Notes under the pieces: generated by a model
Databases searched by the model: none
Told to the model about the DNA's origin: nothing
The model's input: the letters and a program-made list of their open reading frames with translations, nothing else
Shown: one piece after another, positions 1-64,000 of the stretch
How the letters are laid out: every line of letters starts with the position of its first letter
Position numbering within the stretch: position 1 is the stretch's first letter
NCBI RefSeq assembly: GCF_000236685.1
Contig: NC_016633.1
Span: forward strand, 2,790,001 to 2,854,000
Direction: 5' to 3'
DNA: 64,000 nucleotides
From: Sphaerochaeta pleomorpha str. Grapes
Lineage (GTDB): Bacteria; Spirochaetota; Spirochaetia; Sphaerochaetales; Sphaerochaetaceae
Program-made: the position numbers and the translations under genes

Positions 1-1311
1 CATGTTCAAGTCTTCAAGGTTAAGCTTGTCATTTGCCATATAGGCCTTGATGGTTTCCCCGAATCTGATTCCCAGCTTCTGGGAAGTATCGGTGGCGATG
101 CGCTGGGGGGTGTCAGGCATAAACGGGTTGGGGATACGCTTTTCCAGAACTTCACCGATAAATTGCCTGGGGTCGAGGATCTTGGGATCGACAACCACCG
201 GCATACCCTCGACGTATCCGATAATATGGACAAGTTTGTTGAGGATCGGGTCTTTCATTTCATCTGCGATCAAGGTGTATCCAAGCAGGCAGCCATAGAT
301 TGCCAGGGCTGTATGCAATGGGTTGAGACAGGTGCAGACCTTCATCTTCTCAACCTTGTTGACTGTATCGCGGTCGGTAAAATATACCCCGGTATCTTCG
401 AGGTGTGGCCGGCCATTGGGGAAGGTGTCCTCGACTACCAGATATTGGCATTCCTCGGCATTCACGAACGGGGCAATATAGGTGTGCTTGTCGGTAATGA
501 CGAGCTCGGTATCCTCGAAACCGTCTTTCTCGAGCATGGCCTTGACATTTGCGTCAGGGCGCGGGGTGATTTTATCTATCATCGACCAAGGGAAGGTTAC
601 GCTAGTTTTGAGATAGTGTTCGAATCCACTTTCTGCCAATCCGTTTGCAATCCATTGCCCTGCTATGGTCATAACCGCATTCTGGAGTTTTTCACCGTTA
701 TGCGAGCAGTTGTCCATGCTTAACAGCGTAAGGGGTGCTTTGTTTGCCAGATAGCGTTCATAGACAAGGGCAGTGAGTTTTGAAAGGAACATGGAAGGAG
801 CTTTCGGGCCATTGGCAAAGTCGGCAAGCATGGCAGGGTAGTATTCACCGTTCCCACCTTTCAAACCATAGCCTTTCTCGGTGATAGTAAAGGTAGCCAT
901 CTGGAGTGAGGGATTGCAAAAGGCTTTCTTGAAGGCTTCCCATTCGGTTGTAAACTGGGGGTCGCATTTATAGGCAGCTGCCACTGAGGCAATGACCTGT
1001 TTGTCAATGGAACCGTCGCTCTTGAGGGTTACCATCAGGGTGAGGTTGTCATTCTTCTGGTAGATCTTATCAATTATCTCATAGTCGAACCCTTCGCCTA
1101 CGATGATACCGGTTTTGCTTTTCCCTGTTTCAAGCAGACTCTGCTGCAAGGCTGCCGGAAAACCACGGAAGATATTGCCGGCTCCGAAATGAATCCAGGT
1201 CGGGTTTTCCAGAGTCTGCTCAATCATTGCTTCCCGATTGAATTTTGGGATACCGAAGCCTTTTGCTTCCCAGGCCGCACTATCGGCCAAACTCTTTGCA
1301 TTCAATTTCAT
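1..1311 (-). CDS. uxuB: Fructuronate reductase (mannitol dehydrogenase family), 3' end outside window
   Basis: The reading frame is open from an ATG at 1311 to the window edge (437 codons, no stop seen), so the C-terminus is missing. The N-terminus carries the NAD-binding signature of long-chain mannitol dehydrogenases (IHFGAGNIFRGF, about residues 38-49). A strong TAGGAGAAG ribosome site lies 7-8 bases upstream of the ATG. It is the third gene after uxuA and a GntR regulator on the same strand, 25 bases behind the regulator. That context favours D-fructuronate reductase (fructuronate + NADH to D-mannonate), the step before mannonate dehydratase, over tagaturonate reductase or mannitol dehydrogenase. 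The product should be cytoplasmic. Family is sure; the exact substrate is inferred from context. Confidence 0.85.
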   Translation of the reverse strand, partial: MKLNAKSLADSAAWEAKGFGIPKFNREAMIEQTLENPTWIHFGAGNIFRGFPAALQQSLLETGKSKTGIIVGEGFDYEIIDKIYQKNDNLTLMVTLKSDGSIDKQVIASVAAAYKCDPQFTTEWEAFKKAFCNPSLQMATFTITEKGYGLKGGNGEYYPAMLADFANGPKAPSMFLSKLTALVYERYLANKAPLTLLSMDNCSHNGEKLQNAVMTIAGQWIANGLAESGFEHYLKTSVTFPWSMIDKITPRPDANVKAMLEKDGFEDTELVITDKHTYIAPFVNAEECQYLVVEDTFPNGRPHLEDTGVYFTDRDTVNKVEKMKVCTCLNPLHTALAIYGCLLGYTLIADEMKDPILNKLVHIIGYVEGMPVVVDPKILDPRQFIGEVLEKRIPNPFMPDTPQRIATDTSQKLGIRFGETIKAYMANDKLNLEDLNM

Positions 1312-1336
1312 ATGGGTCTTCTCCTAAACATGTATA

Positions 1337-2041
1337 TCAGTTCTTTGGGATAAGGAATGCCGAGGGCATTTCTTTCTTGAAATAATTGGGATGCCTTAGC
1401 ATCATGAGCTCTGTTTCTTTCAATAATTTCTCGAGATGGTTGTTCTCAATGGCAAGCACCTTCTCCAGGTCTTTTTGTCTGATTGCTTCCAGCATGGCTT
1501 TATGCTGGTCGATAATATTGCCCAGGACATCTTTCTCCGCGAACGAGAGCAACCTGATCCTGTGATGGTTGCCTCCTTGGTTTTTGGTGATATCCCAGAG
1601 CCTTTCCATATAGATTCCTGCAAAAATTATGGAATGGAACGTATCGTCAAATTCCAGAAACTGGATGAAATCTTTGGCTTCCATTGCTTTCTTCTGCATT
1701 TCAATGGCATTTTCCATCAAAGCAATATCCTTGCCTTGGGCAATTGGGACAAATTTTCGAACAGCACTTTCTTCCAGGCTTTTACGAAGAAAGCGCTCTT
1801 CCTCAACCTGCTTTAAATCTATGCAGGAGACTCTCGTGCCTTTTTGGGGGAAAATATCCACCAGGTTGTCCCCGCTGAGTTTCATGAGGGCATCGCGCAC
1901 CGGAGACCGGCTGACTTGCAATTGTGAACATAACAATTGCAGGTCCAGCTCTTGCCCCGGTTCAAACCGGAGCGAAAGGATCTCGTTGCGTAATTTCTGG
2001 TAGATTTCCTCAGAAGCTGTAATTCTCATTACCTGTGCCAT
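1337..2041 (-). CDS. GntR-family (FCD subfamily) transcriptional regulator of the hexuronate operon
   Basis: The 234-residue protein has an N-terminal winged helix typical of GntR (EIYQKLRNEILSLRFEPGQ, then the recognition helix QVSRSPVRDALMKL) and a C-terminal all-helical FCD ligand domain (about residues 80-225). The frame is open further upstream into uxuA, but the ATG at 2041 sits one base after the uxuA stop (2043-2045) and gives the normal family length, so I chose it; a second Met five codons later is possible. It lies between uxuA and uxuB, so it probably senses a hexuronate intermediate and represses this operon, as UxuR and ExuR do in enterobacteria. A perfect palindrome in the uxuA promoter (3157-3170) is the likely operator. 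Confidence 0.85.
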   Translation of the reverse strand: MAQVMRITASEEIYQKLRNEILSLRFEPGQELDLQLLCSQLQVSRSPVRDALMKLSGDNLVDIFPQKGTRVSCIDLKQVEEERFLRKSLEESAVRKFVPIAQGKDIALMENAIEMQKKAMEAKDFIQFLEFDDTFHSIIFAGIYMERLWDITKNQGGNHHRIRLLSFAEKDVLGNIIDQHKAMLEAIRQKDLEKVLAIENNHLEKLLKETELMMLRHPNYFKKEMPSAFLIPKN

Positions 2042-2042
2042 T

Positions 2043-3116
2043 TCAGTTCCGCTCTGAATTCTTTTCAATTGCCTCGAAAAGACCCAGGATATATTCAGCC
2101 CCGAGGGCACGGTCATACAGGCCATAGCCGGGCATTGCAACCTCACCCCAGATCATGCGGCCATGGTCGGGTCTGACAGGACCATCGAATCCGATGTCAT
2201 GCAGTGCCTTGCAGATTTCATAGAGGTCAAAGGAACCGTCGCGGGAAAGGTGTGCAGCTTCCTCGAAAACCCCCGGGGCATAATGGTGGAGGTTTCGTAC
2301 ATGGGCAAAATGGATTCTCCCGGGCAGAGCGCGAATGATTCCGGGCAAGTCGTTGTTGGGGTTGGTACCAAAAGATCCTGCACAGAAGGTAAGGCCGTTG
2401 AAGGGTGCATCGACTGCATGCATCACTTTGAGGATTTTTTCCTTGCTGGTGATAATGCGGGGGAGATTGAAAACAGGCCAAGCCGGGTCATCGGGATGGA
2501 TGGCCATTTTGATACCATAGGTTTCACAAATAGGCTGGATGGCCTTTAAAAAATAGACAAGATTGTCGAAGAGATCATCTTCGGAGACGTCCTTGTAGGC
2601 ATCGAACAGGTCCTTGACCTTTGCAAGTCTCTCGGGTTCCCAGCCTGGCATACTGAATCCGTTGGAATTGTCATTTGTCTGATTGAAGAACGTCTGAGGG
2701 TCGATAGTGTCGACAACCTTCTGGTCGTAGGCAAGGACGGTAGTCCCGTCTTCCCGCATTTTTGCGAGGTCTGTACGGGTCCAGTCAAAAACCGGCATGA
2801 AGTTATAGCATACCATCTTGATGTCCTCTTTCCCGAGGTTTTCAAGGGACTTGATATATGCTTCGATATACTTGTCACGGTCAGGGGTGCCGATTTTGAT
2901 CGCATCGTGTACGTTGACACTTTCTATTCCCAAAAGTTTGAGACCCGAGGCCTCTATTTCTTCTTTCAATGCATGGATTTTATCCTGTGGCCAGACTTGC
3001 CCCGCAGGGATGTCGTAGAGCGTGGAGATAACCCCTTCAACACCGGGAATCTGCCGGATTTGCTTGAGCGTTACCGTATCGAATTTGGAACCGTACCAAC
3101 GAAGAGTCATTTTCAT
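2043..3116 (-). CDS. uxuA: D-mannonate dehydratase
   Basis: A 357-residue protein, normal length for UxuA, a TIM-barrel enzyme that dehydrates D-mannonate to 2-keto-3-deoxygluconate in hexuronate catabolism. Family segments visible include MTLRWYGSKFDTVTL at the N-terminus, the CYNFMPVFDWTRT strand (about residues 102-114), the metal-site region with MAIHPDDPAW (about 204-213) and the C-terminal RPDHGRMIWGE. A GGAGG ribosome site lies 7 bases before the ATG at 3116. It leads the operon uxuA-gntR-uxuB. Upstream is a recognisable sigma-70-type promoter with a palindrome in its spacer, so it is probably repressed by the GntR product. The hexuronate isomerase and KDG kinase/aldolase are not in the window. 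Confidence 0.95.
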   Translation of the reverse strand: MKMTLRWYGSKFDTVTLKQIRQIPGVEGVISTLYDIPAGQVWPQDKIHALKEEIEASGLKLLGIESVNVHDAIKIGTPDRDKYIEAYIKSLENLGKEDIKMVCYNFMPVFDWTRTDLAKMREDGTTVLAYDQKVVDTIDPQTFFNQTNDNSNGFSMPGWEPERLAKVKDLFDAYKDVSEDDLFDNLVYFLKAIQPICETYGIKMAIHPDDPAWPVFNLPRIITSKEKILKVMHAVDAPFNGLTFCAGSFGTNPNNDLPGIIRALPGRIHFAHVRNLHHYAPGVFEEAAHLSRDGSFDLYEICKALHDIGFDGPVRPDHGRMIWGEVAMPGYGLYDRALGAEYILGLFEAIEKNSERN

Positions 3117-3146
3117 ATGAGTGCCTCCAGAGTTAATTGCAACTAC

Positions 3147-3175
3147 AATCTAACATACTAATATATTAGTTGCAA
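3147..3175 (-). promoter_or_regulatory. uxuA promoter with palindromic operator in the spacer
   Basis: Reading on the minus strand, a -35 box TTGCAA (3175-3170) and a -10 box TAGATT (3152-3147) are separated by exactly 17 bases. The spacer holds the perfect 14-base palindrome ACTAATATATTAGT (3157-3170), which overlaps the edge of the -35 box. This is the classical place for a repressor site, and the GntR-family gene in the operon is the obvious candidate. Boxes and palindrome are seen directly; binding is inferred. Confidence 0.65.
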
Positions 3176-3218
3176 GATACAAAGCGCCTATCCTTTGTAC
3201 GCTTCTTTGAGGTTTTTA

Positions 3219-3965
3219 TTAGCGTCTGTCGCCGAGTATCAGCATGGAGGAGGGTTTGTCGAGAAATAAATTGCATGCAACCTTCGTCCTGAGTACCGTG
3301 CAGGGAGCGTAGGGGGACACTTGGTCATACAGGCACATTGCCACCGCCCTTGCCTTCCTCTGGTCCGGAACAGAACAGATAACATTGTTTGCTTTCAGGA
3401 TTTGCCGTATAGACATGGAAATCGCCTGTGTCGGTACTTCTTCCAAGGACGCAAACCATTTCTCGCTTACTTGCTGGCGCCTGCACCGTTCCTCAAGGCT
3501 TACCAGGATGAAGGGGTCATTGGTTTCGAGGTTTGCCGGTGGATCATTGAAAGCTATATATCCGTTTTCGCCTATTCCGAGAAACAGTACATCAATCTCT
3601 TTGTCCTGTATGAGGTGATTCAATCTTTTAAGCTCTTCGTTGAGGTCGGGGGCGTTGGCCTCAATTTCATGAAAGGCCTTGAGATTCTTTGCTTTCCCGA
3701 TAAAATGAGACTCCAGGTAACTGCGAAAGCTTGCTGGATTCGATGAAGGAAGCCCGACATATTCATGGAGGTGGAAAGCCTCTACTTTTTCCCAAGGAAT
3801 GGACTCTTTGACCAGGGTGTCATACATTTCTGTTTGGCTCAGGCCAGTTGGGAGGACAATGGTTGCACTCCCTTTCTTTGAGATTGCTTCCCTAATCAGA
3901 TTTGCCCCTAGGTTTGCGGCTTGCATGCCCAGGTCGTGTTTGTCATCGCAGATAGTAATTCGCAT
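3219..3965 (-). CDS. NagB-like sugar-phosphate isomerase/deaminase homologue with altered active site
   Basis: The 248-residue protein has the glucosamine-6-phosphate isomerase fold: an N-terminal ATIVLPTGLSQTEMY phosphate loop (about 35-49), FHLHEYVGL (64-72) and GIGENGYIAFNDPP (130-143). Aligned by eye to E. coli NagB, the key residues D72, D141, H143 and E148 become H67, N134, Y136 and D141. I checked the codons on the raw sequence. It is therefore unlikely to be an ordinary deaminase and may act on another sugar phosphate or be a sensor. The ATG at 3965 is chosen because AAGAGGA lies 5 bases upstream; a longer frame to 4001 exists. It is followed on the same strand by uxuA after about 100 bases that hold the uxuA promoter. 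Confidence 0.75.
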   Translation of the reverse strand: MRITICDDKHDLGMQAANLGANLIREAISKKGSATIVLPTGLSQTEMYDTLVKESIPWEKVEAFHLHEYVGLPSSNPASFRSYLESHFIGKAKNLKAFHEIEANAPDLNEELKRLNHLIQDKEIDVLFLGIGENGYIAFNDPPANLETNDPFILVSLEERCRRQQVSEKWFASLEEVPTQAISMSIRQILKANNVICSVPDQRKARAVAMCLYDQVSPYAPCTVLRTKVACNLFLDKPSSMLILGDRR

Positions 3966-4048
3966 AGGTTCCTCTTGCAGGTATATAGATTCAAAATCCA
4001 AAAGTTTATATTTTTTTACGTAGGTGGTTCAGATTATGGCGACAGTTG

Positions 4049-5008
4049 TCACAGATAGGCAAGGTCGCTTGAAGTCTGGGAGGAATTCCAGTTTTCGGTG
4101 CTGATGAGCACTTGCTTGGTAATGATAGTTCCTTCCATCTGGGAAAACAGTTTATCCAAGGTTATCGCTTCCCCAGCTAGGTTTACAACAAGGAACAGGA
4201 TTCCTTTTCGGGAGACCTTTCTGGTGAATGCATCAAATAGATGTCTGAAAAGGCCTAATCCCCTGAAATCCGGTCTGTTGCCGAAAAAAAGAATCTCGGC
4301 AGTGTCTACAGAGAGCAGTCTGTAGGCAATAAACCCTGCAAGTTCCCCGCCTTGGGTACGTGCATAGACAAATTCGAGGTCTGCTGCAGACTCCAGCCGG
4401 GAACGAATAAGATGGGAGCTTTTTTTCTGGGTAATGCCGCTTCCCTGCATTTCCTCCAGCAAGGATTGTTTGAGCTCTTCCAATTCCTGCCTTGATTCCC
4501 CGGTGGTTTCCGTATAGAGGACGAAATCTTCCTGGAGAATATCATCAGTCAATTCTTCCGGTTCGGGTTCGAGTCCTTTGAGTTGGATCGCACCGTTGTT
4601 GCTTTTATACCATGTGAGGACCTTGCGCTCCATTTCCAGGTCCTTGAATGCAAACCACTGTCGTTCCAAGGCCGGTTGTTCGCAAAGGATATCCTTGAAA
4701 CGCCTGAATACCCCTTTGCCTGCCTGTAATGCATTCTGGAGTTTTTCCCTATAGAGCGGGTTGCGCACCAAATTCGAAAACTTATCCATCATCCTGAAGC
4801 CGTCGGCCGGTTCCCAGTCGGGGACAGGGAGAAAACGGTCGGAGAAATCCTCTTGTTCTTCTTCGTCAATTTCATCAGATTGGACAAGTCTTCCGGTTTT
4901 TAAATCCAAAAAATACAGGCTTTCCTGGTCTTCCATGGCAAAAATGATTTCATCGCGCAAAAAAGGCGTTAGCAGTGGAAGAGTATAGGTTTCGTTCTGG
5001 GTTTCCAT
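4049..5008 (-). CDS. UPF0158-family protein fused to a GNAT acetyltransferase-like domain
   Basis: The 319-residue protein has two parts. The N-terminal half (about 1-150) resembles the uncharacterised UPF0158 family: an acidic stretch (DEIDEEEQEDFSDRFLPVP), then RMMDKF, FRRFKDIL and WFAFKDLEMERKVLTWY. The C-terminal half (about 190-295) looks like a GNAT N-acetyltransferase: VYARTQGGELAGFIAYRLL, then FFGNRPDFRGLGLFRHLFDAF, where RGLGLF stands in the acetyl-CoA loop. The two are joined by a charged helix rich in Glu. No partner gene is evident; the enolase gene is divergent upstream. The start is uncertain: ATG 5008 has AAGG only 1-2 bases away, and a second ATG at 5029 has none. The substrate cannot be told from sequence. 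Confidence 0.7.
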   Translation of the reverse strand: METQNETYTLPLLTPFLRDEIIFAMEDQESLYFLDLKTGRLVQSDEIDEEEQEDFSDRFLPVPDWEPADGFRMMDKFSNLVRNPLYREKLQNALQAGKGVFRRFKDILCEQPALERQWFAFKDLEMERKVLTWYKSNNGAIQLKGLEPEPEELTDDILQEDFVLYTETTGESRQELEELKQSLLEEMQGSGITQKKSSHLIRSRLESAADLEFVYARTQGGELAGFIAYRLLSVDTAEILFFGNRPDFRGLGLFRHLFDAFTRKVSRKGILFLVVNLAGEAITLDKLFSQMEGTIITKQVLISTENWNSSQTSSDLAYL

Positions 5009-5067
5009 ACCTTGTATTGTAGTATGCATTTGAATGCTTGGCTAGGGGTTTGAAATTTCTTGTTGCC

Positions 5068-5096
5068 TTGACATTAGTGATAAAAGATAGGATATT
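5068..5096 (+). promoter_or_regulatory. Probable sigma-70 promoter of eno
   Basis: A consensus -35 box TTGACA (5068-5073) is followed after 17 bases by GATATT (5091-5096); an overlapping TATTAT at 5093-5098 is an alternative -10 box. The enolase ATG is about 37 bases further on, preceded by TTAGGAG. No operator is obvious, which fits a constitutive glycolytic gene. Confidence 0.6.
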
Positions 5097-5118
5097 ATGA
5101 AGGTAATTCCAATTATAA

Positions 5119-6429
<1,311 letters not shown>

Positions 6430-6448
6430 TAAATAGTCTGTATTGTAG

Positions 6449-6477
6449 GGGCCATCGCATTGCGATGGCCCTTTTTT
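6449..6477 (+). terminator. Rho-independent terminator of eno
   Basis: A perfect 10-base-pair GC-rich stem (GGGCCATCGC at 6449-6458 with GCGATGGCCC at 6462-6471), a three-base loop and six T residues (6472-6477), starting 20 bases after the eno stop codon. Confidence 0.95.
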
Positions 6478-6513
6478 GGCTGCTGGCAGTTTTCCCCGGC
6501 CTAGCCCTATTTC

Positions 6514-6542
6514 TTGACAACTGACTCTCAATGCAATAGGTT
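6514..6542 (+). promoter_or_regulatory. Possible promoter of citC
   Basis: A consensus TTGACA (6514-6519) is followed after 17 bases by a poor -10 box, TAGGTT (6537-6542). It lies between the eno terminator and the citC start at 6588. The weak -10 box suggests activator dependence, possibly on the nearby two-component system; this is inference. Confidence 0.4.
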
Positions 6543-6587
6543 AATGAGCAGGATTCCTTGAAATTCAAGAAAAGGGATGGACCCAGT

Positions 6588-7640
6588 ATGACAATTCAGA
6601 CGGCACAGCCAATGAAAGGAACCCTATTGGGGGAAGTAAAGACATTTCTGTCCGCAAATTCCCTCTCGTATGAAGGGGATCCCTCGTTTACCTGTCTTCT
6701 CAGAGATGACAGTGACAGGATAATCGGTACCGGTTCGCTTGAAGGAAATGTGCTCAAATATATTGCCATTGAGAAGAATCACCAGGGGGAGGGCTTGCTT
6801 TCCCAACTTATGACCTCACTGGTAACCCAGGCTTTTTTTGAGGGATATACGCATCTTTTTATTTTTACAAAACCCAAAAACAAGGCGTTGTTCAGCCCCT
6901 TTGGCTTTTTCCCGATTGAGGAAACCGAGCAGGTGCTCTTGATGGAAAACAGGAAGGATGGAATCCTCCAATATATCAACTCCCTCGAGAGGGAAACCGA
7001 AGAGCTGGTCAGGGGTAGAGGTCTCTCCAAAATCGGTGATATAGGGGTAATCGTAGTAAATTGTAATCCCTTTACCAAAGGCCATCGTTATTTGATTGCG
7101 TATGCGGCGCAAAAGTGTGCGTTGCTCCATGTCTTTGTGGTATCCAGCGACAAAAGCGTCTTTCCTTCTTCCGTTCGCTTTGACCTGGTCAAAAAAGGGA
7201 CAGAGGATCTTTCGAATGTACTTGTGCATGAAGCGAGTGATTACCTGGTATCCTCAGCAACTTTTCCTTCCTATTTTCTCAAAGAGACAAACAAGGCAGG
7301 TTTCGTAAATTGCCAGTTGGATATTGGTATCTTTCTGCATTATATCGTTCCAGCCCTGGGGATTACACGCCGTTTTGTCGGTACGGAACCGCTGTGCAGG
7401 ACAACGGAAGCCTACAATCGCCAGATGGAATTGATGCTCGGTGCAAAAGGGGTAGGATTCGAGGAAGTTGCCCGAAAACAAGAAAGCGAGGTCCCTATCA
7501 GTGCCTCGTTGGTTCGCCGTCTGATGGCACAAAAAAGATTTGAGGATATCAAACCCTTGGTTCCCGAGACAACCTATGATTTTATTATGTCCCAACAGGG
7601 CCAGGCTATCGCGGATCAGTTGAAAATGGAAAGGGTATAG
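6588..7640 (+). CDS. citC: [Citrate (pro-3S)-lyase] ligase
   Basis: A 350-residue CitC, the enzyme that acetylates the prosthetic group on CitD with ATP and acetate to make citrate lyase active. The N-terminal third is GNAT-like (IAIEKNHQGEGLLSQLM), and the rest is a nucleotidyltransferase domain with VNCNPFTKGHRYLI (HxGH-type core), FVGTEPLCRTTEAYN and PISASLVRRLM (the ISAS/T-R signature). I start at ATG 6588, with AGGGATGG seven bases upstream; a TTG ten codons earlier has no clear ribosome site. Unusually it is separated from citDEF by about 6 kb holding the two-component genes and the tricarboxylate transporter. Its 3' end overlaps the convergent response-regulator gene by 25 bases. Confidence 0.93.
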   Translation: MTIQTAQPMKGTLLGEVKTFLSANSLSYEGDPSFTCLLRDDSDRIIGTGSLEGNVLKYIAIEKNHQGEGLLSQLMTSLVTQAFFEGYTHLFIFTKPKNKALFSPFGFFPIEETEQVLLMENRKDGILQYINSLERETEELVRGRGLSKIGDIGVIVVNCNPFTKGHRYLIAYAAQKCALLHVFVVSSDKSVFPSSVRFDLVKKGTEDLSNVLVHEASDYLVSSATFPSYFLKETNKAGFVNCQLDIGIFLHYIVPALGITRRFVGTEPLCRTTEAYNRQMELMLGAKGVGFEEVARKQESEVPISASLVRRLMAQKRFEDIKPLVPETTYDFIMSQQGQAIADQLKMERV

Positions 7641-8305
7641 CCTTTTCCCCAGATGGTTTGGATGTATTTTGGGGTCTTGGGGTTTTCCTCGATCTTGTTT
7701 CTCAGCCTGTTGATGTAGACCATGATGGCATTGTCGTCTACTACGGAATCTCCCCAGATTTGTTCATAGAGTGCCTCCTTGGAAAAAACCTGGTTCGGAT
7801 GTTCCAAAAAAAGTTTCATGAGGATAAGTTCTTTTGCCGATAGGAAAATTTCCTCATCCCCTTTATAAAAACGCATGGATTTATTGTCGAGGGTGAATGG
7901 TCCCAACGTGGTGTTTTCCCCTTGGGTGTTCTGTCCCTGCTTATCCCTTCTGATCAGGGCTTTGATCTTTGCTCCAAGGACAACCGGATTGAATGGCTTG
8001 TAAATGTAATTGTCTGCACCCAAATCGAGCCCATAGAGGGTTTCATAGTCCTCGGTTTTCCCACTGATAATGATTACCGGTGTTGTGATTCCTATATATC
8101 TGATCTGTTTCAAAACCTGGAAACCATCAATGCCTGGGAGCATGATGTCGAGTAGGATTAATTGGAAAGTGGTATTTTTCAATAACTTGATAGCCTCTTC
8201 CCCATTGCTTACGGCAACAGGGGTGAGGTCATTGCAGGTAATTACCTTTGACATCAACTTGCGGATTGACGTATCATCGTCGACAATAAGTACCTTATCA
8301 GGCAT
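7616..8305 (-). CDS. OmpR/PhoB-type response regulator
   Basis: A 229-residue regulator with an N-terminal receiver domain (acidic pair D9-D10, phosphoacceptor D53 in LLDIMLPGIDG, Thr/Ser switch in IIISGK, K103 in YKPF) and a C-terminal winged-helix DNA-binding domain (from about 132; LSAKELILMKLFLEHPNQVFS and NAIMVYINRLRNKIE). It is divergent from the hybrid histidine kinase gene with 84 bases between starts, and convergent with citC. The obvious reading is a kinase/regulator pair controlling citrate uptake and fermentation. This differs from the CitA/CitB pair of enterobacteria, whose regulator is not OmpR-like. Confidence 0.92.
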   Translation of the reverse strand: MPDKVLIVDDDTSIRKLMSKVITCNDLTPVAVSNGEEAIKLLKNTTFQLILLDIMLPGIDGFQVLKQIRYIGITTPVIIISGKTEDYETLYGLDLGADNYIYKPFNPVVLGAKIKALIRRDKQGQNTQGENTTLGPFTLDNKSMRFYKGDEEIFLSAKELILMKLFLEHPNQVFSKEALYEQIWGDSVVDDNAIMVYINRLRNKIEENPKTPKYIQTIWGKGYTLSIFN

Positions 8306-8352
8306 TGGTATGAAGCCCCTTCTATTTTTTCTTTGTTTCCCAGTATACGTGA

Positions 8353-8358
8353 TATAAT
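8353..8358 (+). promoter_or_regulatory. Likely -10 box for the hybrid histidine kinase gene
   Basis: A perfect TATAAT lies 32 bases before the GTG start at 8390, in the 84-base gap between two divergent genes. I could not identify a good -35 box; the upstream stretch is a T-rich run. Confidence 0.45.
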
Positions 8359-8389
8359 CGCCGGTAACAATAATTTTCAGGAGAAAGCA

Positions 8390-10627
8390 GTGTCCTTAGA
8401 TGATACGATCAAAAAAGAAGCCAGAACCTGGGTGCCTCTGCTGTTTGTTGCTTTTGGTATCATCCTGACAGTTTTCATTCTCTTGGTGAGTATTTTTCAC
8501 CAGTATTCGACAATTATCACCGAAAACAGCAAAACCAAACAAATGACCATTGCAAAGAATATTGCAGAAGCAATGAGTGGGGAAATAAACCAGACCAAGC
8601 AGGGCCTGTATTTTTTTGTTGAATCGGAAGATTTGAAACATGCACTGCATTCTTTTACCGAAGATAGCATCAAATGGCCGCTTGATCAGCTGGTCCTTTC
8701 CTATAGTGTCTATAATTCTCAGATTATTGGCAATATGCTAATTTCCAATGATTCACTCGAAAACCCTTTTTGGAGCCTGAAACAGAAAGATTATACGTTT
8801 TTGAGCACCGTAAGCAAGGATGATCTTGCCGAGATAGGGTTGTGGTTGAGCGGACCGGACAATCATGACTGCTTTTTGTCTATTACCGTGCATAATGAGC
8901 AAGGCGTTGCGGTTACTGCTATGCTTGACCTGCAGCTCATGTACGAGCGGATGCTTTCCCATGTCAAACTTGGGGAAAAGGGTTACGCCTTGGTGAAGAA
9001 TAGTGATGGAGTCGTTATTATGTATCACCTTCGGGAACAAATCGGGGTTAATGCAGTTACCGAACGCCAGGCTTTATATCCTGATATACAACTGGATTTG
9101 GCCAGTCTCGAGAAAATGATTGACAAACAGAAACAAGGCAAAGAGGGTATTGATGTCTACCAATCCTATTGGTGGAATGAGGAAAATCCGAAAAAGATAA
9201 CAAAGATAGCCGCCTATTGCCCAGTTGTCATAGACAATGGATTCTTGATCGTAAGCGCGGTCCTTGATTATAAGGAAATTACCGACCAGGCAACCGGGGG
9301 CATGATTAAGGTAATTCTCCTTACCTTGTTGATTTGTGTGATTCTGTTCGGGGTTGTTGTTTTGTTGATATCTTCGATTCTGGAGAAGAATGAGATTGAG
9401 AGGCGTAATACCTATTTGAACCAGTTGAACAAGACTTTGCTTACCCTTCATGATAATGAACAGATGATTCTCCATCAGCAAAGACTGCAAAATATCGGCA
9501 CCATGACCAGTGGCATCGCCCATGAGTTCAACAACCTACTTACCCCTATTATGGGCTACTCAACTTTGATGGTTGAGCAGATGGACACAGACAATCCCTA
9601 TTATGATGATGTTCAGGAGATTCTCAAATCCTCGGAGAAAGCCAAGGATATCATCCAACAAATTCTTTCACTCGGTAAGCGAACGACTGAAACTGTCTTT
9701 GAATACAGGAATGTTGCCACCCTTCTCAAAAAGACAGAGAAAATGATAGTGGGGATACTCTCTCCCAATGTCAGCTTCGATTTACGTATTCTTGACGATG
9801 CAAGCGGCTTCTTTTGTAATGAGACCCAGCTAAGTCAGATTATCCTGAACATTGTATTGAATGCAGAGGCGGCAATCGGGGATGGGCAGGGAACCATACA
9901 GGTTGTGTACAGAAAAGTCCGTAAAGCTGAATATAAAGGAACGTTTCTTCAAAATCAGAAGGAAGGGCAGGATGAGCAATTTGGAATGTTTGGCCAAATT
10001 ACCGTCACCGATGATGGAAGTGGAATGGATGAGGAAACCTGCAGTAAGATTTTCGATCCCTTTTTTACGACAAAAAGTGCTACAGGTGGGACAGGCTTGG
10101 GGTTATCAATCGTCCAGAACATTGTAGCTGCCCACAAGGGAACAATTACCGTTACCTCAAAAATTGGTGTCGGGTCGTGTTTTTCGCTTACATTCCCCTT
10201 GGCTGAGGCTCTTTTCTCTGAACCCGGGCAGATGAAAGGGAAGGTGTCGGTTGTCTCCTCGGTGCAAAAACCAGTCAGGATTTTGTTGGTTGACGACAAT
10301 ATTGCAGTGCTGAAAGTCCTGCAAAAGAATTTGGGTGCCGAAGGTTTTATCGTAGTCACCACCCTTGATCCTTTCGAGGCGCTGTCACTTTTAAAAAAGG
10401 ACCGGTATACCATCCTTGTAACGGATGACTACATGCAAGGGATGAATGGTCTGGATCTAGCCTTGAAAGCCAAGCTGAGCAACCCCCAGATGCCGGTCCT
10501 CATCCTCACTGGTTTGCTCCGGAAGGAAATTGTTGAAGCCCAGCAATCGAAGATTATAGCTTCTTATCTGATCAAGCCTGTCTCTCCCTTTGAATTGGTT
10601 GATTCCATCTCAAAGGCTATCGGTTAA
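8390..10627 (+). CDS. Membrane hybrid histidine kinase with extracytoplasmic sensor and C-terminal receiver
   Basis: The 745-residue protein has a first membrane helix (about 14-36), a roughly 265-residue extracytoplasmic domain that resembles a dCACHE sensor (inference from size and topology), a second helix (about 305-331), and HisKA with H378 in GIAHEFNNLLTPIMGY. It then has an HATPase (N box ILNIVLNAEAAI, G1 DDGSGM, F box IFDPFFTTK, G2 GGTGLGLSIV) and a receiver (about 628-745; D635-D636, likely phosphoacceptor D679, K in LIKPVSPFE). The GTG start at 8390 is chosen because AGGAG lies 6 bases upstream; the frame extends to a TTG at 8333. It sits between the response regulator and tctC, so it may sense citrate or another tricarboxylate. 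Confidence 0.9.
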   Translation: MSLDDTIKKEARTWVPLLFVAFGIILTVFILLVSIFHQYSTIITENSKTKQMTIAKNIAEAMSGEINQTKQGLYFFVESEDLKHALHSFTEDSIKWPLDQLVLSYSVYNSQIIGNMLISNDSLENPFWSLKQKDYTFLSTVSKDDLAEIGLWLSGPDNHDCFLSITVHNEQGVAVTAMLDLQLMYERMLSHVKLGEKGYALVKNSDGVVIMYHLREQIGVNAVTERQALYPDIQLDLASLEKMIDKQKQGKEGIDVYQSYWWNEENPKKITKIAAYCPVVIDNGFLIVSAVLDYKEITDQATGGMIKVILLTLLICVILFGVVVLLISSILEKNEIERRNTYLNQLNKTLLTLHDNEQMILHQQRLQNIGTMTSGIAHEFNNLLTPIMGYSTLMVEQMDTDNPYYDDVQEILKSSEKAKDIIQQILSLGKRTTETVFEYRNVATLLKKTEKMIVGILSPNVSFDLRILDDASGFFCNETQLSQIILNIVLNAEAAIGDGQGTIQVVYRKVRKAEYKGTFLQNQKEGQDEQFGMFGQITVTDDGSGMDEETCSKIFDPFFTTKSATGGTGLGLSIVQNIVAAHKGTITVTSKIGVGSCFSLTFPLAEALFSEPGQMKGKVSVVSSVQKPVRILLVDDNIAVLKVLQKNLGAEGFIVVTTLDPFEALSLLKKDRYTILVTDDYMQGMNGLDLALKAKLSNPQMPVLILTGLLRKEIVEAQQSKIIASYLIKPVSPFELVDSISKAIG

Positions 10628-10737
10628 AACCTTAATAAAAATTAAGAATTGATTAATTTTATAGTAAGAATTGCCTCCTATACTAAGATATAGGCGTTGA
10701 CATGTGCCTCGCCAAAGTATTTTTTAGGAGGCCTATT
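10628..10737 (+). promoter_or_regulatory. tctC upstream region with inverted and direct repeats
   Basis: This 110-base gap is A/T-rich and repetitive. There is a hairpin CTTAAT-AAAA-ATTAAG (10631-10646), a second ATTAA 11 bases after the first (10641 and 10652, one helical turn, as OmpR-type regulators prefer), and an inverted repeat CCTATA-CTAAGA-TATAGG (10677-10694) that includes a possible -10 box TATACT (10679-10684). No good -35 box is seen. I suggest this is where the nearby response regulator acts; binding is not shown. Confidence 0.4.
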
Positions 10738-11742
10738 TTGAAAAAAGGATCTATTATTCTGCTTTGCCTACTAATGGCAGTGCCCTTTGCCCTGTTCGCA
10801 AACGGTACCAGTGAATCGGCAACATCCGATAAACAAGTTGTCTACCCAAAGGGTAATTTTGATTTTGTAGCCCCGGCAGGAGCTGGTGGCGGCTGGGATT
10901 TGACCATCAGGACCGTTGCCAAGGTTCTTGGTGATACAAAATTGGTCTCAGTACCGATGCCTGTACGCAATGCTCCCGGTGCCGGTGGTGCAGTCCATCT
11001 TGGAACCTTGCAGACCAAGAAAGGCGATGACAAGACTATCACGGTATATTCCCCTCCAATCATTTTCTTCAATCTGAATGGAACCTCAAAGTATGGTTTT
11101 CGCAATGCCACTCCCTTGGCTCGCCTGATTGCAGACTATGCTGCCTTCGTCGTTAAGGCTGACTCCCCCTATAAGTCCATCATGGATGTCATGGATGCCT
11201 TGAAGAAAGACCCCAAGTCGGTAAAGATCGGCGGTACTTCAGCAGCCGGTTCCATGGACCATATCCAGTTCTTGATTATGGCACGCGCAGCAGGAGTGAA
11301 GAACCTCAACATGATCGACTACATCGCGTTTGATAGCGATGGGGCAACCCAGGTTCTTGGCGGACATATAGATTTGTTCTCCACAAGCCTCGCTGACGTC
11401 ATGGGATTGGTAAACAGTGGGGACCTTCGTGTCCTTGCCCAGACAGCAGACAAGAGAATCGGCACTGGAAAGGCAGCCGAGATTCCAACCTGTATCGAAG
11501 AAGGAATCAATGAGACCTTCCAGAACTGGAGAGGTTTGTTCGGAAGCCCTGATATGCCCGAGTATGCCGTGACCTATTGGAGAGATACTCTTTCCAAATT
11601 GGCAAAGACTCCTGAATGGGCAGCCGCACTTACCAAATACGGTTGGGACAATGTGTACCTCGACAGCCCTGATTTCGTGAAGTTCCTGGAAAAGACTGAG
11701 AGTGACTATCAAGTAATCCTGAAAGAAATTGGAATGATCTAA
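10738..11742 (+). CDS. tctC: Tripartite tricarboxylate transporter, solute-binding protein
   Basis: A 334-residue secreted binding protein of the TctC (Bug) family. A TTG at 10738 is taken as start because TAGGAGG lies six bases before it and the product then begins with a normal signal peptide (MKKGSIILLCLLMAVPFALFANG, likely cut after ALFA). Family features are the VAPAGAGGGWDLTIRT loop (about 40-55), PGAGGAVHLGTLQ and the KIGGTSAAGSMDH loop. It leads tctC-tctB-tctA and binds the substrate in the periplasm for the TctAB membrane part. The citrate lyase genes directly downstream make citrate the likely ligand. A hairpin after the stop probably allows excess binding protein over the membrane genes. 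Confidence 0.92.
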   Translation: MKKGSIILLCLLMAVPFALFANGTSESATSDKQVVYPKGNFDFVAPAGAGGGWDLTIRTVAKVLGDTKLVSVPMPVRNAPGAGGAVHLGTLQTKKGDDKTITVYSPPIIFFNLNGTSKYGFRNATPLARLIADYAAFVVKADSPYKSIMDVMDALKKDPKSVKIGGTSAAGSMDHIQFLIMARAAGVKNLNMIDYIAFDSDGATQVLGGHIDLFSTSLADVMGLVNSGDLRVLAQTADKRIGTGKAAEIPTCIEEGINETFQNWRGLFGSPDMPEYAVTYWRDTLSKLAKTPEWAAALTKYGWDNVYLDSPDFVKFLEKTESDYQVILKEIGMI

Positions 11743-11757
11743 AAACTGTCTTTTATC

Positions 11758-11782
11758 GCTCTGGCCTACATTAGGCCAGGGC
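11758..11782 (+). terminator. Intercistronic hairpin between tctC and tctB
   Basis: An 11-base-pair stem (11758-11768 with 11772-11782, one G-T pair, CTGGCCTA core) and a three-base loop, with no T run directly after. It lies 16 bases after the tctC stop. The form suits partial termination or 3'-end protection of the binding-protein message more than full termination. Confidence 0.65.
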
Positions 11783-11804
11783 GTATTTTGCTTCGGAGGA
11801 ACCG

Positions 11805-12275
11805 ATGAATGTTTCAATGATTATGTCAATTGTCGTAACGATGATTGGCTTTGTGTATACCCTATCTACCTTTTTGCTACCGAATGCAAAGATAGGCCTC
11901 AAATATGAACCGAAGATATTCCCCGCAATACTGGGAATCAGCCTGCTCGTCATGGGGACCTTGCTGATCATCCAGGAAATTAGGGAGAATGCGAAAACCA
12001 CAGAAAAGAAACCAACTGTTACCTTTCTTGGACAAGAGCAGAAAAACATCCTGTTGACCGTGGCAAACGGTTTTCTCTATGCGTTGCTCTTCGAGCGGAT
12101 TGGCTATGTATTTTCCACCATCCTTTTTTTGAACATCCAGTTGTATGTATTTAGGGGGAGAAAACCTTGGAAGAGTTCCCTGGTTATCTCTGTAATTTTC
12201 TCTGTTGTGGCTTTCGTCCTCTTTTTTGTATTGATGGGCGTATATCTGCCAAAGTCTCCCTTAGGGTTTGTATAA
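11805..12275 (+). CDS. tctB: Tripartite tricarboxylate transporter, small membrane subunit
   Basis: A 156-residue membrane protein with about four hydrophobic segments (roughly residues 3-24, 40-57, 82-110 and 126-147), the usual size and topology of TctB. The sequence is poorly conserved in this family, so the call leans on position between tctC and tctA and on topology. CGGAGGA lies a few bases upstream of the ATG. It forms the small integral-membrane partner of TctA in a secondary, ion-driven, binding-protein-dependent carrier. Confidence 0.85.
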   Translation: MNVSMIMSIVVTMIGFVYTLSTFLLPNAKIGLKYEPKIFPAILGISLLVMGTLLIIQEIRENAKTTEKKPTVTFLGQEQKNILLTVANGFLYALLFERIGYVFSTILFLNIQLYVFRGRKPWKSSLVISVIFSVVAFVLFFVLMGVYLPKSPLGFV

Positions 12276-12286
12276 GGAAATAGAAT

Positions 12287-13789
12287 ATGAATAGTTTTCA
12301 ATTATTACTACAAGGCTTTGGCGTAGCCTCTCAACCGTTCTACATCCTTTGCGTAACCATAGGGGGTGTCCTTGGTACCATTGTTGGGATGCTTCCAGGC
12401 CTTGGACCTGCGACTGGGGTAGCCATACTTTTACCCCTGACTTTCTCCATGGGACCCGTGGCAGCGTTGATCATGATGTGCGGGGTCTATTACGGTGCGA
12501 TGTATGGAGGGTCTAGGGCCTCTATCCTCATCAACACCCCTGGAGACGGGGCCGCCATTGCGGCAACCTTTGATGGCTATCCTATGAGTCTGCAGGGAAG
12601 AGCGGAAGCTGCTTTGGCAATCTCCGCAATTGCATCCTTCATCGGTGGTACGATTTCGACTATCCTTATAGCTTTCATGGCTCTCCCTGTCTCCCGGTTT
12701 GCCTTGCAGTTCGGGTCAGCTGAATATTTTCTTCTCTATGTATTTGCCTTGAGTGCAACTGCATCGATGTCAGACGGTAAAAAACTCAAAGGGTTTATAT
12801 CCATGGTAATCGGACTGATGGTTTCAACTGTTGGGATCGACCCTCAGTCGGGAGTCAACCGATTCAGTTTTGGGCTTCTTGAGTTGCAGGGTGGTATCGA
12901 TTTCCTCATTGTCATTATTGCAGTCTTTGCCTTCGGGGAGGTGCTCAAGAGTTTCAAGAATATCTCCGACGGAAAGAAAAAAATGCAGACGAAATTCGGA
13001 AAAATCTGGATTACGAAAGACGACTGGAAACGTTCCGTCTGGCCTATTCTCCGTAGTTCCCCCTTGGGATTCTTCGTCGGTGTTCTCCCTGGTGCGGGTG
13101 CTACCATCGCTTCTTTGATGGCCTATAGCAATGAAAAACGCTTTTCAAAACACCCGGAAGAATTTGGACATGGAGCTATCGAAGGGGTAGCTGCCCCTGA
13201 GTCGGCAAATAACTCGGCTTCCGTCGGCGCCTTGATCCCCATGCTTGCCCTTGGTGTACCAGGTTCTGGGACTACCGCTGTTATGATGGGTGCCATGCTT
13301 ATGTTAGGGCTTCAGCCCGGCCCAGCCCTGTTCCAGCAGCAGAGCCATATCGTCTGGGCGATTATCGCCAGCATGTTCATTGGAAACATCATTCTGGCTG
13401 TAATAAACATACCCTTGGCTGGTTTGCTGGTCCGTGTCCTTGCCGTTCCCCCACGGGTTCTGTATCCGATTGTTCTTGGTTTGACCTTTGTAGGTACCTA
13501 TGCGATTGCCTCGTCCACAGCAAGTTTTTATATGTTGCTTGTGTTCGGAATCTTTGGCTACTTGATGGCGAAAGCAGATTTCCCTACCAGCCCCTTTGTC
13601 CTGGCAGTAATTGTAGGGACAAATATGGAGCAGTACTTCAGACGTGCTTACAAAATTGCAGATGGAAGTTTTAAGATTTTTGTCAGCACACCTATTTGTA
13701 TCATTCTTCTTGTTCTCATAGTAGGTTCCTTCCTTCTGCCTCTTTTCCAATCGTATAGGAAGGCGAGGAAGTTGAAATCCCAACACTAG
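12287..13789 (+). CDS. tctA: Tripartite tricarboxylate transporter, large membrane subunit
   Basis: A 500-residue polytopic membrane protein with the TctA hallmarks: [17 protein letters not shown] (about 35-51) and, in the second half, [16 protein letters not shown] (about 264-279), an internal repeat typical of the family. [15 protein letters not shown] and [17 protein letters not shown] also match. About ten to twelve hydrophobic segments are visible. It starts 11 bases after tctB with AAGGAA upstream. It is the transport channel of the TctABC carrier, and with the downstream cit genes it supports citrate uptake for fermentation. Confidence 0.95.
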
Positions 13790-13800
13790 ACATTGTGGGA

Positions 13801-13818
13801 GCCTGCAGATTTGCAGGC
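13801..13818 (+). terminator. Hairpin between tctA and citD
   Basis: A perfect 7-base-pair stem (GCCTGCA 13801-13807, TGCAGGC 13812-13818) with a GATT loop, followed by AATCTTT. It lies 11 bases after the tctA stop. The weak T tract suggests partial read-through into citDEFXG. Confidence 0.5.
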
Positions 13819-13857
13819 AATCTTTACGCATAGTATTTGTTTTGAGGAGTTGTTGTA

Positions 13858-14148
13858 ATGAAAGTAGTTAGCACTGGCTTAGCCGGAACTATGGAATCGA
13901 GCGATATCATGGTTACCGTGTGCAAGGGGTCGAATGAGGGGATTACCATTCATTTGACGAGCTCGGTTTCTAAACAGTTTGGCAAGCAGATAAAAAATGT
14001 GATTCGTGAATGTGTTATGAAACTCGGAGTCACTGATGCCGATATAACAGCCGTTGACCAAGGGGCCCTTGACTGCGTCATCAAAGCCAGGGTCGAAACA
14101 GCTCTGTATCGTTCCTGTGAAAGTACTGATTACCGGTGGGAGGTCTGA
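13858..14148 (+). CDS. citD: Citrate lyase acyl-carrier protein (gamma subunit)
   Basis: A 96-residue CitD. It carries the phosphoribosyl-dephospho-CoA prosthetic group on a serine; the site is S14 in AGTMESSDIMV, matching GTLES-D in enterobacterial CitD. SSVSKQFGKQIKNVI and DQGALDCVIKARVETAL are also conserved. GAGGAGTTGTTGTA lies before the ATG. It is the first gene of citD-citE-citF-citX-citG, whose products split citrate to acetate and oxaloacetate in the cytoplasm. Confidence 0.95.
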   Translation: MKVVSTGLAGTMESSDIMVTVCKGSNEGITIHLTSSVSKQFGKQIKNVIRECVMKLGVTDADITAVDQGALDCVIKARVETALYRSCESTDYRWEV

Positions 14149-14150
14149 CT

Positions 14151-15032
14151 ATGGAAGACAAGCTCAGACGTACGATGATGTTTGTTCCCGGGAACAATCC
14201 CGGAATGATAAAAGATGCCTACATATATAACTGTGACAGTATTATGTTCGACCTTGAAGACAGTGTTTCCTATGCAGAGAAAGATGCAGCCCGGAGCCTG
14301 GTATTCCATGCGTTGACTACTATCGATTACGGGGACAAAGAACTTGTGGTAAGAGTCAACGCACTCAATACTTTCATCGGTATCGCGGACCTGGAAGCAA
14401 TGGTCAGGGCAAAAGTCGATGTAATCAGGCTGCCAAAGACAGAAACCGCCGAGGATATCGTGTTCTGCGAGCAACAAGTCGAACGAATCGAGAAAAGCAT
14501 TGGGATGCAAATCGGTACGACAAAGTTAATGGCAGCGATCGAGAGTGCAGAAGGAGTGTTGAACGCTCCTCTTATCGCCAAGGCAAGCAAGCGCCTTATT
14601 GGAATTGCCTTAGGTGCTGAAGACTATGTTACGGATTTGAAGACAAACCGTTCTCCCGAAGGAACCGAATTGCTGTTTGCCCGGTGCATGATATTGCAGG
14701 CTGCAAGGGCAGCGGGCATCTGTGCCCTCGATACCGTTTATTCGGATGTAAATAACGAAGAAGGCTTGATTGCAGAGGTGAAGCATATCAAGCAACTCGG
14801 TTTCGATGGTAAATCGGTAATCAATCCACGGCAGATTCAACCGGTTATCGATGTGTTCACTCCTACCGAGAAGGAAATTCAGAAAGCCTTGGCTGTAATG
14901 GAAGCCATTGAGGAAGCGAATAGGCGTGGTTCAGGGGTAATTGCACTCAACGGCAAGATGATCGACCGACCTATCGTACTGCGGGCAGAACGGGTGATCA
15001 ACCTGGCAAAAGCTGCAAAGATTCTTAAATAG
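14151..15032 (+). CDS. citE: Citrate lyase beta subunit (citryl-ACP lyase)
   Basis: A 293-residue CitE, the HpcH/HpaI-type TIM barrel that cleaves citryl-ACP to acetyl-ACP and oxaloacetate. It has the N-terminal RRTMMFVPGNNPGM, the metal-site strand IMFDLEDSVSY (about 30-40), RVNALNT, a Glu metal ligand in AAIESAEGVLNA and LGAEDYVTDLKTNRS. The ATG at 14151 is chosen over an in-frame start at 14136 because it gives the family N-terminus and GGGAGG lies about 9 bases upstream. It begins two bases after the citD stop. Confidence 0.95.
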   Translation: MEDKLRRTMMFVPGNNPGMIKDAYIYNCDSIMFDLEDSVSYAEKDAARSLVFHALTTIDYGDKELVVRVNALNTFIGIADLEAMVRAKVDVIRLPKTETAEDIVFCEQQVERIEKSIGMQIGTTKLMAAIESAEGVLNAPLIAKASKRLIGIALGAEDYVTDLKTNRSPEGTELLFARCMILQAARAAGICALDTVYSDVNNEEGLIAEVKHIKQLGFDGKSVINPRQIQPVIDVFTPTEKEIQKALAVMEAIEEANRRGSGVIALNGKMIDRPIVLRAERVINLAKAAKILK

Positions 15033-15042
15033 GAGAGAGCAG

Positions 15043-16593
15043 ATGCAGAAAATCGACATGACTGCAATACAACATATCAAAGATCTGAAAGACGTGCAGG
15101 TACCGTTTACCCTTGACCATGCACACAAGGAACTCAAGACCTGCCATGAGAGGGAGCTGAGTGAAAACAAGATTGTCCCTTCGCTTGAGGAAGCGATAAG
15201 GCAAGCAGGTTTGCAAGACGGGATGACCATCTCATTCCACCACCATTTTCGTAATGGCGACTATGTGGTCAACATGGTGATGGATACTATTGCAAAGATG
15301 GGCTTCAAGGATTTGGTCCTGGCTCCTAGTTCGTTGATCGATATCCATAAGCCATTGATTGAACATATCAGAAATGGGGTCATCCGTAGAATTGAAACAA
15401 GTGGTATCCGAGGTGATCTTGCTGAGGCGATTTCCCGGGGTCTGATGGATATCCCTGTTGTCTTCCGTTCCCACGGAGGACGGGCTGCAGTTATAGAGTC
15501 AGGGCAACTTCCCATCGACATAGCTTTCCTCGGGGCGCCCTCCTGTGACCCGTTTGGAAATGCAAATGGTTATTCCAGGGATAATGACAAAGGTGTTATC
15601 TGTGGGTCGATGGGGTATGCGAAACTTGACGCCCAGTATGCTAAAAAGGTTATCATCCTAACCGACAATATTGTTCCCTTTCCCAATGTTCCCTTTGGAA
15701 TACCGGAATCAGATGTCGATTTTGTCGTAGAGGTCGATGCCATCGGGGATCCGAATGGAATAATGGGGGGCTCAACTCGTTTTACCACAAACCCGAAGGA
15801 GCTGATGATAGCCCAGAAAGTTTCGGAGGTTATCGAGGCCACTGACTTCTTCCGCAATGGGTTTTCAATTCAGATGGGATCCGGTGGAGCAAGCCTGGCT
15901 ACAGTTCGCTTCTTGAAAGACAAAATGATCCAGCACAACATTAAAGCCAGCTTTGCCCTTGGTGGTATAACCGGCCAGATTGTCCAACTTCATGAAGAAG
16001 GGTTGATCAAGAAAATTCTGGACGTACAGTCTTTTGACCTCGTTGCGGCCAGATCCCTGAAAGATAACCGGTTTCACCAGCAGATTTCTGCTTCCTATTA
16101 TGCAAGCCCCCACAATACGGGCTCTGCAGTGAACCAGCTGGATTTCGTTATTCTCTCTGCACTTGAGGTCGATACTAAATTCAACATCAATGTACTTACC
16201 GGTAGTGATGGGGTTATCCGTGGAGCAATCGGCGGACATTGTGATACGGCCGCAGGAGCGTCTGTTTCCATCATCACCTGTCCTCTGACCCGAGGAAGGA
16301 TTGCCACCATCGTAGACAAGGTCAATACCGTAGTCACGCCAGGGAAGACAATCGATATTGTCGTCACTGACCAAGGCGTGGCGGTCAATCCCCTCCGTAA
16401 TGACTTGATTACGATGCTCACGAATGCTGGTATTGACCTGTGCACTATCGAACAGCTCCGGGAAAAGGCCGCTAGGATTGTCGGGGATTCGACTCCCATT
16501 ACCTATACAGACAAGGTTGTCGGGGTGGTTACCTACCGCGATGGTTCGGTTATCGACTTGATTTATCAAGTGAAGGACGAGGAAGAGGTATAA
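15043..16593 (+). CDS. citF: Citrate lyase alpha subunit (citrate:acetyl-ACP transferase)
   Basis: A 516-residue CitF, normal length. This subunit exchanges acetyl for citryl on the CitD prosthetic group. Recognisable family stretches are ISFHHHFRNGDYVVNMVMD (about 65-83), FRSHGGRAAVIESG, APSCDPFGNANGYS, the glycine-rich QMGSGGASLATVRFL (about 277-291) and GGHCDTAAGASVSI. AGGAGAGAGCAG stands directly before the ATG. It follows citE by ten bases in the same operon. Confidence 0.96.
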   Translation: MQKIDMTAIQHIKDLKDVQVPFTLDHAHKELKTCHERELSENKIVPSLEEAIRQAGLQDGMTISFHHHFRNGDYVVNMVMDTIAKMGFKDLVLAPSSLIDIHKPLIEHIRNGVIRRIETSGIRGDLAEAISRGLMDIPVVFRSHGGRAAVIESGQLPIDIAFLGAPSCDPFGNANGYSRDNDKGVICGSMGYAKLDAQYAKKVIILTDNIVPFPNVPFGIPESDVDFVVEVDAIGDPNGIMGGSTRFTTNPKELMIAQKVSEVIEATDFFRNGFSIQMGSGGASLATVRFLKDKMIQHNIKASFALGGITGQIVQLHEEGLIKKILDVQSFDLVAARSLKDNRFHQQISASYYASPHNTGSAVNQLDFVILSALEVDTKFNINVLTGSDGVIRGAIGGHCDTAAGASVSIITCPLTRGRIATIVDKVNTVVTPGKTIDIVVTDQGVAVNPLRNDLITMLTNAGIDLCTIEQLREKAARIVGDSTPITYTDKVVGVVTYRDGSVIDLIYQVKDEEEV

Positions 16594-16597
16594 TTCT

Positions 16598-17119
16598 ATG
16601 GCTACGCTTGAGGAAATTCTCAAAGAAAGGGATTGCCGCTCAGCTTTGCAGGCATCCCTTATCGAAAAATACGGATACCCTCTGGTTGTCTGTACTATGA
16701 ATATCCCAGGACCGGATAAAAACAACGCCAGGATTCAAGCTGGTTTCGACAAGAGTATGGAAGCTTTTTCAATAAAGAATGAAGCGAACCTGGAAAAAGT
16801 GCTTGAACGTCGTTTAGAAACTGGTCCTGAGGCTTATTTCATCGTAACGGGAGGGACGAACCTGCTTTCCCTCAAGCGTAGACTTGCTTTTTTCGAACAA
16901 ACCTATCCGATAGGTCGTTTGCTAGACCTGGATGTAAAGAGACTCGACGGTTCCCCGGTTTCCCGCAAGGATATCAACCTGGGGAGTAGAAAATGCCTTT
17001 TATGCCACAGGCCGGCCAAAGAATGTGCAAGGAGCCAACGACATAGCATCGAGGAACTCTCAGCTTATATGAATGAGGTCTTGGATAGGTTCTTGTGTAA
17101 AAACCACCCATGGAAGTAG
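16598..17119 (+). CDS. citX: Apo-citrate lyase phosphoribosyl-dephospho-CoA transferase
   Basis: A 173-residue CitX, which attaches the prosthetic-group precursor to Ser14 of CitD. Typical features are the N-terminal EEILKERDCRSALQ, the glycine pair in FIVTGGTNLLSLKRR, PIGRLLDLDVKRLDG and the cysteine-containing KCLLCHRPAKECARSQRHS near the end. It starts four bases after citF and its last 10 bases overlap citG. CitX and CitG are separate here, not fused as in some bacteria. Confidence 0.92.
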   Translation: MATLEEILKERDCRSALQASLIEKYGYPLVVCTMNIPGPDKNNARIQAGFDKSMEAFSIKNEANLEKVLERRLETGPEAYFIVTGGTNLLSLKRRLAFFEQTYPIGRLLDLDVKRLDGSPVSRKDINLGSRKCLLCHRPAKECARSQRHSIEELSAYMNEVLDRFLCKNHPWK

Positions 17120-18051
17120 AAGAATTTCTCTGCGCGAAAGCCTTACTTGAAGAAGTCGGAACCACTAGGAAACCTGGACTGGTTGACCGGATTCATAGTG
17201 GTGGGCATACGGATATGGACTACCAGACTTTTGTTGCAAGTACCAGAGCCCTGAAACCCTTCTTTGGGGAAATGGCAGAAACAGGTAAAAACTGGGAAGG
17301 CTCGCTTCCAGCTCTGTTCAAGAAGATCAGATTGATCGGGCAGGTAGCTGAATTGGCGATGTTTCAAGCTACCGGTGGGGTGAATACCCATAAAGGGCTT
17401 CTTTTTTCTGCTGGCATCCTTTGCAGTATTTCCGGCTATTCCAGAATGAAGTATGGTAGCACTAATACAGACTTACTGTGTTCCCTGGTACAAGAAATGA
17501 CGTTTGAAGTGCTGGAGGAGGAATTTTTTCAGATACTGGAAAAGCCCCAGAAAACCCATGGTGAGCAGTTGTTTACAACCAAGGGCATCCGCGGTATACG
17601 CGGAGAGGTGCAGCAAGGATTTCCTTCTGTCCTCACCGTTTCACTTCCCGTCTATACTCGCTTGCTCAAGGAGGGAAGGGATTCCAACCTTGCCAGAATC
17701 CAGACATTGTTGCATCTGATGGCCAACGTATGTGACACCAATATCTTATATCGACATAGCCAGGAAACTTTGGATTATGTACAGCAAACTGCCCATTACA
17801 TCCTGCAAAGGGGAGGGGCGTTTAGTGAAGAAGGTCTATCTCTCATTGTTGATTTTGACCGGATATGTACGGAAAAGAAAATCAGTGCAGGGGGATGTGC
17901 CGACTTGCTCGGTGTCACCATCCTTTTACATGATCTCAATCTCCTCGATGCCTATGGCTCTACCCCCTCTGCGCTTCTGCAGTTCTTCAGGATTTTAACC
18001 AGTACCAGTAATAAAGAATGTTCCTTACATGAGTCTCCGGTATTTTTTTGA
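17110..18051 (+). CDS. citG: Triphosphoribosyl-dephospho-CoA synthase
   Basis: A 313-residue CitG, which makes the citrate lyase prosthetic-group precursor from ATP and dephospho-CoA. The signature TTRKPGLVDRIHSGGHTDMDY (about 18-38) and ATGGVNTHKGLLFSAG (about 90-105), with its conserved nucleotide-binding residues, are clear. The ATG lies inside the citX 3' end, a translational-coupling arrangement. It is the last gene of the cit operon. I see no strong terminator in the 62 bases before the next gene, so read-through is possible. Confidence 0.93.
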   Translation: MEVEEFLCAKALLEEVGTTRKPGLVDRIHSGGHTDMDYQTFVASTRALKPFFGEMAETGKNWEGSLPALFKKIRLIGQVAELAMFQATGGVNTHKGLLFSAGILCSISGYSRMKYGSTNTDLLCSLVQEMTFEVLEEEFFQILEKPQKTHGEQLFTTKGIRGIRGEVQQGFPSVLTVSLPVYTRLLKEGRDSNLARIQTLLHLMANVCDTNILYRHSQETLDYVQQTAHYILQRGGAFSEEGLSLIVDFDRICTEKKISAGGCADLLGVTILLHDLNLLDAYGSTPSALLQFFRILTSTSNKECSLHESPVFF

Positions 18052-18113
18052 ATATTGGTATAACCGGTAAGTTGTGGTAGATTGAAAGCAACTATTGTTT
18101 CAAGGAATATGCT

Positions 18114-19151
18114 TTGCTGAATGTAATAAAACCCCATTGTTTAAAACCAGGTGATACCATAGCTACTGTCAGTCTTTCCTGGGGAGGCGCTGGCGATGAA
18201 GAGCTCCGTTGGCGTTATGACCTGGGGAAACAGAGGTTGACCGAACAATTTGGCCTAAAGGTCATTGAAATGGAACATACCCTCAAAGGAACGAAATACC
18301 TTAGCGAGCATCCGGAGAAACGTGCATCGGATTTGATGCAGGCGTTCTCTGATCCTGCGGTGAAAGGTATTTTTTCCTGCATCGGGGGAAATGACAGTAT
18401 CAGGCTGCTTCCCTTTGTCGATGTTGCTGTCATTGCCAACAATCCAAAGGTTTTTCTTGGCTATTCAGATTCAACCATAACCCATCTTATGTGCCTCAAG
18501 GCAGGGCTCTCGAGTTTTTACGGGCCATCTATCTTGGCCGAATTTGCCGAGAATAACGGCATTTTCAGCTACACCGTCAATCATCTGCAGAAAATACTTT
18601 TTGAAACGAACCCAGTGGGGCAAATCAAAGCATCTGAAGAATGGACTGGGCACTATCTTGCATGGACAAAGGAAAATGCCAAGGTTTCCAAGAAAATGGA
18701 AAAAAATGGCCCGTACCGTTTCCTGCAAGGTAAGGGAACCGTACAAGGGCACCTAATCGGGGGGTGTCTGGATGTCCTGGAAATGGCCAAGGGTACTTCC
18801 CTCTGGATTGATGACTCCCTGTTCGACGGCGCGATTTTGTTTTTTGAAACTTCAGAGGAAATGGTAAGACCAGCACTATTTGAATCATGGTTGCGAGACT
18901 ACGCTATGCAAGGAATTCTCCAAAAGGCGAAGGGCATGGTTTTCGGCAAACCCTACCAAGGTATATTCCAGCAAGAATATGAACAGGCGATACGGAACGT
19001 ATTGCAGGAATTTTCCCTTTTCTCCCTTCCTGTGGTTTGCAACCTGTCTTTTGGCCATAACGAACCTATGTGCATCCTCCCTTACGGGGCAAAAGCCGAA
19101 CTTGATTGTGACCACCAAACGTTCAGTATTCTGGAATCGGGAGTAGTCTAG
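18114..19151 (+). CDS. LD-carboxypeptidase / MccF-like serine peptidase (family S66)
   Basis: A 345-residue S66-family protein. The nucleophile elbow GYSDSTITH (about residues 115-123) holds the catalytic serine; GGNDSIRLLPF precedes it, and the C-terminal half has GGCLDVLEMAKGT, FETSEE and LSFGHNEPMCILPYG, where the Glu and His of the Ser-Glu-His triad are expected. The length and the FETSEE segment fit the longer MccF-like branch better than short LdcA, so the role could be murein-tetrapeptide trimming or cleavage of a peptide antibiotic. No signal peptide is seen. The start is a TTG with AAGGA seven bases upstream. Its stop lies five bases from the stop of the convergent GH66 gene. Confidence 0.85.
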   Translation: MLNVIKPHCLKPGDTIATVSLSWGGAGDEELRWRYDLGKQRLTEQFGLKVIEMEHTLKGTKYLSEHPEKRASDLMQAFSDPAVKGIFSCIGGNDSIRLLPFVDVAVIANNPKVFLGYSDSTITHLMCLKAGLSSFYGPSILAEFAENNGIFSYTVNHLQKILFETNPVGQIKASEEWTGHYLAWTKENAKVSKKMEKNGPYRFLQGKGTVQGHLIGGCLDVLEMAKGTSLWIDDSLFDGAILFFETSEEMVRPALFESWLRDYAMQGILQKAKGMVFGKPYQGIFQQEYEQAIRNVLQEFSLFSLPVVCNLSFGHNEPMCILPYGAKAELDCDHQTFSILESGVV

Positions 19152-19156
19152 GGCCA

Positions 19157-20890
19157 CTAGAGTTCAGCCCATACCAAAGTCCATACAGGAAGGGCATCGA
19201 TGGTTATCTCCCATGCCATGCCCCTCAGCCCCTCTGCTTGCCTGCCTAAAAGTTTGTGTGCTCTTCCGTTATCAATTTGCGGGGAGGCCATGAAGAAGTG
19301 CATAGATGGTGAATAGGGGGGAATCTGGATAGTAATACCCGCTTCTTTATCCAAAGGTTCTTTTTCCAAGTTCCAAAGCGAATCTTTTTGGCCGATCAGA
19401 TTTATCAAATTGATGACAATCAACTTCTTGTCCATATGGACGATTGGCCAGAGAGTATCCGGTAACCCCTCAAAGGAAATTCCAATCTCCGATAGGTCAG
19501 TATTTTCTTGGGGAGGGATTGAGAATTCAAATTCCCTGTTCTCTCCGAATGCGAAGCTCTCGGTTACATCAACAAGGTCATTGCCAAAGAGCAATTGGCA
19601 ATATTGGATGGAAAAATCCGTATAGGAGGTAAGCAGGTTTCTTTCTTCTTGTCTGAGAGGAGTATAGTCAACGTAATAGGGTTGGGTAAGGATCCCCCCA
19701 TTTTCCCCGAAGAGCAACGGGGTTGCGCCCTGTGCATAGGTGCTTGCCATAAGCAGACAGGTGGAAGCAAGGGCCTTTTTCCGGTCCAAGGTCCCGCTTT
19801 CTTTAAAGGAACGGGAATAGGCTGCAAGTACTACCGGTTTGCCGAACCCGCGATGATTCTGTATTAGCTGGCGAAGATGCCTGTACTGGGTATGGGGATC
19901 CCATACCTCTATATACACGGCTTTTTGGTTTGCCTTTGCCGTCAGGTCTGCTGGCCAGCCCCCTACGTTATTGAATATATTTTCGTTGCCGTGCTTTGCC
20001 CATGCATTTATGAGGGAAACGAATTCCCTGTCAAGGTAGACAGGCTTCTGTTCATTGTCAAAGGCAATCTTGGGATATCCGTAGGTATCCATGTGGATTC
20101 CGTCAAACCCAAGGGTATCGGTGGCATAGCAGTATTGGTCTAGGATTCTCTTTCTCCACTGATTCCCCTCTGCAATATTCATGATGAAAAACTTGTCGAT
20201 CAAATCTATTGGTTTTCCCCCGAACGCATACAAACCTTGCTCTGGATGGTCCTGAAGATATTCCTTTGATGCGGCATATACTGCACCATAGGCAAGTGCT
20301 TTCATACCATGGTGTTGTAATCCTTCCACTGATTGTTTGACAACAGATAGATCAACACTTTTCCCCATCAAGTCCCGGTATTTTTTCCCTTGGTCAAACT
20401 GGATAGGTTCGATTTCATACTGATGGGGTCTGTAGGACCAGTCATAGAACTGAACATGGGTGCAATGTTGTTGCAAGAGAAAGTCGAGAGCAGAATTCCT
20501 GGAAACCGAATCCTCGGTCTTGAATCCGGTGAGAAAACCATAGCGTACCTGGTTCGGTTCCACGTCTATTGCGCTCTTTGCCTCTGTGTTGCTGCCATCA
20601 GGGAACGTTATTGTGAGATATAGGCCATAGCCAGAACCGGTTTTCAACGGTTTTGTCAGGGTGATTTCCTGTTCAAAGCGTAGGAACCCTGTGGTTTGGG
20701 AAAGGGAACGTATAGGTTCCCCCTCCAGGCAATCTATGACCCGACCCAGATTTTCGATTTGCAGCGTGAAGGAAAAAGCTGAAAATGAATCTTCCCCAAC
20801 CGGCATTTCAATGGCAAGGGGAATCCTGTCAGCCCCTTCTTGTAGGCAAGGAACCAAGGGCCAGAAACGAATCTCAAGAGAATTGTCCAT
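19157..20890 (-). CDS. Glycoside hydrolase family 66 (dextranase / cycloisomaltooligosaccharide-active type), apparently cytoplasmic
   Basis: A 577-residue GH66-like enzyme. The catalytic barrel holds YDWSYRPH (about 149-156), the nucleophile region FDGIHMDTYG (D268) and YIEVWDPH (E328 as likely acid/base); C-terminal residues form a beta-sandwich. GH66 enzymes hydrolyse or transglycosylate alpha-1,6-glucan and are usually secreted with long accessory regions; this one has no signal peptide and is short. I chose the ATG at 20890, four bases after the permease stop, with AAAGGATA upstream. It is the last gene of a sugar-import operon, so it likely acts on imported linear or cyclic isomalto-oligosaccharides. 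The catalytic residue assignments are by motif, not alignment. Confidence 0.82.
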   Translation of the reverse strand: MDNSLEIRFWPLVPCLQEGADRIPLAIEMPVGEDSFSAFSFTLQIENLGRVIDCLEGEPIRSLSQTTGFLRFEQEITLTKPLKTGSGYGLYLTITFPDGSNTEAKSAIDVEPNQVRYGFLTGFKTEDSVSRNSALDFLLQQHCTHVQFYDWSYRPHQYEIEPIQFDQGKKYRDLMGKSVDLSVVKQSVEGLQHHGMKALAYGAVYAASKEYLQDHPEQGLYAFGGKPIDLIDKFFIMNIAEGNQWRKRILDQYCYATDTLGFDGIHMDTYGYPKIAFDNEQKPVYLDREFVSLINAWAKHGNENIFNNVGGWPADLTAKANQKAVYIEVWDPHTQYRHLRQLIQNHRGFGKPVVLAAYSRSFKESGTLDRKKALASTCLLMASTYAQGATPLLFGENGGILTQPYYVDYTPLRQEERNLLTSYTDFSIQYCQLLFGNDLVDVTESFAFGENREFEFSIPPQENTDLSEIGISFEGLPDTLWPIVHMDKKLIVINLINLIGQKDSLWNLEKEPLDKEAGITIQIPPYSPSMHFFMASPQIDNGRAHKLLGRQAEGLRGMAWEITIDALPVWTLVWAEL

Positions 20891-20894
20891 AACG

Positions 20895-21734
20895 CTATCC
20901 TTTGATGGCACCGGTAGTGATGCCTGAGATGAAGTATTTTTGGAAAACCAGGAACATGAGAACGGCAGGAAGCAGGCCCAAAAAAGCTGCTGCAGCCATC
21001 AAGGGCCAGTTTGCCCCGTATTGCTGGAAAAAAAGTGAAATCGCAAGGGGAATGTTGCGGTGTGCCTGGTCCTGCAGGAAAAAGACTGCCTGTGCATAGT
21101 TATTCCACATGCCTACCCCCTGTAGGATTACAACAGAGGACGTTACCGGTCCGAGCAGGGGCATGGTAATTTTCCAGAAGGCATCGAACCAGGAACATCC
21201 GTCGATGATGGCTGATTCTTCAAGTGAAATGGGGATTGACCGAATGAAAGAGGCATAGAGAAAGACAGAGAAGGGGAGTGAATTCGTGGCCATTACGCAT
21301 ATCATTGCCCAATACGTGTTGATTCCTTTCATACGAATCAAAAGGGTATAGAGCGGCACTGTATTGATGATTCCTGGAATCATCATGCAACCTAAGAGAA
21401 TTGCAAATATCACCTTGTTCAGCAAAGAGGGGAAACGGGCTATGGTATAACCAGCCATTGAAGAAAGAACTATCAGAAGGATTACCCCACCACTGGTCAT
21501 GATGAAACTGTTAGCCATGGCTTTTCCCATTTTGCCGGCCTTCCAGGCATTTGGGAAATTACCCCAATTGAAATCAGGGATCAACCGGATTGAGGAAAGC
21601 CCTCCTTCCGGGCTTTTCAGTGATAGAAGAATAAGCAAGAGGAAAGGAACCAAAGCGACGAGGGCGATTAGGAAGACGACCGGGTATAAAGGGTGCTCTA
21701 GGGTGTCTCTGTTTTTTCTTTGTGTATGATTCAT
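20895..21734 (-). CDS. Carbohydrate ABC transporter permease, MalG type
   Basis: A 279-residue permease with six hydrophobic segments and the EAA loop of MalG-type proteins (SLEESAIIDGCSWFDAFWKITMP, about 183-205). It begins MNHTQRKNRD; its ATG overlaps the upstream permease stop in a TAATG arrangement, with GGGAGG before it. A longer frame runs back into the previous gene but is not needed. It should pair with the MalF-type permease to move a gluco-oligosaccharide. No ATPase gene is in the cluster, so a shared MsmX/UgpC-like ATPase is presumably encoded elsewhere. Confidence 0.93.
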   Translation of the reverse strand: MNHTQRKNRDTLEHPLYPVVFLIALVALVPFLLLILLSLKSPEGGLSSIRLIPDFNWGNFPNAWKAGKMGKAMANSFIMTSGGVILLIVLSSMAGYTIARFPSLLNKVIFAILLGCMMIPGIINTVPLYTLLIRMKGINTYWAMICVMATNSLPFSVFLYASFIRSIPISLEESAIIDGCSWFDAFWKITMPLLGPVTSSVVILQGVGMWNNYAQAVFFLQDQAHRNIPLAISLFFQQYGANWPLMAAAAFLGLLPAVLMFLVFQKYFISGITTGAIKG

Positions 21735-22630
21735 TACCTGTCCTCCCTCGCATTGAAAAACCGAAGGGAAAGAAGGACTGGGATGAGTATGATGACAAAG
21801 AGAATCAAGGCAACTGCCGTAGAGTATCCTGTCTTGTTTCCATAACACATGCGCATGATATAGATGCTTAACGATTCTGTGTCATAGCCAGGTCCCCCGT
21901 CGGTCAAAGATAGTATTGCATCGAAAACGGAAAGTGATCCGATGATATTGGTTATTACATTGATTTTCAGTGCAGGAATGAGCTGAGGCAAGACAATATA
22001 TCTGAATATATGCTGTCTAGAGGCTCCTTCGAGTTCAGCAGCCTCATAGTGCTCGACAGGGATGGCCTGCAAACCTGCAAGGTAGATGATCATGGTCATG
22101 CCTGCGTATTGCCAGACATTGACCAATACGATAACAAGCATTGCGCTTCCGCCTGAAAGCATCCAGTTGGTGTTGGATATATAGCCAACCCGTTGTAGTA
22201 GAATTGCCAGAAGACCCCGTTTGGGTTGTAGCAAAAGGTACCAGATTGAACCCATGATCATGGGGCTTATGACTGCCGGAAGGTAGAGCAGGGAACGTAC
22301 GGCGGCTCTAGCCTTGAATGTCCTATTCATCAGAAGGGCAAGAAGCAGGCCCAAAATGTTGAGCAACGGGGCGCTTCCCAAGGCAAAGAGCACCGTGTTT
22401 TGGATGTCTCTCAAGGCCCGGTCATCATGGAAAAAATCCCGGTAATTCTTTACACCGATGAAGGTCGGGGTGGAAAAACCATCCCAAGCGGTAAAACTGG
22501 TCCATACCCCCCTGCAAAGGGGGTACAGAAAGAAAACGGAAAAGAGCAGGAGGGCGGGCACCGCCATAAAGCGGTGCCAGGAAGCTGAATTCAAATGCAA
22601 GGTTCTCTTTTCTCTAGTGACTGGCAGCAT
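21734..22630 (-). CDS. Carbohydrate ABC transporter permease, MalF type
   Basis: About 298 residues with six hydrophobic segments and the EAA-loop motif (HYEAAELEGASRQHIFRYIVLPQL). The start is uncertain: ATG 22630 overlaps the binding-protein 3' end by 17 bases, a TTG at 22600 would avoid the overlap, and further Met codons lie at 22636 and 22639. None has a strong ribosome site. It follows the binding protein and precedes the MalG-type permease in the same operon. Confidence 0.92.
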   Translation of the reverse strand: MLPVTREKRTLHLNSASWHRFMAVPALLLFSVFFLYPLCRGVWTSFTAWDGFSTPTFIGVKNYRDFFHDDRALRDIQNTVLFALGSAPLLNILGLLLALLMNRTFKARAAVRSLLYLPAVISPMIMGSIWYLLLQPKRGLLAILLQRVGYISNTNWMLSGGSAMLVIVLVNVWQYAGMTMIIYLAGLQAIPVEHYEAAELEGASRQHIFRYIVLPQLIPALKINVITNIIGSLSVFDAILSLTDGGPGYDTESLSIYIMRMCYGNKTGYSTAVALILFVIILIPVLLSLRFFNAREDR

Positions 22631-23894
22631 ATGCATCATTCCATAGGTTTTGGTATTCCTTTGCGAACTGCACAGGTGAGGCAAAGTCGCCGTGGAGCAA
22701 TTTCTGTATGAGCCTACCGGTATCGTCTACAGAGAGACCGGAAGGGGCTTCTGTTGAGAAGTTGATATTCACGTAGGTTTTTACCAGCCTGCTTGCATCG
22801 TCTTTTATCGGGCTCCAGTTGGCATCGACATCGACAAATGCAGAGGGAATGCCACGGGTTTCACTGAATGATTTCTGGGTTGCAGGGTCAAACAGATAGT
22901 TTAGGAAAGCAAATACAGCCTCGGGTGATTTTGTAGTTGCCGATACGGCGTACACGGAATCCTCAGCGCAGAGAACCATCGGTTGCAAACCTTTTACAAC
23001 AGAGGGGAAGGGACCGAAACCAATATTGCTTTTCATTTCGGGATTCAGTTTGACAATATCCCCAACGACCCACATGCCTTGATTGATGATGACAGCTTCT
23101 CCGCTTGCAAAAGCCTCTTTCTGGTTATCATAGGTTGCAGTAATGGCATCATCGTTGATAAGATGTTTATCCTTCAACTCAAGCAGGGCTTTTGCAAAGT
23201 TTTCCATGATTCCGTTCGGTGCATCCCATTGCACGGAATTATCCAGGAATGCTTTGCGTGAACCAGGAATCCCGAGCTGTTGTTTCACAACCCCATGGGC
23301 CCAGAATTCAATCAGATGCCCTAGTGTCCAGGAATCCTTTCCTCCAAGAAACAAAGGGGTCTTGTCAGGGTAGGCTTTCTTGATGGTCTCCAGGTTTTGT
23401 ACGAACTCTTCCCAGCTCTGGGCGTCCTTGAGCCCAAGTTCAGCAAAAATATGCTTGTTGTAAAAAAGACCTCCCATGGTGATGTTCGTGGCAACCTTGT
23501 ACTGCTTGCCTGTTTTGAGGTCAGTGCACAAATCCTTTACGGAAGGAAGTATTCTGTCCCAGAATCTTTGGTCGGAAAGATCCATATACAGACCTTTGTC
23601 GATGTAATCCTGGGTAACTACCGTAGAAAGGTCTGGCATCTGGTTCGAGGCAATCTTGACCTTGATGACATTTGAAGCATCCTTTTGGAATTCATATTCC
23701 ACATTGACCATCGGATTCAATTTCTCAAACTGGGCAACCTGTTGGGTATCCCAGTCGACGGTTTCAACCCTACCTGAGAAATAGCTGATGCTTTTCTTTG
23801 TTTCCTTGGTTCCCTGGGCTCCCAAGGGAAGCAAGCAAAGGGCCAATAACGCAACGGTGAGCGACAACCTACTTACATACGATTTCCTTCTCAT
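22614..23894 (-). CDS. Sugar ABC transporter solute-binding protein (family 1, MalE-like)
   Basis: A 426-residue extracytoplasmic binding protein with a signal peptide (RRKSYVSRLSLTVALLALCLLPLGAQG, likely cut after LGAQ or LGA). The mature part has family-1 features such as WDTQQVAQFEKLNPMVNVEYEF, SNQMPDLSTVV and the C-terminal FAFLNYLFDPATQKSF. The ATG at 23894 is preferred over one at 23903 because GGAG then lies at a normal distance; it begins two bases after the GH15 stop. Placement between GH15 and GH66 genes suggests an isomalto-oligosaccharide ligand. Confidence 0.92.
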   Translation of the reverse strand: MRRKSYVSRLSLTVALLALCLLPLGAQGTKETKKSISYFSGRVETVDWDTQQVAQFEKLNPMVNVEYEFQKDASNVIKVKIASNQMPDLSTVVTQDYIDKGLYMDLSDQRFWDRILPSVKDLCTDLKTGKQYKVATNITMGGLFYNKHIFAELGLKDAQSWEEFVQNLETIKKAYPDKTPLFLGGKDSWTLGHLIEFWAHGVVKQQLGIPGSRKAFLDNSVQWDAPNGIMENFAKALLELKDKHLINDDAITATYDNQKEAFASGEAVIINQGMWVVGDIVKLNPEMKSNIGFGPFPSVVKGLQPMVLCAEDSVYAVSATTKSPEAVFAFLNYLFDPATQKSFSETRGIPSAFVDVDANWSPIKDDASRLVKTYVNINFSTEAPSGLSVDDTGRLIQKLLHGDFASPVQFAKEYQNLWNDAYAASH

Positions 23895-23896
23895 AA

Positions 23897-25018
23897 CTAC
23901 CATTCTCCTTTTTCATTGTATTGCATAATCTCGAAATCGAGGATCAAAAACATAGCATGTGACCATAAAAGAGGGCTTGCAATGGTTCCCCATCGCCTTT
24001 CCCATACATCAATCATCGAGGGGTCATTGGTAAATGCAGTGACTTGTTCCGGAAATGAACCTTGCTCCGTTCGTTGGGCAACCATCCAGGCAAGCAATTT
24101 CCTTGCCTCCCCAACCCGGCCTGATCTGAGGTAATGCCACCCGAGGAATCCTGAGAGGGGAATCCAAAGGCCTCCCCCATAATAGGTGTCTTCTGCATAC
24201 CGCTGCGTTCCCCCCTGGTGCAGCAACTGCTCTTCGATGAGTCGAATTGTTTTTTTCATCGAAGGGTCGTCCTGATTGAAAACTCCATAGGGGGTAGAAA
24301 GCCAGATGAGGCTGGCATCGACTAACGACGTACCAATGAATTTGGGGAAGAATCCCAATGGATTTTTTTGTTCCTCGATAAACAACCGGATTGCTTGAGC
24401 CAATATAATGGCGCGTTGCTTGTCTGAAGGTTTGAGATACAAAAAGATGCTTTGCAATCCCCCCGCAAGACAGGCAAGGGTTGAAAGATGCTGTTTGTCG
24501 TGAAATTCTTCCCAGCAGTCACTTGATGGCAGTTTCCAGACAGTTTCGATATACTTGATTGCCAAAGAAACTGGCTTTTCCCATGCTTGGGGAAGTTTTG
24601 TTTCCTGTTTCTGTTCCAGATATTTGGCGGCAAGCCAAAGTAACGTCCCGTATCCATCCGGCTGAAAGTTTGGCCAGTCGCTCGTATCCTCTTCTCCTGC
24701 AAGGGTAAACCGAGCCCCGAGAAACCGATGGTTGTCCAATTTTGGGTTCTGTTCCAGCAATTCGGGGAGGGCAAGGATTTTTTCTTCGTTACGGAGCAGT
24801 ACTGCCATTGCCCAATTGATGAATCGGTGCGTCGCCTCTTGTTGTCCGTACAGCAAAAGGCTATAGGCAATATAACTACTGTCACGCATCCAGCAATAAT
24901 TATATTGGCTGAATTGGGGACCCGCTACGAAGGCACCGCTCGGACTCTGGTATGTGAGTAAAAGATCTAGGCTTTCTTGTTGCAACAGACTAAGGTTAGT
25001 AGAGACGAGTGTTTTCAT
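23897..25018 (-). CDS. Glycoside hydrolase family 15-like glucohydrolase, cytoplasmic
   Basis: A 373-residue alpha/alpha-barrel hydrolase of GH15 type. Visible motifs are SPSGAFVAGPQFSQYNYCWMRD (about 25-46), WPNFQPDGYGTLLW, the acid site CWEE (E170-E171), TYYGGGLWIPLSGFLGW and the base site FPEQV (E324). It has no signal peptide and no extra domain, so it resembles isomaltose glucohydrolases and glucodextranase catalytic cores more than fungal glucoamylase. It is the first gene of the operon GH15-SBP-permease-permease-GH66, directly behind a LacI operator pair. It likely releases glucose from imported alpha-1,6-glucosides; linkage is inferred from the GH66 partner. Confidence 0.85.
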   Translation of the reverse strand: MKTLVSTNLSLLQQESLDLLLTYQSPSGAFVAGPQFSQYNYCWMRDSSYIAYSLLLYGQQEATHRFINWAMAVLLRNEEKILALPELLEQNPKLDNHRFLGARFTLAGEEDTSDWPNFQPDGYGTLLWLAAKYLEQKQETKLPQAWEKPVSLAIKYIETVWKLPSSDCWEEFHDKQHLSTLACLAGGLQSIFLYLKPSDKQRAIILAQAIRLFIEEQKNPLGFFPKFIGTSLVDASLIWLSTPYGVFNQDDPSMKKTIRLIEEQLLHQGGTQRYAEDTYYGGGLWIPLSGFLGWHYLRSGRVGEARKLLAWMVAQRTEQGSFPEQVTAFTNDPSMIDVWERRWGTIASPLLWSHAMFLILDFEIMQYNEKGEW

Positions 25019-25040
25019 GAACCCTCCGAAGAATAATATA

Positions 25041-25065
25041 GTAAGCGTTTACGGTAAACGTTTAC
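25041..25065. promoter_or_regulatory. Tandem LacI-type operators before the isomalto-oligosaccharide operon
   Basis: Two sites 13 bases apart centre to centre: GTAAGCGTTTAC (25041-25052, one mismatch from symmetry) and GTAAACGTTTAC (25054-25065, perfect palindrome). They lie 23-47 bases from the GH15 ATG, directly behind the LacI gene. A TATATT on the minus strand nearby may be the -10 box. Confidence 0.75.
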
Positions 25066-25084
25066 GTAAATAACTAAAAAAATT

Positions 25085-26080
25085 TCACTCTCGTATATCC
25101 TGCACGGAATCACGTTCCTTCACGAAATGGGGCAATATAATTTGCTGGATGCTTTGTTCCTCGGTCAGCAGTCTCATGGCTGTCTCACCCAGTTCTTCGA
25201 TTCCCTGGTGGATGGTTGTCAACGAAGGGAAGGCAATCTGGGCATCGAGCGTGTCGTCGTACCCGATGACAGAAACCTGCTGGGGAATTCTGATGTTGTT
25301 TTTATGTAGCCAGGCAATTGCCCCGAGGGCCATCTCGTCGCTGGTAGCAAAGACTGCTGTCAATTCGGGATGGGTATCGTACAGCTTTTCCATGGCAGTG
25401 ATTCCGCTGAAGAAATGAAAGTCTCCATAGGCAATGAGACTGTCGTCGATCTCGATCGATGCTTCCTTGAGGGCCTTGAGATATCCGTCAATCCTCGGTT
25501 TTCCTGCAATACGGTCAGAAGCGGAACCGGTAATCAGCCCAATATGCGCGTGTCCTTTTGCAATGAGATATCGGGTAGCGCTTTCCGCTGCTGCTGCATC
25601 ATCAATCTTGACCGAGGAAAATGGAAAGGAATTCCTATGGGTAGCTACCAAGACAACGGGGATTCCCAAGTCCTTGAGGTAGGATCCATACTCATCGGTA
25701 AGCCATTCACTGATATAGAGGATTCCGTCAACCCGTTTTTCACTGAGTGTTTTCAGGTAAGCCATGGTCCGTTCCCCGTTATGGTCTGTATTGCAGACAA
25801 TGACGCTTTTCCCCTGGCTATGGGCGATTCGCTCGATGCCCCGAAGAAGTTCATTGGAGAATCTTCCGGTAACACAGGGTAGCAGAACTCCTATGACATT
25901 GGTTTTTTTGTTTACGAGACCCCGTGCTATTGCATTGGGGGTATAGCCCAGTTCTGCGATGGTCTTTTCGACCTTCAGCCGGGTTTTTTCGGAATACCCA
26001 GGAAGATTGTTGAGTATCCTAGATACCGTGGCAATCGAGACTCCTGCTTGCTTTGCCACTTCCTGGATATTTACAGACAT
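25085..26080 (-). CDS. LacI-family repressor of the isomalto-oligosaccharide operon
   Basis: A 331-residue LacI-type regulator: helix-turn-helix at the N-terminus (NIQEVAKQAGVSIATVSRILNN, about 4-25), hinge helix GYTPNAIARGLVN, then a periplasmic-binding-protein-like sugar domain (GVLLPCVTGRFSNELLRGIE to the end). AAGGAG precedes the ATG. It is transcribed in the same direction as the GH15 operon and ends 66 bases before it. Perfect palindromes of the LacI type occur both before its own gene (26104-26121) and before GH15, so it probably represses both until its sugar effector is present. Confidence 0.93.
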   Translation of the reverse strand: MSVNIQEVAKQAGVSIATVSRILNNLPGYSEKTRLKVEKTIAELGYTPNAIARGLVNKKTNVIGVLLPCVTGRFSNELLRGIERIAHSQGKSVIVCNTDHNGERTMAYLKTLSEKRVDGILYISEWLTDEYGSYLKDLGIPVVLVATHRNSFPFSSVKIDDAAAAESATRYLIAKGHAHIGLITGSASDRIAGKPRIDGYLKALKEASIEIDDSLIAYGDFHFFSGITAMEKLYDTHPELTAVFATSDEMALGAIAWLHKNNIRIPQQVSVIGYDDTLDAQIAFPSLTTIHQGIEELGETAMRLLTEEQSIQQIILPHFVKERDSVQDIRE

Positions 26081-26103
26081 TCCGTGGGTACTCCTTTTTA
26101 GGT

Positions 26104-26121
26104 TACGTAAACGTTTACGTA
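26104..26121. promoter_or_regulatory. LacI-type operator before the regulator's own gene
   Basis: A perfect 18-base palindrome, TACGTAAACGTTTACGTA, 23 bases upstream of the LacI start codon. It shares the core GTAAACGTTTAC with the operator before GH15, which points to autoregulation. Confidence 0.75.
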
Positions 26122-26276
26122 TATTGTAGCGAAGTTTGGTTGGTTGTCAAGGAAAAGTTTTCGAATAATAAAAATCCTGCCCTGCACGGGAGGCCTAAAT
26201 ACAAATGCTTCCGATTCATGCCGCTGGGGAATTGTTTTGGGCAATCGTGGGGTTGCCTAGATGCAATGTCCCTTGG

Positions 26277-27176
26277 CTACCGATCGGTTTTGGTCAGCTT
26301 TCCTTTCCATTTCAGAAAAAGAAAGATACAGGCCATTGCCACGGCAAGCTGTACAACTTCAAACCAAGTACCTATCGGGCCGGAGGATCTGACCAAGGGC
26401 AGGGAAGGCAGTGAGGAATGCTCATAGTTGCAGATCAAGGCGATGAATAGGTTGTTCGCGGCATGGATTCCCATCGATACCTCAAAGCCACCGGTACGCA
26501 TGCTCAGATACGTTCCTGCAAACCCAAACAACAGGTAATAGGAAAGTACGGCAACCGTGTTGCTGCCGAATGAGAGTTCCTGGTTGGAGAGATGGGGAAG
26601 ACAAAAAAACAAGGCACTGAGTCCGCTGATGATCAGAATTTGTTTTCGGTTCCGTGAAAAGGTCCCCCTGGAGAAAACCCTTACCGGAAGGCAACGGAGC
26701 AAAAACTCCTCACTTGTGGTTTGCAAAGGGGTTATGAACAAAACAAAAGGAAGCAAAAGGAGCTTCTGGGGAAAATCCTGCACAATGAAGCGGTAATCCC
26801 CGGGTTTTGCCATGATACTGGCAAGCAGGAATATAATGCATACTGAGGTATAGAGAGCAGCACAGAGAAGTGCAAGGGGAAAGTCGAACCGTTGTTTGTC
26901 TGTGGCGATGGTTTTCAATTTGGTTTTCATCAAGAGACGGGCCGAGACAACCAAACCCAGGGCCATTGCAAAGAAAGGGGCATTGGCACCAAGATATTCT
27001 TTAAGCGGCTGAAAGAGGCGAAGGTTGGAGATGAAACGAACGAATACTGGTCCAAGGTTGAGCCAGAAAATAACCACGAGCACAAAGGAAAGACTTCCTT
27101 CGATTGCAGAAAAGGCGTAGCTACTACCAATAGGCCCTTCGTTTTTAGAAAAATTCCCCAGATTTTTGCCTAGCAT
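26277..27176 (-). CDS. CPBP-family intramembrane metalloprotease
   Basis: A 299-residue membrane protein with about eight hydrophobic segments and the three CPBP (Abi/Rce1) motifs: SEEFLLR (EExxxR-type) near residue 168, FFCLPH (FxxxH) near 202, and GIHAANN (HxxxN/B) near 249. The family includes prenyl-protein proteases and bacteriocin-immunity proteins; the substrate here is unknown. ATG 27176 is chosen; the frame continues upstream to TTG codons inside the divergent addB start, without a ribosome site. It is divergent from addB and has no evident functional partner. Confidence 0.82.
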   Translation of the reverse strand: MLGKNLGNFSKNEGPIGSSYAFSAIEGSLSFVLVVIFWLNLGPVFVRFISNLRLFQPLKEYLGANAPFFAMALGLVVSARLLMKTKLKTIATDKQRFDFPLALLCAALYTSVCIIFLLASIMAKPGDYRFIVQDFPQKLLLLPFVLFITPLQTTSEEFLLRCLPVRVFSRGTFSRNRKQILIISGLSALFFCLPHLSNQELSFGSNTVAVLSYYLLFGFAGTYLSMRTGGFEVSMGIHAANNLFIALICNYEHSSLPSLPLVRSSGPIGTWFEVVQLAVAMACIFLFLKWKGKLTKTDR

Positions 27177-27213
27177 GCCTAATGGTACACACAATCGTGA
27201 TATACTGCAATCA

Positions 27214-29838
27214 ATGGAACAAATCAAACGTACATATGTAAGTAAAGCGTTCGATGAAGGCTATACCTGTGTCTTCCCCAATGAAGTGGTTGCCCGCTCC
27301 TACTTGGTCGATTATGCCCTTCATTCACCGAAAAAAGCCATATTGCATGAACGGGCCCTCTCTTTTGACACGTTCAGGGCAATGTTTCTCCCCCACCATA
27401 AAAAGGAAGAGCCTTCAAATTCTATAATCAGGGAATTGTTTGTTTCCCGCCTGCTAAAGGATACTAGGTACCTCTCGTATTTCATCAGCCAGGAGTATCC
27501 TGAGGCAAACAGCAGGTTTTCCCGTTATGTAGCGTCCTTGTTGCCGATGCTTAGTGACGCAATTGAAGAAGAGTCTCTTTCCTTGATGCCCTATGCGATG
27601 CAACAGGATGTGAAGGGGCTCTATCACGATTATGTTCAATTCCTCAGGACCCATGATTTTTTTGAACCAAACTTTGAGAAACCTTCGCTCTTAAACGCTC
27701 CCTCTTTGCAAGGGGAGACAAAATATTGCATCTTGTTCGCGGATACCATTTCAGATGCACCCTCGCTTTGGAGAAACCTCGGTTCCCCTTCATGGATTAC
27801 CTTGTCAAAAACCCCCGTCTTGGAGTCTGGAAGTGTAAAACTCGAGGTGTTCGGCAATTTCATGCAGGAGTTGCATACCACTCTTCGCAGGATGAAAAAA
27901 CTACTTGAAGAGGGCGTTCCTGCACGGGATATCGTCATAGGATGTGCCAGTCCTTCTACAATGATTCCCGCTTTGGAACAGGAAGCCTGGCTCTATGATG
28001 TTCCTTTGGCAGTCAGCCAAGGAAAATCCCCGCTGCTCTATCCCAGTGGAAGGTTTCTTTCCTGCCTGAAAGCCGTATATGACGAAACATTCAGCCTTGA
28101 GAGTATGAAGTCGCTGCTCCTTGATACTGGTTTCCCCTGGAAAACCCAGGAAAAACAGCGTCGCCTTATTGCCTCGGCTGTCAAATATGCCGTAGTCCAG
28201 GGAGCATTGCAGGGGCCTGACCAGTGGCAGGAGCAAATAAAGGATACTGGTTTGGTCTCCTGGTACAAGGAATTCAAGAACAGTGTGCGGGATATCTGCA
28301 CCTCTTCTGATATTGCTGGATTGCGAAGGAAACTCAATCATTTTCAAGACACCTATTTCATGGAGACCCAATGGAAGGGGACAGAGGGAGAAGACGTCTA
28401 TTCGTTCTGCCTTGATGCAATGGAAAGTATCAAAAGCGCAATGAAAAGTTGTGAGATTATATCCTATCCGGGGGTTTTCTCGTTTTTACTTGATTATTTG
28501 GATAGTAAACTCTATGTTCCCCAGCAACAGAATGAGGGGATCAAGGTGTATGCCTGGCCAATGACTGCTACCTTGGGTGCTCCCTACCATTTTGTACTTT
28601 CTTTGGACCATGACAGCAGCCAATGCATTGATAAGCCCCTTGCACTCCTTCCCCAGACCGTGGAGGGAGACAGCCGCAGGGAAATAGATACCACCGAAGC
28701 TAATCTCCGCTCTGCCATGCTCGGCGGTAGCAGGGTTTTCCTATCCTGCCATACAAGCCGGTATGAAGGGGAGATGTTGCCCCCTTCTTTCTTTGTGGAG
28801 CAAGATTTGCTGTGCACGGGAAGGGAAGGCCTTGATGAGATTTCCGATCCGTTCGAGGGGGAAAACCTCCTGTGGGCTGGGCTGAGAAAAACTGCTAAGG
28901 CAACCGGGAGGCAGCAACACTGGTTTGACAGTGCACTCAAGACCGTACTAAGGCCAAGGGTGGATGATTTTACCCGAAAACCGATTCCTCTTTCTTTTAT
29001 CCCTTCCCTTAAAAAAGAGGTCGACGGGGTAACCGTATTACCGGTTTCTTCCACAAGTTTGGATCTCTTTCTCAAATGTCCCTATGCCTGGGCTTGTAAA
29101 TATCTGTACAAGGCAATCCAGATGGATTTTCAAGTCCCTTCTATTGACCACAGGATTATAGGCTCCTTTTTACATAGCATCTATGAGGTCTTCTTTTCAA
29201 AGATCAAATATTTCGATCCTCTGAAGAAGGATGCATACCATCAGTTGCTTCTGGAGATATTCGACGCTCAGATGGAAGCCTATTTTGGCAAACATGGTCC
29301 GAATCCTCCGACGAGATCTTGGCTGGAGAGCGAATATAGGGCAACCTGTACGTTGATAATCGATGAAGAAGAAGCTTTGTTTTCTGATTGCCTTTCTTTG
29401 CATTTTGAGAAAAGCCTCAGTTATACGAGTGATACTTATTTTTTGTATGGCCGTATCGACAGGATAGTCCATCTGGATTTTCCCCATGGAAAACGGTATG
29501 CCGTTATCGATTATAAGAAAGGCGATGCTCCCTATACGAAGATAGGCGACCCGCTTCCCTCCTATCAGCTTCCTGTCTACCGGATGCTGGTTGGAAAGGA
29601 ACTGGGAGGAGACGTGGTAAACGCATCTTATTACAGTGTGAAGAAAGGAAAATATTCCGTCATCTGGGATGAAAAAGACACTACGATTATGCAATTCTGT
29701 GATGAGGAACTGGAAAAACGATTGTTTGAAATTGTGCACCTGATAAATGAAGGTCATCTCGAGGCCACACCTTCGAAGGAACACTGCAAAGAATGCATCT
29801 ATCGGCAGGTATGCCGCAGGAGGTATGCAACCCGATGA
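27214..29838 (+). CDS. addB: AddB-like subunit of the recombination helicase-nuclease, with predicted Fe-S staple
   Basis: An 874-residue protein with a C-terminal PD-(D/E)XK nuclease (GSFLHSIYEVFF, YGRIDRIVH, YAVIDYKKGD as motif II, SYQLPVYRML). A cysteine in FLKCPYAWAC before the nuclease and C-x2-C-x5-C at the end (HCKECIYRQVC) match the four-cysteine [4Fe-4S] staple of AddB nucleases. No Walker A motif is visible at the N-terminus and the protein is shorter than Bacillus AddB, so it resembles RexB. It starts at ATG 27214 with no clear ribosome site. It overlaps addA by the ATGA arrangement, as expected for a complex that processes double-strand ends. Confidence 0.85.
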   Translation: MEQIKRTYVSKAFDEGYTCVFPNEVVARSYLVDYALHSPKKAILHERALSFDTFRAMFLPHHKKEEPSNSIIRELFVSRLLKDTRYLSYFISQEYPEANSRFSRYVASLLPMLSDAIEEESLSLMPYAMQQDVKGLYHDYVQFLRTHDFFEPNFEKPSLLNAPSLQGETKYCILFADTISDAPSLWRNLGSPSWITLSKTPVLESGSVKLEVFGNFMQELHTTLRRMKKLLEEGVPARDIVIGCASPSTMIPALEQEAWLYDVPLAVSQGKSPLLYPSGRFLSCLKAVYDETFSLESMKSLLLDTGFPWKTQEKQRRLIASAVKYAVVQGALQGPDQWQEQIKDTGLVSWYKEFKNSVRDICTSSDIAGLRRKLNHFQDTYFMETQWKGTEGEDVYSFCLDAMESIKSAMKSCEIISYPGVFSFLLDYLDSKLYVPQQQNEGIKVYAWPMTATLGAPYHFVLSLDHDSSQCIDKPLALLPQTVEGDSRREIDTTEANLRSAMLGGSRVFLSCHTSRYEGEMLPPSFFVEQDLLCTGREGLDEISDPFEGENLLWAGLRKTAKATGRQQHWFDSALKTVLRPRVDDFTRKPIPLSFIPSLKKEVDGVTVLPVSSTSLDLFLKCPYAWACKYLYKAIQMDFQVPSIDHRIIGSFLHSIYEVFFSKIKYFDPLKKDAYHQLLLEIFDAQMEAYFGKHGPNPPTRSWLESEYRATCTLIIDEEEALFSDCLSLHFEKSLSYTSDTYFLYGRIDRIVHLDFPHGKRYAVIDYKKGDAPYTKIGDPLPSYQLPVYRMLVGKELGGDVVNASYYSVKKGKYSVIWDEKDTTIMQFCDEELEKRLFEIVHLINEGHLEATPSKEHCKECIYRQVCRRRYATR

Positions 29839-32800
29839 TTACCTTTGAAGAAGTGCTGGCAAAGACCAAGAGAAAACTGGACGAGAACCAATTGCAGGCT
29901 GTCAACTGCGATACCAATTGTGTGGTATCTGCTGGTGCCGGTTCGGGTAAAACCACGGTGTTGTCATACCGTTTCCTTCGTCTGGTGCTCGAAAAAAAAG
30001 CTGATTGTGACCAAATCCTAACCTTGACCTTTACCCGCAAGGCAGCAAAGGAAATGCATGAACGTATCCATGCCCAGTTGCTCCAATTCAAGTCCGACCC
30101 CTATGTTGCAACCCAGTTATCCAAGTTCCCTGATGCCGAGATAGCAACTCTGGACAGTTTCTGCTCGAAAATCGTGAGGTGTGACTGTACCCGCTATGGT
30201 ATAGCCTCTGATTTCTCTATCGATGACGAAGCCAATAAAAAGAATGCGCAACTTTGTGCCCAAGCCCTCATGGAAGAGAATACCTTCGGTGAAGGGGCAA
30301 GAATCCTGGCGCAGATTTATAATCCAGAACAGTTGATCGATGAGGTTTTGGTGCCACTTGCCACGCAGCACTATTACCTTCCGAAGATTCTTGACCCAGG
30401 TATTGTCCAGCCGATTCTCGATGCCGTAAAAACAAAGTACAAAGAGATCCTGGATTCCTTTTATCAGCTTTTACTGAGTTATGAGGGATTCACCGCCTCA
30501 TCAAAAGCTGTTCAAAGTGCCCGAGAAGCAGCTTCAATCCTACTTCCTGCCTTCGATGCTAGTGATGACTATGGGGTAATGCTTTCCTTGCTTGGCAGTA
30601 GTAACTATTTTTGGACAAAGCCAGGCAAAGGAAGCGGGGATGATATTGACCTGCTTCGGGAAACCTCTGATTCCTATAAAGCGATGAGGAAACAGCTTTG
30701 CCTTGCCCTTAGCATCCTGACCCATGGGCAATCGCTTGCCTCTGTCCTTGCGTTTCTCTGTGAATATCAGAAAGCGTACCAGCGAGAAAAGAGAAAAACC
30801 GGAATATTGACTTTCAGTGATGTCTCTTCCCTGGCTGTAGATATCCTCAAGGTTAATCCTTCCCTGCGCTCTTATTTTAAGAATAAATTCCGCTATATCA
30901 TGATTGATGAGTTCCAGGACAACAATCAGCTACAGAAGGACTTGCTCTATCTTCTTTCCGAGAAGGAAGAACTGTGCAATGGGGGTATACCCTCCTACCA
31001 AGACCTACAAAAAGACAAGCTCTTTTTCGTCGGCGACGAAAAACAGTCCATCTATCGATTCAGGGGTTCCGATGTCAGTGTATTCAAGCAGTTGAGCAGT
31101 GAATTGAAACAGAATGGGGGCGTTGCCCTTTCCCTTTCAACCAATTACCGCAGCGAACCTGAACTCATCGCTTTGTTCAATTCATTGTTCCCGGTCGTTA
31201 TGGAGAACCATGGGGAAAGCTATGAGGCAGACTTCGCTGAATTGGGAAGCCGAGCAAAGAAAGACGCTATCGAAGCTTCCTGTACCCTTTGTATCAAGCC
31301 GTTTGATTCGGCAGACCAGGATGAAGGGGAAGATGAGCTTGCTGTCGGGGTTGATTCGGAGGCCAGTGCAGTAGCTCTCCTGATGGAAAAAATGTTGCAT
31401 ACGGACGAGTACCTTATCCCCTCGGAAACCGGACCTAGAAGACCGGAGCCAAAGGACATTGCTTTATTGATGCGTTCCACTTCGAGCCAGTTGAGTTTTG
31501 AAAAAGCCTTGCGCAGGTATGGCATTCCCTATACCCTGCAGACCGCCCGTTCACTGATGCTTGAAGCCCCTTCCAATGATTTATATAACCTTTTGCAACT
31601 GACCATCTATCCAGAGGACCGCCTTGCCTATCTGGGTACCCTTCGGTCGCCTTTTTGCAATATCTCTGATGCCGGGATTGTCTCGATCCTGGAAAGCTAC
31701 GAGGAAAATCCCCTACCCTTCGGAACGAATCCGGTCTTATCGGATGATGATGCCTCCCGTTTCGAACACGCAAGCCATTTCTTTTCACAACTGAAAGACT
31801 ATGTAAAAACCAAGACCCTAAGTGAGTTGGTCATGCATCTGTGGTACGAGAGCGGATATCGGCTTTCTTTGGTAACCCATGCAGAGACTCAGGTATACCT
31901 TGAGCACTACTCGTTTCTACACCGCCTTGCGCAGATCAAGGAAAAACAAGGGTTTGGGCTTTCTCAGTTTCTTGACTTTATCCGGGAAAACCTTGGGCAG
32001 AATGAGCGGCTGGATGATCTGGACGTTATAAAGGAACAGTCCGACGGGGTGCAGATCATGTCTATCCATAAGTCCAAGGGGCTTGAGTTTCCTATCGTAT
32101 TCGTTGCAAGCGCAGGGACCAAGCTGATGAACAAGGGCTCAAGTCTCTTTGCCATACAGGATACGGTAATTCCCTATTTTATGAAAAATTCGTTTCATGA
32201 GACAGAGAAGAAAATCTGTGTTACCCGTGGCTTGAAGGATTTTTTCGATTCGGGAGAAGAGAAACTGAGGGAAAAAGCAGAGCTGAAACGGCTTCTATAC
32301 GTTGCTTTTACCCGGGCGGAAACCCATTTGGTAGTAAGCGGGTGCTTTAACCGGATGAACCGAAATAAAAATGGTGATGACTCGGCTGATAACCTTTTAT
32401 TGCTAGCCTGCAATGGCTTGGGCCTCGATATTGATAGCCTTGCAGGAAAGAATACCTTCGTGCAGGTCAAACGTATCGAGGATGTTTCGGAAAAATCCTT
32501 GTATGCCAGGAAAAGTGAAAGCCCTGCATCGGAAGACGAAGGGTTCGAACAGAAGAGCGACTGGTACCGACAACCCCTTGAAGAAGTAGATCTTTTACCC
32601 TCGCGTTATGGGGTTACCACGATTTTTGGCGTATCTGAGGAAGCTGGCAATGAGGCTTTGAGACTTCCCCTTCTCGATTGCGATGCTCTTTTTTTGAAAA
32701 TTGTAGAACAGGAAAAGAAAAAAAATCCCATGCAAAAGGATCCCTATTCCCCAGCCGCAGATTTCGGGACTTTGGTCCATGCACTCTGTGAATCACGACT

Positions 32801-33239
32801 GCTTGGAGAGAACCTTCCTGATGAAAGGCAATTGATCCCTATTCCCTTGGCCCGCAGGCTCGATGAAAGGGAAAAGAAACAGGTGCTTGCAGATGCATCT
32901 TCCTTATGTGATAATTTTTTTGCCTGTGACCTATACAGACGCTTTGTACAGGATACATCGTTCAAGTGTGAAGTCAAATTCTTTTCGGTAGTGGAATATC
33001 AAGGTAGGGAAGTGGTCGCAGAAGGGGCGATCGACCTATTGGTGGAAACACCAAATGAAATGTTGGTCATCGATTTCAAGACTGATCTCTACAAGAAAGC
33101 AGAAGTACATGCGCGCCAAGTACTGACGTATCTGCAGGCTGTAGAGCGTCTGTATGGGAAACCGGCACGAGGATGCGTTACTTTTCTGAGGCAATGTGGC
33201 AATGAAGTCTGGTGGAAAACGAATATCGATGAAAAATAA
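29835..33239 (+). CDS. addA: AddA-like UvrD/Rep helicase-nuclease
   Basis: A 1134-residue SF1A helicase with a C-terminal nuclease. Motifs in order: Q motif (LDENQLQAVN), Walker A SAGAGSGKTT, Ia LTFTRKAAKEM, Walker B IMIDEFQDNN, III VGDEKQSIYRFRGSD, IV STNYRS, V VQIMSIHKSKGLEFPIVF, VI LLYVAFTRAETHL. The C-terminus has GTLVHALCE, AEGAIDLLV and MLVIDFKTD, a RecB-type nuclease core. The start ATG (29835) overlaps the addB stop as ATGA; the frame extends upstream within addB but that is not needed. Together AddAB would resect DNA breaks for RecA loading. Confidence 0.92.
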   Translation: MITFEEVLAKTKRKLDENQLQAVNCDTNCVVSAGAGSGKTTVLSYRFLRLVLEKKADCDQILTLTFTRKAAKEMHERIHAQLLQFKSDPYVATQLSKFPDAEIATLDSFCSKIVRCDCTRYGIASDFSIDDEANKKNAQLCAQALMEENTFGEGARILAQIYNPEQLIDEVLVPLATQHYYLPKILDPGIVQPILDAVKTKYKEILDSFYQLLLSYEGFTASSKAVQSAREAASILLPAFDASDDYGVMLSLLGSSNYFWTKPGKGSGDDIDLLRETSDSYKAMRKQLCLALSILTHGQSLASVLAFLCEYQKAYQREKRKTGILTFSDVSSLAVDILKVNPSLRSYFKNKFRYIMIDEFQDNNQLQKDLLYLLSEKEELCNGGIPSYQDLQKDKLFFVGDEKQSIYRFRGSDVSVFKQLSSELKQNGGVALSLSTNYRSEPELIALFNSLFPVVMENHGESYEADFAELGSRAKKDAIEASCTLCIKPFDSADQDEGEDELAVGVDSEASAVALLMEKMLHTDEYLIPSETGPRRPEPKDIALLMRSTSSQLSFEKALRRYGIPYTLQTARSLMLEAPSNDLYNLLQLTIYPEDRLAYLGTLRSPFCNISDAGIVSILESYEENPLPFGTNPVLSDDDASRFEHASHFFSQLKDYVKTKTLSELVMHLWYESGYRLSLVTHAETQVYLEHYSFLHRLAQIKEKQGFGLSQFLDFIRENLGQNERLDDLDVIKEQSDGVQIMSIHKSKGLEFPIVFVASAGTKLMNKGSSLFAIQDTVIPYFMKNSFHETEKKICVTRGLKDFFDSGEEKLREKAELKRLLYVAFTRAETHLVVSGCFNRMNRNKNGDDSADNLLLLACNGLGLDIDSLAGKNTFVQVKRIEDVSEKSLYARKSESPASEDEGFEQKSDWYRQPLEEVDLLPSRYGVTTIFGVSEEAGNEALRLPLLDCDALFLKIVEQEKKKNPMQKDPYSPAADFGTLVHALCESRLLGENLPDERQLIPIPLARRLDEREKKQVLADASSLCDNFFACDLYRRFVQDTSFKCEVKFFSVVEYQGREVVAEGAIDLLVETPNEMLVIDFKTDLYKKAEVHARQVLTYLQAVERLYGKPARGCVTFLRQCGNEVWWKTNIDEK

Positions 33240-33732
33240 GATTCTTTGAACGGATAAGAGAAAACCTGCCAAGGAGTCTTCAAATAAAAAGGCAAGTAAG
33301 CCCTGCATTTGAAATGGTTCCCTTGCCTGTGAAAGACAGGGTGGGGATTTTCTGGCAGACTGTCATACCCATGGCCAGCAAAGACAAGATTTCCCTTTCT
33401 GCAATGGTACTCTCCAAAAAAATAGAATGGCAGTCACACTGAGAGGCTGCAAGGGTTTTGTCCCATACTATGGAATATATGTAGGTAGTAGTTGGGCAAC
33501 TATGCTAGTATATACCCAAGGTAAATTGGGTTTAATGAAAATGATTGGGGTGATTGGGGTTTTTTGATGGATACTGCGTTGTGAAAGAGTTGTCAGAAAC
33601 ACTGGTCAGCGGAAAAACTGACGTATAAAGCCGATTTTTTGGGTTTTTTTCGGACAACCATTCCAAGCGGACAATAGATTAGCAATATGCCTCCAAATCG
33701 ATCAGGCCATAGACCATGAGAGGTTCAATTTG
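33240..33732. other. Non-coding gap of about 490 bases between addA and the PocR-GGDEF-HD-GYP gene
   Basis: I find no convincing gene. The gap holds a small hairpin CCTGT-GAAAG-ACAGG, a set of mutually exclusive pairings (TTGGG 33492-33496; ACCCAA 33514-33519 with TTGGGT 33526-33531), a perfect tandem 9-base repeat TGATTGGGG (33542-33550 and 33551-33559) followed by six T residues, and GTCAG/CTGAC flanking CGGAAAAA about 110 bases before the gene. A regulatory leader is possible, but no known riboswitch consensus was recognised. Confidence 0.4.
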
Positions 33733-36069
33733 ATGAAAGCCAAAAAGTTGGATTATCTTGATTTTGAGAAAGTAAATATCTTGCTTGAAGGATTCAACCA
33801 AGCGACAGGTTTTGTAACTGCAATCCTAGATCTCGAGGGCAATATTCTGTCAAATTCAGGGTGGAGAGAGATTTGCACGTTCTATCACCGCGAACATCCA
33901 GAAACGGCAAAGAAATGTACTATCAGCGACACCTTGCTGGCAAATAGATTGGGTGAGGGAAGTGATTACCATTTCTATAAATGCATGAATGGGTTGGTTG
34001 ATGTGGCTGTTCCCATAGTCATAAAAGGTGATCATGTTGCCAATCTCTTCTCCGGTCAATTCTTTTTTGAAAAACCAGACAGTTCCTTTTTTGAGAAACA
34101 AGCCGATACCTATGGATTCGAAAAAAGCGCTTATCTTGAATCCCTTGCAAAAGTACCGGTTGTTTCCCAGGAAAAAGTAAAAATCGTAATGGATTTCTTG
34201 TTGAACATGACGCAGATGATTAGTGAAATGGCCTTGCAGAGACTTGAGCAAATGGAATTGAATGAAGTTAGAATCAAGAGCGAGAGTGCACTCCGTGAGA
34301 GTGAGGAAAAATATCGCGTCTTTTTCAACACCTTCCCCCTTGGCATTACCATACTGGACCACTCTGGTAAGCTAGTAGAATATAATGCCAGGGCAGCCGA
34401 ATTATTAAGTATTTCCACTATACATAATGAAGTACCCACTTTGGATGAGAGCAATTGGCATGCCATCCGGCCCGATGGAACGACAATGACGAGTGAAGAA
34501 TTTCCCAGGGCGCTGGCTTGTAAAGAAAATCGTATTGTCGGAAATATCGAGATGGGACTAATAAAACCAAATGATGATATTACCTGGCTTAATGTGACAG
34601 CTGCCCCGCTTTACCTTGAAAACTACAGCATGGTAGTTTCCTATAACGATATCACGTTGCGACGTAAGGCCGAGTTTGACTACCAGACATTATTCAGGGA
34701 GATGCTGGATGGCTATGTTCTCTATGAAATTTGCTTTGATGCATCACAAAAACCTGTGGATTACCGGTTTTTGGATGTGAATCCAGCTTTCGAGCTTTTG
34801 AGTGGGCTGAAAGCACTGCAAGTGCTTGGAACCTCCGCGAAGGAAATACTTCCTGGAAGTAAGCGAAACCTTATTGAAGAATATAACAAGGTGGTTATCT
34901 CAAGTATCCCTGCAACGTTTGAAGATTACTCGGATTTCTTGAAGAAATACTTTGAGATCAAGGTCTTTTTGTCCTCACCCAACCAATTATCCTGCATATT
35001 CGTTGATATTACTGAACGCAAACAGGTTGAAATGCATATGGAATATCAACATAATCATGATTTTCTCACGAAATTGTATACGAGGGGCTTTTGGGAGAAA
35101 GAATATAAGCGGTTGGAAGACAAGCGATTTCTGCCAATCTCGATCATTCTCGCAGATACCAATGGTTTAAAATTTATCAATGATTCTTTTGGTCATGCAA
35201 TGGGAGATGAGGTACTGAGAAAAACCGCAGAGTTGCTGAGAGCATCTTGTAGGCCTGATGATGTCGTTGCCAGGTATGGAGGAGATGAATTTATCATACT
35301 TCTTCCCAATACCGACCATGTCGAAGCTGAATTACGCATAAAAGAAATCGAAGCAAAGGCGAAATCGATAATGATATCGTCAATCCAATTAACCTTGGCT
35401 TTCGGATACCAAACACGATACACCGTTGAAGAGGACTTCATGTCCTTGTTTAGGATTGCTGAGGATATGATGTATCGTAACAAACTCTATGAAAGTGCAA
35501 GTGATAAGTATAAGAAGATTGGATTGGTGATCAATTCGTTGTTTGCTAAAAGTGTCAGGGAGTCCAAACATTCAAAACGCGTGAGTGAGCTATGCGAATT
35601 TATTGCCGAGAAATTGAAGATGTCCTCAAAAGAAATCAACCGCATGCGAATCGCTGGCCTCATGCATGATATCGGGAAAATTGGGATTTCTGAAAACATT
35701 TTGAACAATCCGGGCAAACTCAACCCAAAGGAATGGGAAGAGATGAAAAGGCACCCGGAGACTGGCTATCGTATCCTCTCTGCCTCGAATGATTTTAGCG
35801 ATATTGCGACTGCAATACTCGAACACCATGAGCGATGGGATGGAAAGGGATATCCAAGAGGCCTGTCTGGGGAGGCGATTTCTATTCAAGCCAGGGTGAT
35901 TACCATTGCTGATGCCTATGATGCCATGACCAGTGAAAGGGCATATAGGAAACCGATGGATATAGAGGATGCCATCAAGGAAATCAGCAGATGTTCGGGT
36001 ACCCAATTTGACCCGATGGTAGCAACCGTCTTTCTGGAGTATTACCATGAGTTCGCCAGCAGGGAATGA
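33733..36069 (+). CDS. PocR-PAS-PAS-GGDEF-HD-GYP cyclic-di-GMP signalling protein
   Basis: A 778-residue soluble protein. Residues about 5-165 form a PocR sensory domain (GFNQATGFVTAILDLEGNIL, C-x-F-Y-type CTFYHREHPETAKKC, LFSGQFFFEKPD); two PAS domains follow (about 190-310 and 320-435); then a GGDEF domain with an intact ARYGGDEF active site and an RxxD inhibitory site (RPDD) just before it; then HD-GYP with GLMHDIGKIGI, HPETGYRIL, HHERWDGKGYPRGL. It may therefore both make and degrade c-di-GMP. GAGAGG precedes ATG 33733. It stands alone beside the fucose/rhamnose region, whose catabolism can yield 1,2-propanediol, a ligand type linked to PocR. Confidence 0.9.
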   Translation: MKAKKLDYLDFEKVNILLEGFNQATGFVTAILDLEGNILSNSGWREICTFYHREHPETAKKCTISDTLLANRLGEGSDYHFYKCMNGLVDVAVPIVIKGDHVANLFSGQFFFEKPDSSFFEKQADTYGFEKSAYLESLAKVPVVSQEKVKIVMDFLLNMTQMISEMALQRLEQMELNEVRIKSESALRESEEKYRVFFNTFPLGITILDHSGKLVEYNARAAELLSISTIHNEVPTLDESNWHAIRPDGTTMTSEEFPRALACKENRIVGNIEMGLIKPNDDITWLNVTAAPLYLENYSMVVSYNDITLRRKAEFDYQTLFREMLDGYVLYEICFDASQKPVDYRFLDVNPAFELLSGLKALQVLGTSAKEILPGSKRNLIEEYNKVVISSIPATFEDYSDFLKKYFEIKVFLSSPNQLSCIFVDITERKQVEMHMEYQHNHDFLTKLYTRGFWEKEYKRLEDKRFLPISIILADTNGLKFINDSFGHAMGDEVLRKTAELLRASCRPDDVVARYGGDEFIILLPNTDHVEAELRIKEIEAKAKSIMISSIQLTLAFGYQTRYTVEEDFMSLFRIAEDMMYRNKLYESASDKYKKIGLVINSLFAKSVRESKHSKRVSELCEFIAEKLKMSSKEINRMRIAGLMHDIGKIGISENILNNPGKLNPKEWEEMKRHPETGYRILSASNDFSDIATAILEHHERWDGKGYPRGLSGEAISIQARVITIADAYDAMTSERAYRKPMDIEDAIKEISRCSGTQFDPMVATVFLEYYHEFASRE

Positions 36070-36234
36070 TAGCCAAGCTTTTTCTTTTTTAAGTACCTAT
36101 GGATTCAAGATATAAAAGGATTGCTAGTCTAAGACGGTTTGGGATAAATGGTAGGGATTGCATGCGAGGATTCTGCGCGCTTTTCTTTCCTTCCTCTCGT
36201 ATAAGTCTGGTAGTAATCGGGATAAGGAGCAAGT

Positions 36235-37233
36235 ATGCGAGTTGACTATGAGGTACTGGAAACGGAATTTGAACGGATTTTGGAAAAACATGCCATGGAA
36301 AGAGAGGATTCCAAACTCTGTGCAACACTCTTTGCACAAGCCAGTCTCGATGGGGTCTCTAGCCATGGGCTCAACCGTTTTCCGGTGTTTATCGATTATA
36401 TAGAGAAAGGGCTTGTCGATGTCCATGCAAAGGCAACGTTGTTAGGGCGGTTTGGCTGTCTTGAGCGTTGGGATGGAAATGCCGGGCCCGGGAATCTGAA
36501 TGCCTATGCTTCCATGACAAGGGCGATTGCCTTGGCCAAGGAAAACACCATCGGATGTGTTGCCCTTGCAAACACAAACCATTGGATGCGGGCTGGTTCC
36601 TATGGATTGCTTGCAGCCCAACAGGATTGTATTGGGATTTTGTGGACCAATACGATTCCAAACATGCCCCCTTGGGGAGGATTGGAGGCAAAACTGGGTA
36701 ATAATCCTGTGGTCTTTGCAATTCCCCATGCCGATAGTCCCATCCTTGTAGATATTGCCATGTCCCTGTTTTCCTATGGGAAAATGGAGAACTATGCAAG
36801 GGAGAAGAAGGACCTTCCCTTTGACGGTGGGTTCGATACGAAGGGAGGTATTTCCAAAGATCCTGCAGAGATCCTGCAGACCCAGAGGACCCTTCCTATC
36901 GGGTTCTGGAAAGGTTCCGGTCTCTCCCTTGCCCTTGATCTGATTGCTGCTTCGCTTTCCGGTGGCTTGACTACCTATGAAGTGGGGAAAGCCCCTGCAG
37001 AGGCCAGTGTGTCTCAGCTATTTGTGGCAATCAGTCTGGCCAACCTTCCTGACCGGGAAGCAATCGAGGCGAAGATAACCGCGACCTTGGATGATTTGCA
37101 TGCTACCAGGCCTATTGATGCACAGCATCCTGTTCACTTTCCGGGCGAAGGTATGAAAAAGATACGAGAAGAGAACCTGGAGAAAGGGATTCCTGTCGAT
37201 GAGGTAATCTGGAAGCGGGTTTGTGCAATGTAG
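36235..37233 (+). CDS. 2,3-diketo-L-gulonate reductase-like dehydrogenase (LdhD/YiaK family)
   Basis: A 332-residue protein of the malate/L-lactate dehydrogenase family that closely resembles YiaK (DlgD) along its length: DGVSSHGLNRFPVFI, GPGNLNA, IGCVALANTNHWMRAGSYG, WTNTIPNMPPWGG, SMSLFSYGKME-like, FDTKGGISKDP and LPIGFWKGSGLSLALD. The HWMRAGSYG segment holds the expected catalytic His. The known reaction is NADH-dependent reduction of 2,3-diketo-L-gulonate to 3-keto-L-gulonate, but this family also reduces other 2-keto acids, and no ulaABC- or yia-type partners are here. A bidirectional terminator separates it from fucI. Confidence 0.82.
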   Translation: MRVDYEVLETEFERILEKHAMEREDSKLCATLFAQASLDGVSSHGLNRFPVFIDYIEKGLVDVHAKATLLGRFGCLERWDGNAGPGNLNAYASMTRAIALAKENTIGCVALANTNHWMRAGSYGLLAAQQDCIGILWTNTIPNMPPWGGLEAKLGNNPVVFAIPHADSPILVDIAMSLFSYGKMENYAREKKDLPFDGGFDTKGGISKDPAEILQTQRTLPIGFWKGSGLSLALDLIAASLSGGLTTYEVGKAPAEASVSQLFVAISLANLPDREAIEAKITATLDDLHATRPIDAQHPVHFPGEGMKKIREENLEKGIPVDEVIWKRVCAM

Positions 37234-37272
37234 GGATAGTATAAGAAAACAGCATAGGGAAGTAGCTAGCAA

Positions 37273-37305
37273 AAAGGAGTTGCCAAAACAGGCAACTCCT
37301 TTCTT
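37273..37305. terminator. Bidirectional terminator between the YiaK-like gene and fucI
   Basis: A perfect 12-base-pair stem (AAAGGAGTTGCC 37273-37284, GGCAACTCCTTT 37291-37302) with a six-base AAAACA loop. A residues on the left and TTTCTT on the right give a T tract for each direction, fitting the two convergent genes. Confidence 0.9.
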
Positions 37306-37335
37306 AAATCAGAAAACGCAGAACGTTTCCTTCGT

Positions 37336-39162
37336 TTAATATTTACCGTATAGAGGGCCAAAAGTCTCGCAAGCCCGGAAATCGGCGCTTTCCTTCTCCA
37401 TGCCCATCATCGTCCAGGCACTCGGGCGGAAGATATCTGCATCCGGGACATTGTGCATGCATACAGGAATGCGAAGCATCGAGCAGAGGGTAATCATATC
37501 GGCACCGATATGCCCATAACTGATCGCCCCGTGGTTGGCTCCCCAGTTTGCCATGACAGAATAGACATCCTTGAACGGACCGTCTTTCCCGTCGATGCGG
37601 GGGACGAACCAAGTAGTCGGCCAGGTCTGGTCGGTTCTCTTGTTGATGGTGTCGAATACGTTCTCGGGAACTTCGCAGGTCCAGCCTTCAGCTATCTGCA
37701 ATACAGGACCCAAGCCCTTTACCGTATTCATGCGGACCATGGTCACCGGCATTCCCCCTTCACTGAGGAAGGTGGAACTGAACCCGCCGCCACGGAAGTA
37801 TCCACAGTTTGCTGCGCTGAAGCGGGAGTTGTCCAAGGTGTTTGCAACATCTTCGCTGGTAATTTCCCAGAAATGCTTCATTTCGCTTTCGCCTTTGGCA
37901 TTCTTCATTTTTCCCGCTGCATCGAGGGTTGTAGCCCCGCTGTTGATAAGATGGATGAATCCATCCTTTGCAAGTCCGGTCGGTTTCCAGCCAGTGACCC
38001 GTTCGATGGCACTGGGACTCCAATAGGTGCGAACATCGCTGAAGATGGTTGCCCTGTTGGTAAGGAGTTTGCCGAAAAGCATTCCGATACCATTGAGAAA
38101 GTCATTCTCGGTAGCCATGACGAAAGGCTCTCTGATTCCATTCCAGTCAAATGAGGTACACAGCATGGTTTCCATGAAATCGCCATTTGGCCAATGGTCT
38201 GTCCATTGCCTTTGGCCTTGGAATCCTGCAAACAGGGCATTGTGGCCAAGGCTCTCCTCACCGAAACCGATTTTCTTGAGTTCTTTATTCCCGATCATCA
38301 GGTCACGGCCGATCATGGTCATCTTTGTGCAGTATTCCCAGTCTTTCTCCAACTGTTCTTCACTGCGCCGGTATTTCTCTTCGTTGACAGTATCTTTGGG
38401 TTGGATACAGTTTTCCTTGACCCATTTGATAGCCTTTTTGAACTCTTCGTGGTCGTAGATTTCCTCGACTATCCTGCGTTCGATCTCACACATGTCAATG
38501 GCTTCAGTTCTCATTCCCAGGTAAGACTGCAACAGGTCCTGGTCGACGATGGAGCCAGCAATACCCATGGCACAGCCGCCAATGGACAAGTAACTTTTAT
38601 CTCTCATTGTGGCAACTGCCAGAGCCGCACGTGCAAAGCGAAGGATTTTCTCAGATACATCTTCAGGAATCGTTGTGTCGCTGTTGTCTTGGACATCGCG
38701 GCCATAGATCCCAAAGGCAGGGAGCCCCTTCTGGGTATGGGCAGCCAATACGGCAGCCAGATAGACAGCACCCGGTCGTTCAGTGCCATTAAAACCCCAG
38801 ACAGCCTTGACGGTCATCGGATTCATGTCAAAGGTTTCTGTTCCGTAGCACCAGCAGGGTGTAACGGTAAGGGTAATGGCAACCCCTTCCTTTTCGAATT
38901 TTGCAGCACAGTCGGCACTTTCCCTGACCCCGCCAATGGTGGTGTCGGCGAGTACGCACTCGACTTTGTTGCCATTGGAATAGCGAACATTGTCACTGAT
39001 GAGTTTTGCTGCTGACTTTGCCATATTCATGGTCTGGACTTCGAGTGATTCCCGAACTCCCCGTTGTCTTCCATCGATTACCGGTCTTATTCCGATTTTA
39101 GGAAAGGAGCCTGCATATCGAATTTCTGGTCCGATGGATTTAATATCAGAAACATTTGCCAT
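37336..39162 (-). CDS. fucI: L-fucose isomerase
   Basis: A 608-residue full-length FucI, which converts L-fucose to L-fuculose (and D-arabinose to D-ribulose). Family segments: [19 protein letters not shown] at the N-terminus, [25 protein letters not shown], the metal ligands in [16 protein letters not shown] (Glu and Asp), and the His in [27 protein letters not shown] lies before the ATG. It is divergent from fucU with a LacI-type operator between them. No dedicated fuculokinase or fuculose-1-phosphate aldolase is in the window, so RhaB and the class II aldolase may serve both sugars. Confidence 0.96.
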
Positions 39163-39190
39163 ACTGAACCTCCTTGGTATATCATGTTCT

Positions 39191-39242
39191 ATGTAATCGT
39201 TTACATCATTGCCAGTATTACATGTTATCTGTTGATTTGCAA
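39191..39242. promoter_or_regulatory. fucI/fucU divergent promoter region with LacI-type operator
   Basis: The palindrome-like ATGTAATCGTTTACAT (39191-39206; on the minus strand TGTAAACGATTACA) differs by one base from the operator TGTAAACGTTTACA at 59655-59668. On the plus strand TTTACA (39200-39205), 17 bases, TGTTAT (39223-39228) could drive fucU. On the minus strand TTGCAA (39242-39237), 16 bases, TAATAC (39220-39215) could drive fucI. The operator would overlap the first promoter and lie just downstream of the second. Confidence 0.5.
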
Positions 39243-39281
39243 CTTGTTTTTTGTAACTGGAAAACTACAAAGGAGAAAAAA

Positions 39282-39707
39282 ATGCTAAAAAACATCCCTT
39301 CGATTATCAGTCCTGAACTACTTAAAGTACTTATGGAAATGGGTCATGGTGACGAATTGGTCATCGGTGACGGTAATTTCCCGGCAGCCTCGATGAATGA
39401 TCGGGTTATCCGGCTGGACGGTCATGGGGTTCCTGAGATTTTTGAGGCTATACTCAAACTATTTCCCCTGGATATCTATTCTGATAATGCTTTTTTGATG
39501 GAAAAGGTTCCCGGAGACAAAGTTGAGACCCCTATCTGGAAAGAATACGAAACGTTGGGAAAACAAGGAGACCCGAATTTCAAGGGCTTCCATTTTATCG
39601 AACGGTATGCTTTTTACGAGAGGGCAAAGAAAGCCTATGCAATAGTTGCAACAGGCGAAACGGCCTTGTATGCCAATATACTGATCAAGAAAGGCGTTGT
39701 AGTTTAA
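39282..39707 (+). CDS. fucU: L-fucose mutarotase
   Basis: A 141-residue FucU/RbsD-family protein, which interconverts alpha and beta anomers of L-fucose. Family features: SPELLKVLMEMGHGDELVIGDGNFPA with the catalytic His (GHGD, about residue 22), and IERYAFYERAKKAYAIVATGE near the end. The ATG at 39282 has AAAGGAG upstream; the frame extends back to 39174 but includes the operator region. It is divergent from fucI, and its last four bases overlap the convergent AraC gene. Confidence 0.93.
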   Translation: MLKNIPSIISPELLKVLMEMGHGDELVIGDGNFPAASMNDRVIRLDGHGVPEIFEAILKLFPLDIYSDNAFLMEKVPGDKVETPIWKEYETLGKQGDPNFKGFHFIERYAFYERAKKAYAIVATGETALYANILIKKGVVV

Positions 39708-40573
39708 GTGCTTGGTTGATTAGTCCAAATCCTCTTGTATTGCCGCGGGCTCAATTCCATTATGTTGCGAAACTGTCGTGCAAAATAGTTCCCATCGGAA
39801 AAACCCGTGGCTTCAGAGATGCCTTCCATGGTCAGGTTGCTGGTCTGGATCAGGGAGCAGGCATATTTTATCCTTCTGCGGATGTGGAACTCTACCGGGG
39901 AAAACCCGGTATACAACCGGAAATACCGGTTGAGGGTGCTTGCACTCATATGTGCCTGGTCAGAAAGTTCAGTCAGAGAAAGCGATTTGTTTAGGTTTTT
40001 TTCCATGAAAGCAATACAGGTCGCGATTCTCTGGTTGCCATAGGCTTCTGTATAGAGCGGCTTTTCCTTTGACCGTGAGAGCATAACGAGCAACTGCAAT
40101 AGGTACGCGTAGACCAAAGCAGCTGTACCTTTTCCATATACCATACCTGCATTCTCCAGCTTGATTTTCTCAACCAAAACCAAAGCCTTCTCCAATTGCA
40201 AGGGTGAAAGGCAAGGGATGGTTGACGTGTGGGAAGCATCGATAACCAGAGATTTGAACCCAGCGATTTCCGCAAGGTCTACCATGCTAGCCGAGAGAAT
40301 ATTTTTTCCTATCAAAATATTATACAGCACGAGATTATCAACTTCTTCGTACCCATGGAGCACTTTCGGAGGGATCAGGAAGGCGGAACCGCAGCAAACT
40401 TTCAGTCTTTCATTTTCTGTGATATTGATTCCCGTACCGGAAATGACAATGACCAGTTCGAAAAACTCATGGCTGTGTAAGGAATAGGGTATTTCAGGTT
40501 CCCGTTTTATTACCTTTACATGAATACTCTGACCATGGAAAAAGGTATGTTCCCGTAAAATTCTGTATGACAT
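39704..40573 (-). CDS. AraC-family transcriptional regulator, RhaS/RhaR-like
   Basis: A 289-residue regulator with an N-terminal cupin (SLHSHEFFELVIVISGTG, about 31-48, and FLIPPKVLHGY) and two C-terminal helix-turn-helices (LSLTELSDQAHMSASTLNRYFRLYTGFSP and ATGFSDGNYFARQFRNIMELSPRQYK). It is divergent from rhaA with 96 bases between starts, so it is probably the rhamnose-responsive activator. No clear ribosome site precedes its ATG. It is one of four regulators in the deoxysugar region, besides a DeoR protein and the LacI protein at the window end. Confidence 0.9.
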   Translation of the reverse strand: MSYRILREHTFFHGQSIHVKVIKREPEIPYSLHSHEFFELVIVISGTGINITENERLKVCCGSAFLIPPKVLHGYEEVDNLVLYNILIGKNILSASMVDLAEIAGFKSLVIDASHTSTIPCLSPLQLEKALVLVEKIKLENAGMVYGKGTAALVYAYLLQLLVMLSRSKEKPLYTEAYGNQRIATCIAFMEKNLNKSLSLTELSDQAHMSASTLNRYFRLYTGFSPVEFHIRRRIKYACSLIQTSNLTMEGISEATGFSDGNYFARQFRNIMELSPRQYKRIWTNQPST

Positions 40574-40669
40574 GATAAAATAGTGCTAGTAAATGATTAT
40601 TCTGTCAAGGCAGGATTTGTAAACAATGTCAAAATAGAAGTAAATACTATAAATATGAGGGGATGCTCG
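40574..40669 (+). promoter_or_regulatory. AraC-rhaA intergenic control region
   Basis: This 96-base divergent gap holds two copies of TGTCAA 24 bases apart (40603-40608 and 40627-40632) and A/T-rich -10 candidates TACTAT (40645-40650) or TATAAA (40648-40653) without a good -35 box. That pattern suits an activator-dependent promoter, with the AraC protein as natural activator. GAGGGG lies before the rhaA ATG. Confidence 0.4.
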
Positions 40670-41920
40670 ATGACAGAATATGAAATTGCGAAAAAGGCAT
40701 ATGCCCAATACGGTGTAGACACTGACTCTGTTCTTCAAGAACTTTCCTCAGTCCCAATTTCCATACATTGCTGGCAGGGGGATGATGTCGGGGGTTTTGA
40801 AAAACCTGAATCCGTACTTACCGGGGGCGGAATCCAAACAACAGGGAACTATCCAGGTAAGGCAAAAACCATTTCCCAGTTGCGACAGGACCTGGAAAAA
40901 GTGTTGACTCTGGTTCCTGGTACCCACCGGCTCAATCTACATGCAAGCTATGGCGAATTTGGAGATGTGTTTATAGACCGGGACCAGATTGAAGAAAAAT
41001 ATTACCAAGGCTGGGTAGACTGGGCTCTGGCAAACGATTTGAAAATTGACTTTAATGGTACGTTTTTCAGTCATCCGCTTGCAGAGGATGGTTTTACCTT
41101 GGCAAGCAAGGACGAAACAATTCGCCGGTTCTGGATTGAGCACGAAAAACGTTGCAGGAAGATTGCTGCCTGGATAGGGCGGATACAAAAAAGCCCTTGT
41201 ATTCTCGACACTTGGATTCCCGATGGAATGAAAAACCTTGCAGTAGATAAATTGGGCTATCGAGCAATCCTCAAGGAATCGCTCGATGAGATTTTTGCAA
41301 TTGAATATAGCGAAGACGAGATGAGGGATGCGCTGGAAACGAAACTCTTTGGTCTAGGAAGCGAGGCCTTTGTAGTAGGTTCCCATGAGTTCTATATGAA
41401 CTATGCAGCGCGTAATAAAAAAATGCTCTGCCTTGATATGGGTCATTTTCACACAGAAGAAGATATCTCGGACAAATTATCAGCGATTCTCCTCTTTGAT
41501 GACGAAATCCTGCTACATGTAAGTCGTCCCATGCATTGGGACAGCGACCATGTCGTACTGTTCAACGATAAGGTAAAGATGGTCAGCGAGGAATTGGTAC
41601 GCAGCGGTAAGCTTTCCACTTGCCATATAGGGATGGATTTCTTTGATTCCTCGATCAATAGGATCGGAGCCTGGGTAACCGGGGTACGTGCTATGAGGAA
41701 AGCCTTGCTGTTTGCCATGCTGGAGCCAATCAACCAGCTTATCCGCTACGAAGAGACCGGAAACGGGTATGCCCAGATGGCATTGCTTGAGCAACAGTCC
41801 CTGATGCCCTTTGGGTTTGTCTGGGATGAATTCTGCAAGAGAAACGGGGTACCTGTGGAAAGTGACCTTGTCAAAATTATCACCGAGTATGAAAAAACAG
41901 TTTTGGGGGAACGGGAATGA
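40670..41920 (+). CDS. rhaA: L-rhamnose isomerase
   Basis: A 416-residue RhaA, which converts L-rhamnose to L-rhamnulose. Features: SIHCWQGDDVGGFE (about 29-42), LNLHASYGEFGD, DFNGTFFSHP, CLDMGHFHTEEDISDK (metal ligands) and DFFDSSINRIGAWVTGVRAM. ATG 40670 is used because AGGGG stands 8 bases upstream; a longer frame runs to 40583. It opens a long run of co-directional genes to rhaB at 59413, with several intercistronic hairpins. It overlaps the aldolase gene by ATGA. Confidence 0.96.
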   Translation: MTEYEIAKKAYAQYGVDTDSVLQELSSVPISIHCWQGDDVGGFEKPESVLTGGGIQTTGNYPGKAKTISQLRQDLEKVLTLVPGTHRLNLHASYGEFGDVFIDRDQIEEKYYQGWVDWALANDLKIDFNGTFFSHPLAEDGFTLASKDETIRRFWIEHEKRCRKIAAWIGRIQKSPCILDTWIPDGMKNLAVDKLGYRAILKESLDEIFAIEYSEDEMRDALETKLFGLGSEAFVVGSHEFYMNYAARNKKMLCLDMGHFHTEEDISDKLSAILLFDDEILLHVSRPMHWDSDHVVLFNDKVKMVSEELVRSGKLSTCHIGMDFFDSSINRIGAWVTGVRAMRKALLFAMLEPINQLIRYEETGNGYAQMALLEQQSLMPFGFVWDEFCKRNGVPVESDLVKIITEYEKTVLGERE

Positions 41921-43017
41921 GTCTGGAAACGTTGATAGAAGCTTCCCATTACTACGGTAATGATTCTTCCATGGTACTTCTTGGCGGTGGCAATACCTCC
42001 TATAAGGAAGGCAATACCCTGTATGTGAAAGCCTCGGGGTATTCTCTCGGTACGATTGGTCCCCAGGGGTTTGTCAGAATGGACCTTGCAAAAATGCAGG
42101 GTATTTGGTCTAAAAGCTACGCCCTAGACGATGCTGAACGGGAAGACCAAGTGCTCAAGGATATGATGGGATGTCGTCTTCCTGGTGAGACAGCCCGTCC
42201 CTCGGTCGAGGCCCTTTTACACGCTTTGCTTCCTTTTACCTACGTGGTACACCTCCATCCGGCCCTGGTCAACGGGGTTACCTGTTCGCTCAAGGGTGAG
42301 CAGACAATTACAAGGATGTTTCCCTCTTCCCTCTGGCTTGGTTTGATAAAACCAGGATATATCCTTGCCGAAACCGTGAAAAAGGCAATGGCCAGCAGAT
42401 TGGCCGATAGGGGAGAAACCCCACAGGTTATCTTTTTGCAGAACCATGGGGTTTTTGTAGGGGCCGATAGCCTGGCAGAAGTCCAACGATTGTATGAAGG
42501 CATTATCGGGTGTATACAGAAAGAGATAACGCGTTGTCCGGATTTCACTCCGCTTCAAATGGACGGGTTGAAAGTTGAGAAAGTCATAGCTTCCTTGAAG
42601 GAGGTCTATCAGGGGACCGTATCGGTTGCCTTGAATAAGGAATTTCAAAAAATCCTTCGTGATGAAAAATCATTTTATCCTGTTTCTTCTGCTTTTACCC
42701 CCGATCATATTGTCTATAGCGGATTCAAACCCCTATGGGTCGAGATTCCCAATGAAGAAGCGAACGTTGGCTCAGCTGTCCTGCAGGCCTACGAGCTCTA
42801 TGGTAGCCAGTATGGATCTGTCCCAAAGATTATCTGCGTCCAGAACCTGGCTGTGTTTGCCTTTGGGGAGAATGCTTTGAAATTGTTTACCGATACGGTA
42901 GCGGTCAGTGTCTATAGTGAAAGCTTTGGAGGTCCCTTGTTCATGGATGAGGCAATGATCGATTTCATCAGAACCTGGGAGGTTGAGAAGTATAGAAGCT
43001 CAATCGGCTCAAAGTAG
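41917..43017 (+). CDS. Class II aldolase, the aldolase half of RhaE-type rhamnulose-1-phosphate aldolase/dehydrogenase
   Basis: A 366-residue class II aldolase/adducin-domain protein. Zinc-site histidines are in VVHLHPALVNG (H-x-H) and LQNHGVFVGA, and the N-terminus has the phosphate-loop GGGNTSYKEG. The length and the C-terminal extra region (HIVYSGFKPLWVE to VPKIICVQNLAVFAFGE) match the front part of the fused RhaE enzyme, not the 275-residue RhaD of E. coli. The fused dehydrogenase is missing; a matching SDR gene is found 12.5 kb downstream. Expected reaction: rhamnulose-1-phosphate to dihydroxyacetone phosphate and L-lactaldehyde. Its ATG overlaps the rhaA stop. Confidence 0.85.
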   Translation: MSLETLIEASHYYGNDSSMVLLGGGNTSYKEGNTLYVKASGYSLGTIGPQGFVRMDLAKMQGIWSKSYALDDAEREDQVLKDMMGCRLPGETARPSVEALLHALLPFTYVVHLHPALVNGVTCSLKGEQTITRMFPSSLWLGLIKPGYILAETVKKAMASRLADRGETPQVIFLQNHGVFVGADSLAEVQRLYEGIIGCIQKEITRCPDFTPLQMDGLKVEKVIASLKEVYQGTVSVALNKEFQKILRDEKSFYPVSSAFTPDHIVYSGFKPLWVEIPNEEANVGSAVLQAYELYGSQYGSVPKIICVQNLAVFAFGENALKLFTDTVAVSVYSESFGGPLFMDEAMIDFIRTWEVEKYRSSIGSK

Positions 43018-43055
43018 GAAGGGTAACGGAGGTTTGCCCTTTTATGATTGCTGTT

Positions 43056-43101
43056 TAGCCCGGTTATCCCGGGATGTACAGATTATTCCGGAATATCCGG
43101 A
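43056..43101 (+). repeat. Two small hairpins between the aldolase and rhamnose-binding-protein genes
   Basis: CCCGG-TTATC-CCGGG and, shortly after, TCCGG-AATAT-CCGGA lie in the 106-base gap, ahead of AAAGGAG and the next ATG. They could stabilise or stall the message; no T tract follows either. Confidence 0.4.
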
Positions 43102-43123
43102 AAACAGACAAAAGGAGTTTGTA

Positions 43124-44140
43124 ATGAAAAAGACGTTGTTGGTAATGCTCATCGTTGTGATGTCCATGGGAATGATGTTTGCCCAAGGTACAAAAGACCA
43201 GGCAGCAGTGAAAGGCGAGAAAGAAATCGTCATCCTTTGCAAAAGCATGGGAAACGGGTTCTTTGATGCAGTTTTCAAGGGTAGTGAAGAAGCTGTAGCC
43301 GAGCTTGGTGGAATTAAGACCACCTATATGGCCCCTTCCCAGGCGACTGCTGAAGGCCAGATTGAGATTATCGAATCCTTGATCGCCCAGAGGGTTGACG
43401 GTATCGCAATTTCTGCAAACGATGCTGACGCTCTTATCCCTGTAGCCAAGAAAGCCATGGCAGCCGGAATCAAAGTCATTTCCTTCGATTCAGGTATCAA
43501 TGTAGGTGGACGTATCGTTGACTTGCTGCCTAGCAATGCCGAACTGATCGGACGCCAGCAGATTCAGCTTGCAGCTGACCTTACCGGTATGAAGGGTGAT
43601 ATCGCAGTTCTTTCCGCCTCTGCCCAGGCTACAAACCAGAATCTCTGGATTGACTGGATGAAGGAAGAGATCAAAGATGCCAAGTATTCGAACATGAAGC
43701 TTGTCGAAGTTGTCTATGGCGACGATGCCCCGGACAAGAGCTATCGTGAAGCTACTTCCCTCATGAAGAAGTATCCTAATCTCAAAGCAATCATTTGCCC
43801 GACCACCGTTGGTCTTCTTGCCACAGCACAGGCTGTCAAGGATGCCGGGATGACCGGTAAGGTTGAAGTTACCGGACTTGGCCTTCCTTCTGAAATGAAA
43901 GGCTACATTCTGGATGGTACCTGCCGCAAGATGGCTCTCTGGAATCCCATCGACCTCGGCTATACTTCCACATACATTCTTGCTGCCCTCATGGATGGAA
44001 CCTCCAAGGGTAGTGTCGGCGAAGTAATTCCTGCCGGCCGCATGAAATCTGTGAAAGTTGAGAAAGACGGACTCATCTACATGAGCACCCCGTATGTATT
44101 CAACAAAGACAATATCGAACAGTACGCAGCAATTTTCTAG
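43124..44140 (+). CDS. Rhamnose ABC transporter solute-binding protein
   Basis: A 338-residue secreted binding protein of the ribose/rhamnose type (Peripla_BP_4). The signal peptide is MKKTLLVMLIVVMSMGMMFAQG, cut near MFA-QG. The mature part has ILCKSMGNGFFDAVFKGSEEA, SLIAQRVDGIAISANDADAL, VISFDSGINVGGRIV and GLGLPSEMKGYILDGTCRKMALWNP, like RhaS of rhizobial rhamnose importers. AAAGGAG precedes ATG 43124. It is followed by an ATPase and two permeases; with rhaA upstream and rhaM downstream, L-rhamnose is the likely ligand. Confidence 0.9.
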   Translation: MKKTLLVMLIVVMSMGMMFAQGTKDQAAVKGEKEIVILCKSMGNGFFDAVFKGSEEAVAELGGIKTTYMAPSQATAEGQIEIIESLIAQRVDGIAISANDADALIPVAKKAMAAGIKVISFDSGINVGGRIVDLLPSNAELIGRQQIQLAADLTGMKGDIAVLSASAQATNQNLWIDWMKEEIKDAKYSNMKLVEVVYGDDAPDKSYREATSLMKKYPNLKAIICPTTVGLLATAQAVKDAGMTGKVEVTGLGLPSEMKGYILDGTCRKMALWNPIDLGYTSTYILAALMDGTSKGSVGEVIPAGRMKSVKVEKDGLIYMSTPYVFNKDNIEQYAAIF

Positions 44141-44148
44141 GTTAAGCC

Positions 44149-44182
44149 AACTCCCCCCCCTATCACAATGGGGGGGAGTTTT
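44149..44182 (+). terminator. Strong hairpin between binding-protein and ATPase genes
   Basis: An 11-base-pair stem, AACTC plus a C tract (44149-44159) pairing with a G tract plus AGTT (44170-44180), ten-base loop and TTTT. It starts 8 bases after the stop and resembles the hairpin after tctC. It likely attenuates the membrane genes. The homopolymer C and G tracts are also slippage-prone. Confidence 0.8.
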
Positions 44183-44220
44183 CTGTTTCATGATGCATTT
44201 ACGGTTGCTAAGGAGGCACA

Positions 44221-45738
44221 ATGCAACAGGCATTGCTTGAGGTTTATAACCTTACTAAGATTTTCCCTGGAATCAGGGCCTTGGACGACGTTCACCTTAC
44301 CGTACGCAGCGGTGAAGTACATGCCCTTATCGGAGAAAACGGGGCAGGGAAATCTACCCTGGTAAAGATTTTAACCGGAGTGTATACCCCTACGGCCGGA
44401 AAACTTGTGTTCGATGGCAAGGAAATTGCTTTCAAAAATGCAATAGAAGCTCAGGAAGCCGGTATCGTAGCAATCCATCAGGAAGCCTCGATGTTCCCGG
44501 AGCTCAGTGTTACCGAAAATATTTACATGGGTCACCATCTGAGAAATCCCAAAAACCATAAGCTCGACTGGAAGGCAATGACGGAGAATACACGACAGTT
44601 GCTTGCGCAGATGCAATTGGACATAGATCCCGATACTCTGGTGAAAAACCTTAGTGTTGCGAAACGGCATATGGTTGAGATTTCCAAGGCACTTTCACTC
44701 GACGCAAAACTGGTAATCATGGATGAACCCACTTCAGCGCTGACAGAGCGTGAGGTTGAGGATTTGTTCAGGATTGTCAGGGATTTGAAAAAGAAGGGTA
44801 AAGCGATTCTTTTCATTTCCCATAAATTTGAAGAGATTTTCGAAATCTGTGATTATTTCACGGTTTTACGAGATGGACAATATATCAAGGAAGGTCTCGT
44901 TAAAGACAGTAACGAAGACGAAATCATCAACATGATGATTGGTCGCAGCATTGACCAGATGTATCCGCAACATAATCCAAATATCGGGGAAGTGGTACTG
45001 AAAGTCTCGAACCTTTCCCAGTTGGGAGCGTTTAAAAATATTAGCTTTGAGTTGCACCGTGGGGAGATCCTTGGCTTTTTTGGCCTGGTAGGGGCTGGCC
45101 GCACGGAAGTGGTACGTACGATTTTCGGTATCGACGGGGCAATGGGGGGCACGATGGAAATCGATGGGAAACCCTATGCTCCGCGCAGTCCCCGCGACGC
45201 GATGCATTATGGCTTGGCCCTTGTCCCTGAAGACCGTCAGAAGCAGGGACTGGTATTGAAAATGTCCCTTACCCAGAATATATCGCTTCCTGTACTTGAT
45301 ACACTCAGCTGGCGAAAACTGATTACCCGCAAAAAATGTGAAAAAACCTATGTTTTGGAACATGGGAACCAGATGGAGATCAAATCAGCAGGCTATCATG
45401 TCGATGCAGATACGCTTTCGGGCGGAAACCAGCAGAAAGTGGTGCTCGCAAAATGGATTGGTACCGATCCCAAAATCCTCATCCTTGATGAACCGACGAA
45501 AGGTATCGATGTCGCAACCAAAGCAGCAGTCCATGAATTCGTCTGTGAGATGGCCAGTCGGGGAGTTGCTGTTATTTTGATTTCCTCAGAATTGCCTGAG
45601 GTTATAGGTATGGCTGACCGTATACTCGTTATGCATGAAGGTTGCCAGACGGCAATTCTCGCCAATAAAGAAATTACGGCAGAGAACGTTATGCGTTGTG
45701 CTATAGGAAATGTCCAAACGGAGGGGTCAAATGCCTAA
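44221..45738 (+). CDS. Rhamnose ABC transporter ATP-binding protein (two ATPase domains)
   Basis: A 505-residue RbsA/RhaT-type ATPase. The first domain has Walker A GENGAGKSTL, a signature region LSVAKRHMVEISKAL and Walker B VIMDEPTSAL; the second has a degenerate Walker A (GLVGAGRTEVV), LSGGNQQKVVLAKW and LILDEPTKGIDV. This is the normal pattern for the CUT2 class. AAGGAGG precedes the ATG. It overlaps the next permease by 8 bases. Confidence 0.93.
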   Translation: MQQALLEVYNLTKIFPGIRALDDVHLTVRSGEVHALIGENGAGKSTLVKILTGVYTPTAGKLVFDGKEIAFKNAIEAQEAGIVAIHQEASMFPELSVTENIYMGHHLRNPKNHKLDWKAMTENTRQLLAQMQLDIDPDTLVKNLSVAKRHMVEISKALSLDAKLVIMDEPTSALTEREVEDLFRIVRDLKKKGKAILFISHKFEEIFEICDYFTVLRDGQYIKEGLVKDSNEDEIINMMIGRSIDQMYPQHNPNIGEVVLKVSNLSQLGAFKNISFELHRGEILGFFGLVGAGRTEVVRTIFGIDGAMGGTMEIDGKPYAPRSPRDAMHYGLALVPEDRQKQGLVLKMSLTQNISLPVLDTLSWRKLITRKKCEKTYVLEHGNQMEIKSAGYHVDADTLSGGNQQKVVLAKWIGTDPKILILDEPTKGIDVATKAAVHEFVCEMASRGVAVILISSELPEVIGMADRILVMHEGCQTAILANKEITAENVMRCAIGNVQTEGSNA

Positions 45739-46732
45739 TAGAAGTTTTCAATCAGTTATGAAACAGGCGTTTGCAAGAAGGGAAGCTACCCTGATTGTTC
45801 TCTTGGTATTGTTGCTGGTTCCCATCACGATTCGCTCGCCGCATTTTCTATCAGTGAAAAACATCAGTACGATTCTCAATGATATGGCAATTTTGGTAAT
45901 TGTCTCGATCGGTGAGTTTTATGTAATCCTGTCCAATGGCATTGACCTGTCCGTAGGGTCAGTCATTGCCTTTGCCGGGATGGCCTGTGGCATGCTCAAT
46001 GAATCGCATCCCGAAATCCCTGCGCCGCTGCTTCTGCTTGTAGGTATGGGAATAGGTGCCATCCTTGGTCTTGTCAATGGGGTTCTTGTTGCCTATGGGA
46101 AGATTCCCCCGATAATTACAACGCTGGGAACGGTAAGTATTTACCGTGGGATGACCTTTCTTTTGAGTAAGGGGACATGGGTTACTGCCCATGAAATGTC
46201 GAAGTCCTATATTGCTCTTCCCCGCAATACGTTTCTTGGGATATCGGTTTTGCTCTGGATTGCTTTTGCGGTCATAGCCCTTTTCTATTATTTCAGCCGC
46301 TATACCCGTACCGGCCGCGAAGTCTATGCAATTGGGGGAAACGCAAACGCTGCAAAGTTTGTCGGAGTAAGTGAAAGCCGCATCCGGTTGGTTGTGTTCT
46401 TGGTCAGCGGTACCCTCAGTGGGCTTGCCGGGGCTCTCTGGACTGCCCGCTATGCTTCTGCCGTCAACGAGATGGCAACCGGTTTTGAAATGCAGGCAGT
46501 AGCTGCCTGTGTTCTTGGCGGTGTCAATTTCGCAGGTGGAGCTGGTGGAATCATCGGTGTAGCTATGGGAACTTTGTTTCTGGGGGTTGTTACCAATGCC
46601 CTTCCGGTCATCTATCTATCAGTGTTCTGGCAGACGTTTGTCCAAGGCTTTATTGTCTTGATTGCCCTTGCCTTGAATACGATGTCCGACCAAAGAAAAA
46701 CCAGGAAACTGCTTGCGCAGAGAAGAGGGTAA
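45731..46732 (+). CDS. Rhamnose ABC transporter permease 1
   Basis: A 333-residue CUT2-class permease with eight or more membrane helices and the family motifs NGIDLSVGSVIAFAGM, GLVNGVLVAYGKIPPIITTLG, YAIGGNANAAKFVGVS and GLAGALWTARYASA. ATG 45731 is chosen because GGAGGGG lies just upstream; the frame runs on to 45710. It overlaps the ATPase stop and is followed at once by a second permease, the RhaP/RhaQ-like pair usual for rhamnose importers. Confidence 0.92.
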   Translation: MPNRSFQSVMKQAFARREATLIVLLVLLLVPITIRSPHFLSVKNISTILNDMAILVIVSIGEFYVILSNGIDLSVGSVIAFAGMACGMLNESHPEIPAPLLLLVGMGIGAILGLVNGVLVAYGKIPPIITTLGTVSIYRGMTFLLSKGTWVTAHEMSKSYIALPRNTFLGISVLLWIAFAVIALFYYFSRYTRTGREVYAIGGNANAAKFVGVSESRIRLVVFLVSGTLSGLAGALWTARYASAVNEMATGFEMQAVAACVLGGVNFAGGAGGIIGVAMGTLFLGVVTNALPVIYLSVFWQTFVQGFIVLIALALNTMSDQRKTRKLLAQRRG

Positions 46733-46736
46733 CAGA

Positions 46737-47774
46737 ATGAGTGAAGGTAAACAACTTGTAGCAAAAGGACGTTTGATCCAGGAAATGTCCCTCAAAAACC
46801 GCTTGATTGAACTGATAACGAAGTGGGAAGTAATCTTGTGCATTCTTCTCGTGGTGGTGGTCGTTTTCTTTTCAAATATGACCCCCTATTTCTGGGATTG
46901 GTTCAATTTGATGAACGCTACGTTCCAATTCTCTGAGAAGGCAATCCTGGCATTGCCCATGATATTCATCATAATGTGCGGCGATATCGATATCTCCATT
47001 GCTTCCATTGTTGCCCTCAGTGGCTTTGTAGTCGGTACTGCTGCGGAAAAAGGTGTGGGAATTCCATCCTTGCTCCTGCTTTCCCTTCTTGTCGGGACTG
47101 TTGCAGGACTGATAAACGGCTTGCTTATTACCGGGCTGGAAATGCCAGCCATCGCAGTGACCCTTGCAACCCAGAGTATCTACAGAGGCATACCTACCGG
47201 GGTTTTGGGCGAACATGCCTGTACCCAATATCCCCAGGGCTTTGGTTTTTTCGGTCAGGAATTCATTCCAGGTACTGTCATTCCCTTTGAACTTGTCCTC
47301 TATCTGTTTATTGCCGCAATTTTTGCCTTTGTTCTCCATAAGACAACCTATGGACGCAGACTGTATGCTATCGGAAACAGTGCGGAGACAGCCAAATTTT
47401 CGGGAATCAATGTAAAACGAATGAGGATTATCAACTTTACCCTGACAGGTTTTTTCTGTGGTCTCGGAGGTTTCCTGCTTGCATCGCGTATCCTTTCGGT
47501 CAGATCAAATATTGCAACGGGGTGGGATATGGAAATCATTACCCTTGTTGTCCTTGGCGGGGTTTCGATAACCGGGGGAAGAGGGACTGTCATTGGGGTA
47601 ATACTCGGTTCTCTTTTAGTCGGTTATCTTAAATTTGGCATGGGCTTATTGAAATTCTCAGGCACCGTGATGACCATCGTCGTAGGATCGTTGCTGATAA
47701 TCGCTGTATTGCTTCCCAGGCTTTTGGATTTGTATAAGGCCAACAGGAAACTGAGGATGCAGCAGCGCTCATAG
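46737..47774 (+). CDS. Rhamnose ABC transporter permease 2
   Basis: A 345-residue CUT2-class permease, four bases after permease 1, with CGDIDISIASIVALSGF, LINGLLITGLEMPAIAVTLA, YAIGNSAETAKFSGINV and GGVSITGGRGTVIGVILG. GAAGAGG precedes ATG 46737. The two permeases would form a heterodimer with the double ATPase. Confidence 0.92.
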   Translation: MSEGKQLVAKGRLIQEMSLKNRLIELITKWEVILCILLVVVVVFFSNMTPYFWDWFNLMNATFQFSEKAILALPMIFIIMCGDIDISIASIVALSGFVVGTAAEKGVGIPSLLLLSLLVGTVAGLINGLLITGLEMPAIAVTLATQSIYRGIPTGVLGEHACTQYPQGFGFFGQEFIPGTVIPFELVLYLFIAAIFAFVLHKTTYGRRLYAIGNSAETAKFSGINVKRMRIINFTLTGFFCGLGGFLLASRILSVRSNIATGWDMEIITLVVLGGVSITGGRGTVIGVILGSLLVGYLKFGMGLLKFSGTVMTIVVGSLLIIAVLLPRLLDLYKANRKLRMQQRS

Positions 47775-47789
47775 CGAAAGGGGTTTGAG

Positions 47790-48107
47790 ATGGACCAAAG
47801 ACTTGCGTTCGTAATGCACGTAAAACCGGGATTCGAGGAAGAATATCAAAGAAGGCATGCCGCTATCTGGCCTGAGTTGAAAAAATTGCTTTCAAATAGC
47901 GGTGTCTTCGACTACTCGATTTTTCTGGATAGAAAGACCTCTCTTCTCTTTGCCTTTCAACAGGTAAAGGGAGATCAGGGGTCCCAGAATCTGGGGTCTG
48001 ATCCCATTGTCCAGAAATGGTGGGCCTATATGGCAGATATCATGGAGACAAATCCAGATAATTCCCCAGTTACTACGAACTTGGAAGAAGTTTTCCACAT
48101 GGATTGA
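47790..48107 (+). CDS. rhaM: L-rhamnose mutarotase
   Basis: A 105-residue RhaM, a ferredoxin-like protein that interconverts rhamnose anomers to feed RhaA. Typical stretches: AFVMHVKPGFEEEYQRRHAAIWPEL (catalytic His in RRH), YSIFLDRKTSLLFAFQ and WWAYMADIMETNPDNSP. GAAAGGGG lies before the ATG, 15 bases after the permease stop. Its presence is a good sign that the flanking transporter carries rhamnose. Confidence 0.95.
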   Translation: MDQRLAFVMHVKPGFEEEYQRRHAAIWPELKKLLSNSGVFDYSIFLDRKTSLLFAFQQVKGDQGSQNLGSDPIVQKWWAYMADIMETNPDNSPVTTNLEEVFHMD

Positions 48108-48115
48108 ACTGCAAA

Positions 48116-48188
48116 CTTCTTTCATTTCTACTTGATTTATCATAGATTTCATAATAGAATCGAAAGGGTTATGAAAGTAAAGTGAAAG
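48116..48188 (+). promoter_or_regulatory. Direct-repeat array before the DeoR gene
   Basis: Three copies of GAAAG at exact 11-base spacing (48162-48166, 48173-48177, 48184-48188), and related inverse-strand copies (TTTCATTTC around 48121-48128 and TTTCAT near 48148). DeoR-family proteins commonly bind such helically phased direct repeats, so this is a likely autoregulatory site and internal promoter region. Repeats are seen directly; binding is inferred. Confidence 0.5.
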
Positions 48189-48201
48189 TAGGAGTGGTAG
48201 A

Positions 48202-48957
48202 ATGGTTGGAATTTCTTCTCGAGAGGAACAGATTCTCGAATTGCTCAGAAGTGGCGAAGAATACCCCGTAAACCGTTTAAGTCAGGTTCTCGGGGTTTCT
48301 GCTGTTACTATTCGGGGTGATTTGAGGGACCTTGATGCAAAGGGTCTGGTCGTGCGTTCCCATGGCAGCGTAGTAGCAGCCTCTTGTCCCCAGTCTTCCC
48401 GTCGCGACAGCTCAAACACCCAGGAAAAAGAACTCATTGCAAAGGCAGCCGCCTCTTTGGTCCATGACGGCGACTGCATCATGGTTACCAACGGGTCGAC
48501 CTGCTCCCTTATTGCCCGATATCTTTTTGGGCGCAAGAATGTAAAAATAGTTACCAATTCAACGTTGTTGCTTCCCTATGGCCGTGCAAATACCGGTTTG
48601 GATATTACCATTGTCGGCGGAGAGTACCGGCCCCAGGCAGAAGCTTTGGTAGGTCCTGCAGCCATAGCCCAGATCGAAGCCTACCATGTATCGATTACTT
48701 TTTTCGGTACTGACGGGATTACCCTTGAGCATGGTTTGACAACAGCACTCATTGAGAATGCACAGGTAGTACAGAGAATGTGCTCACAAGCCACACGACG
48801 CGTGCTCTGTGTCGATTCCTCAAAGGTTGGTAACAGGGGTTTTGTAAGAATAATGCCGGTGACCGAGATAGATACCATTGTTACGGACAGCGGTTTTCCA
48901 AAAGACCTCGCTTCTCAGCTCGAGGAGCTCGGGGTAGAAGTCATCCTAGCGCAATAG
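48202..48957 (+). CDS. DeoR-family transcriptional regulator
   Basis: A 251-residue DeoR/GlpR-type regulator: N-terminal helix-turn-helix (REEQILELLRSGEEYPVNRLSQVLGVSAVTIRGDLRDL) and a DeoRC sugar-phosphate sensor domain (KELIAKAAASLVHDGDCIMVTNGSTC, VTNSTLLL, GGEYRPQAEALVGP, FFGTDGITLEHGLTT, CVDSSKVGNRGF). Such proteins sense phosphorylated sugars, for example rhamnulose-1-phosphate. It sits between rhaM and the dehydrogenase-complex genes, 17 bases before E2, and probably controls that block through the GAAAG repeats before it. Confidence 0.92.
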   Translation: MVGISSREEQILELLRSGEEYPVNRLSQVLGVSAVTIRGDLRDLDAKGLVVRSHGSVVAASCPQSSRRDSSNTQEKELIAKAAASLVHDGDCIMVTNGSTCSLIARYLFGRKNVKIVTNSTLLLPYGRANTGLDITIVGGEYRPQAEALVGPAAIAQIEAYHVSITFFGTDGITLEHGLTTALIENAQVVQRMCSQATRRVLCVDSSKVGNRGFVRIMPVTEIDTIVTDSGFPKDLASQLEELGVEVILAQ

Positions 48958-48974
48958 AGAAAAAGGAGATCAAC

Positions 48975-50348
48975 ATGGCGCAGCAGATAGTAATGCCAAA
49001 GCAAGGAAACTCTGTGGAGTCCTGCATTTTGGTTGAATGGAAAAAGAAAGTAGGGGAAGAGATATCCATCGGGGATATCCTTTGTTCTGCAGAAACTGAT
49101 AAATCGACCATTGATGTAGAATCTACGGCTGAAGGTACCGTCCTTACCTTGCTGTTTGCAGAAGGTGACGAGATTCCTGTCATGGTTCCCATTGCCGTTG
49201 TGGGTGAAAAGGGGGAGCAGGTCGATGCCGCTCTGCTTGAGGCTGCACCATCGATTACAGATGAAAATAAAGAGAGTGTGGCCTCTGTTTCCCTCCCTGC
49301 AGAGCCCCAGCCGACCATCCAGCAGGCCGCTACCGTTTCCTTTATCGGGGCAAAGATAAGTCCAAGGGCAAAAAAACTTGCAGCTGAGCAAGGAATTCCT
49401 GTACAAGCCTTACAGCCTACAGGGCCAAAGAACCGGATAATCGAACGCGATGTACGCAATGCGATGGGACAGCCGCTCAGTCCTGCGGCAAAGGATGCTG
49501 CCCTTGCGGGGAATATCCTTCCTCCGTTGGTGGGAAGCGGTATAGGCGGAAGGGTTCTTTCTTCTGACCTCAATTTTACGAAAGCGGATGTACCAGCCTC
49601 AGTTGCCACAACCGCTGTTCCCCAGGAAACGACAAATGCTCCTTTCCCCGGTCCAATAACCACTATTCCGGTCAAAGGAATCAGGAAGGTTACGGCGAAA
49701 CGGATGATGGAGTCTATGCACGGTACCTGCCAGTTGACCCTCAATGCCTTTGCCGATGCCAGGGCGATGAAGAAACTTCGTTCCGCTTTCAAGGCAAGCA
49801 GCGAGGATCTCAATCTGAACGGAATTACCCTCAATGACCTGGTACTCTTTGCCCTTTCGCGGACCCTTCCCCAATTCCCTGCTTTCAATGCACATTTTAT
49901 GGGAGATTCGATTCTACGGTTCGAGCAAGTACATATCGGTATGGCAACCGATACCCCCCGGGGTCTTTTGGTTCCCGTTATCCGTAATGCCGATAAACTG
50001 ACACTCAGCGGGATCTCAGACGAAGCAAAGAGACTTGCCTTGAAATGCAAGGACGGTAGTGCAACAACTGACGATCTTACGGGAAGTACCATTACCGTAA
50101 GCAATGTAGGTTCTTTTGGCATCGAATCCTTCACCCCGGTACTCAACAAACCTGAGGTAGCAATATTGGGGGTCGGGTGCATTTCGCTCAAAGCAGTGGA
50201 AGGAAAAAGCGGTGAGGTGGAATTCATCCCCCATATCGGGCTTTCCCTGACGATGGACCACCAGGCCGTCGACGGGGCCGATGCTGCACGGTTCTTGAAG
50301 AAACTGATGGATAATATTGCCTCGATAGACATCTTGTTGGCAAAGTAG
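48975..50348 (+). CDS. 2-oxo acid dehydrogenase E2 (dihydrolipoyl acyltransferase) with two peripheral-subunit-binding domains
   Basis: A 457-residue E2. Residues 1-75 are a lipoyl domain (K43 in ETDKSTIDVES). Two stretches then look like E3/E1-binding domains: ISPRAKKLAAEQGIPVQALQ to IIERDV (about 117-147) and LSPAAKDAALAGNI to RVLSSDL (about 155-190). The acyltransferase domain (about 220-457) ends in LTMDHQAVDGADAARFL with catalytic His about 429. The acyl group is not fixed by sequence; acetoin, pyruvate and branched-chain types share these motifs. AAAAAGGAG precedes the ATG. It is first of E2-E3-E1. Confidence 0.9.
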   Translation: MAQQIVMPKQGNSVESCILVEWKKKVGEEISIGDILCSAETDKSTIDVESTAEGTVLTLLFAEGDEIPVMVPIAVVGEKGEQVDAALLEAAPSITDENKESVASVSLPAEPQPTIQQAATVSFIGAKISPRAKKLAAEQGIPVQALQPTGPKNRIIERDVRNAMGQPLSPAAKDAALAGNILPPLVGSGIGGRVLSSDLNFTKADVPASVATTAVPQETTNAPFPGPITTIPVKGIRKVTAKRMMESMHGTCQLTLNAFADARAMKKLRSAFKASSEDLNLNGITLNDLVLFALSRTLPQFPAFNAHFMGDSILRFEQVHIGMATDTPRGLLVPVIRNADKLTLSGISDEAKRLALKCKDGSATTDDLTGSTITVSNVGSFGIESFTPVLNKPEVAILGVGCISLKAVEGKSGEVEFIPHIGLSLTMDHQAVDGADAARFLKKLMDNIASIDILLAK

Positions 50349-50360
50349 GAGGAAGGATAC

Positions 50361-51713
50361 ATGGCTCAGTATGATTTGATTGTTGTCGGGAGTGGTCCTG
50401 GAGGATATGTAGCAGCAGAACGTGCCGGTTCTCTCGGCAAGAAAGTTTTGCTGATTGAGAGAGACCTTATTGGCGGAGTATGTACCAATTGGGGGTGCAT
50501 ACCGACCAAGAGTCTGCTCAACACCGCAAAACATTATCACCATGCCAAGGACAGTACCTCCTTGGGTGTTCATGCCCAAGAGGTTACCTATTCAATTGAA
50601 GAGGCTATGGCGTGGAAGGACGAAACGGTAAAGACGCTTCGCAGCGGTATTGAGTTCCTGATGAAATCGAACAAAGTCGAGGTGGTTATCGGCGAGGCAA
50701 CTTTTATTGATGAACACCATGTGTCGGTCAACGATACGGTATACGAGGGTGCTTATCTTATTCTTGCCACTGGTTCTTCTCCGTTTGTTCCCCCGATTCC
50801 AGGAAGCAAACTCAGCCATGTCGTTACCAGCAATGAAATCTTGAGTGTCTCTGAGATTCCCTCCTCTTTGGTAATCATTGGTGGCGGGGTCATCGGGGTT
50901 GAGTTTGCATCCTATTTCTCGATGATCGGCACGAAGGTCACCGTAGTTGAGATGATGGATGAAATCCTTCCTATGATGGATGGGGAATTTGCCAAGTTGA
51001 TGAGAAGGGAAATGAAAGGTGTCGATTTTCACCTTGGTTGCAAGGTAGGTGAAATTACCGAGAAAGAAGTACGTTATACCGACGCCAAAGGCAACGCGAA
51101 GGCTGTCGAAGCCTCCCTTGTCCTTATGAGTGTAGGCAGACGCCCCAACACCGCAGGTTTTGAAAACCTGAAAATCGAGATCGACCGTAAGGGTATTGTG
51201 GTAGACGACCGGATGCAGACAAATATTCCCAACATTTACGCGATCGGGGATGTCAACGGACGTTCACTCCTTGCCCATAGTGCCTCAAGGATGGCAGAGG
51301 TTGCTGTTTCCAATATGTTTGGAACCACTAAACAGAGGATGCGCTATAACGCAATTCCCTGGGCTGTCTATGGGTACCCGGAAGCTGCCGGCTGCGGGCT
51401 TACCGAGGGTGAGGCTGCACGGCAGGGCAAAAAGGTCAAATGTGCAACGGTACAGATGCGTTCCAATGGAAGGTTTCTGGCAGAAATGGGAAAACGAGCC
51501 GGGGGCTTGGTAAAGGTTGTCTCCGATGCCCAGACTGGTTGCATCCTTGGCATCCATATACTTGGTCCCTATAGCAGTGAGATTATCTGCTTTGCCTCTG
51601 AGGCCGTTGAAGGGGAGATGAGAATCAAAGATGTCAAAGAAATTGTCTTCCCCCATCCCAGCGTATCCGAACTTATCAAGGATGCCTGCTTCGCTATCGA
51701 CCATACCCTATAA
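50361..51713 (+). CDS. lpdA: Dihydrolipoyl dehydrogenase (E3)
   Basis: A 450-residue flavoprotein disulfide reductase: FAD motif VVGSGPGGYVAAERAG, redox pair C41-C46 in GGVCTNWGCIPTKSL, NAD motif IIGGGVIGVEFASYF, IYAIGDVNG and C-terminal HPSVSELI with the catalytic His near the end. It reoxidises the lipoyl arm of the E2 upstream, passing electrons to NAD. AGGAGGAAGG lies before the ATG, 12 bases after E2. Confidence 0.93.
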   Translation: MAQYDLIVVGSGPGGYVAAERAGSLGKKVLLIERDLIGGVCTNWGCIPTKSLLNTAKHYHHAKDSTSLGVHAQEVTYSIEEAMAWKDETVKTLRSGIEFLMKSNKVEVVIGEATFIDEHHVSVNDTVYEGAYLILATGSSPFVPPIPGSKLSHVVTSNEILSVSEIPSSLVIIGGGVIGVEFASYFSMIGTKVTVVEMMDEILPMMDGEFAKLMRREMKGVDFHLGCKVGEITEKEVRYTDAKGNAKAVEASLVLMSVGRRPNTAGFENLKIEIDRKGIVVDDRMQTNIPNIYAIGDVNGRSLLAHSASRMAEVAVSNMFGTTKQRMRYNAIPWAVYGYPEAAGCGLTEGEAARQGKKVKCATVQMRSNGRFLAEMGKRAGGLVKVVSDAQTGCILGIHILGPYSSEIICFASEAVEGEMRIKDVKEIVFPHPSVSELIKDACFAIDHTL

Positions 51714-51740
51714 GTAATTGAAACATAAGGAGTTTACTAT

Positions 51741-54197
51741 ATGTCCAAAACGATTTCTTTCGACCCGGCAACATTGCGTGAAAAACAAATGGTTTCCACC
51801 CCCTCGATACCTGTTAACCAGTATCAGGGAGATATCAAAAAAGAATTGAAGCTGTATGGCAAGGACCGCTTGGTCCGTGTCTATTACGATATGCTCTTGA
51901 TCAGGAAATTCGAAACCATGCTCGATACCATCAAGAAAGAGGGTGTCTACCAGGGAATCCAGTACAACCATAAGGGGCCGGCCCACCTCTCAGCCGGCCA
52001 AGAATCGGCAGCGGTAGGGCAGGCTATGGTTCTGAATCCGGAAGACCAGATTTTCGGTTCGCATCGCAGCCATGGTGAAATCCTGGCAAAATGCCTCTCG
52101 GCCATCTGGAAGATGGAAGATGGTGACCTGGTTTCCGTCATGGAAAATTTCATGGGTGGTGAAACCTACAAGGTTGTCGAGAAACATTTTACCGGCAATT
52201 CTGTAAGGGATCTCGCAGAGAATTTCGTACTCTACGGTGCCCTTGCCGAAATCTATGCAAAGAAAACAGGGTTCTCCTGTGGCCTTGGCGGTTCCATGCA
52301 TACCTTTTTCGAGCCGTTCGGGAGTATGCCGAACAATGCAATCGTCGGCGGTTCGTGTACCATTGCCGTAGGTGCTGCGCTCTATAAGAAAATCAACAGG
52401 AAAAAAGGTATCGTAATTGCCAACATCGGCGACGGGTCCCTTGCCCGCGGCCCTGTATGGGAAGGTTTGGTGCTTTCCTCCATGGACCAGTACAAGACAC
52501 TGTGGGAAGAGAACAAGGGCAACCCCCCGTTCATGCTCAATTGCTTTGATAATTTCTATGCGATGGGTGGCCAGCCCGTTGGGGAAACCATGGGCTTCGG
52601 CCTTGCGGCCCGCGTTGCCTGCGGTATCAATGCCGAATCGATGCATACCGAACGGGTGGATGGTTTCAACCCGTTGGCTGTTGCCGATGCAACGGGCAGG
52701 AAGAAAGCTTTGCTTGAAAAGGGTGAAGGCCCTGCCTTTTTGGATACCATTACCTATCGTTTCAGCGGACACAGTCCTTCCGATGCCATGACCTATCGCA
52801 GTAAGGAAGAACTTGAGGCTTTCAAGGCCCAGGACCCGATCGATTCCTATGCAATGTACCTGCTCGATAATAAACTGGTTACCAAAGCAGATCTTGAGGG
52901 TTTTGACTCAGTTCTTGAAGAGAAGATGCGAAAGACCCTGGCTATTACCGTAGACCCTGTTCTCAGCCCGATGGTAGGCCCCTCCTTCGTAGAATCAGTC
53001 ATGTTTTCAAACCAGAGCGTCGAGAAGCTTGACGACAGGGAACCGGAGCTTTTGCAGAAACTTGAGGATAATCCCCGTGTCCAGCAGATTGCCAAGCGTA
53101 ACCGTTATGCCTATGACGAGAGCGGGAAACCTTTCCCCTCTGCCCGTCTGTATCAGTATCGTGACGCGATATTCGAGGCAATGGTCCATCGGTTTGTCAT
53201 TGATCCGACCATGATTGCCTACGGAGAGGATCATCGTGACTGGGGTGGGGCATTTGCCTGTTACCGTGGTCTTACCGAATTGCTTCCTCCCTCAAGGTTT
53301 TTCAATTCACCGATAGCCGAATCGTCCATCGTCGGAAGCGGGGTAGGCTATGCACTCAGCGGTGGGCGTGCAGTTGTCGAATTGATGTATTGTGATTTCC
53401 TTGGTTGTGCAGGTGATGAGGTTTTCAACCAGATGCCCAAGTGGCAGGCCATGAGTGCAGGGGTATTGAAGATGCCGTTGGTCCTCAGGGTGTCGGTTGG
53501 AAACAAATACGGTGCCCAGCATTCCCAGGAATGGACAAGTATGGTAGCCTCGGTCCCCGGACTCAAGGCAATGTATCCCTCCACTCCGTATGACGCGAAG
53601 GGTATGCTCAACTATGCACTGCGCGGTACCGACCCAGTCGTATTCTTCGAGAGCCAGAAACTCTATGGAATCGGGGAGCAGTTTGTCAAGGAAGGAGTCC
53701 CGCAAGGGTATTACGAAATACCGGAAGGAGAACCGTGTATCAAGAGGGAAGGCGATGATGTTACCCTCATTTCCCTCGGACCTTCTCTGTACACTGCAAT
53801 TGCAGCAGCCGACCGGCTTGAGAAAGATTTTGGCATGAAGGCTGAGGTAATTGACCTGAGATGGATCAACCCACTCAAATATGAGTTGCTGGTTGCCTCC
53901 GTTGTAAAGACCGGAAGGGTGGTCTTGGTAACCGATAGCGCCGAACGGGGAAGTTATCTCCATACCGTCGCCTCTAACCTGAATCGCCTTGCCTTCGAAT
54001 ATCTCGATGCCCCGCCGGTTGTCGTCGGCAGTAAAAACTGGATTACCCCGCCTGCCGAGATGGAGGAATATTACTTCGCCCAAGCTGATTCTGTTCTCGA
54101 TGCCATTCATGAGCAAATCATTCCTCTCAAAGGATATGTTCCTGTACATGCCTATACTGACGGTGAATTTTTCCGAACAAGCCGAGAGGGTGTATAA
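51741..54197 (+). CDS. Fused alpha-beta E1 component of a 2-oxo acid dehydrogenase complex
   Basis: An 818-residue single-chain E1. The alpha part (about 40-400) has AHLSAGQESAAVGQAM, GSHRSHGE, and thiamine-diphosphate motif GDGSLARGPVWEG with its terminal Asn in CFDNFYAMGG; the GDG-to-Asn spacing is about ten residues longer than usual. The beta part (about 460-800) has YGEDHRDWGGAFACYRGL, FFNSPIAESSIVGSGVGYA, ELMYCDFLGCAGDEV, YGAQHSQEW, VFFESQKLYG and VIDLRWINPL. It would decarboxylate a 2-oxo acid, or cleave an acetoin-like ketone, and load the E2 lipoyl arm. AAGGAG precedes the ATG. The true substrate is unknown. Confidence 0.88.
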   Translation: MSKTISFDPATLREKQMVSTPSIPVNQYQGDIKKELKLYGKDRLVRVYYDMLLIRKFETMLDTIKKEGVYQGIQYNHKGPAHLSAGQESAAVGQAMVLNPEDQIFGSHRSHGEILAKCLSAIWKMEDGDLVSVMENFMGGETYKVVEKHFTGNSVRDLAENFVLYGALAEIYAKKTGFSCGLGGSMHTFFEPFGSMPNNAIVGGSCTIAVGAALYKKINRKKGIVIANIGDGSLARGPVWEGLVLSSMDQYKTLWEENKGNPPFMLNCFDNFYAMGGQPVGETMGFGLAARVACGINAESMHTERVDGFNPLAVADATGRKKALLEKGEGPAFLDTITYRFSGHSPSDAMTYRSKEELEAFKAQDPIDSYAMYLLDNKLVTKADLEGFDSVLEEKMRKTLAITVDPVLSPMVGPSFVESVMFSNQSVEKLDDREPELLQKLEDNPRVQQIAKRNRYAYDESGKPFPSARLYQYRDAIFEAMVHRFVIDPTMIAYGEDHRDWGGAFACYRGLTELLPPSRFFNSPIAESSIVGSGVGYALSGGRAVVELMYCDFLGCAGDEVFNQMPKWQAMSAGVLKMPLVLRVSVGNKYGAQHSQEWTSMVASVPGLKAMYPSTPYDAKGMLNYALRGTDPVVFFESQKLYGIGEQFVKEGVPQGYYEIPEGEPCIKREGDDVTLISLGPSLYTAIAAADRLEKDFGMKAEVIDLRWINPLKYELLVASVVKTGRVVLVTDSAERGSYLHTVASNLNRLAFEYLDAPPVVVGSKNWITPPAEMEEYYFAQADSVLDAIHEQIIPLKGYVPVHAYTDGEFFRTSREGV

Positions 54198-54217
54198 TCT
54201 AGCGACAAGGGGTACCT

Positions 54218-55537
54218 ATGGAAATGCAGGACTTGGAACGGGATATCAATAACCCAGATAAAACGATTCGTATGGAAGCGAGTGTAAAGCTTGGTTCCTT
54301 GATAGAGAGCAATGATCTCAGACGAACTGCACTGCAAGAAGTGAACAACCATGTGCACACCACGTGGTCGTTCAGCCCTTATGAGCCGGCAGCGGCTGCC
54401 TTCAAGGCCTGGAAGGCAGGCCTGGGTATTGTCGGGAGTATTGACCACGACAGTATCGGGGCGGCAACAGAGATGCTTGACAGTGCCCAGAATATCGGGA
54501 TTGCAAGTACCGTCGGGTTTGAGATCCGGGTGAGCTTCAAGGATACGGTTTTCGCTGACAGGAAAATCAACAACCCGGACTCCGAGGGCTTGGTCTATAT
54601 GTGTGTCCATGGGGTGCCCCGCCAGAAAATTGGGGAAGTCGAGGCATTTTTGAAACCTGTCCACGCAATCCGCAACAAGCGGAACGAGGCTCAGATTGCA
54701 GCTTTGCAGGCGTTGGTAGGGCCCTACGGGTATGACCTTGATTTCAAGCGTGATATCGTACCCCTTTCCAGGTCTGCAGAGGGTGGTTCGATTACCGAGC
54801 GGCATATTCTCTATGCAATGGCCCTGCAGACCATAGCTATGTTCAAGAAAGGGGAAAAGCTTGTCAGTTTTGTGAAAAATGACTTGCAGGTTCCTTTGTC
54901 ACAGAATATCGAAAGCCTGTTGCTGGATACCGATAACCCCCACTATGCCTATGACCTGCTTGGGGTTCTCAAAGGTAATTTTCTCCCGAGATTCTTTATC
55001 CAGCCAGAAAAGGCAGAATGTCCCGATGTCAGGCAAGTTGTCTCGTTCGGTACACAAATCGGTGCAATCCCGGCCTATGCATATCTGGGAGATATAGAAA
55101 AAAGCGTAACAGGGGACAAGAAGAGCGAGCGGTTCGAGGATGCGTATCTTGTTGAACTCATGGACTTGCTTTCAGATATTGGATTCCCTGCCATAACCTA
55201 TATGCCTCCCCGAAATACTGTTCAGCAGATGAAGCGGCTGCAAGGATTGGCAAGGGAGAGAGGGATGATGGAGATCAGCGGGGTTGATATCAATAGTTCC
55301 CGGCAGAGTTTCAATTGTCCTGAGCTGTTGGGGGAATGCTGCAACCACCTTGTCGATTCTGCCTGGGCCCTTGTTGCCCATGAGAAGCTTTCGACCTGTA
55401 ACCAAAGTCTGGGATTGTTTTCTGCGGATAACCCACTCTCCTCTCTGTCCCTTGCAGACCGCGTCAAACGGTATGCAGCCATTGGAAGAAGGATGGATGT
55501 TCGTCAGCCCCTGGAAATTATACATTTATTCGAATAG
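54218..55537 (+). CDS. PHP-domain metal-dependent hydrolase of unknown substrate
   Basis: A 439-residue protein with an N-terminal PHP core: metal motif HVH (H45, H47) in NNHVHTTWSFSPYEPA, DHDS (76-79), a Glu in GFEIRVSF (E102) and a His in CVHGVP. The rest (about 150-439) does not match a family I can name, but keeps ISGVDINSSRQSFNCPEL near the end where the last PHP ligand is expected; the usual D-x-H appears as D-x-N. PHP proteins are phosphoesterases such as histidinol-phosphatase. It lies between the E1 gene (20 bases before) and an SDR dehydrogenase (10 bases after), so it may hydrolyse a phosphorylated intermediate. Confidence 0.7.
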   Translation: MEMQDLERDINNPDKTIRMEASVKLGSLIESNDLRRTALQEVNNHVHTTWSFSPYEPAAAAFKAWKAGLGIVGSIDHDSIGAATEMLDSAQNIGIASTVGFEIRVSFKDTVFADRKINNPDSEGLVYMCVHGVPRQKIGEVEAFLKPVHAIRNKRNEAQIAALQALVGPYGYDLDFKRDIVPLSRSAEGGSITERHILYAMALQTIAMFKKGEKLVSFVKNDLQVPLSQNIESLLLDTDNPHYAYDLLGVLKGNFLPRFFIQPEKAECPDVRQVVSFGTQIGAIPAYAYLGDIEKSVTGDKKSERFEDAYLVELMDLLSDIGFPAITYMPPRNTVQQMKRLQGLARERGMMEISGVDINSSRQSFNCPELLGECCNHLVDSAWALVAHEKLSTCNQSLGLFSADNPLSSLSLADRVKRYAAIGRRMDVRQPLEIIHLFE

Positions 55538-55547
55538 GAGAACGTAC

Positions 55548-56708
55548 ATGCTTTGTTTTTCAGAAAATATTGCCAGTGAGATCTCTGCGGTAATCCGGGG
55601 ATTGACCTTTGATGGTGAAAAAGGGCTTTTTGTCCATACCCTTAGCTCTAATAGTGCAGATCTTGTATTAGCACCGGCTAGCTGTGGCACTGAGGTTTCA
55701 AAGGTGTCAAAAATATGGCAGGGGCAGTTGCAGGAGTATTGCGACAAGCATAGAGTCTATCCTTCGGTTCTCTCTGTGGAGGGACTGGAGGTCTTTTTGG
55801 GGCTTGGGACCAATTATGATGAGGCTGTGCGTGCTGAGGGTGTCTCAGCCATCCCTGCCTTGCCCCCTACCTTTGAGAGAAACGATGTGGTAAGGGATAA
55901 GATCGCTTTGGTAACCGGGGGCGCCCAGGGGTTCGGGGAAGGGATCGTGCGTTCCCTTTCCGAGCTGGGTGCATTTGTCTATATCGCCGACATGAACAGT
56001 GAAGGCGCAAATCGTTTGGCTGACAGGTTGAATTACGAGGCTTGCATAACGGTGGCAAAGGCTTTGACCGTCAACGTCACCGATGAGGAGTCTGTAAAGG
56101 CCATGATGGAGAACGTTGCAAAAGAGACCGGCGGCCTCGATCTTTTTGTCAGTAACGCAGGGGTCTTGAGGGCGGGGTCGGTGAAGACGATGCCCCTGAA
56201 GGATTTTCAGTTTGTCACAAGTGTAGACTATACAGGGTTTTTCATCTGCAGCAAATTCGCTTCCAACCTTCTTGCGTTGCAAAACATCCCTTCAGGCAAG
56301 TATTTTACAGACCTGGTAGCGATAAGTAGCAAGTCAGGGCTGCAGGGTTCAAATAAAAACGGGGCATACGCCGGGGCAAAATTCGGTACGATTGGATTGA
56401 CCCAAAGCTTTGCCCTGGAACTGGTTGAGGATAATATCAAGGTGAATGCGGTTTGTCCTGGAAATTTCCTTGATGGGCCTCTCTGGTCAGATCCTGACAA
56501 AGGCTTGTTCGTCCAATACCTTGCTACAGGCAAGGTCCCCGGGGCGAAGACTGTTGAAGATGTGAGAAGGTTCTATGAGTCGAAGGTCCCGATGAACCGG
56601 GGTTGTAGGACCGAGGATGTTATACGCGCTATCTGCTATATCGTCGAACAGAAATATGAGACAGGCCAGGCTATCCCCGTTACCGGTGGACAGGTCATGC
56701 TCAATTAG
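55548..56708 (+). CDS. SDR dehydrogenase with RhaE-like N-terminal linker region
   Basis: A 386-residue protein. Residues about 112-386 are a classical short-chain dehydrogenase: TGGAQGFGEGI (123-133), NAG (203-205), Ser about 260, YAGAK with Y274 and K278, and PVTGGQVMLN at the end. Residues 1-110 are an extension with SADLVLAPA and YPSVLSVEGLEVFLGLGTNYDEA, which resembles the tail of the class II aldolase at 41917-43017 and the linker of fused RhaE. It is therefore probably the dehydrogenase half of a split RhaE (lactaldehyde to lactate), though sorbitol-6-phosphate dehydrogenase-like activity is an alternative. ATAGGAG precedes ATG 55548. Confidence 0.75.
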   Translation: MLCFSENIASEISAVIRGLTFDGEKGLFVHTLSSNSADLVLAPASCGTEVSKVSKIWQGQLQEYCDKHRVYPSVLSVEGLEVFLGLGTNYDEAVRAEGVSAIPALPPTFERNDVVRDKIALVTGGAQGFGEGIVRSLSELGAFVYIADMNSEGANRLADRLNYEACITVAKALTVNVTDEESVKAMMENVAKETGGLDLFVSNAGVLRAGSVKTMPLKDFQFVTSVDYTGFFICSKFASNLLALQNIPSGKYFTDLVAISSKSGLQGSNKNGAYAGAKFGTIGLTQSFALELVEDNIKVNAVCPGNFLDGPLWSDPDKGLFVQYLATGKVPGAKTVEDVRRFYESKVPMNRGCRTEDVIRAICYIVEQKYETGQAIPVTGGQVMLN

Positions 56709-56717
56709 GAGGAACCG

Positions 56718-57980
56718 ATGAAGACACGTGCCGTACGCTTATATGGGGTCAATGACCTTAGGGTGGAAGAATTTGAGTTGCCACCGATCAAAGAAGATGA
56801 AATCCTTGCAAAGGTAATTACCAATAGTATTTGTATGAGTGACCACAAGGCTGCCGAGCAAGGGGCCTCCCATAAACGTGTTCCAGATGATGTAGCGACA
56901 AACCCGATTATCCTCGGGCATGAATTCTGTGGAGAAATCGTAGAGGTCGGAAAAAAATGGGCTGGGAAATTCAAGAGCGGAAGCCGTTTTTCCATTCAGC
57001 CGGCATTGAACTACCAGGGAACCTTGGATGCCCCAGGCTATTCGTTTAGGTATATCGGGGGTGATGCCACCTACATTGTCATTCCTCACCAGGTGATGGA
57101 ACTCGATTGCCTGTTACCCTATGAAGGCGATGCCTTCTTTTTGGGGAGCCTTGCCGAACCAGTTTCCTGCATTGTGGGCACATTCCATGCAATGTATCAC
57201 ACGAATGCAGGTTCCTATGTCCATGAGATGGGTATCGTAGAAGGAGGGAACCTTGCTATCATCGCGGGGGTTGGCCCCATGGGTCTTGGTTCGATTGACT
57301 ACGCCCTGCATGCGGAACGAAAACCAGGTCTTCTGGTCGTAACCGATATTGATGATGCCCGCCTGGCAAGGGCTTCACAACTCTATAGCCCTCAGGAAGC
57401 TGCAAAGAACGGGGTGAAACTCGTATATCTCAATACGAAAAACATTGCAGATCCTGTTTCAGCATTGAAGGATCTTACCGGAGGCAAAGGGTATGATGAT
57501 GTTATGGTAATGGCACCTGTCAGGCCTCTTGTTGAACAGGCTGATGCAATCCTTGCCCAGGATGGATGTCTCAATTTCTTTGCCGGTCCGAACAAGAGCG
57601 ACTTCAAAGCAGAGCTCAATTTCTATGATGTCCACTATTCCTCTCACCATATTGTCGGAACGAGCGGGGGCAATACTGATGATATGCGGGAATCACTTGC
57701 AAAGATGGAGAAGGGGATTTTGAACCCAGCGGTGATGGTTACCCATATCGGGGGGCTTGATGCCGTTCCCCAGTCGGTAATCAATCTTCCTTCCATTCCA
57801 GGCGGTAAGAAACTGATGTATACCCACCTGCATCTTCCCTTGGTTGCTATCGCTGATTTTGCAGAGGTCGGAAAGACAGATCCCCTGTATGCAGAGCTTG
57901 ACCGATTGGTGAAAAAGCATAATGGACTCTGGTCCACGGAAGCTGAAAAATATCTGCTTTCCCAATGTAAGGAAGATTAG
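56718..57980 (+). CDS. Zinc-type alcohol dehydrogenase, L-sorbose-1-phosphate reductase-like
   Basis: A 420-residue medium-chain dehydrogenase. Features: VRLYGVNDLRVEEFELPPI, catalytic-zinc Cys in SICMSDHKAAEQGASHKRV (C39), GHEFCGEIVEVG, YSFRYIGGDATY, SLAEPVSCIIG-like region, Rossmann GVGPMGLG and VVTDIDDARLARA, then GTSGGNTDDMRESL and GGKKLMYTHLHLPL. The length and these stretches recall SorE (L-sorbose-1-phosphate reductase), which acts on ketose or alditol phosphates. AGGAGGAACC precedes the ATG, ten bases after the SDR. In this setting it may act on rhamnulose-, fuculose- or alditol-phosphates. Confidence 0.8.
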   Translation: MKTRAVRLYGVNDLRVEEFELPPIKEDEILAKVITNSICMSDHKAAEQGASHKRVPDDVATNPIILGHEFCGEIVEVGKKWAGKFKSGSRFSIQPALNYQGTLDAPGYSFRYIGGDATYIVIPHQVMELDCLLPYEGDAFFLGSLAEPVSCIVGTFHAMYHTNAGSYVHEMGIVEGGNLAIIAGVGPMGLGSIDYALHAERKPGLLVVTDIDDARLARASQLYSPQEAAKNGVKLVYLNTKNIADPVSALKDLTGGKGYDDVMVMAPVRPLVEQADAILAQDGCLNFFAGPNKSDFKAELNFYDVHYSSHHIVGTSGGNTDDMRESLAKMEKGILNPAVMVTHIGGLDAVPQSVINLPSIPGGKKLMYTHLHLPLVAIADFAEVGKTDPLYAELDRLVKKHNGLWSTEAEKYLLSQCKED

Positions 57981-57988
57981 GAGAAACG

Positions 57989-59413
57989 ATGAAGAAGCAT
58001 ATCGCAATTGACCTGGGGGCTTCCAATGGACGGGTTATCGTCGGGGACCTGAAAGAATGTACGGTAGTGCATCGGTTCATCACCAACAATGAGTTAGTCC
58101 TGGGAGAGCTCCATTGGAATCTCCTTGGACTGTTTTCGGAAATCAAGGTGGGGCTGAAGAAAGCTTTTTCGCTGTATGGTGAAGAAATAGGTTCGATCGG
58201 CATCGACACCTGGGGTGTCGATTACGGTCTTCTGGACGCCAGCGGGGCCTTGGTCTCGCTCTGTTACCATTACCGTGATAGCAGGACAGATGGTCTCATC
58301 GAAGAAGTGTCAGAAAAGCTGGGAGGCAAGCAGAGGGTGTTCGCTGAAACCGGCATTGCTTTCCAACCTTTCAACACGCTGTATCAACTGGCAGCAATGC
58401 AGAGAGACCGCCCAGATGTGTTCAGGGCAGCACGCCATTATCTCTCGGTTCCTGATTTGCTGGCTTACTGGTTGACCGGAGTAATGAAAAACGAGAGGAC
58501 ACACGCCTCTACCACGCAACTCTACAATCCGTTTACCAGGGACTGGGCCTGGGATCTTATTGATGACATGCAGTTTGACCGTACCCTGTTTTGTGAGATT
58601 GTAGACAGTGGGACTGTTATTGCTCCCCTGATCGATTCTGTATGCCATGAGGTGGGTTGTGTTTCCACTGTCGTTGTAATCGCTTCTGCGGCCCATGATA
58701 CGGCCTCTGCGGTCGCGGCAGTGCCTGCAGCCGAGAATGAAGTGCCTCTCTATATCTCAAGTGGTACTTGGTCTCTGTTAGGTGTGGAACTGGACCAGCC
58801 GATTGTCAGTGCCAAGGCTATGGAAAGTGGCTTTACCAATGAGATAGCCGCAAATGGGAAAATCCGCTTTTTGAAAAACATCATGGGGATGTGGATTCAA
58901 CAGGAATGTGTACGGCATTGGGAAAGCGAGGGGGAGTGTATTTCCTGGAAAGAACTGGATGGGCAGACGCTCGATTGCCAGTCCTATGAAGGGTATATAG
59001 ACCCCAGTGACAATCGGTTTCTCAAACCAAACAGTTTCGGCAATCTGATGGTGGATCGCATCGATGCATGGTGTGTTGAACAGGGGATGCCAAAGCCTGC
59101 GAAAAAGGGTGAATACATGGTTGCTATTTACCGTGGCCTTGCCAAAGCCTATGCTCTGTCGATAGGACAACTTGAAGCCATAACCGGTTCTCACTTCACT
59201 TCTCTGTACATTATCGGGGGTGGGTGCAAGAACGAGATCCTCGACCAATGGACTGCAAATGAGACAGGATTGACGGTCTATGCAGGTCCTGTGGAAGCAA
59301 CTGCACTTGGTAATATCGTGGTCCAGATGTTGGCAACCGGAGAGATTGAATCCTTGCAGGAAGGTCGGAAAACAATCCGTGTTACACAGAGCGTTACGTG
59401 TTTCAAGCCTTGA
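57989..59413 (+). CDS. rhaB: Rhamnulokinase
   Basis: A 474-residue FGGY-family kinase that phosphorylates L-rhamnulose at C1. Motifs: IDLGASNGRVIVGDL, HWNLLGLFSEI, IGIDTWGVDYGLLD, YHYRDSRTDG, TLYQLAAM, HDTASAVAAVPA, YISSGTWSLLGVEL and IIGGGCKNEILDQW. GGAGAAACG precedes the ATG. It closes the run of genes from rhaA and is followed by a clean terminator, so it is likely the end of this transcription unit. It may also phosphorylate L-fuculose, since no fucK is seen. Confidence 0.94.
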   Translation: MKKHIAIDLGASNGRVIVGDLKECTVVHRFITNNELVLGELHWNLLGLFSEIKVGLKKAFSLYGEEIGSIGIDTWGVDYGLLDASGALVSLCYHYRDSRTDGLIEEVSEKLGGKQRVFAETGIAFQPFNTLYQLAAMQRDRPDVFRAARHYLSVPDLLAYWLTGVMKNERTHASTTQLYNPFTRDWAWDLIDDMQFDRTLFCEIVDSGTVIAPLIDSVCHEVGCVSTVVVIASAAHDTASAVAAVPAAENEVPLYISSGTWSLLGVELDQPIVSAKAMESGFTNEIAANGKIRFLKNIMGMWIQQECVRHWESEGECISWKELDGQTLDCQSYEGYIDPSDNRFLKPNSFGNLMVDRIDAWCVEQGMPKPAKKGEYMVAIYRGLAKAYALSIGQLEAITGSHFTSLYIIGGGCKNEILDQWTANETGLTVYAGPVEATALGNIVVQMLATGEIESLQEGRKTIRVTQSVTCFKP

Positions 59414-59547
59414 GAAACGTATTTTCAAGGGGAAACCTAATTGCTGGGAAAAGGTATGCCTTTTGTAGTATATGAGAGTAATTTACCTGGTTGTTCGTAA
59501 TGACTCTTTGAATAATGATAGTCTGTAATCTGAATTACATATCTATT

Positions 59548-59582
59548 AATGCTCTAATATGCTCATATTAGAGCATTGTTTT
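59548..59582 (+). terminator. Rho-independent terminator after rhaB
   Basis: A perfect 13-base-pair stem (AATGCTCTAATAT 59548-59560, ATATTAGAGCATT 59565-59577), GCTC loop, then GTTTTT. It lies about 135 bases after the rhaB stop. A smaller inverted repeat, TGTAAT-CTGA-ATTACA (59524-59539), stands just before it. The rest of the 415-base gap (59414-59828) carries the operator and promoter of the next operon; no gene is seen. Confidence 0.85.
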
Positions 59583-59654
59583 TAGGTGAGCTTACAAATT
59601 CAATTTTCAGTATTTTTTACCGGACTCAGGGGATTTTACTTTGTTGTGTTGTTT

Positions 59655-59668
59655 TGTAAACGTTTACA
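59655..59668. promoter_or_regulatory. LacI-type operator before the second sugar ABC operon
   Basis: A perfect 14-base palindrome, TGTAAACGTTTACA, nine bases upstream of a TTGACA box. It shares the core GTAAACGTTTAC with the isomalto-oligosaccharide operators and is one base away from the fucI/fucU site. The LacI gene at the end of this operon (63596) is the likely partner. Confidence 0.7.
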
Positions 59669-59676
59669 TTTTTTTG

Positions 59677-59705
59677 TTGACAAATCAAATTTGGGATGCA
59701 AAGAT
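59677..59705 (+). promoter_or_regulatory. Candidate promoter of the second sugar ABC operon
   Basis: TTGACA (59677-59682), 17 bases, AAAGAT (59700-59705) preceded by an extended -10 TG at 59697-59698. The -10 hexamer is weak. The leader to the ATG at 59829 is about 115 bases and includes a small CCAGGG/CCCTGG hairpin just before the ribosome site. Confidence 0.5.
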
Positions 59706-59828
59706 ACAACAGTAAGCCAATTTACACAAAGGTTTTTCGTTCCGGGAGGGGAGAGGGAAGCCGGATTCTTCAGTTTGAATTTGCCCGCCAGGGGGCATAA
59801 CCCTGGAATAACAAAAGGAGTTTTTAGT

Positions 59829-60908
59829 ATGAAAAAGATGGTGGCTATCTTACTGGTGCTCGCTCTTGCCTGCACAGGTGTATTTGCCCAGGGTTCATCG
59901 GAATCAGCAAAAGGCAATACCGTAAAAATGGGTGCTTTGATCCGTAACCTGAATGAACAGTTTGTAAAAGACTATGCTGATAACTTGAAAAAGCTCGCAG
60001 CAGAGAAAGGCATTGAGTTGAATCTTCAGGATGGACAGGGTGATGTAGCCCGTCAGCTCGACCAGCTTAATACCCTCATTACCCAGGGATATAAGTATTT
60101 TGTAATCATCCCCCAGGACACCAGCGTGACTGAGCAGATGGCACAGCAGATCAAGGCTGCCGGCGGTGGCGCTGCATTCTCAAACATTCAGCCGTCCGTC
60201 CAGGCCCTGAAAGTCGGAAAGGATTTCTATCTTGCTTCTTCCCCAGAGTTGGTAGCAGGTCAGTATCAGGCACAGATTGTTGATGAATATTTCACCAAAT
60301 ATCCTGCCAAGGCTCCTGGTAAAGTACTCAACACTCTGTATCTCGAAGGTCAGCTCGGACACCCAGCTCAGATCAGCAGGGAAGCCGGATTTGTCGACGA
60401 ACTCACCAAGCTCGGTTATACCGTAAATTTTGTTGCCAAAGATACAGCTGACTGGTCCCCTGACAAGGCACAGGAAAAGATGGATACCTGGCTTGCAGCC
60501 CATAGCGGTAAGTTCAACCTCGTTGTTGCACAGAATGACGGTATGGCACTGGGTGCCGTTGAATCCTTGATCACCAATGGCCTCACCAAGAAAGATGCTT
60601 CTGACGGGACTATCCTTACTGTTCCTGTACTTGGTATCGATGCTACCGCAGATGCTCTCAATTCAATGGATCAGAATAAATTGTATGCAACTGTCCTGCA
60701 GGATTCCGTTGGTCAGTCAACCACTGCATTCGACCTTGTCTACATCATGGCTACCAAGGGAACCGCCTTTGGTTCGACTGCTTGGGGTTTGAAGCCTGCT
60801 TCTGTAGTAATTTCTGAAGCTCCAGCCAATGACGCTGCAGTTATCGGTCAGTGCTACCTTGTACCTTTCAAGCCTATCACCAAAGCCAATTACAAAGACC
60901 TGATGTAG
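59829..60908 (+). CDS. Sugar ABC transporter solute-binding protein, second system
   Basis: A 359-residue secreted binding protein (Peripla_BP_4, galactose/ribose type). The signal peptide is MKKMVAILLVLALACTGVFAQG; the cysteine in LACTGVFA could make it a lipoprotein, but VFAQG looks like a signal peptidase I site. Mature features: MGALIRNLNEQFVKDYADNLKK, LNTLITQGYKYFVIIPQDT, NLVVAQNDGMALGAVESL and VLGIDATADALNSM. AAAGGAG precedes ATG 59829. It leads SBP-ATPase-permease-LacI. The sugar cannot be told from sequence; fucose, galactose or a related sugar is possible. Confidence 0.88.
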   Translation: MKKMVAILLVLALACTGVFAQGSSESAKGNTVKMGALIRNLNEQFVKDYADNLKKLAAEKGIELNLQDGQGDVARQLDQLNTLITQGYKYFVIIPQDTSVTEQMAQQIKAAGGGAAFSNIQPSVQALKVGKDFYLASSPELVAGQYQAQIVDEYFTKYPAKAPGKVLNTLYLEGQLGHPAQISREAGFVDELTKLGYTVNFVAKDTADWSPDKAQEKMDTWLAAHSGKFNLVVAQNDGMALGAVESLITNGLTKKDASDGTILTVPVLGIDATADALNSMDQNKLYATVLQDSVGQSTTAFDLVYIMATKGTAFGSTAWGLKPASVVISEAPANDAAVIGQCYLVPFKPITKANYKDLM

Positions 60909-60917
60909 TTTCTATTC

Positions 60918-60950
60918 AATCTCCTGTTGGTGTTCTGCCAACGGGAGATT
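60918..60950 (+). terminator. Intercistronic hairpin after the second binding-protein gene
   Basis: A 13-base-pair stem (60918-60930 with 60938-60950, one T-G pair) and seven-base loop, ten bases after the stop, with no T run. Like the hairpins after tctC and the rhamnose-binding protein, it probably sets the ratio of binding protein to membrane genes. Confidence 0.65.
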
Positions 60951-61009
60951 ACCCTTCATGAACGCCGATTTGGCGACAATGCAATTACAGTTTGGAAAGA
61001 GGAAAAGAG

Positions 61010-62512
61010 ATGGACAATACATTTGCCCTGGAAATGAGAGAAATTACCAAAGTCTTTCCCGGTGTACGTGCCCTTGATGAGGTTACTTTTAAGGTAAAAC
61101 CCGGAACGGTACATGCTCTGATGGGCGAGAATGGTGCAGGCAAATCAACGTTGATGAAGTGTTTGTTCGGCATTTACAAAGAAGACCACGGAAATATAAT
61201 CCTGAACGGAAAAGAATGTCATTTCCAAGGGTCTCACGATGCTTTAAAAAATGGAGTCTCGATGATTCACCAGGAATTATCGAATGTTCCTGAGCGCTCG
61301 GTTGCTGAGAATCTCTGGTTGGGCAGAGAACCCTTAAAGAAGAACCATCTCATCGACCACAAGAAAATGAATGCGGATACCGAGGCTTTGTTGCAGCGCC
61401 TTGAGATACAGATAAATCCGGCCCAACGGATTGGATCTCTTTCGATATCGATGCAACAGACCTGTGAAATTGCCAAAGCAGTCTCGTATAACGCGTCCAT
61501 TGTCGTGATGGACGAGCCTACGAGTTCTCTTACCGATAATGAGGTTGAAAGGCTATTCAAGATTATTCGGCAACTTCGATCGCAAGGCGTTTCCATAATT
61601 TATATTTCCCATAAGATGGATGAGATTTTTGCCATAGCGGACGAAGTGAGTGTAATGCGTGATGGTAAAATGATCGGTACCTATGACGTTGGGGATATCG
61701 ATGAATCAAAACTTATCTCTTTGATGGTTGGTCGTGATGCTACGTTGCGATTCCCTGAGAGAAAGGGATCGGTTGGGGAAGTCTGCCTAAAAGTTGAGAA
61801 TTTAACAGCACTTAACCCCCGTTCTTTCAAAAACATTTCTTTTGAGCTGCATAAAGGCGAGATTCTCGGGATCGGGGGACTTGTCGGGGCTCAGAGAACC
61901 GAATTGATGGAAGCTATTTTTGGAGTCAGGGGAATTGCCGAGGGTACGGTCTCCATCCATGGCAATGAGCTTACCCACATGAAACCGAAGACAGCGATCG
62001 AGAATGGGATTGGAATGATAACCGAAGACCGGCGAGGAAGTGGAATTTTCCCGCTCATGAATATTTCGACAAATACTTCGATTGCATCCCTTGGTTCTTT
62101 TTTGAATAAAGTCCATTTGCTCAGACACAAGGAAATGAATAAGGCTGCCGTTGAATACAATGAAGCACTCAGAACAAAAACCCCGACTATGGAGACGTTG
62201 ATCCAGAACCTGTCAGGGGGTAATCAGCAGAAGGTGATTATCAGCCGGTGGCTCATGACCTTGCCAGATATCCTCATTATGGATGAACCGACAAGAGGTA
62301 TCGATGTCGGTGCAAAGTATGAAATCTATACGATAATGAGCCAGCTCGTTGAGCAAGGGAAATCTATTATCATGGTTTCCTCTGAGATGCCTGAGTTGAT
62401 AGGGATGTCAGACAGGATCATGGTCCTTTGTGCCGGACGGCACACTGGGACGTTGAATAAATGCGACAGTTCGCAAGAAAGTATCATGCGGCTGGCAACT
62501 CAGTTCATGTAA
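61010..62512 (+). CDS. Sugar ABC transporter ATP-binding protein, MglA-like
   Basis: A 500-residue CUT2-class double ATPase: Walker A GENGAGKSTLMKC, IHQELSNVPERSVAENLWLGR, Walker B VVMDEPTSSL; second half GLVGAQRTELMEAIFG, ITEDRRGSGIF, LSGGNQQKVIISRWL and LIMDEPTRGIDVG. It resembles MglA (galactose/methyl-galactoside) more than the rhamnose ATPase at 44221. ATG 61010 has AGAGG seven bases upstream; an in-frame start at 60992 is less likely. Confidence 0.92.
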   Translation: MDNTFALEMREITKVFPGVRALDEVTFKVKPGTVHALMGENGAGKSTLMKCLFGIYKEDHGNIILNGKECHFQGSHDALKNGVSMIHQELSNVPERSVAENLWLGREPLKKNHLIDHKKMNADTEALLQRLEIQINPAQRIGSLSISMQQTCEIAKAVSYNASIVVMDEPTSSLTDNEVERLFKIIRQLRSQGVSIIYISHKMDEIFAIADEVSVMRDGKMIGTYDVGDIDESKLISLMVGRDATLRFPERKGSVGEVCLKVENLTALNPRSFKNISFELHKGEILGIGGLVGAQRTELMEAIFGVRGIAEGTVSIHGNELTHMKPKTAIENGIGMITEDRRGSGIFPLMNISTNTSIASLGSFLNKVHLLRHKEMNKAAVEYNEALRTKTPTMETLIQNLSGGNQQKVIISRWLMTLPDILIMDEPTRGIDVGAKYEIYTIMSQLVEQGKSIIMVSSEMPELIGMSDRIMVLCAGRHTGTLNKCDSSQESIMRLATQFM

Positions 62513-62535
62513 GAAAGAAGGGAGATACAGATAAC

Positions 62536-63528
62536 ATGGAAGCAAAGAAAGCACTGGGTACTACAAAGAAAGTAGTTAGCCAATATACGACCTGGTTTAC
62601 GTTTGTCGCACTGCTCTTGGTGCTGTCGATCCTTACCAAGGGTTCTGCCTTGAAATGGAACAGTGTCAGGAATCTCCTGATTGCTGAATCCGTCCGATCG
62701 TTTGCCGCCCTTGGTGTCGGTATGATCATTATCACCAAAGGTATAGACCTTTCCATAGGATATGTGGTCTGCCTTACTGCCTCTGTGGCAGCTTCGTTTG
62801 CCCAGAATCCGGATTACGCCTCGGCAATCTATGCCGGGCATACCTTCCCGCTTTTTGTCCCGATTCTCGCTGCCTTGGTAGCAGGTGGCTTGTTTGGGCT
62901 TTTTAACGGTTGGCTGGTTGCCTATGGTAAACTTCCTCCCTTCATTGCAACCCTGGGTTCAATGTCCATAGCAAAAGGCCTGCAGCTCATTTACACGAGA
63001 GCAGCGGTTGTCGGCTCATTGAACCAGAATTTCAAGAGCATCAGCCAGGGCAATATCGGTCCTGTTCCCAATCTCATCCTCTATGTAATCGTTGCAGCGT
63101 TCATCGTCTGGGTTTTGCTCAAACATACGCGCCAAGGTACGCATTTCTATGCAATTGGTGGAAATTCCCAGGCAGCTAGGGTTAGTGGTATCAATGTTGA
63201 ACGCAACTTGATGATGGTATATTTCTATGCAGGCATTCTCTACGGGATGGCAGGAACTTTACTTGCCTCAAGGCTTGGGCTTGCAAATTCACTGACCGCA
63301 AACGGGATGGAACTGGATGCAATCGCTGCCGTTACTGTCGGAGGTGTTTCCCAGAACGGTGGGGTCGGCTCCGTGGGTGGTATGATGATCGGTGTCTTTA
63401 CCATGGGATTGATCAACTATGGGATGTCCTTTCTGGGTGTTGACAGCTATTACCAGCAATTGGTGAAAGGGTTTATCATCATTGCCGCAGTGTATTTTGA
63501 TATGAAGAAATATGCCAGACGTGGCTAG
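62536..63528 (+). CDS. Sugar ABC transporter permease, MglC-like
   Basis: A 330-residue CUT2-class permease with about eight to ten membrane helices: ITKGIDLSIGYVVCLTASV, GLFNGWLVAYGKLPPFIATLGSM, YAIGGNSQAARVSGINV, GMAGTLLASRLGLA and GGVSQNGGVGSVGGMMIGV. AGGGAG lies 12 bases before ATG 62536; the frame extends back into the ATPase gene. It is the only permease of this system, so it should act as a homodimer, as in MglBAC. Confidence 0.92.
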   Translation: MEAKKALGTTKKVVSQYTTWFTFVALLLVLSILTKGSALKWNSVRNLLIAESVRSFAALGVGMIIITKGIDLSIGYVVCLTASVAASFAQNPDYASAIYAGHTFPLFVPILAALVAGGLFGLFNGWLVAYGKLPPFIATLGSMSIAKGLQLIYTRAAVVGSLNQNFKSISQGNIGPVPNLILYVIVAAFIVWVLLKHTRQGTHFYAIGGNSQAARVSGINVERNLMMVYFYAGILYGMAGTLLASRLGLANSLTANGMELDAIAAVTVGGVSQNGGVGSVGGMMIGVFTMGLINYGMSFLGVDSYYQQLVKGFIIIAAVYFDMKKYARRG

Positions 63529-63595
63529 TTGACGAAACGCAATAGGAGCAGTATATAAGCTAGTGATCCTGAACGTTGCCAAAAGGTTGTAGTAC

Positions 63596-64000
63596 ATGGA
63601 AAAGAAAGAACAAGCGACGATCAAGGATGTTGCAAAGCTAGCTGGAGTTTCGATTGCCACTGTCAGTAGGGTCCTGAATAAACTAGGGGTAGTTAATCTT
63701 GAGACTGAACAACGGGTTACTTCAGCAGTAAAAAGTTTGCATTATCAGCGAAACGCGGTTGCAAGGTCTTTGAAAATGAAGAGAACCAAGAGTATCGGGA
63801 TTATAGCCCCTGAATTGTCAAATACGTTCTTTTCGGAGATAGTCGAGCAACTGGAAAAATTGCTTGCCCCGATGGGGTATGCCTTATTGTTCTGTTCTTC
63901 GCAGAACTCTATCGAGGAGGAAAAGCGAAAGCTTTCCCTCCTTCTTGAACGAAATGTGGATGCTTTGGTAGTAATTCCCACCAGTGATGTAGGGGACCAT
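63596..64000 (+). CDS. LacI-family regulator, 3' end outside window
   Basis: The first 135 codons of a LacI-type regulator: helix-turn-helix ATIKDVAKLAGVSIATVSRVLNK (about 7-29), hinge YQRNAVARSLKM, and the start of the sugar-binding domain (SIGIIAPELSNTFFSEIVEQLEKL). AAAGG precedes the ATG, 67 bases after the permease stop. It probably controls the preceding importer through the palindrome at 59655-59668 and perhaps the similar site between fucI and fucU. It has no stop in the window. Confidence 0.9.
   Translation, partial: MEKKEQATIKDVAKLAGVSIATVSRVLNKLGVVNLETEQRVTSAVKSLHYQRNAVARSLKMKRTKSIGIIAPELSNTFFSEIVEQLEKLLAPMGYALLFCSSQNSIEEEKRKLSLLLERNVDALVVIPTSDVGDH

Follow-up and report, generated by a model that had tools for sequence, protein, structure and literature searches.

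A spirochaete with non-spiral cells, Sphaerochaeta, appears to carry in one LacI-controlled operon what is needed to import alpha-1,6-linked gluco-oligosaccharides and digest them inside the cell, a reading to which we assign a probability of roughly 0.8. The operon lies in a window of 64,000 nucleotides, the whole stretch of DNA analyzed here (bases 2790001-2854000 of one 3,590,853-base contig). It occupies the minus strand from window position 26080 to 19157 and, by open reading frames (ORFs) and profile matches, contains the following genes in order:

25085-26080, minus strand: lacI-family regulator, the first gene of the operon (PF00356 and Peripla_BP; an orthologue heads all nine related Spirochaetota operons)
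23897-25018, minus strand: GH15, isomaltose-glucohydrolase-like, 373 aa, without signal peptide (PF00723, E 1e-26)
22614-23894, minus strand: sugar-binding protein of the MsmE/RafE clade with a signal peptide, 426 aa from the ATG at 23894 (PF01547, SBP_bac_1)
21734-22639, minus strand: permease 1, UgpA/GlcT/MalF type, precise start uncertain (PF00528; partial NCBIfam UgpA/GlcT matches)
20895-21734, minus strand: permease 2, GlcU/MalG type, from the ATG at 21734 (PF00528, BPD_transp_1)
19157-20890, minus strand: GH66, compact and probably dextranase-type, 577 aa, without signal peptide or CBM35 insertion (PF13199, E 3e-76)

A sequence-only reading of positions 19157-25018 had named five of these genes; all are present on the minus strand, and the profile matches agree with the families given. 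Its gene set was right, but its span leaves out the first gene, lacI (25085-26080), and three putative operators. The GH66 ATG at 20890, preceded by AAAGGA and located 4 bases past the permease 2 stop, yields the 577 residues claimed earlier. Signal-peptide calls were made from hydrophobicity and inspection, without a trained predictor: the highest 12-residue Kyte-Doolittle mean at the N-terminus is 2.6 for the binding protein, 1.1 for GH66 and 0.9 for GH15. Neither hydrolase has a hydrophobic N-terminus, in agreement with the claim that both are signal-less, and GH66 is predicted to be cytoplasmic.

In the proposed pathway, a periplasmic MsmE-like protein would capture isomalto-oligosaccharides made by other organisms, and two permeases would import them unhydrolysed, powered by an MsmX-type ATPase that is shared and encoded outside the operon. 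Cytoplasmic GH66 would then cut internal alpha-1,6 bonds, releasing isomaltotriose or isomaltose; any cyclic substrates taken up would have their rings opened by the same enzyme. The predicted flux would end with cytoplasmic GH15, hydrolysing the GH66 products to glucose. Until an inducer appears, LacI would keep both the lacI promoter and the start of GH15 repressed.

The PF13199 match covers residues 29-581 of the 584-aa GH66 ORF, a whole-length family match, and identity to characterised enzymes is low. The catalytic residues of PsCITase, Asp309 and Glu381 (PMC5408701), align with D268 and E328 of the window GH66, and both positions are invariant in 91 compact sequences. The alignment shows no counterpart in the window GH66 to the CBM35 insertion in the seventh barrel loop, about 127 residues long in PsCITase; ORF residues 380 and 387 flank the insert, and all compact GH66 members have 26-44 residues at this site. 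Because the CBM35 insertion of cyclising enzymes is missing, we classify the enzyme, by its sequence, as dextranase-type. A whole-genome profile search found no second GH66; the window enzyme is the sole member, and the cell therefore has no cycloisomaltooligosaccharide-forming enzyme (CITase) of the GH66 family.

For the window GH15, the closest relative of known structure is the isomaltose glucohydrolase KfIG of Kribbella flavida (PDB 5z3d, E 1.3e-61). All ten KfIG residues compared are identical in the window enzyme: Glu178, which we take to be the general acid, and Glu179, together with Tyr48, Asp56, Tyr291, Pro334, Glu335, Gln336, Trp350 and Ala358. The catalytic Glu pair and Trp350 are present as E170, E324 and W339. 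Roles of the last eight residues are taken from PMC12446779, where Trp350 is linked to alpha-1,6 specificity in isomaltose glucohydrolase. The window GH15 is most likely isomaltose-glucohydrolase-like, with predicted activity on isomaltose. The two enzymes share the GH15 family and the catalytic and alpha-1,6-specificity residues (KfIG structures, PDB 5Z3A-F). KfIG, to go by the title of Tagami 2016 as cited in PMC12446779, is tied to catabolism of cyclobis-(1-6)-alpha-nigerosyl, a cyclic tetrasaccharide, whereas the partner of the Sphaerochaeta GH15 is a GH66.

The best sequence matches of the binding protein are RafE/MsmE. Its AlphaFold2 model (mean pLDDT 90) has as nearest folds MsmE (Z 40.9, rmsd 2.7, 383 aligned), a stachyose-bound homologue, RafE and the panose/raffinose protein BlG16BP, and the raffinose, stachyose and panose binders of this clade recognise alpha-1,6-linked sugars (PMC8106489). 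The family resemblance does not fix the ligand, because chitin-oligosaccharide and xylo-oligosaccharide binders are also close to the model in fold. Membership in one clade with BlG16BP, whose preferred ligand is panose (PMC8106489), would suit an operon serving branched alpha-glucan fragments (panose, limit dextrins), with alpha-1,6 cleavage as just one step. We consider this improbable: GH66 endodextranases attack stretches of consecutive alpha-1,6 links, and the operon contains no alpha-1,4-acting enzyme, though GH13 genes occur elsewhere in the genome.

A profile search of the operon ORFs found no ATPase gene, which bears out the earlier statement that the operon lacks one. ATPase sharing is to be expected, since the genome has 58 SBP_bac_1 matches. 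Two OB_MalK-type ATPases were found in the genome by profile search, one of which, having a linked permease and binding protein of its own, was set aside as a partner. An orphan MsmX-like ATPase (G000:C1:1273861-1274979, equivalent to L026:9262-10380) has no permease beside it, matches MsmX with E 6e-125, and contains all four residues, D77, R104, E110 and K154, that are common to exchangeable multitask ATPases (PMC7658222). The search for an MsmX-type gene elsewhere in the genome, which the sequence-only reading had proposed as a check, thus returned an unlinked candidate with the full signature, and by elimination we infer that it powers the window importer. An encapsulin (Linocin_M18) gene directly precedes the orphan ATPase gene (L026:8190-10380).

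Upstream of lacI and GH15 we identified four candidate regulatory elements:

26123-26150, minus strand: candidate sigma-70-like promoter TTGACA-16-TACAAT, upstream of lacI (by consensus match, 11/12)
26104-26121, no strand assigned: putative operator 1, TACGTAAACGTTTACGTA, immediately after the -10 hexamer (motif enrichment, conservation in relatives)
25054-25065, no strand assigned: putative operator 2, GTAAACGTTTAC, upstream of GH15 (motif enrichment)
25041-25052, no strand assigned: putative operator 3, GTAAACGCTTAC, forming a tandem with operator 2 at a spacing of 13 bp (motif enrichment)

The palindrome GTAAACGNTTAC has 10 strand-wise matches in the window versus 0.43 expected; within the operon, one site lies at the lacI promoter and two lie in tandem before GH15. 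In its 18-bp form, operator 1 has one exact match in the 3.59 Mb genome, at the lacI promoter. The tandem pair also precedes GH15 in two related operons (L030 and L033), and similar palindromes occur at equivalent places in related operons; the most diverged of these, L058, has an ACCGGT-centred palindrome at both places instead. Operator placement and conservation in relatives support, but do not prove, that the LacI encoded in the operon controls the lacI promoter and the start of GH15. Two further GTAAACGNTTAC palindromes, at 39193-39204 and 59656-59667, have as neighbours a fucose-isomerase-like gene and a gene for a ribose-type ABC binding protein. They were set aside as regulon members, being near unrelated sugar genes, and are perhaps sites of related LacI regulators.

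The same gene set is carried by nine other Spirochaetota loci, and the arrangement is therefore not due to chance. In the GH66 tree, the window enzyme and those of eight of these nine loci form one clade, and the closest operons among named records belong to Sphaerochaeta MAGs. Scanning genomes with the GH66 alignment gave 153 confirmed relatives, and we retained the best 80. Weak GH66 matches to 530-aa proteins of G031 (E about 4e-4) and G032 (E about 6e-4), which the window GH66 does not match, were dropped. A related permease gene is located immediately upstream of the compact GH66 in 69 of these best 80 of 153 loci, and a MalK-like ATPase scoring above 250 bits is nearby in one, proportions that are not those of the whole GH66 family since the loci were picked by similarity to the compact query. 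The view of GH66 enzymes as normally secreted multidomain proteins was overstated: a signal-less compact form stands directly downstream of a binding protein and two permeases in most of the best 80 of 153 loci, and this form, predicted to be cytoplasmic, is common.

Among the same best 80 of 153, the binding protein is of the window's type in 61 loci, of the type of the proven binder of cyclic isomalto-oligosaccharides (CIs), TdCIBP, in nine, and of neither type in ten, several of which sit on truncated contigs; no locus has both types. GH66s linked to a TdCIBP-type protein form one supported clade. As exo-enzyme partner, nine of these best 80 of 153 loci, all of them Spirochaetota, have GH15, 24 have GH13 and five have a GH125-like protein. 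A second, large GH66 occurs nearby in 15 of the 80, mostly with a signal-peptide-like N-terminus and nearly always with a CITase-size insertion.

These neighbours bear on the idea that the importer is specialised for CIs of other bacteria and that ring opening is the main task of GH66, the situation in Paenibacillus sp. 598K. In eight Firmicutes loci with the window's type of binding protein (L049, L051, L052, L059, L064, L069, L071 and L087), the compact GH66 adjoins a large GH66 that has an N-terminus resembling a signal peptide and an insertion of the size seen in CITases, and a CI-degrading intracellular dextranase is known (Mizushima 2019, as cited in PMC13084667). We nevertheless regard a CI-specialised importer as unlikely. 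The window binding protein is not an orthologue of TdCIBP: its score against 9XF5 is 28 bits, whereas the L096 protein reaches 309. The sequence relationship to TdCIBP is remote, the clade is a different one, and TdCIBP has its own group of GH66-linked orthologues. CITase is missing from the Sphaerochaeta genome, and TdCIBP itself also binds linear chains. Cyclic import is possible, with linear substrates at least as likely for this operon. Of the alpha-1,6-glucan route put forward in the sequence-only reading, the cytoplasmic GH66 and GH15, the dedicated importer and the shared ATPase stand; import of rings is not established, the binding protein not being of the TdCIBP type and no second GH66, hence no CITase, being present. 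It is a speculative extension, unlikely in our view, that the MsmE-like importer beside compact GH66 (61 of the best 80 of 153 loci) represents a second widespread, uncharacterised transporter type for both cyclic and linear isomalto-oligosaccharides, with a binding-protein clade differing from that of TdCIBP, by which spirochaetes unable to make CIs scavenge their neighbours' rings. Export of GH66 by a non-classical route, to act in the periplasm, is highly improbable, as we found nothing in its support and a hydrophobic N-terminus is missing in the window enzyme and generally in its compact relatives, whereas the neighbouring large GH66s have one.

Precedents exist in Gram-positive bacteria for taking up alpha-1,6 oligosaccharides whole and digesting them in the cytoplasm. 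Tepidibacillus has a CI-binding protein together with genes for an intracellular dextranase and an isomaltose glucohydrolase (PMC13084667), and the same paper cites work in which Paenibacillus sp. 598K takes up CIs and degrades them inside the cell; the central inference of the earlier reading is therefore known biology. With the Tepidibacillus decaturensis system Sphaerochaeta shares oligosaccharide import, cytoplasmic dextranase and isomaltose glucohydrolase, on the Sphaerochaeta side predicted from genes; it differs in having another binding-protein clade, no CITase, and a single LacI-controlled operon that unites importer and hydrolases. Paenibacillus sp. 598K likewise has an intracellular dextranase for imported oligosaccharides (Mizushima 2019 via PMC13084667), as predicted for Sphaerochaeta; that strain makes CIs by its own secreted CITase, whereas the Sphaerochaeta genome has a single GH66. 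The spirochaete operon is thus a variant of a known pathway, with another binding-protein clade, a dedicated LacI with putative operators, and no CITase.

The window binding protein falls in the same clade as those of the streptococcal and Bacillus Msm and Raf importers and Bifidobacterium BlG16BP, and the Sphaerochaeta orphan ATPase can be likened to the MsmX/MsmK-type shared ATPase of the Msm/Raf cases. Intracellular enzymes of the Msm/Raf systems are alpha-galactosidase and GH13 glucosidases. Those in the Bifidobacterium setting of BlG16BP are also alpha-galactosidase and GH13 glucosidases (PMC8106489), unlike the Sphaerochaeta GH66 and GH15. A literature search, with subscription journals mostly outside its scope, found no publication on Sphaerochaeta and isomaltose. 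Our preferred reading, in which alpha-1,6-linked gluco-oligosaccharides are imported and then digested inside the cell, would extend cytoplasmic alpha-1,6-glucan digestion to spirochaetes, would have the same kind of intracellular GH66 served by two separate binding-protein clades, and corrects the view of GH66 as an essentially secreted family. A single compact operon also makes it feasible to test importer, endo-enzyme, exo-enzyme and regulator jointly.

Several further gene arrangements were observed. In other Spirochaetales and in some Clostridia/Christensenellaceae loci, compact GH66 comes with a protein of 573-637 aa that matches GH125 only in part (PF06824, C-terminal half; L016:11160-12908, L019:11024-12793, L025:10834-12555); its location hints at a possible intracellular alpha-glucosidase of an undescribed kind. 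One spirochaete genome, G078, has two arrangements: a TdCIBP-type importer, GH66, an AraC-like regulator and GH13 in one set, and a window-type importer, GH66 and the GH125-like protein in the other (L015 and L025). Adjoining the window operon at 11805-18051 is a citrate-lyase-like cluster, assigned by reading the sequence, with a TctA/TctB-like transporter and citE-, citF-, citX- and citG-like genes, and this neighbourhood is kept in L021 and L022.
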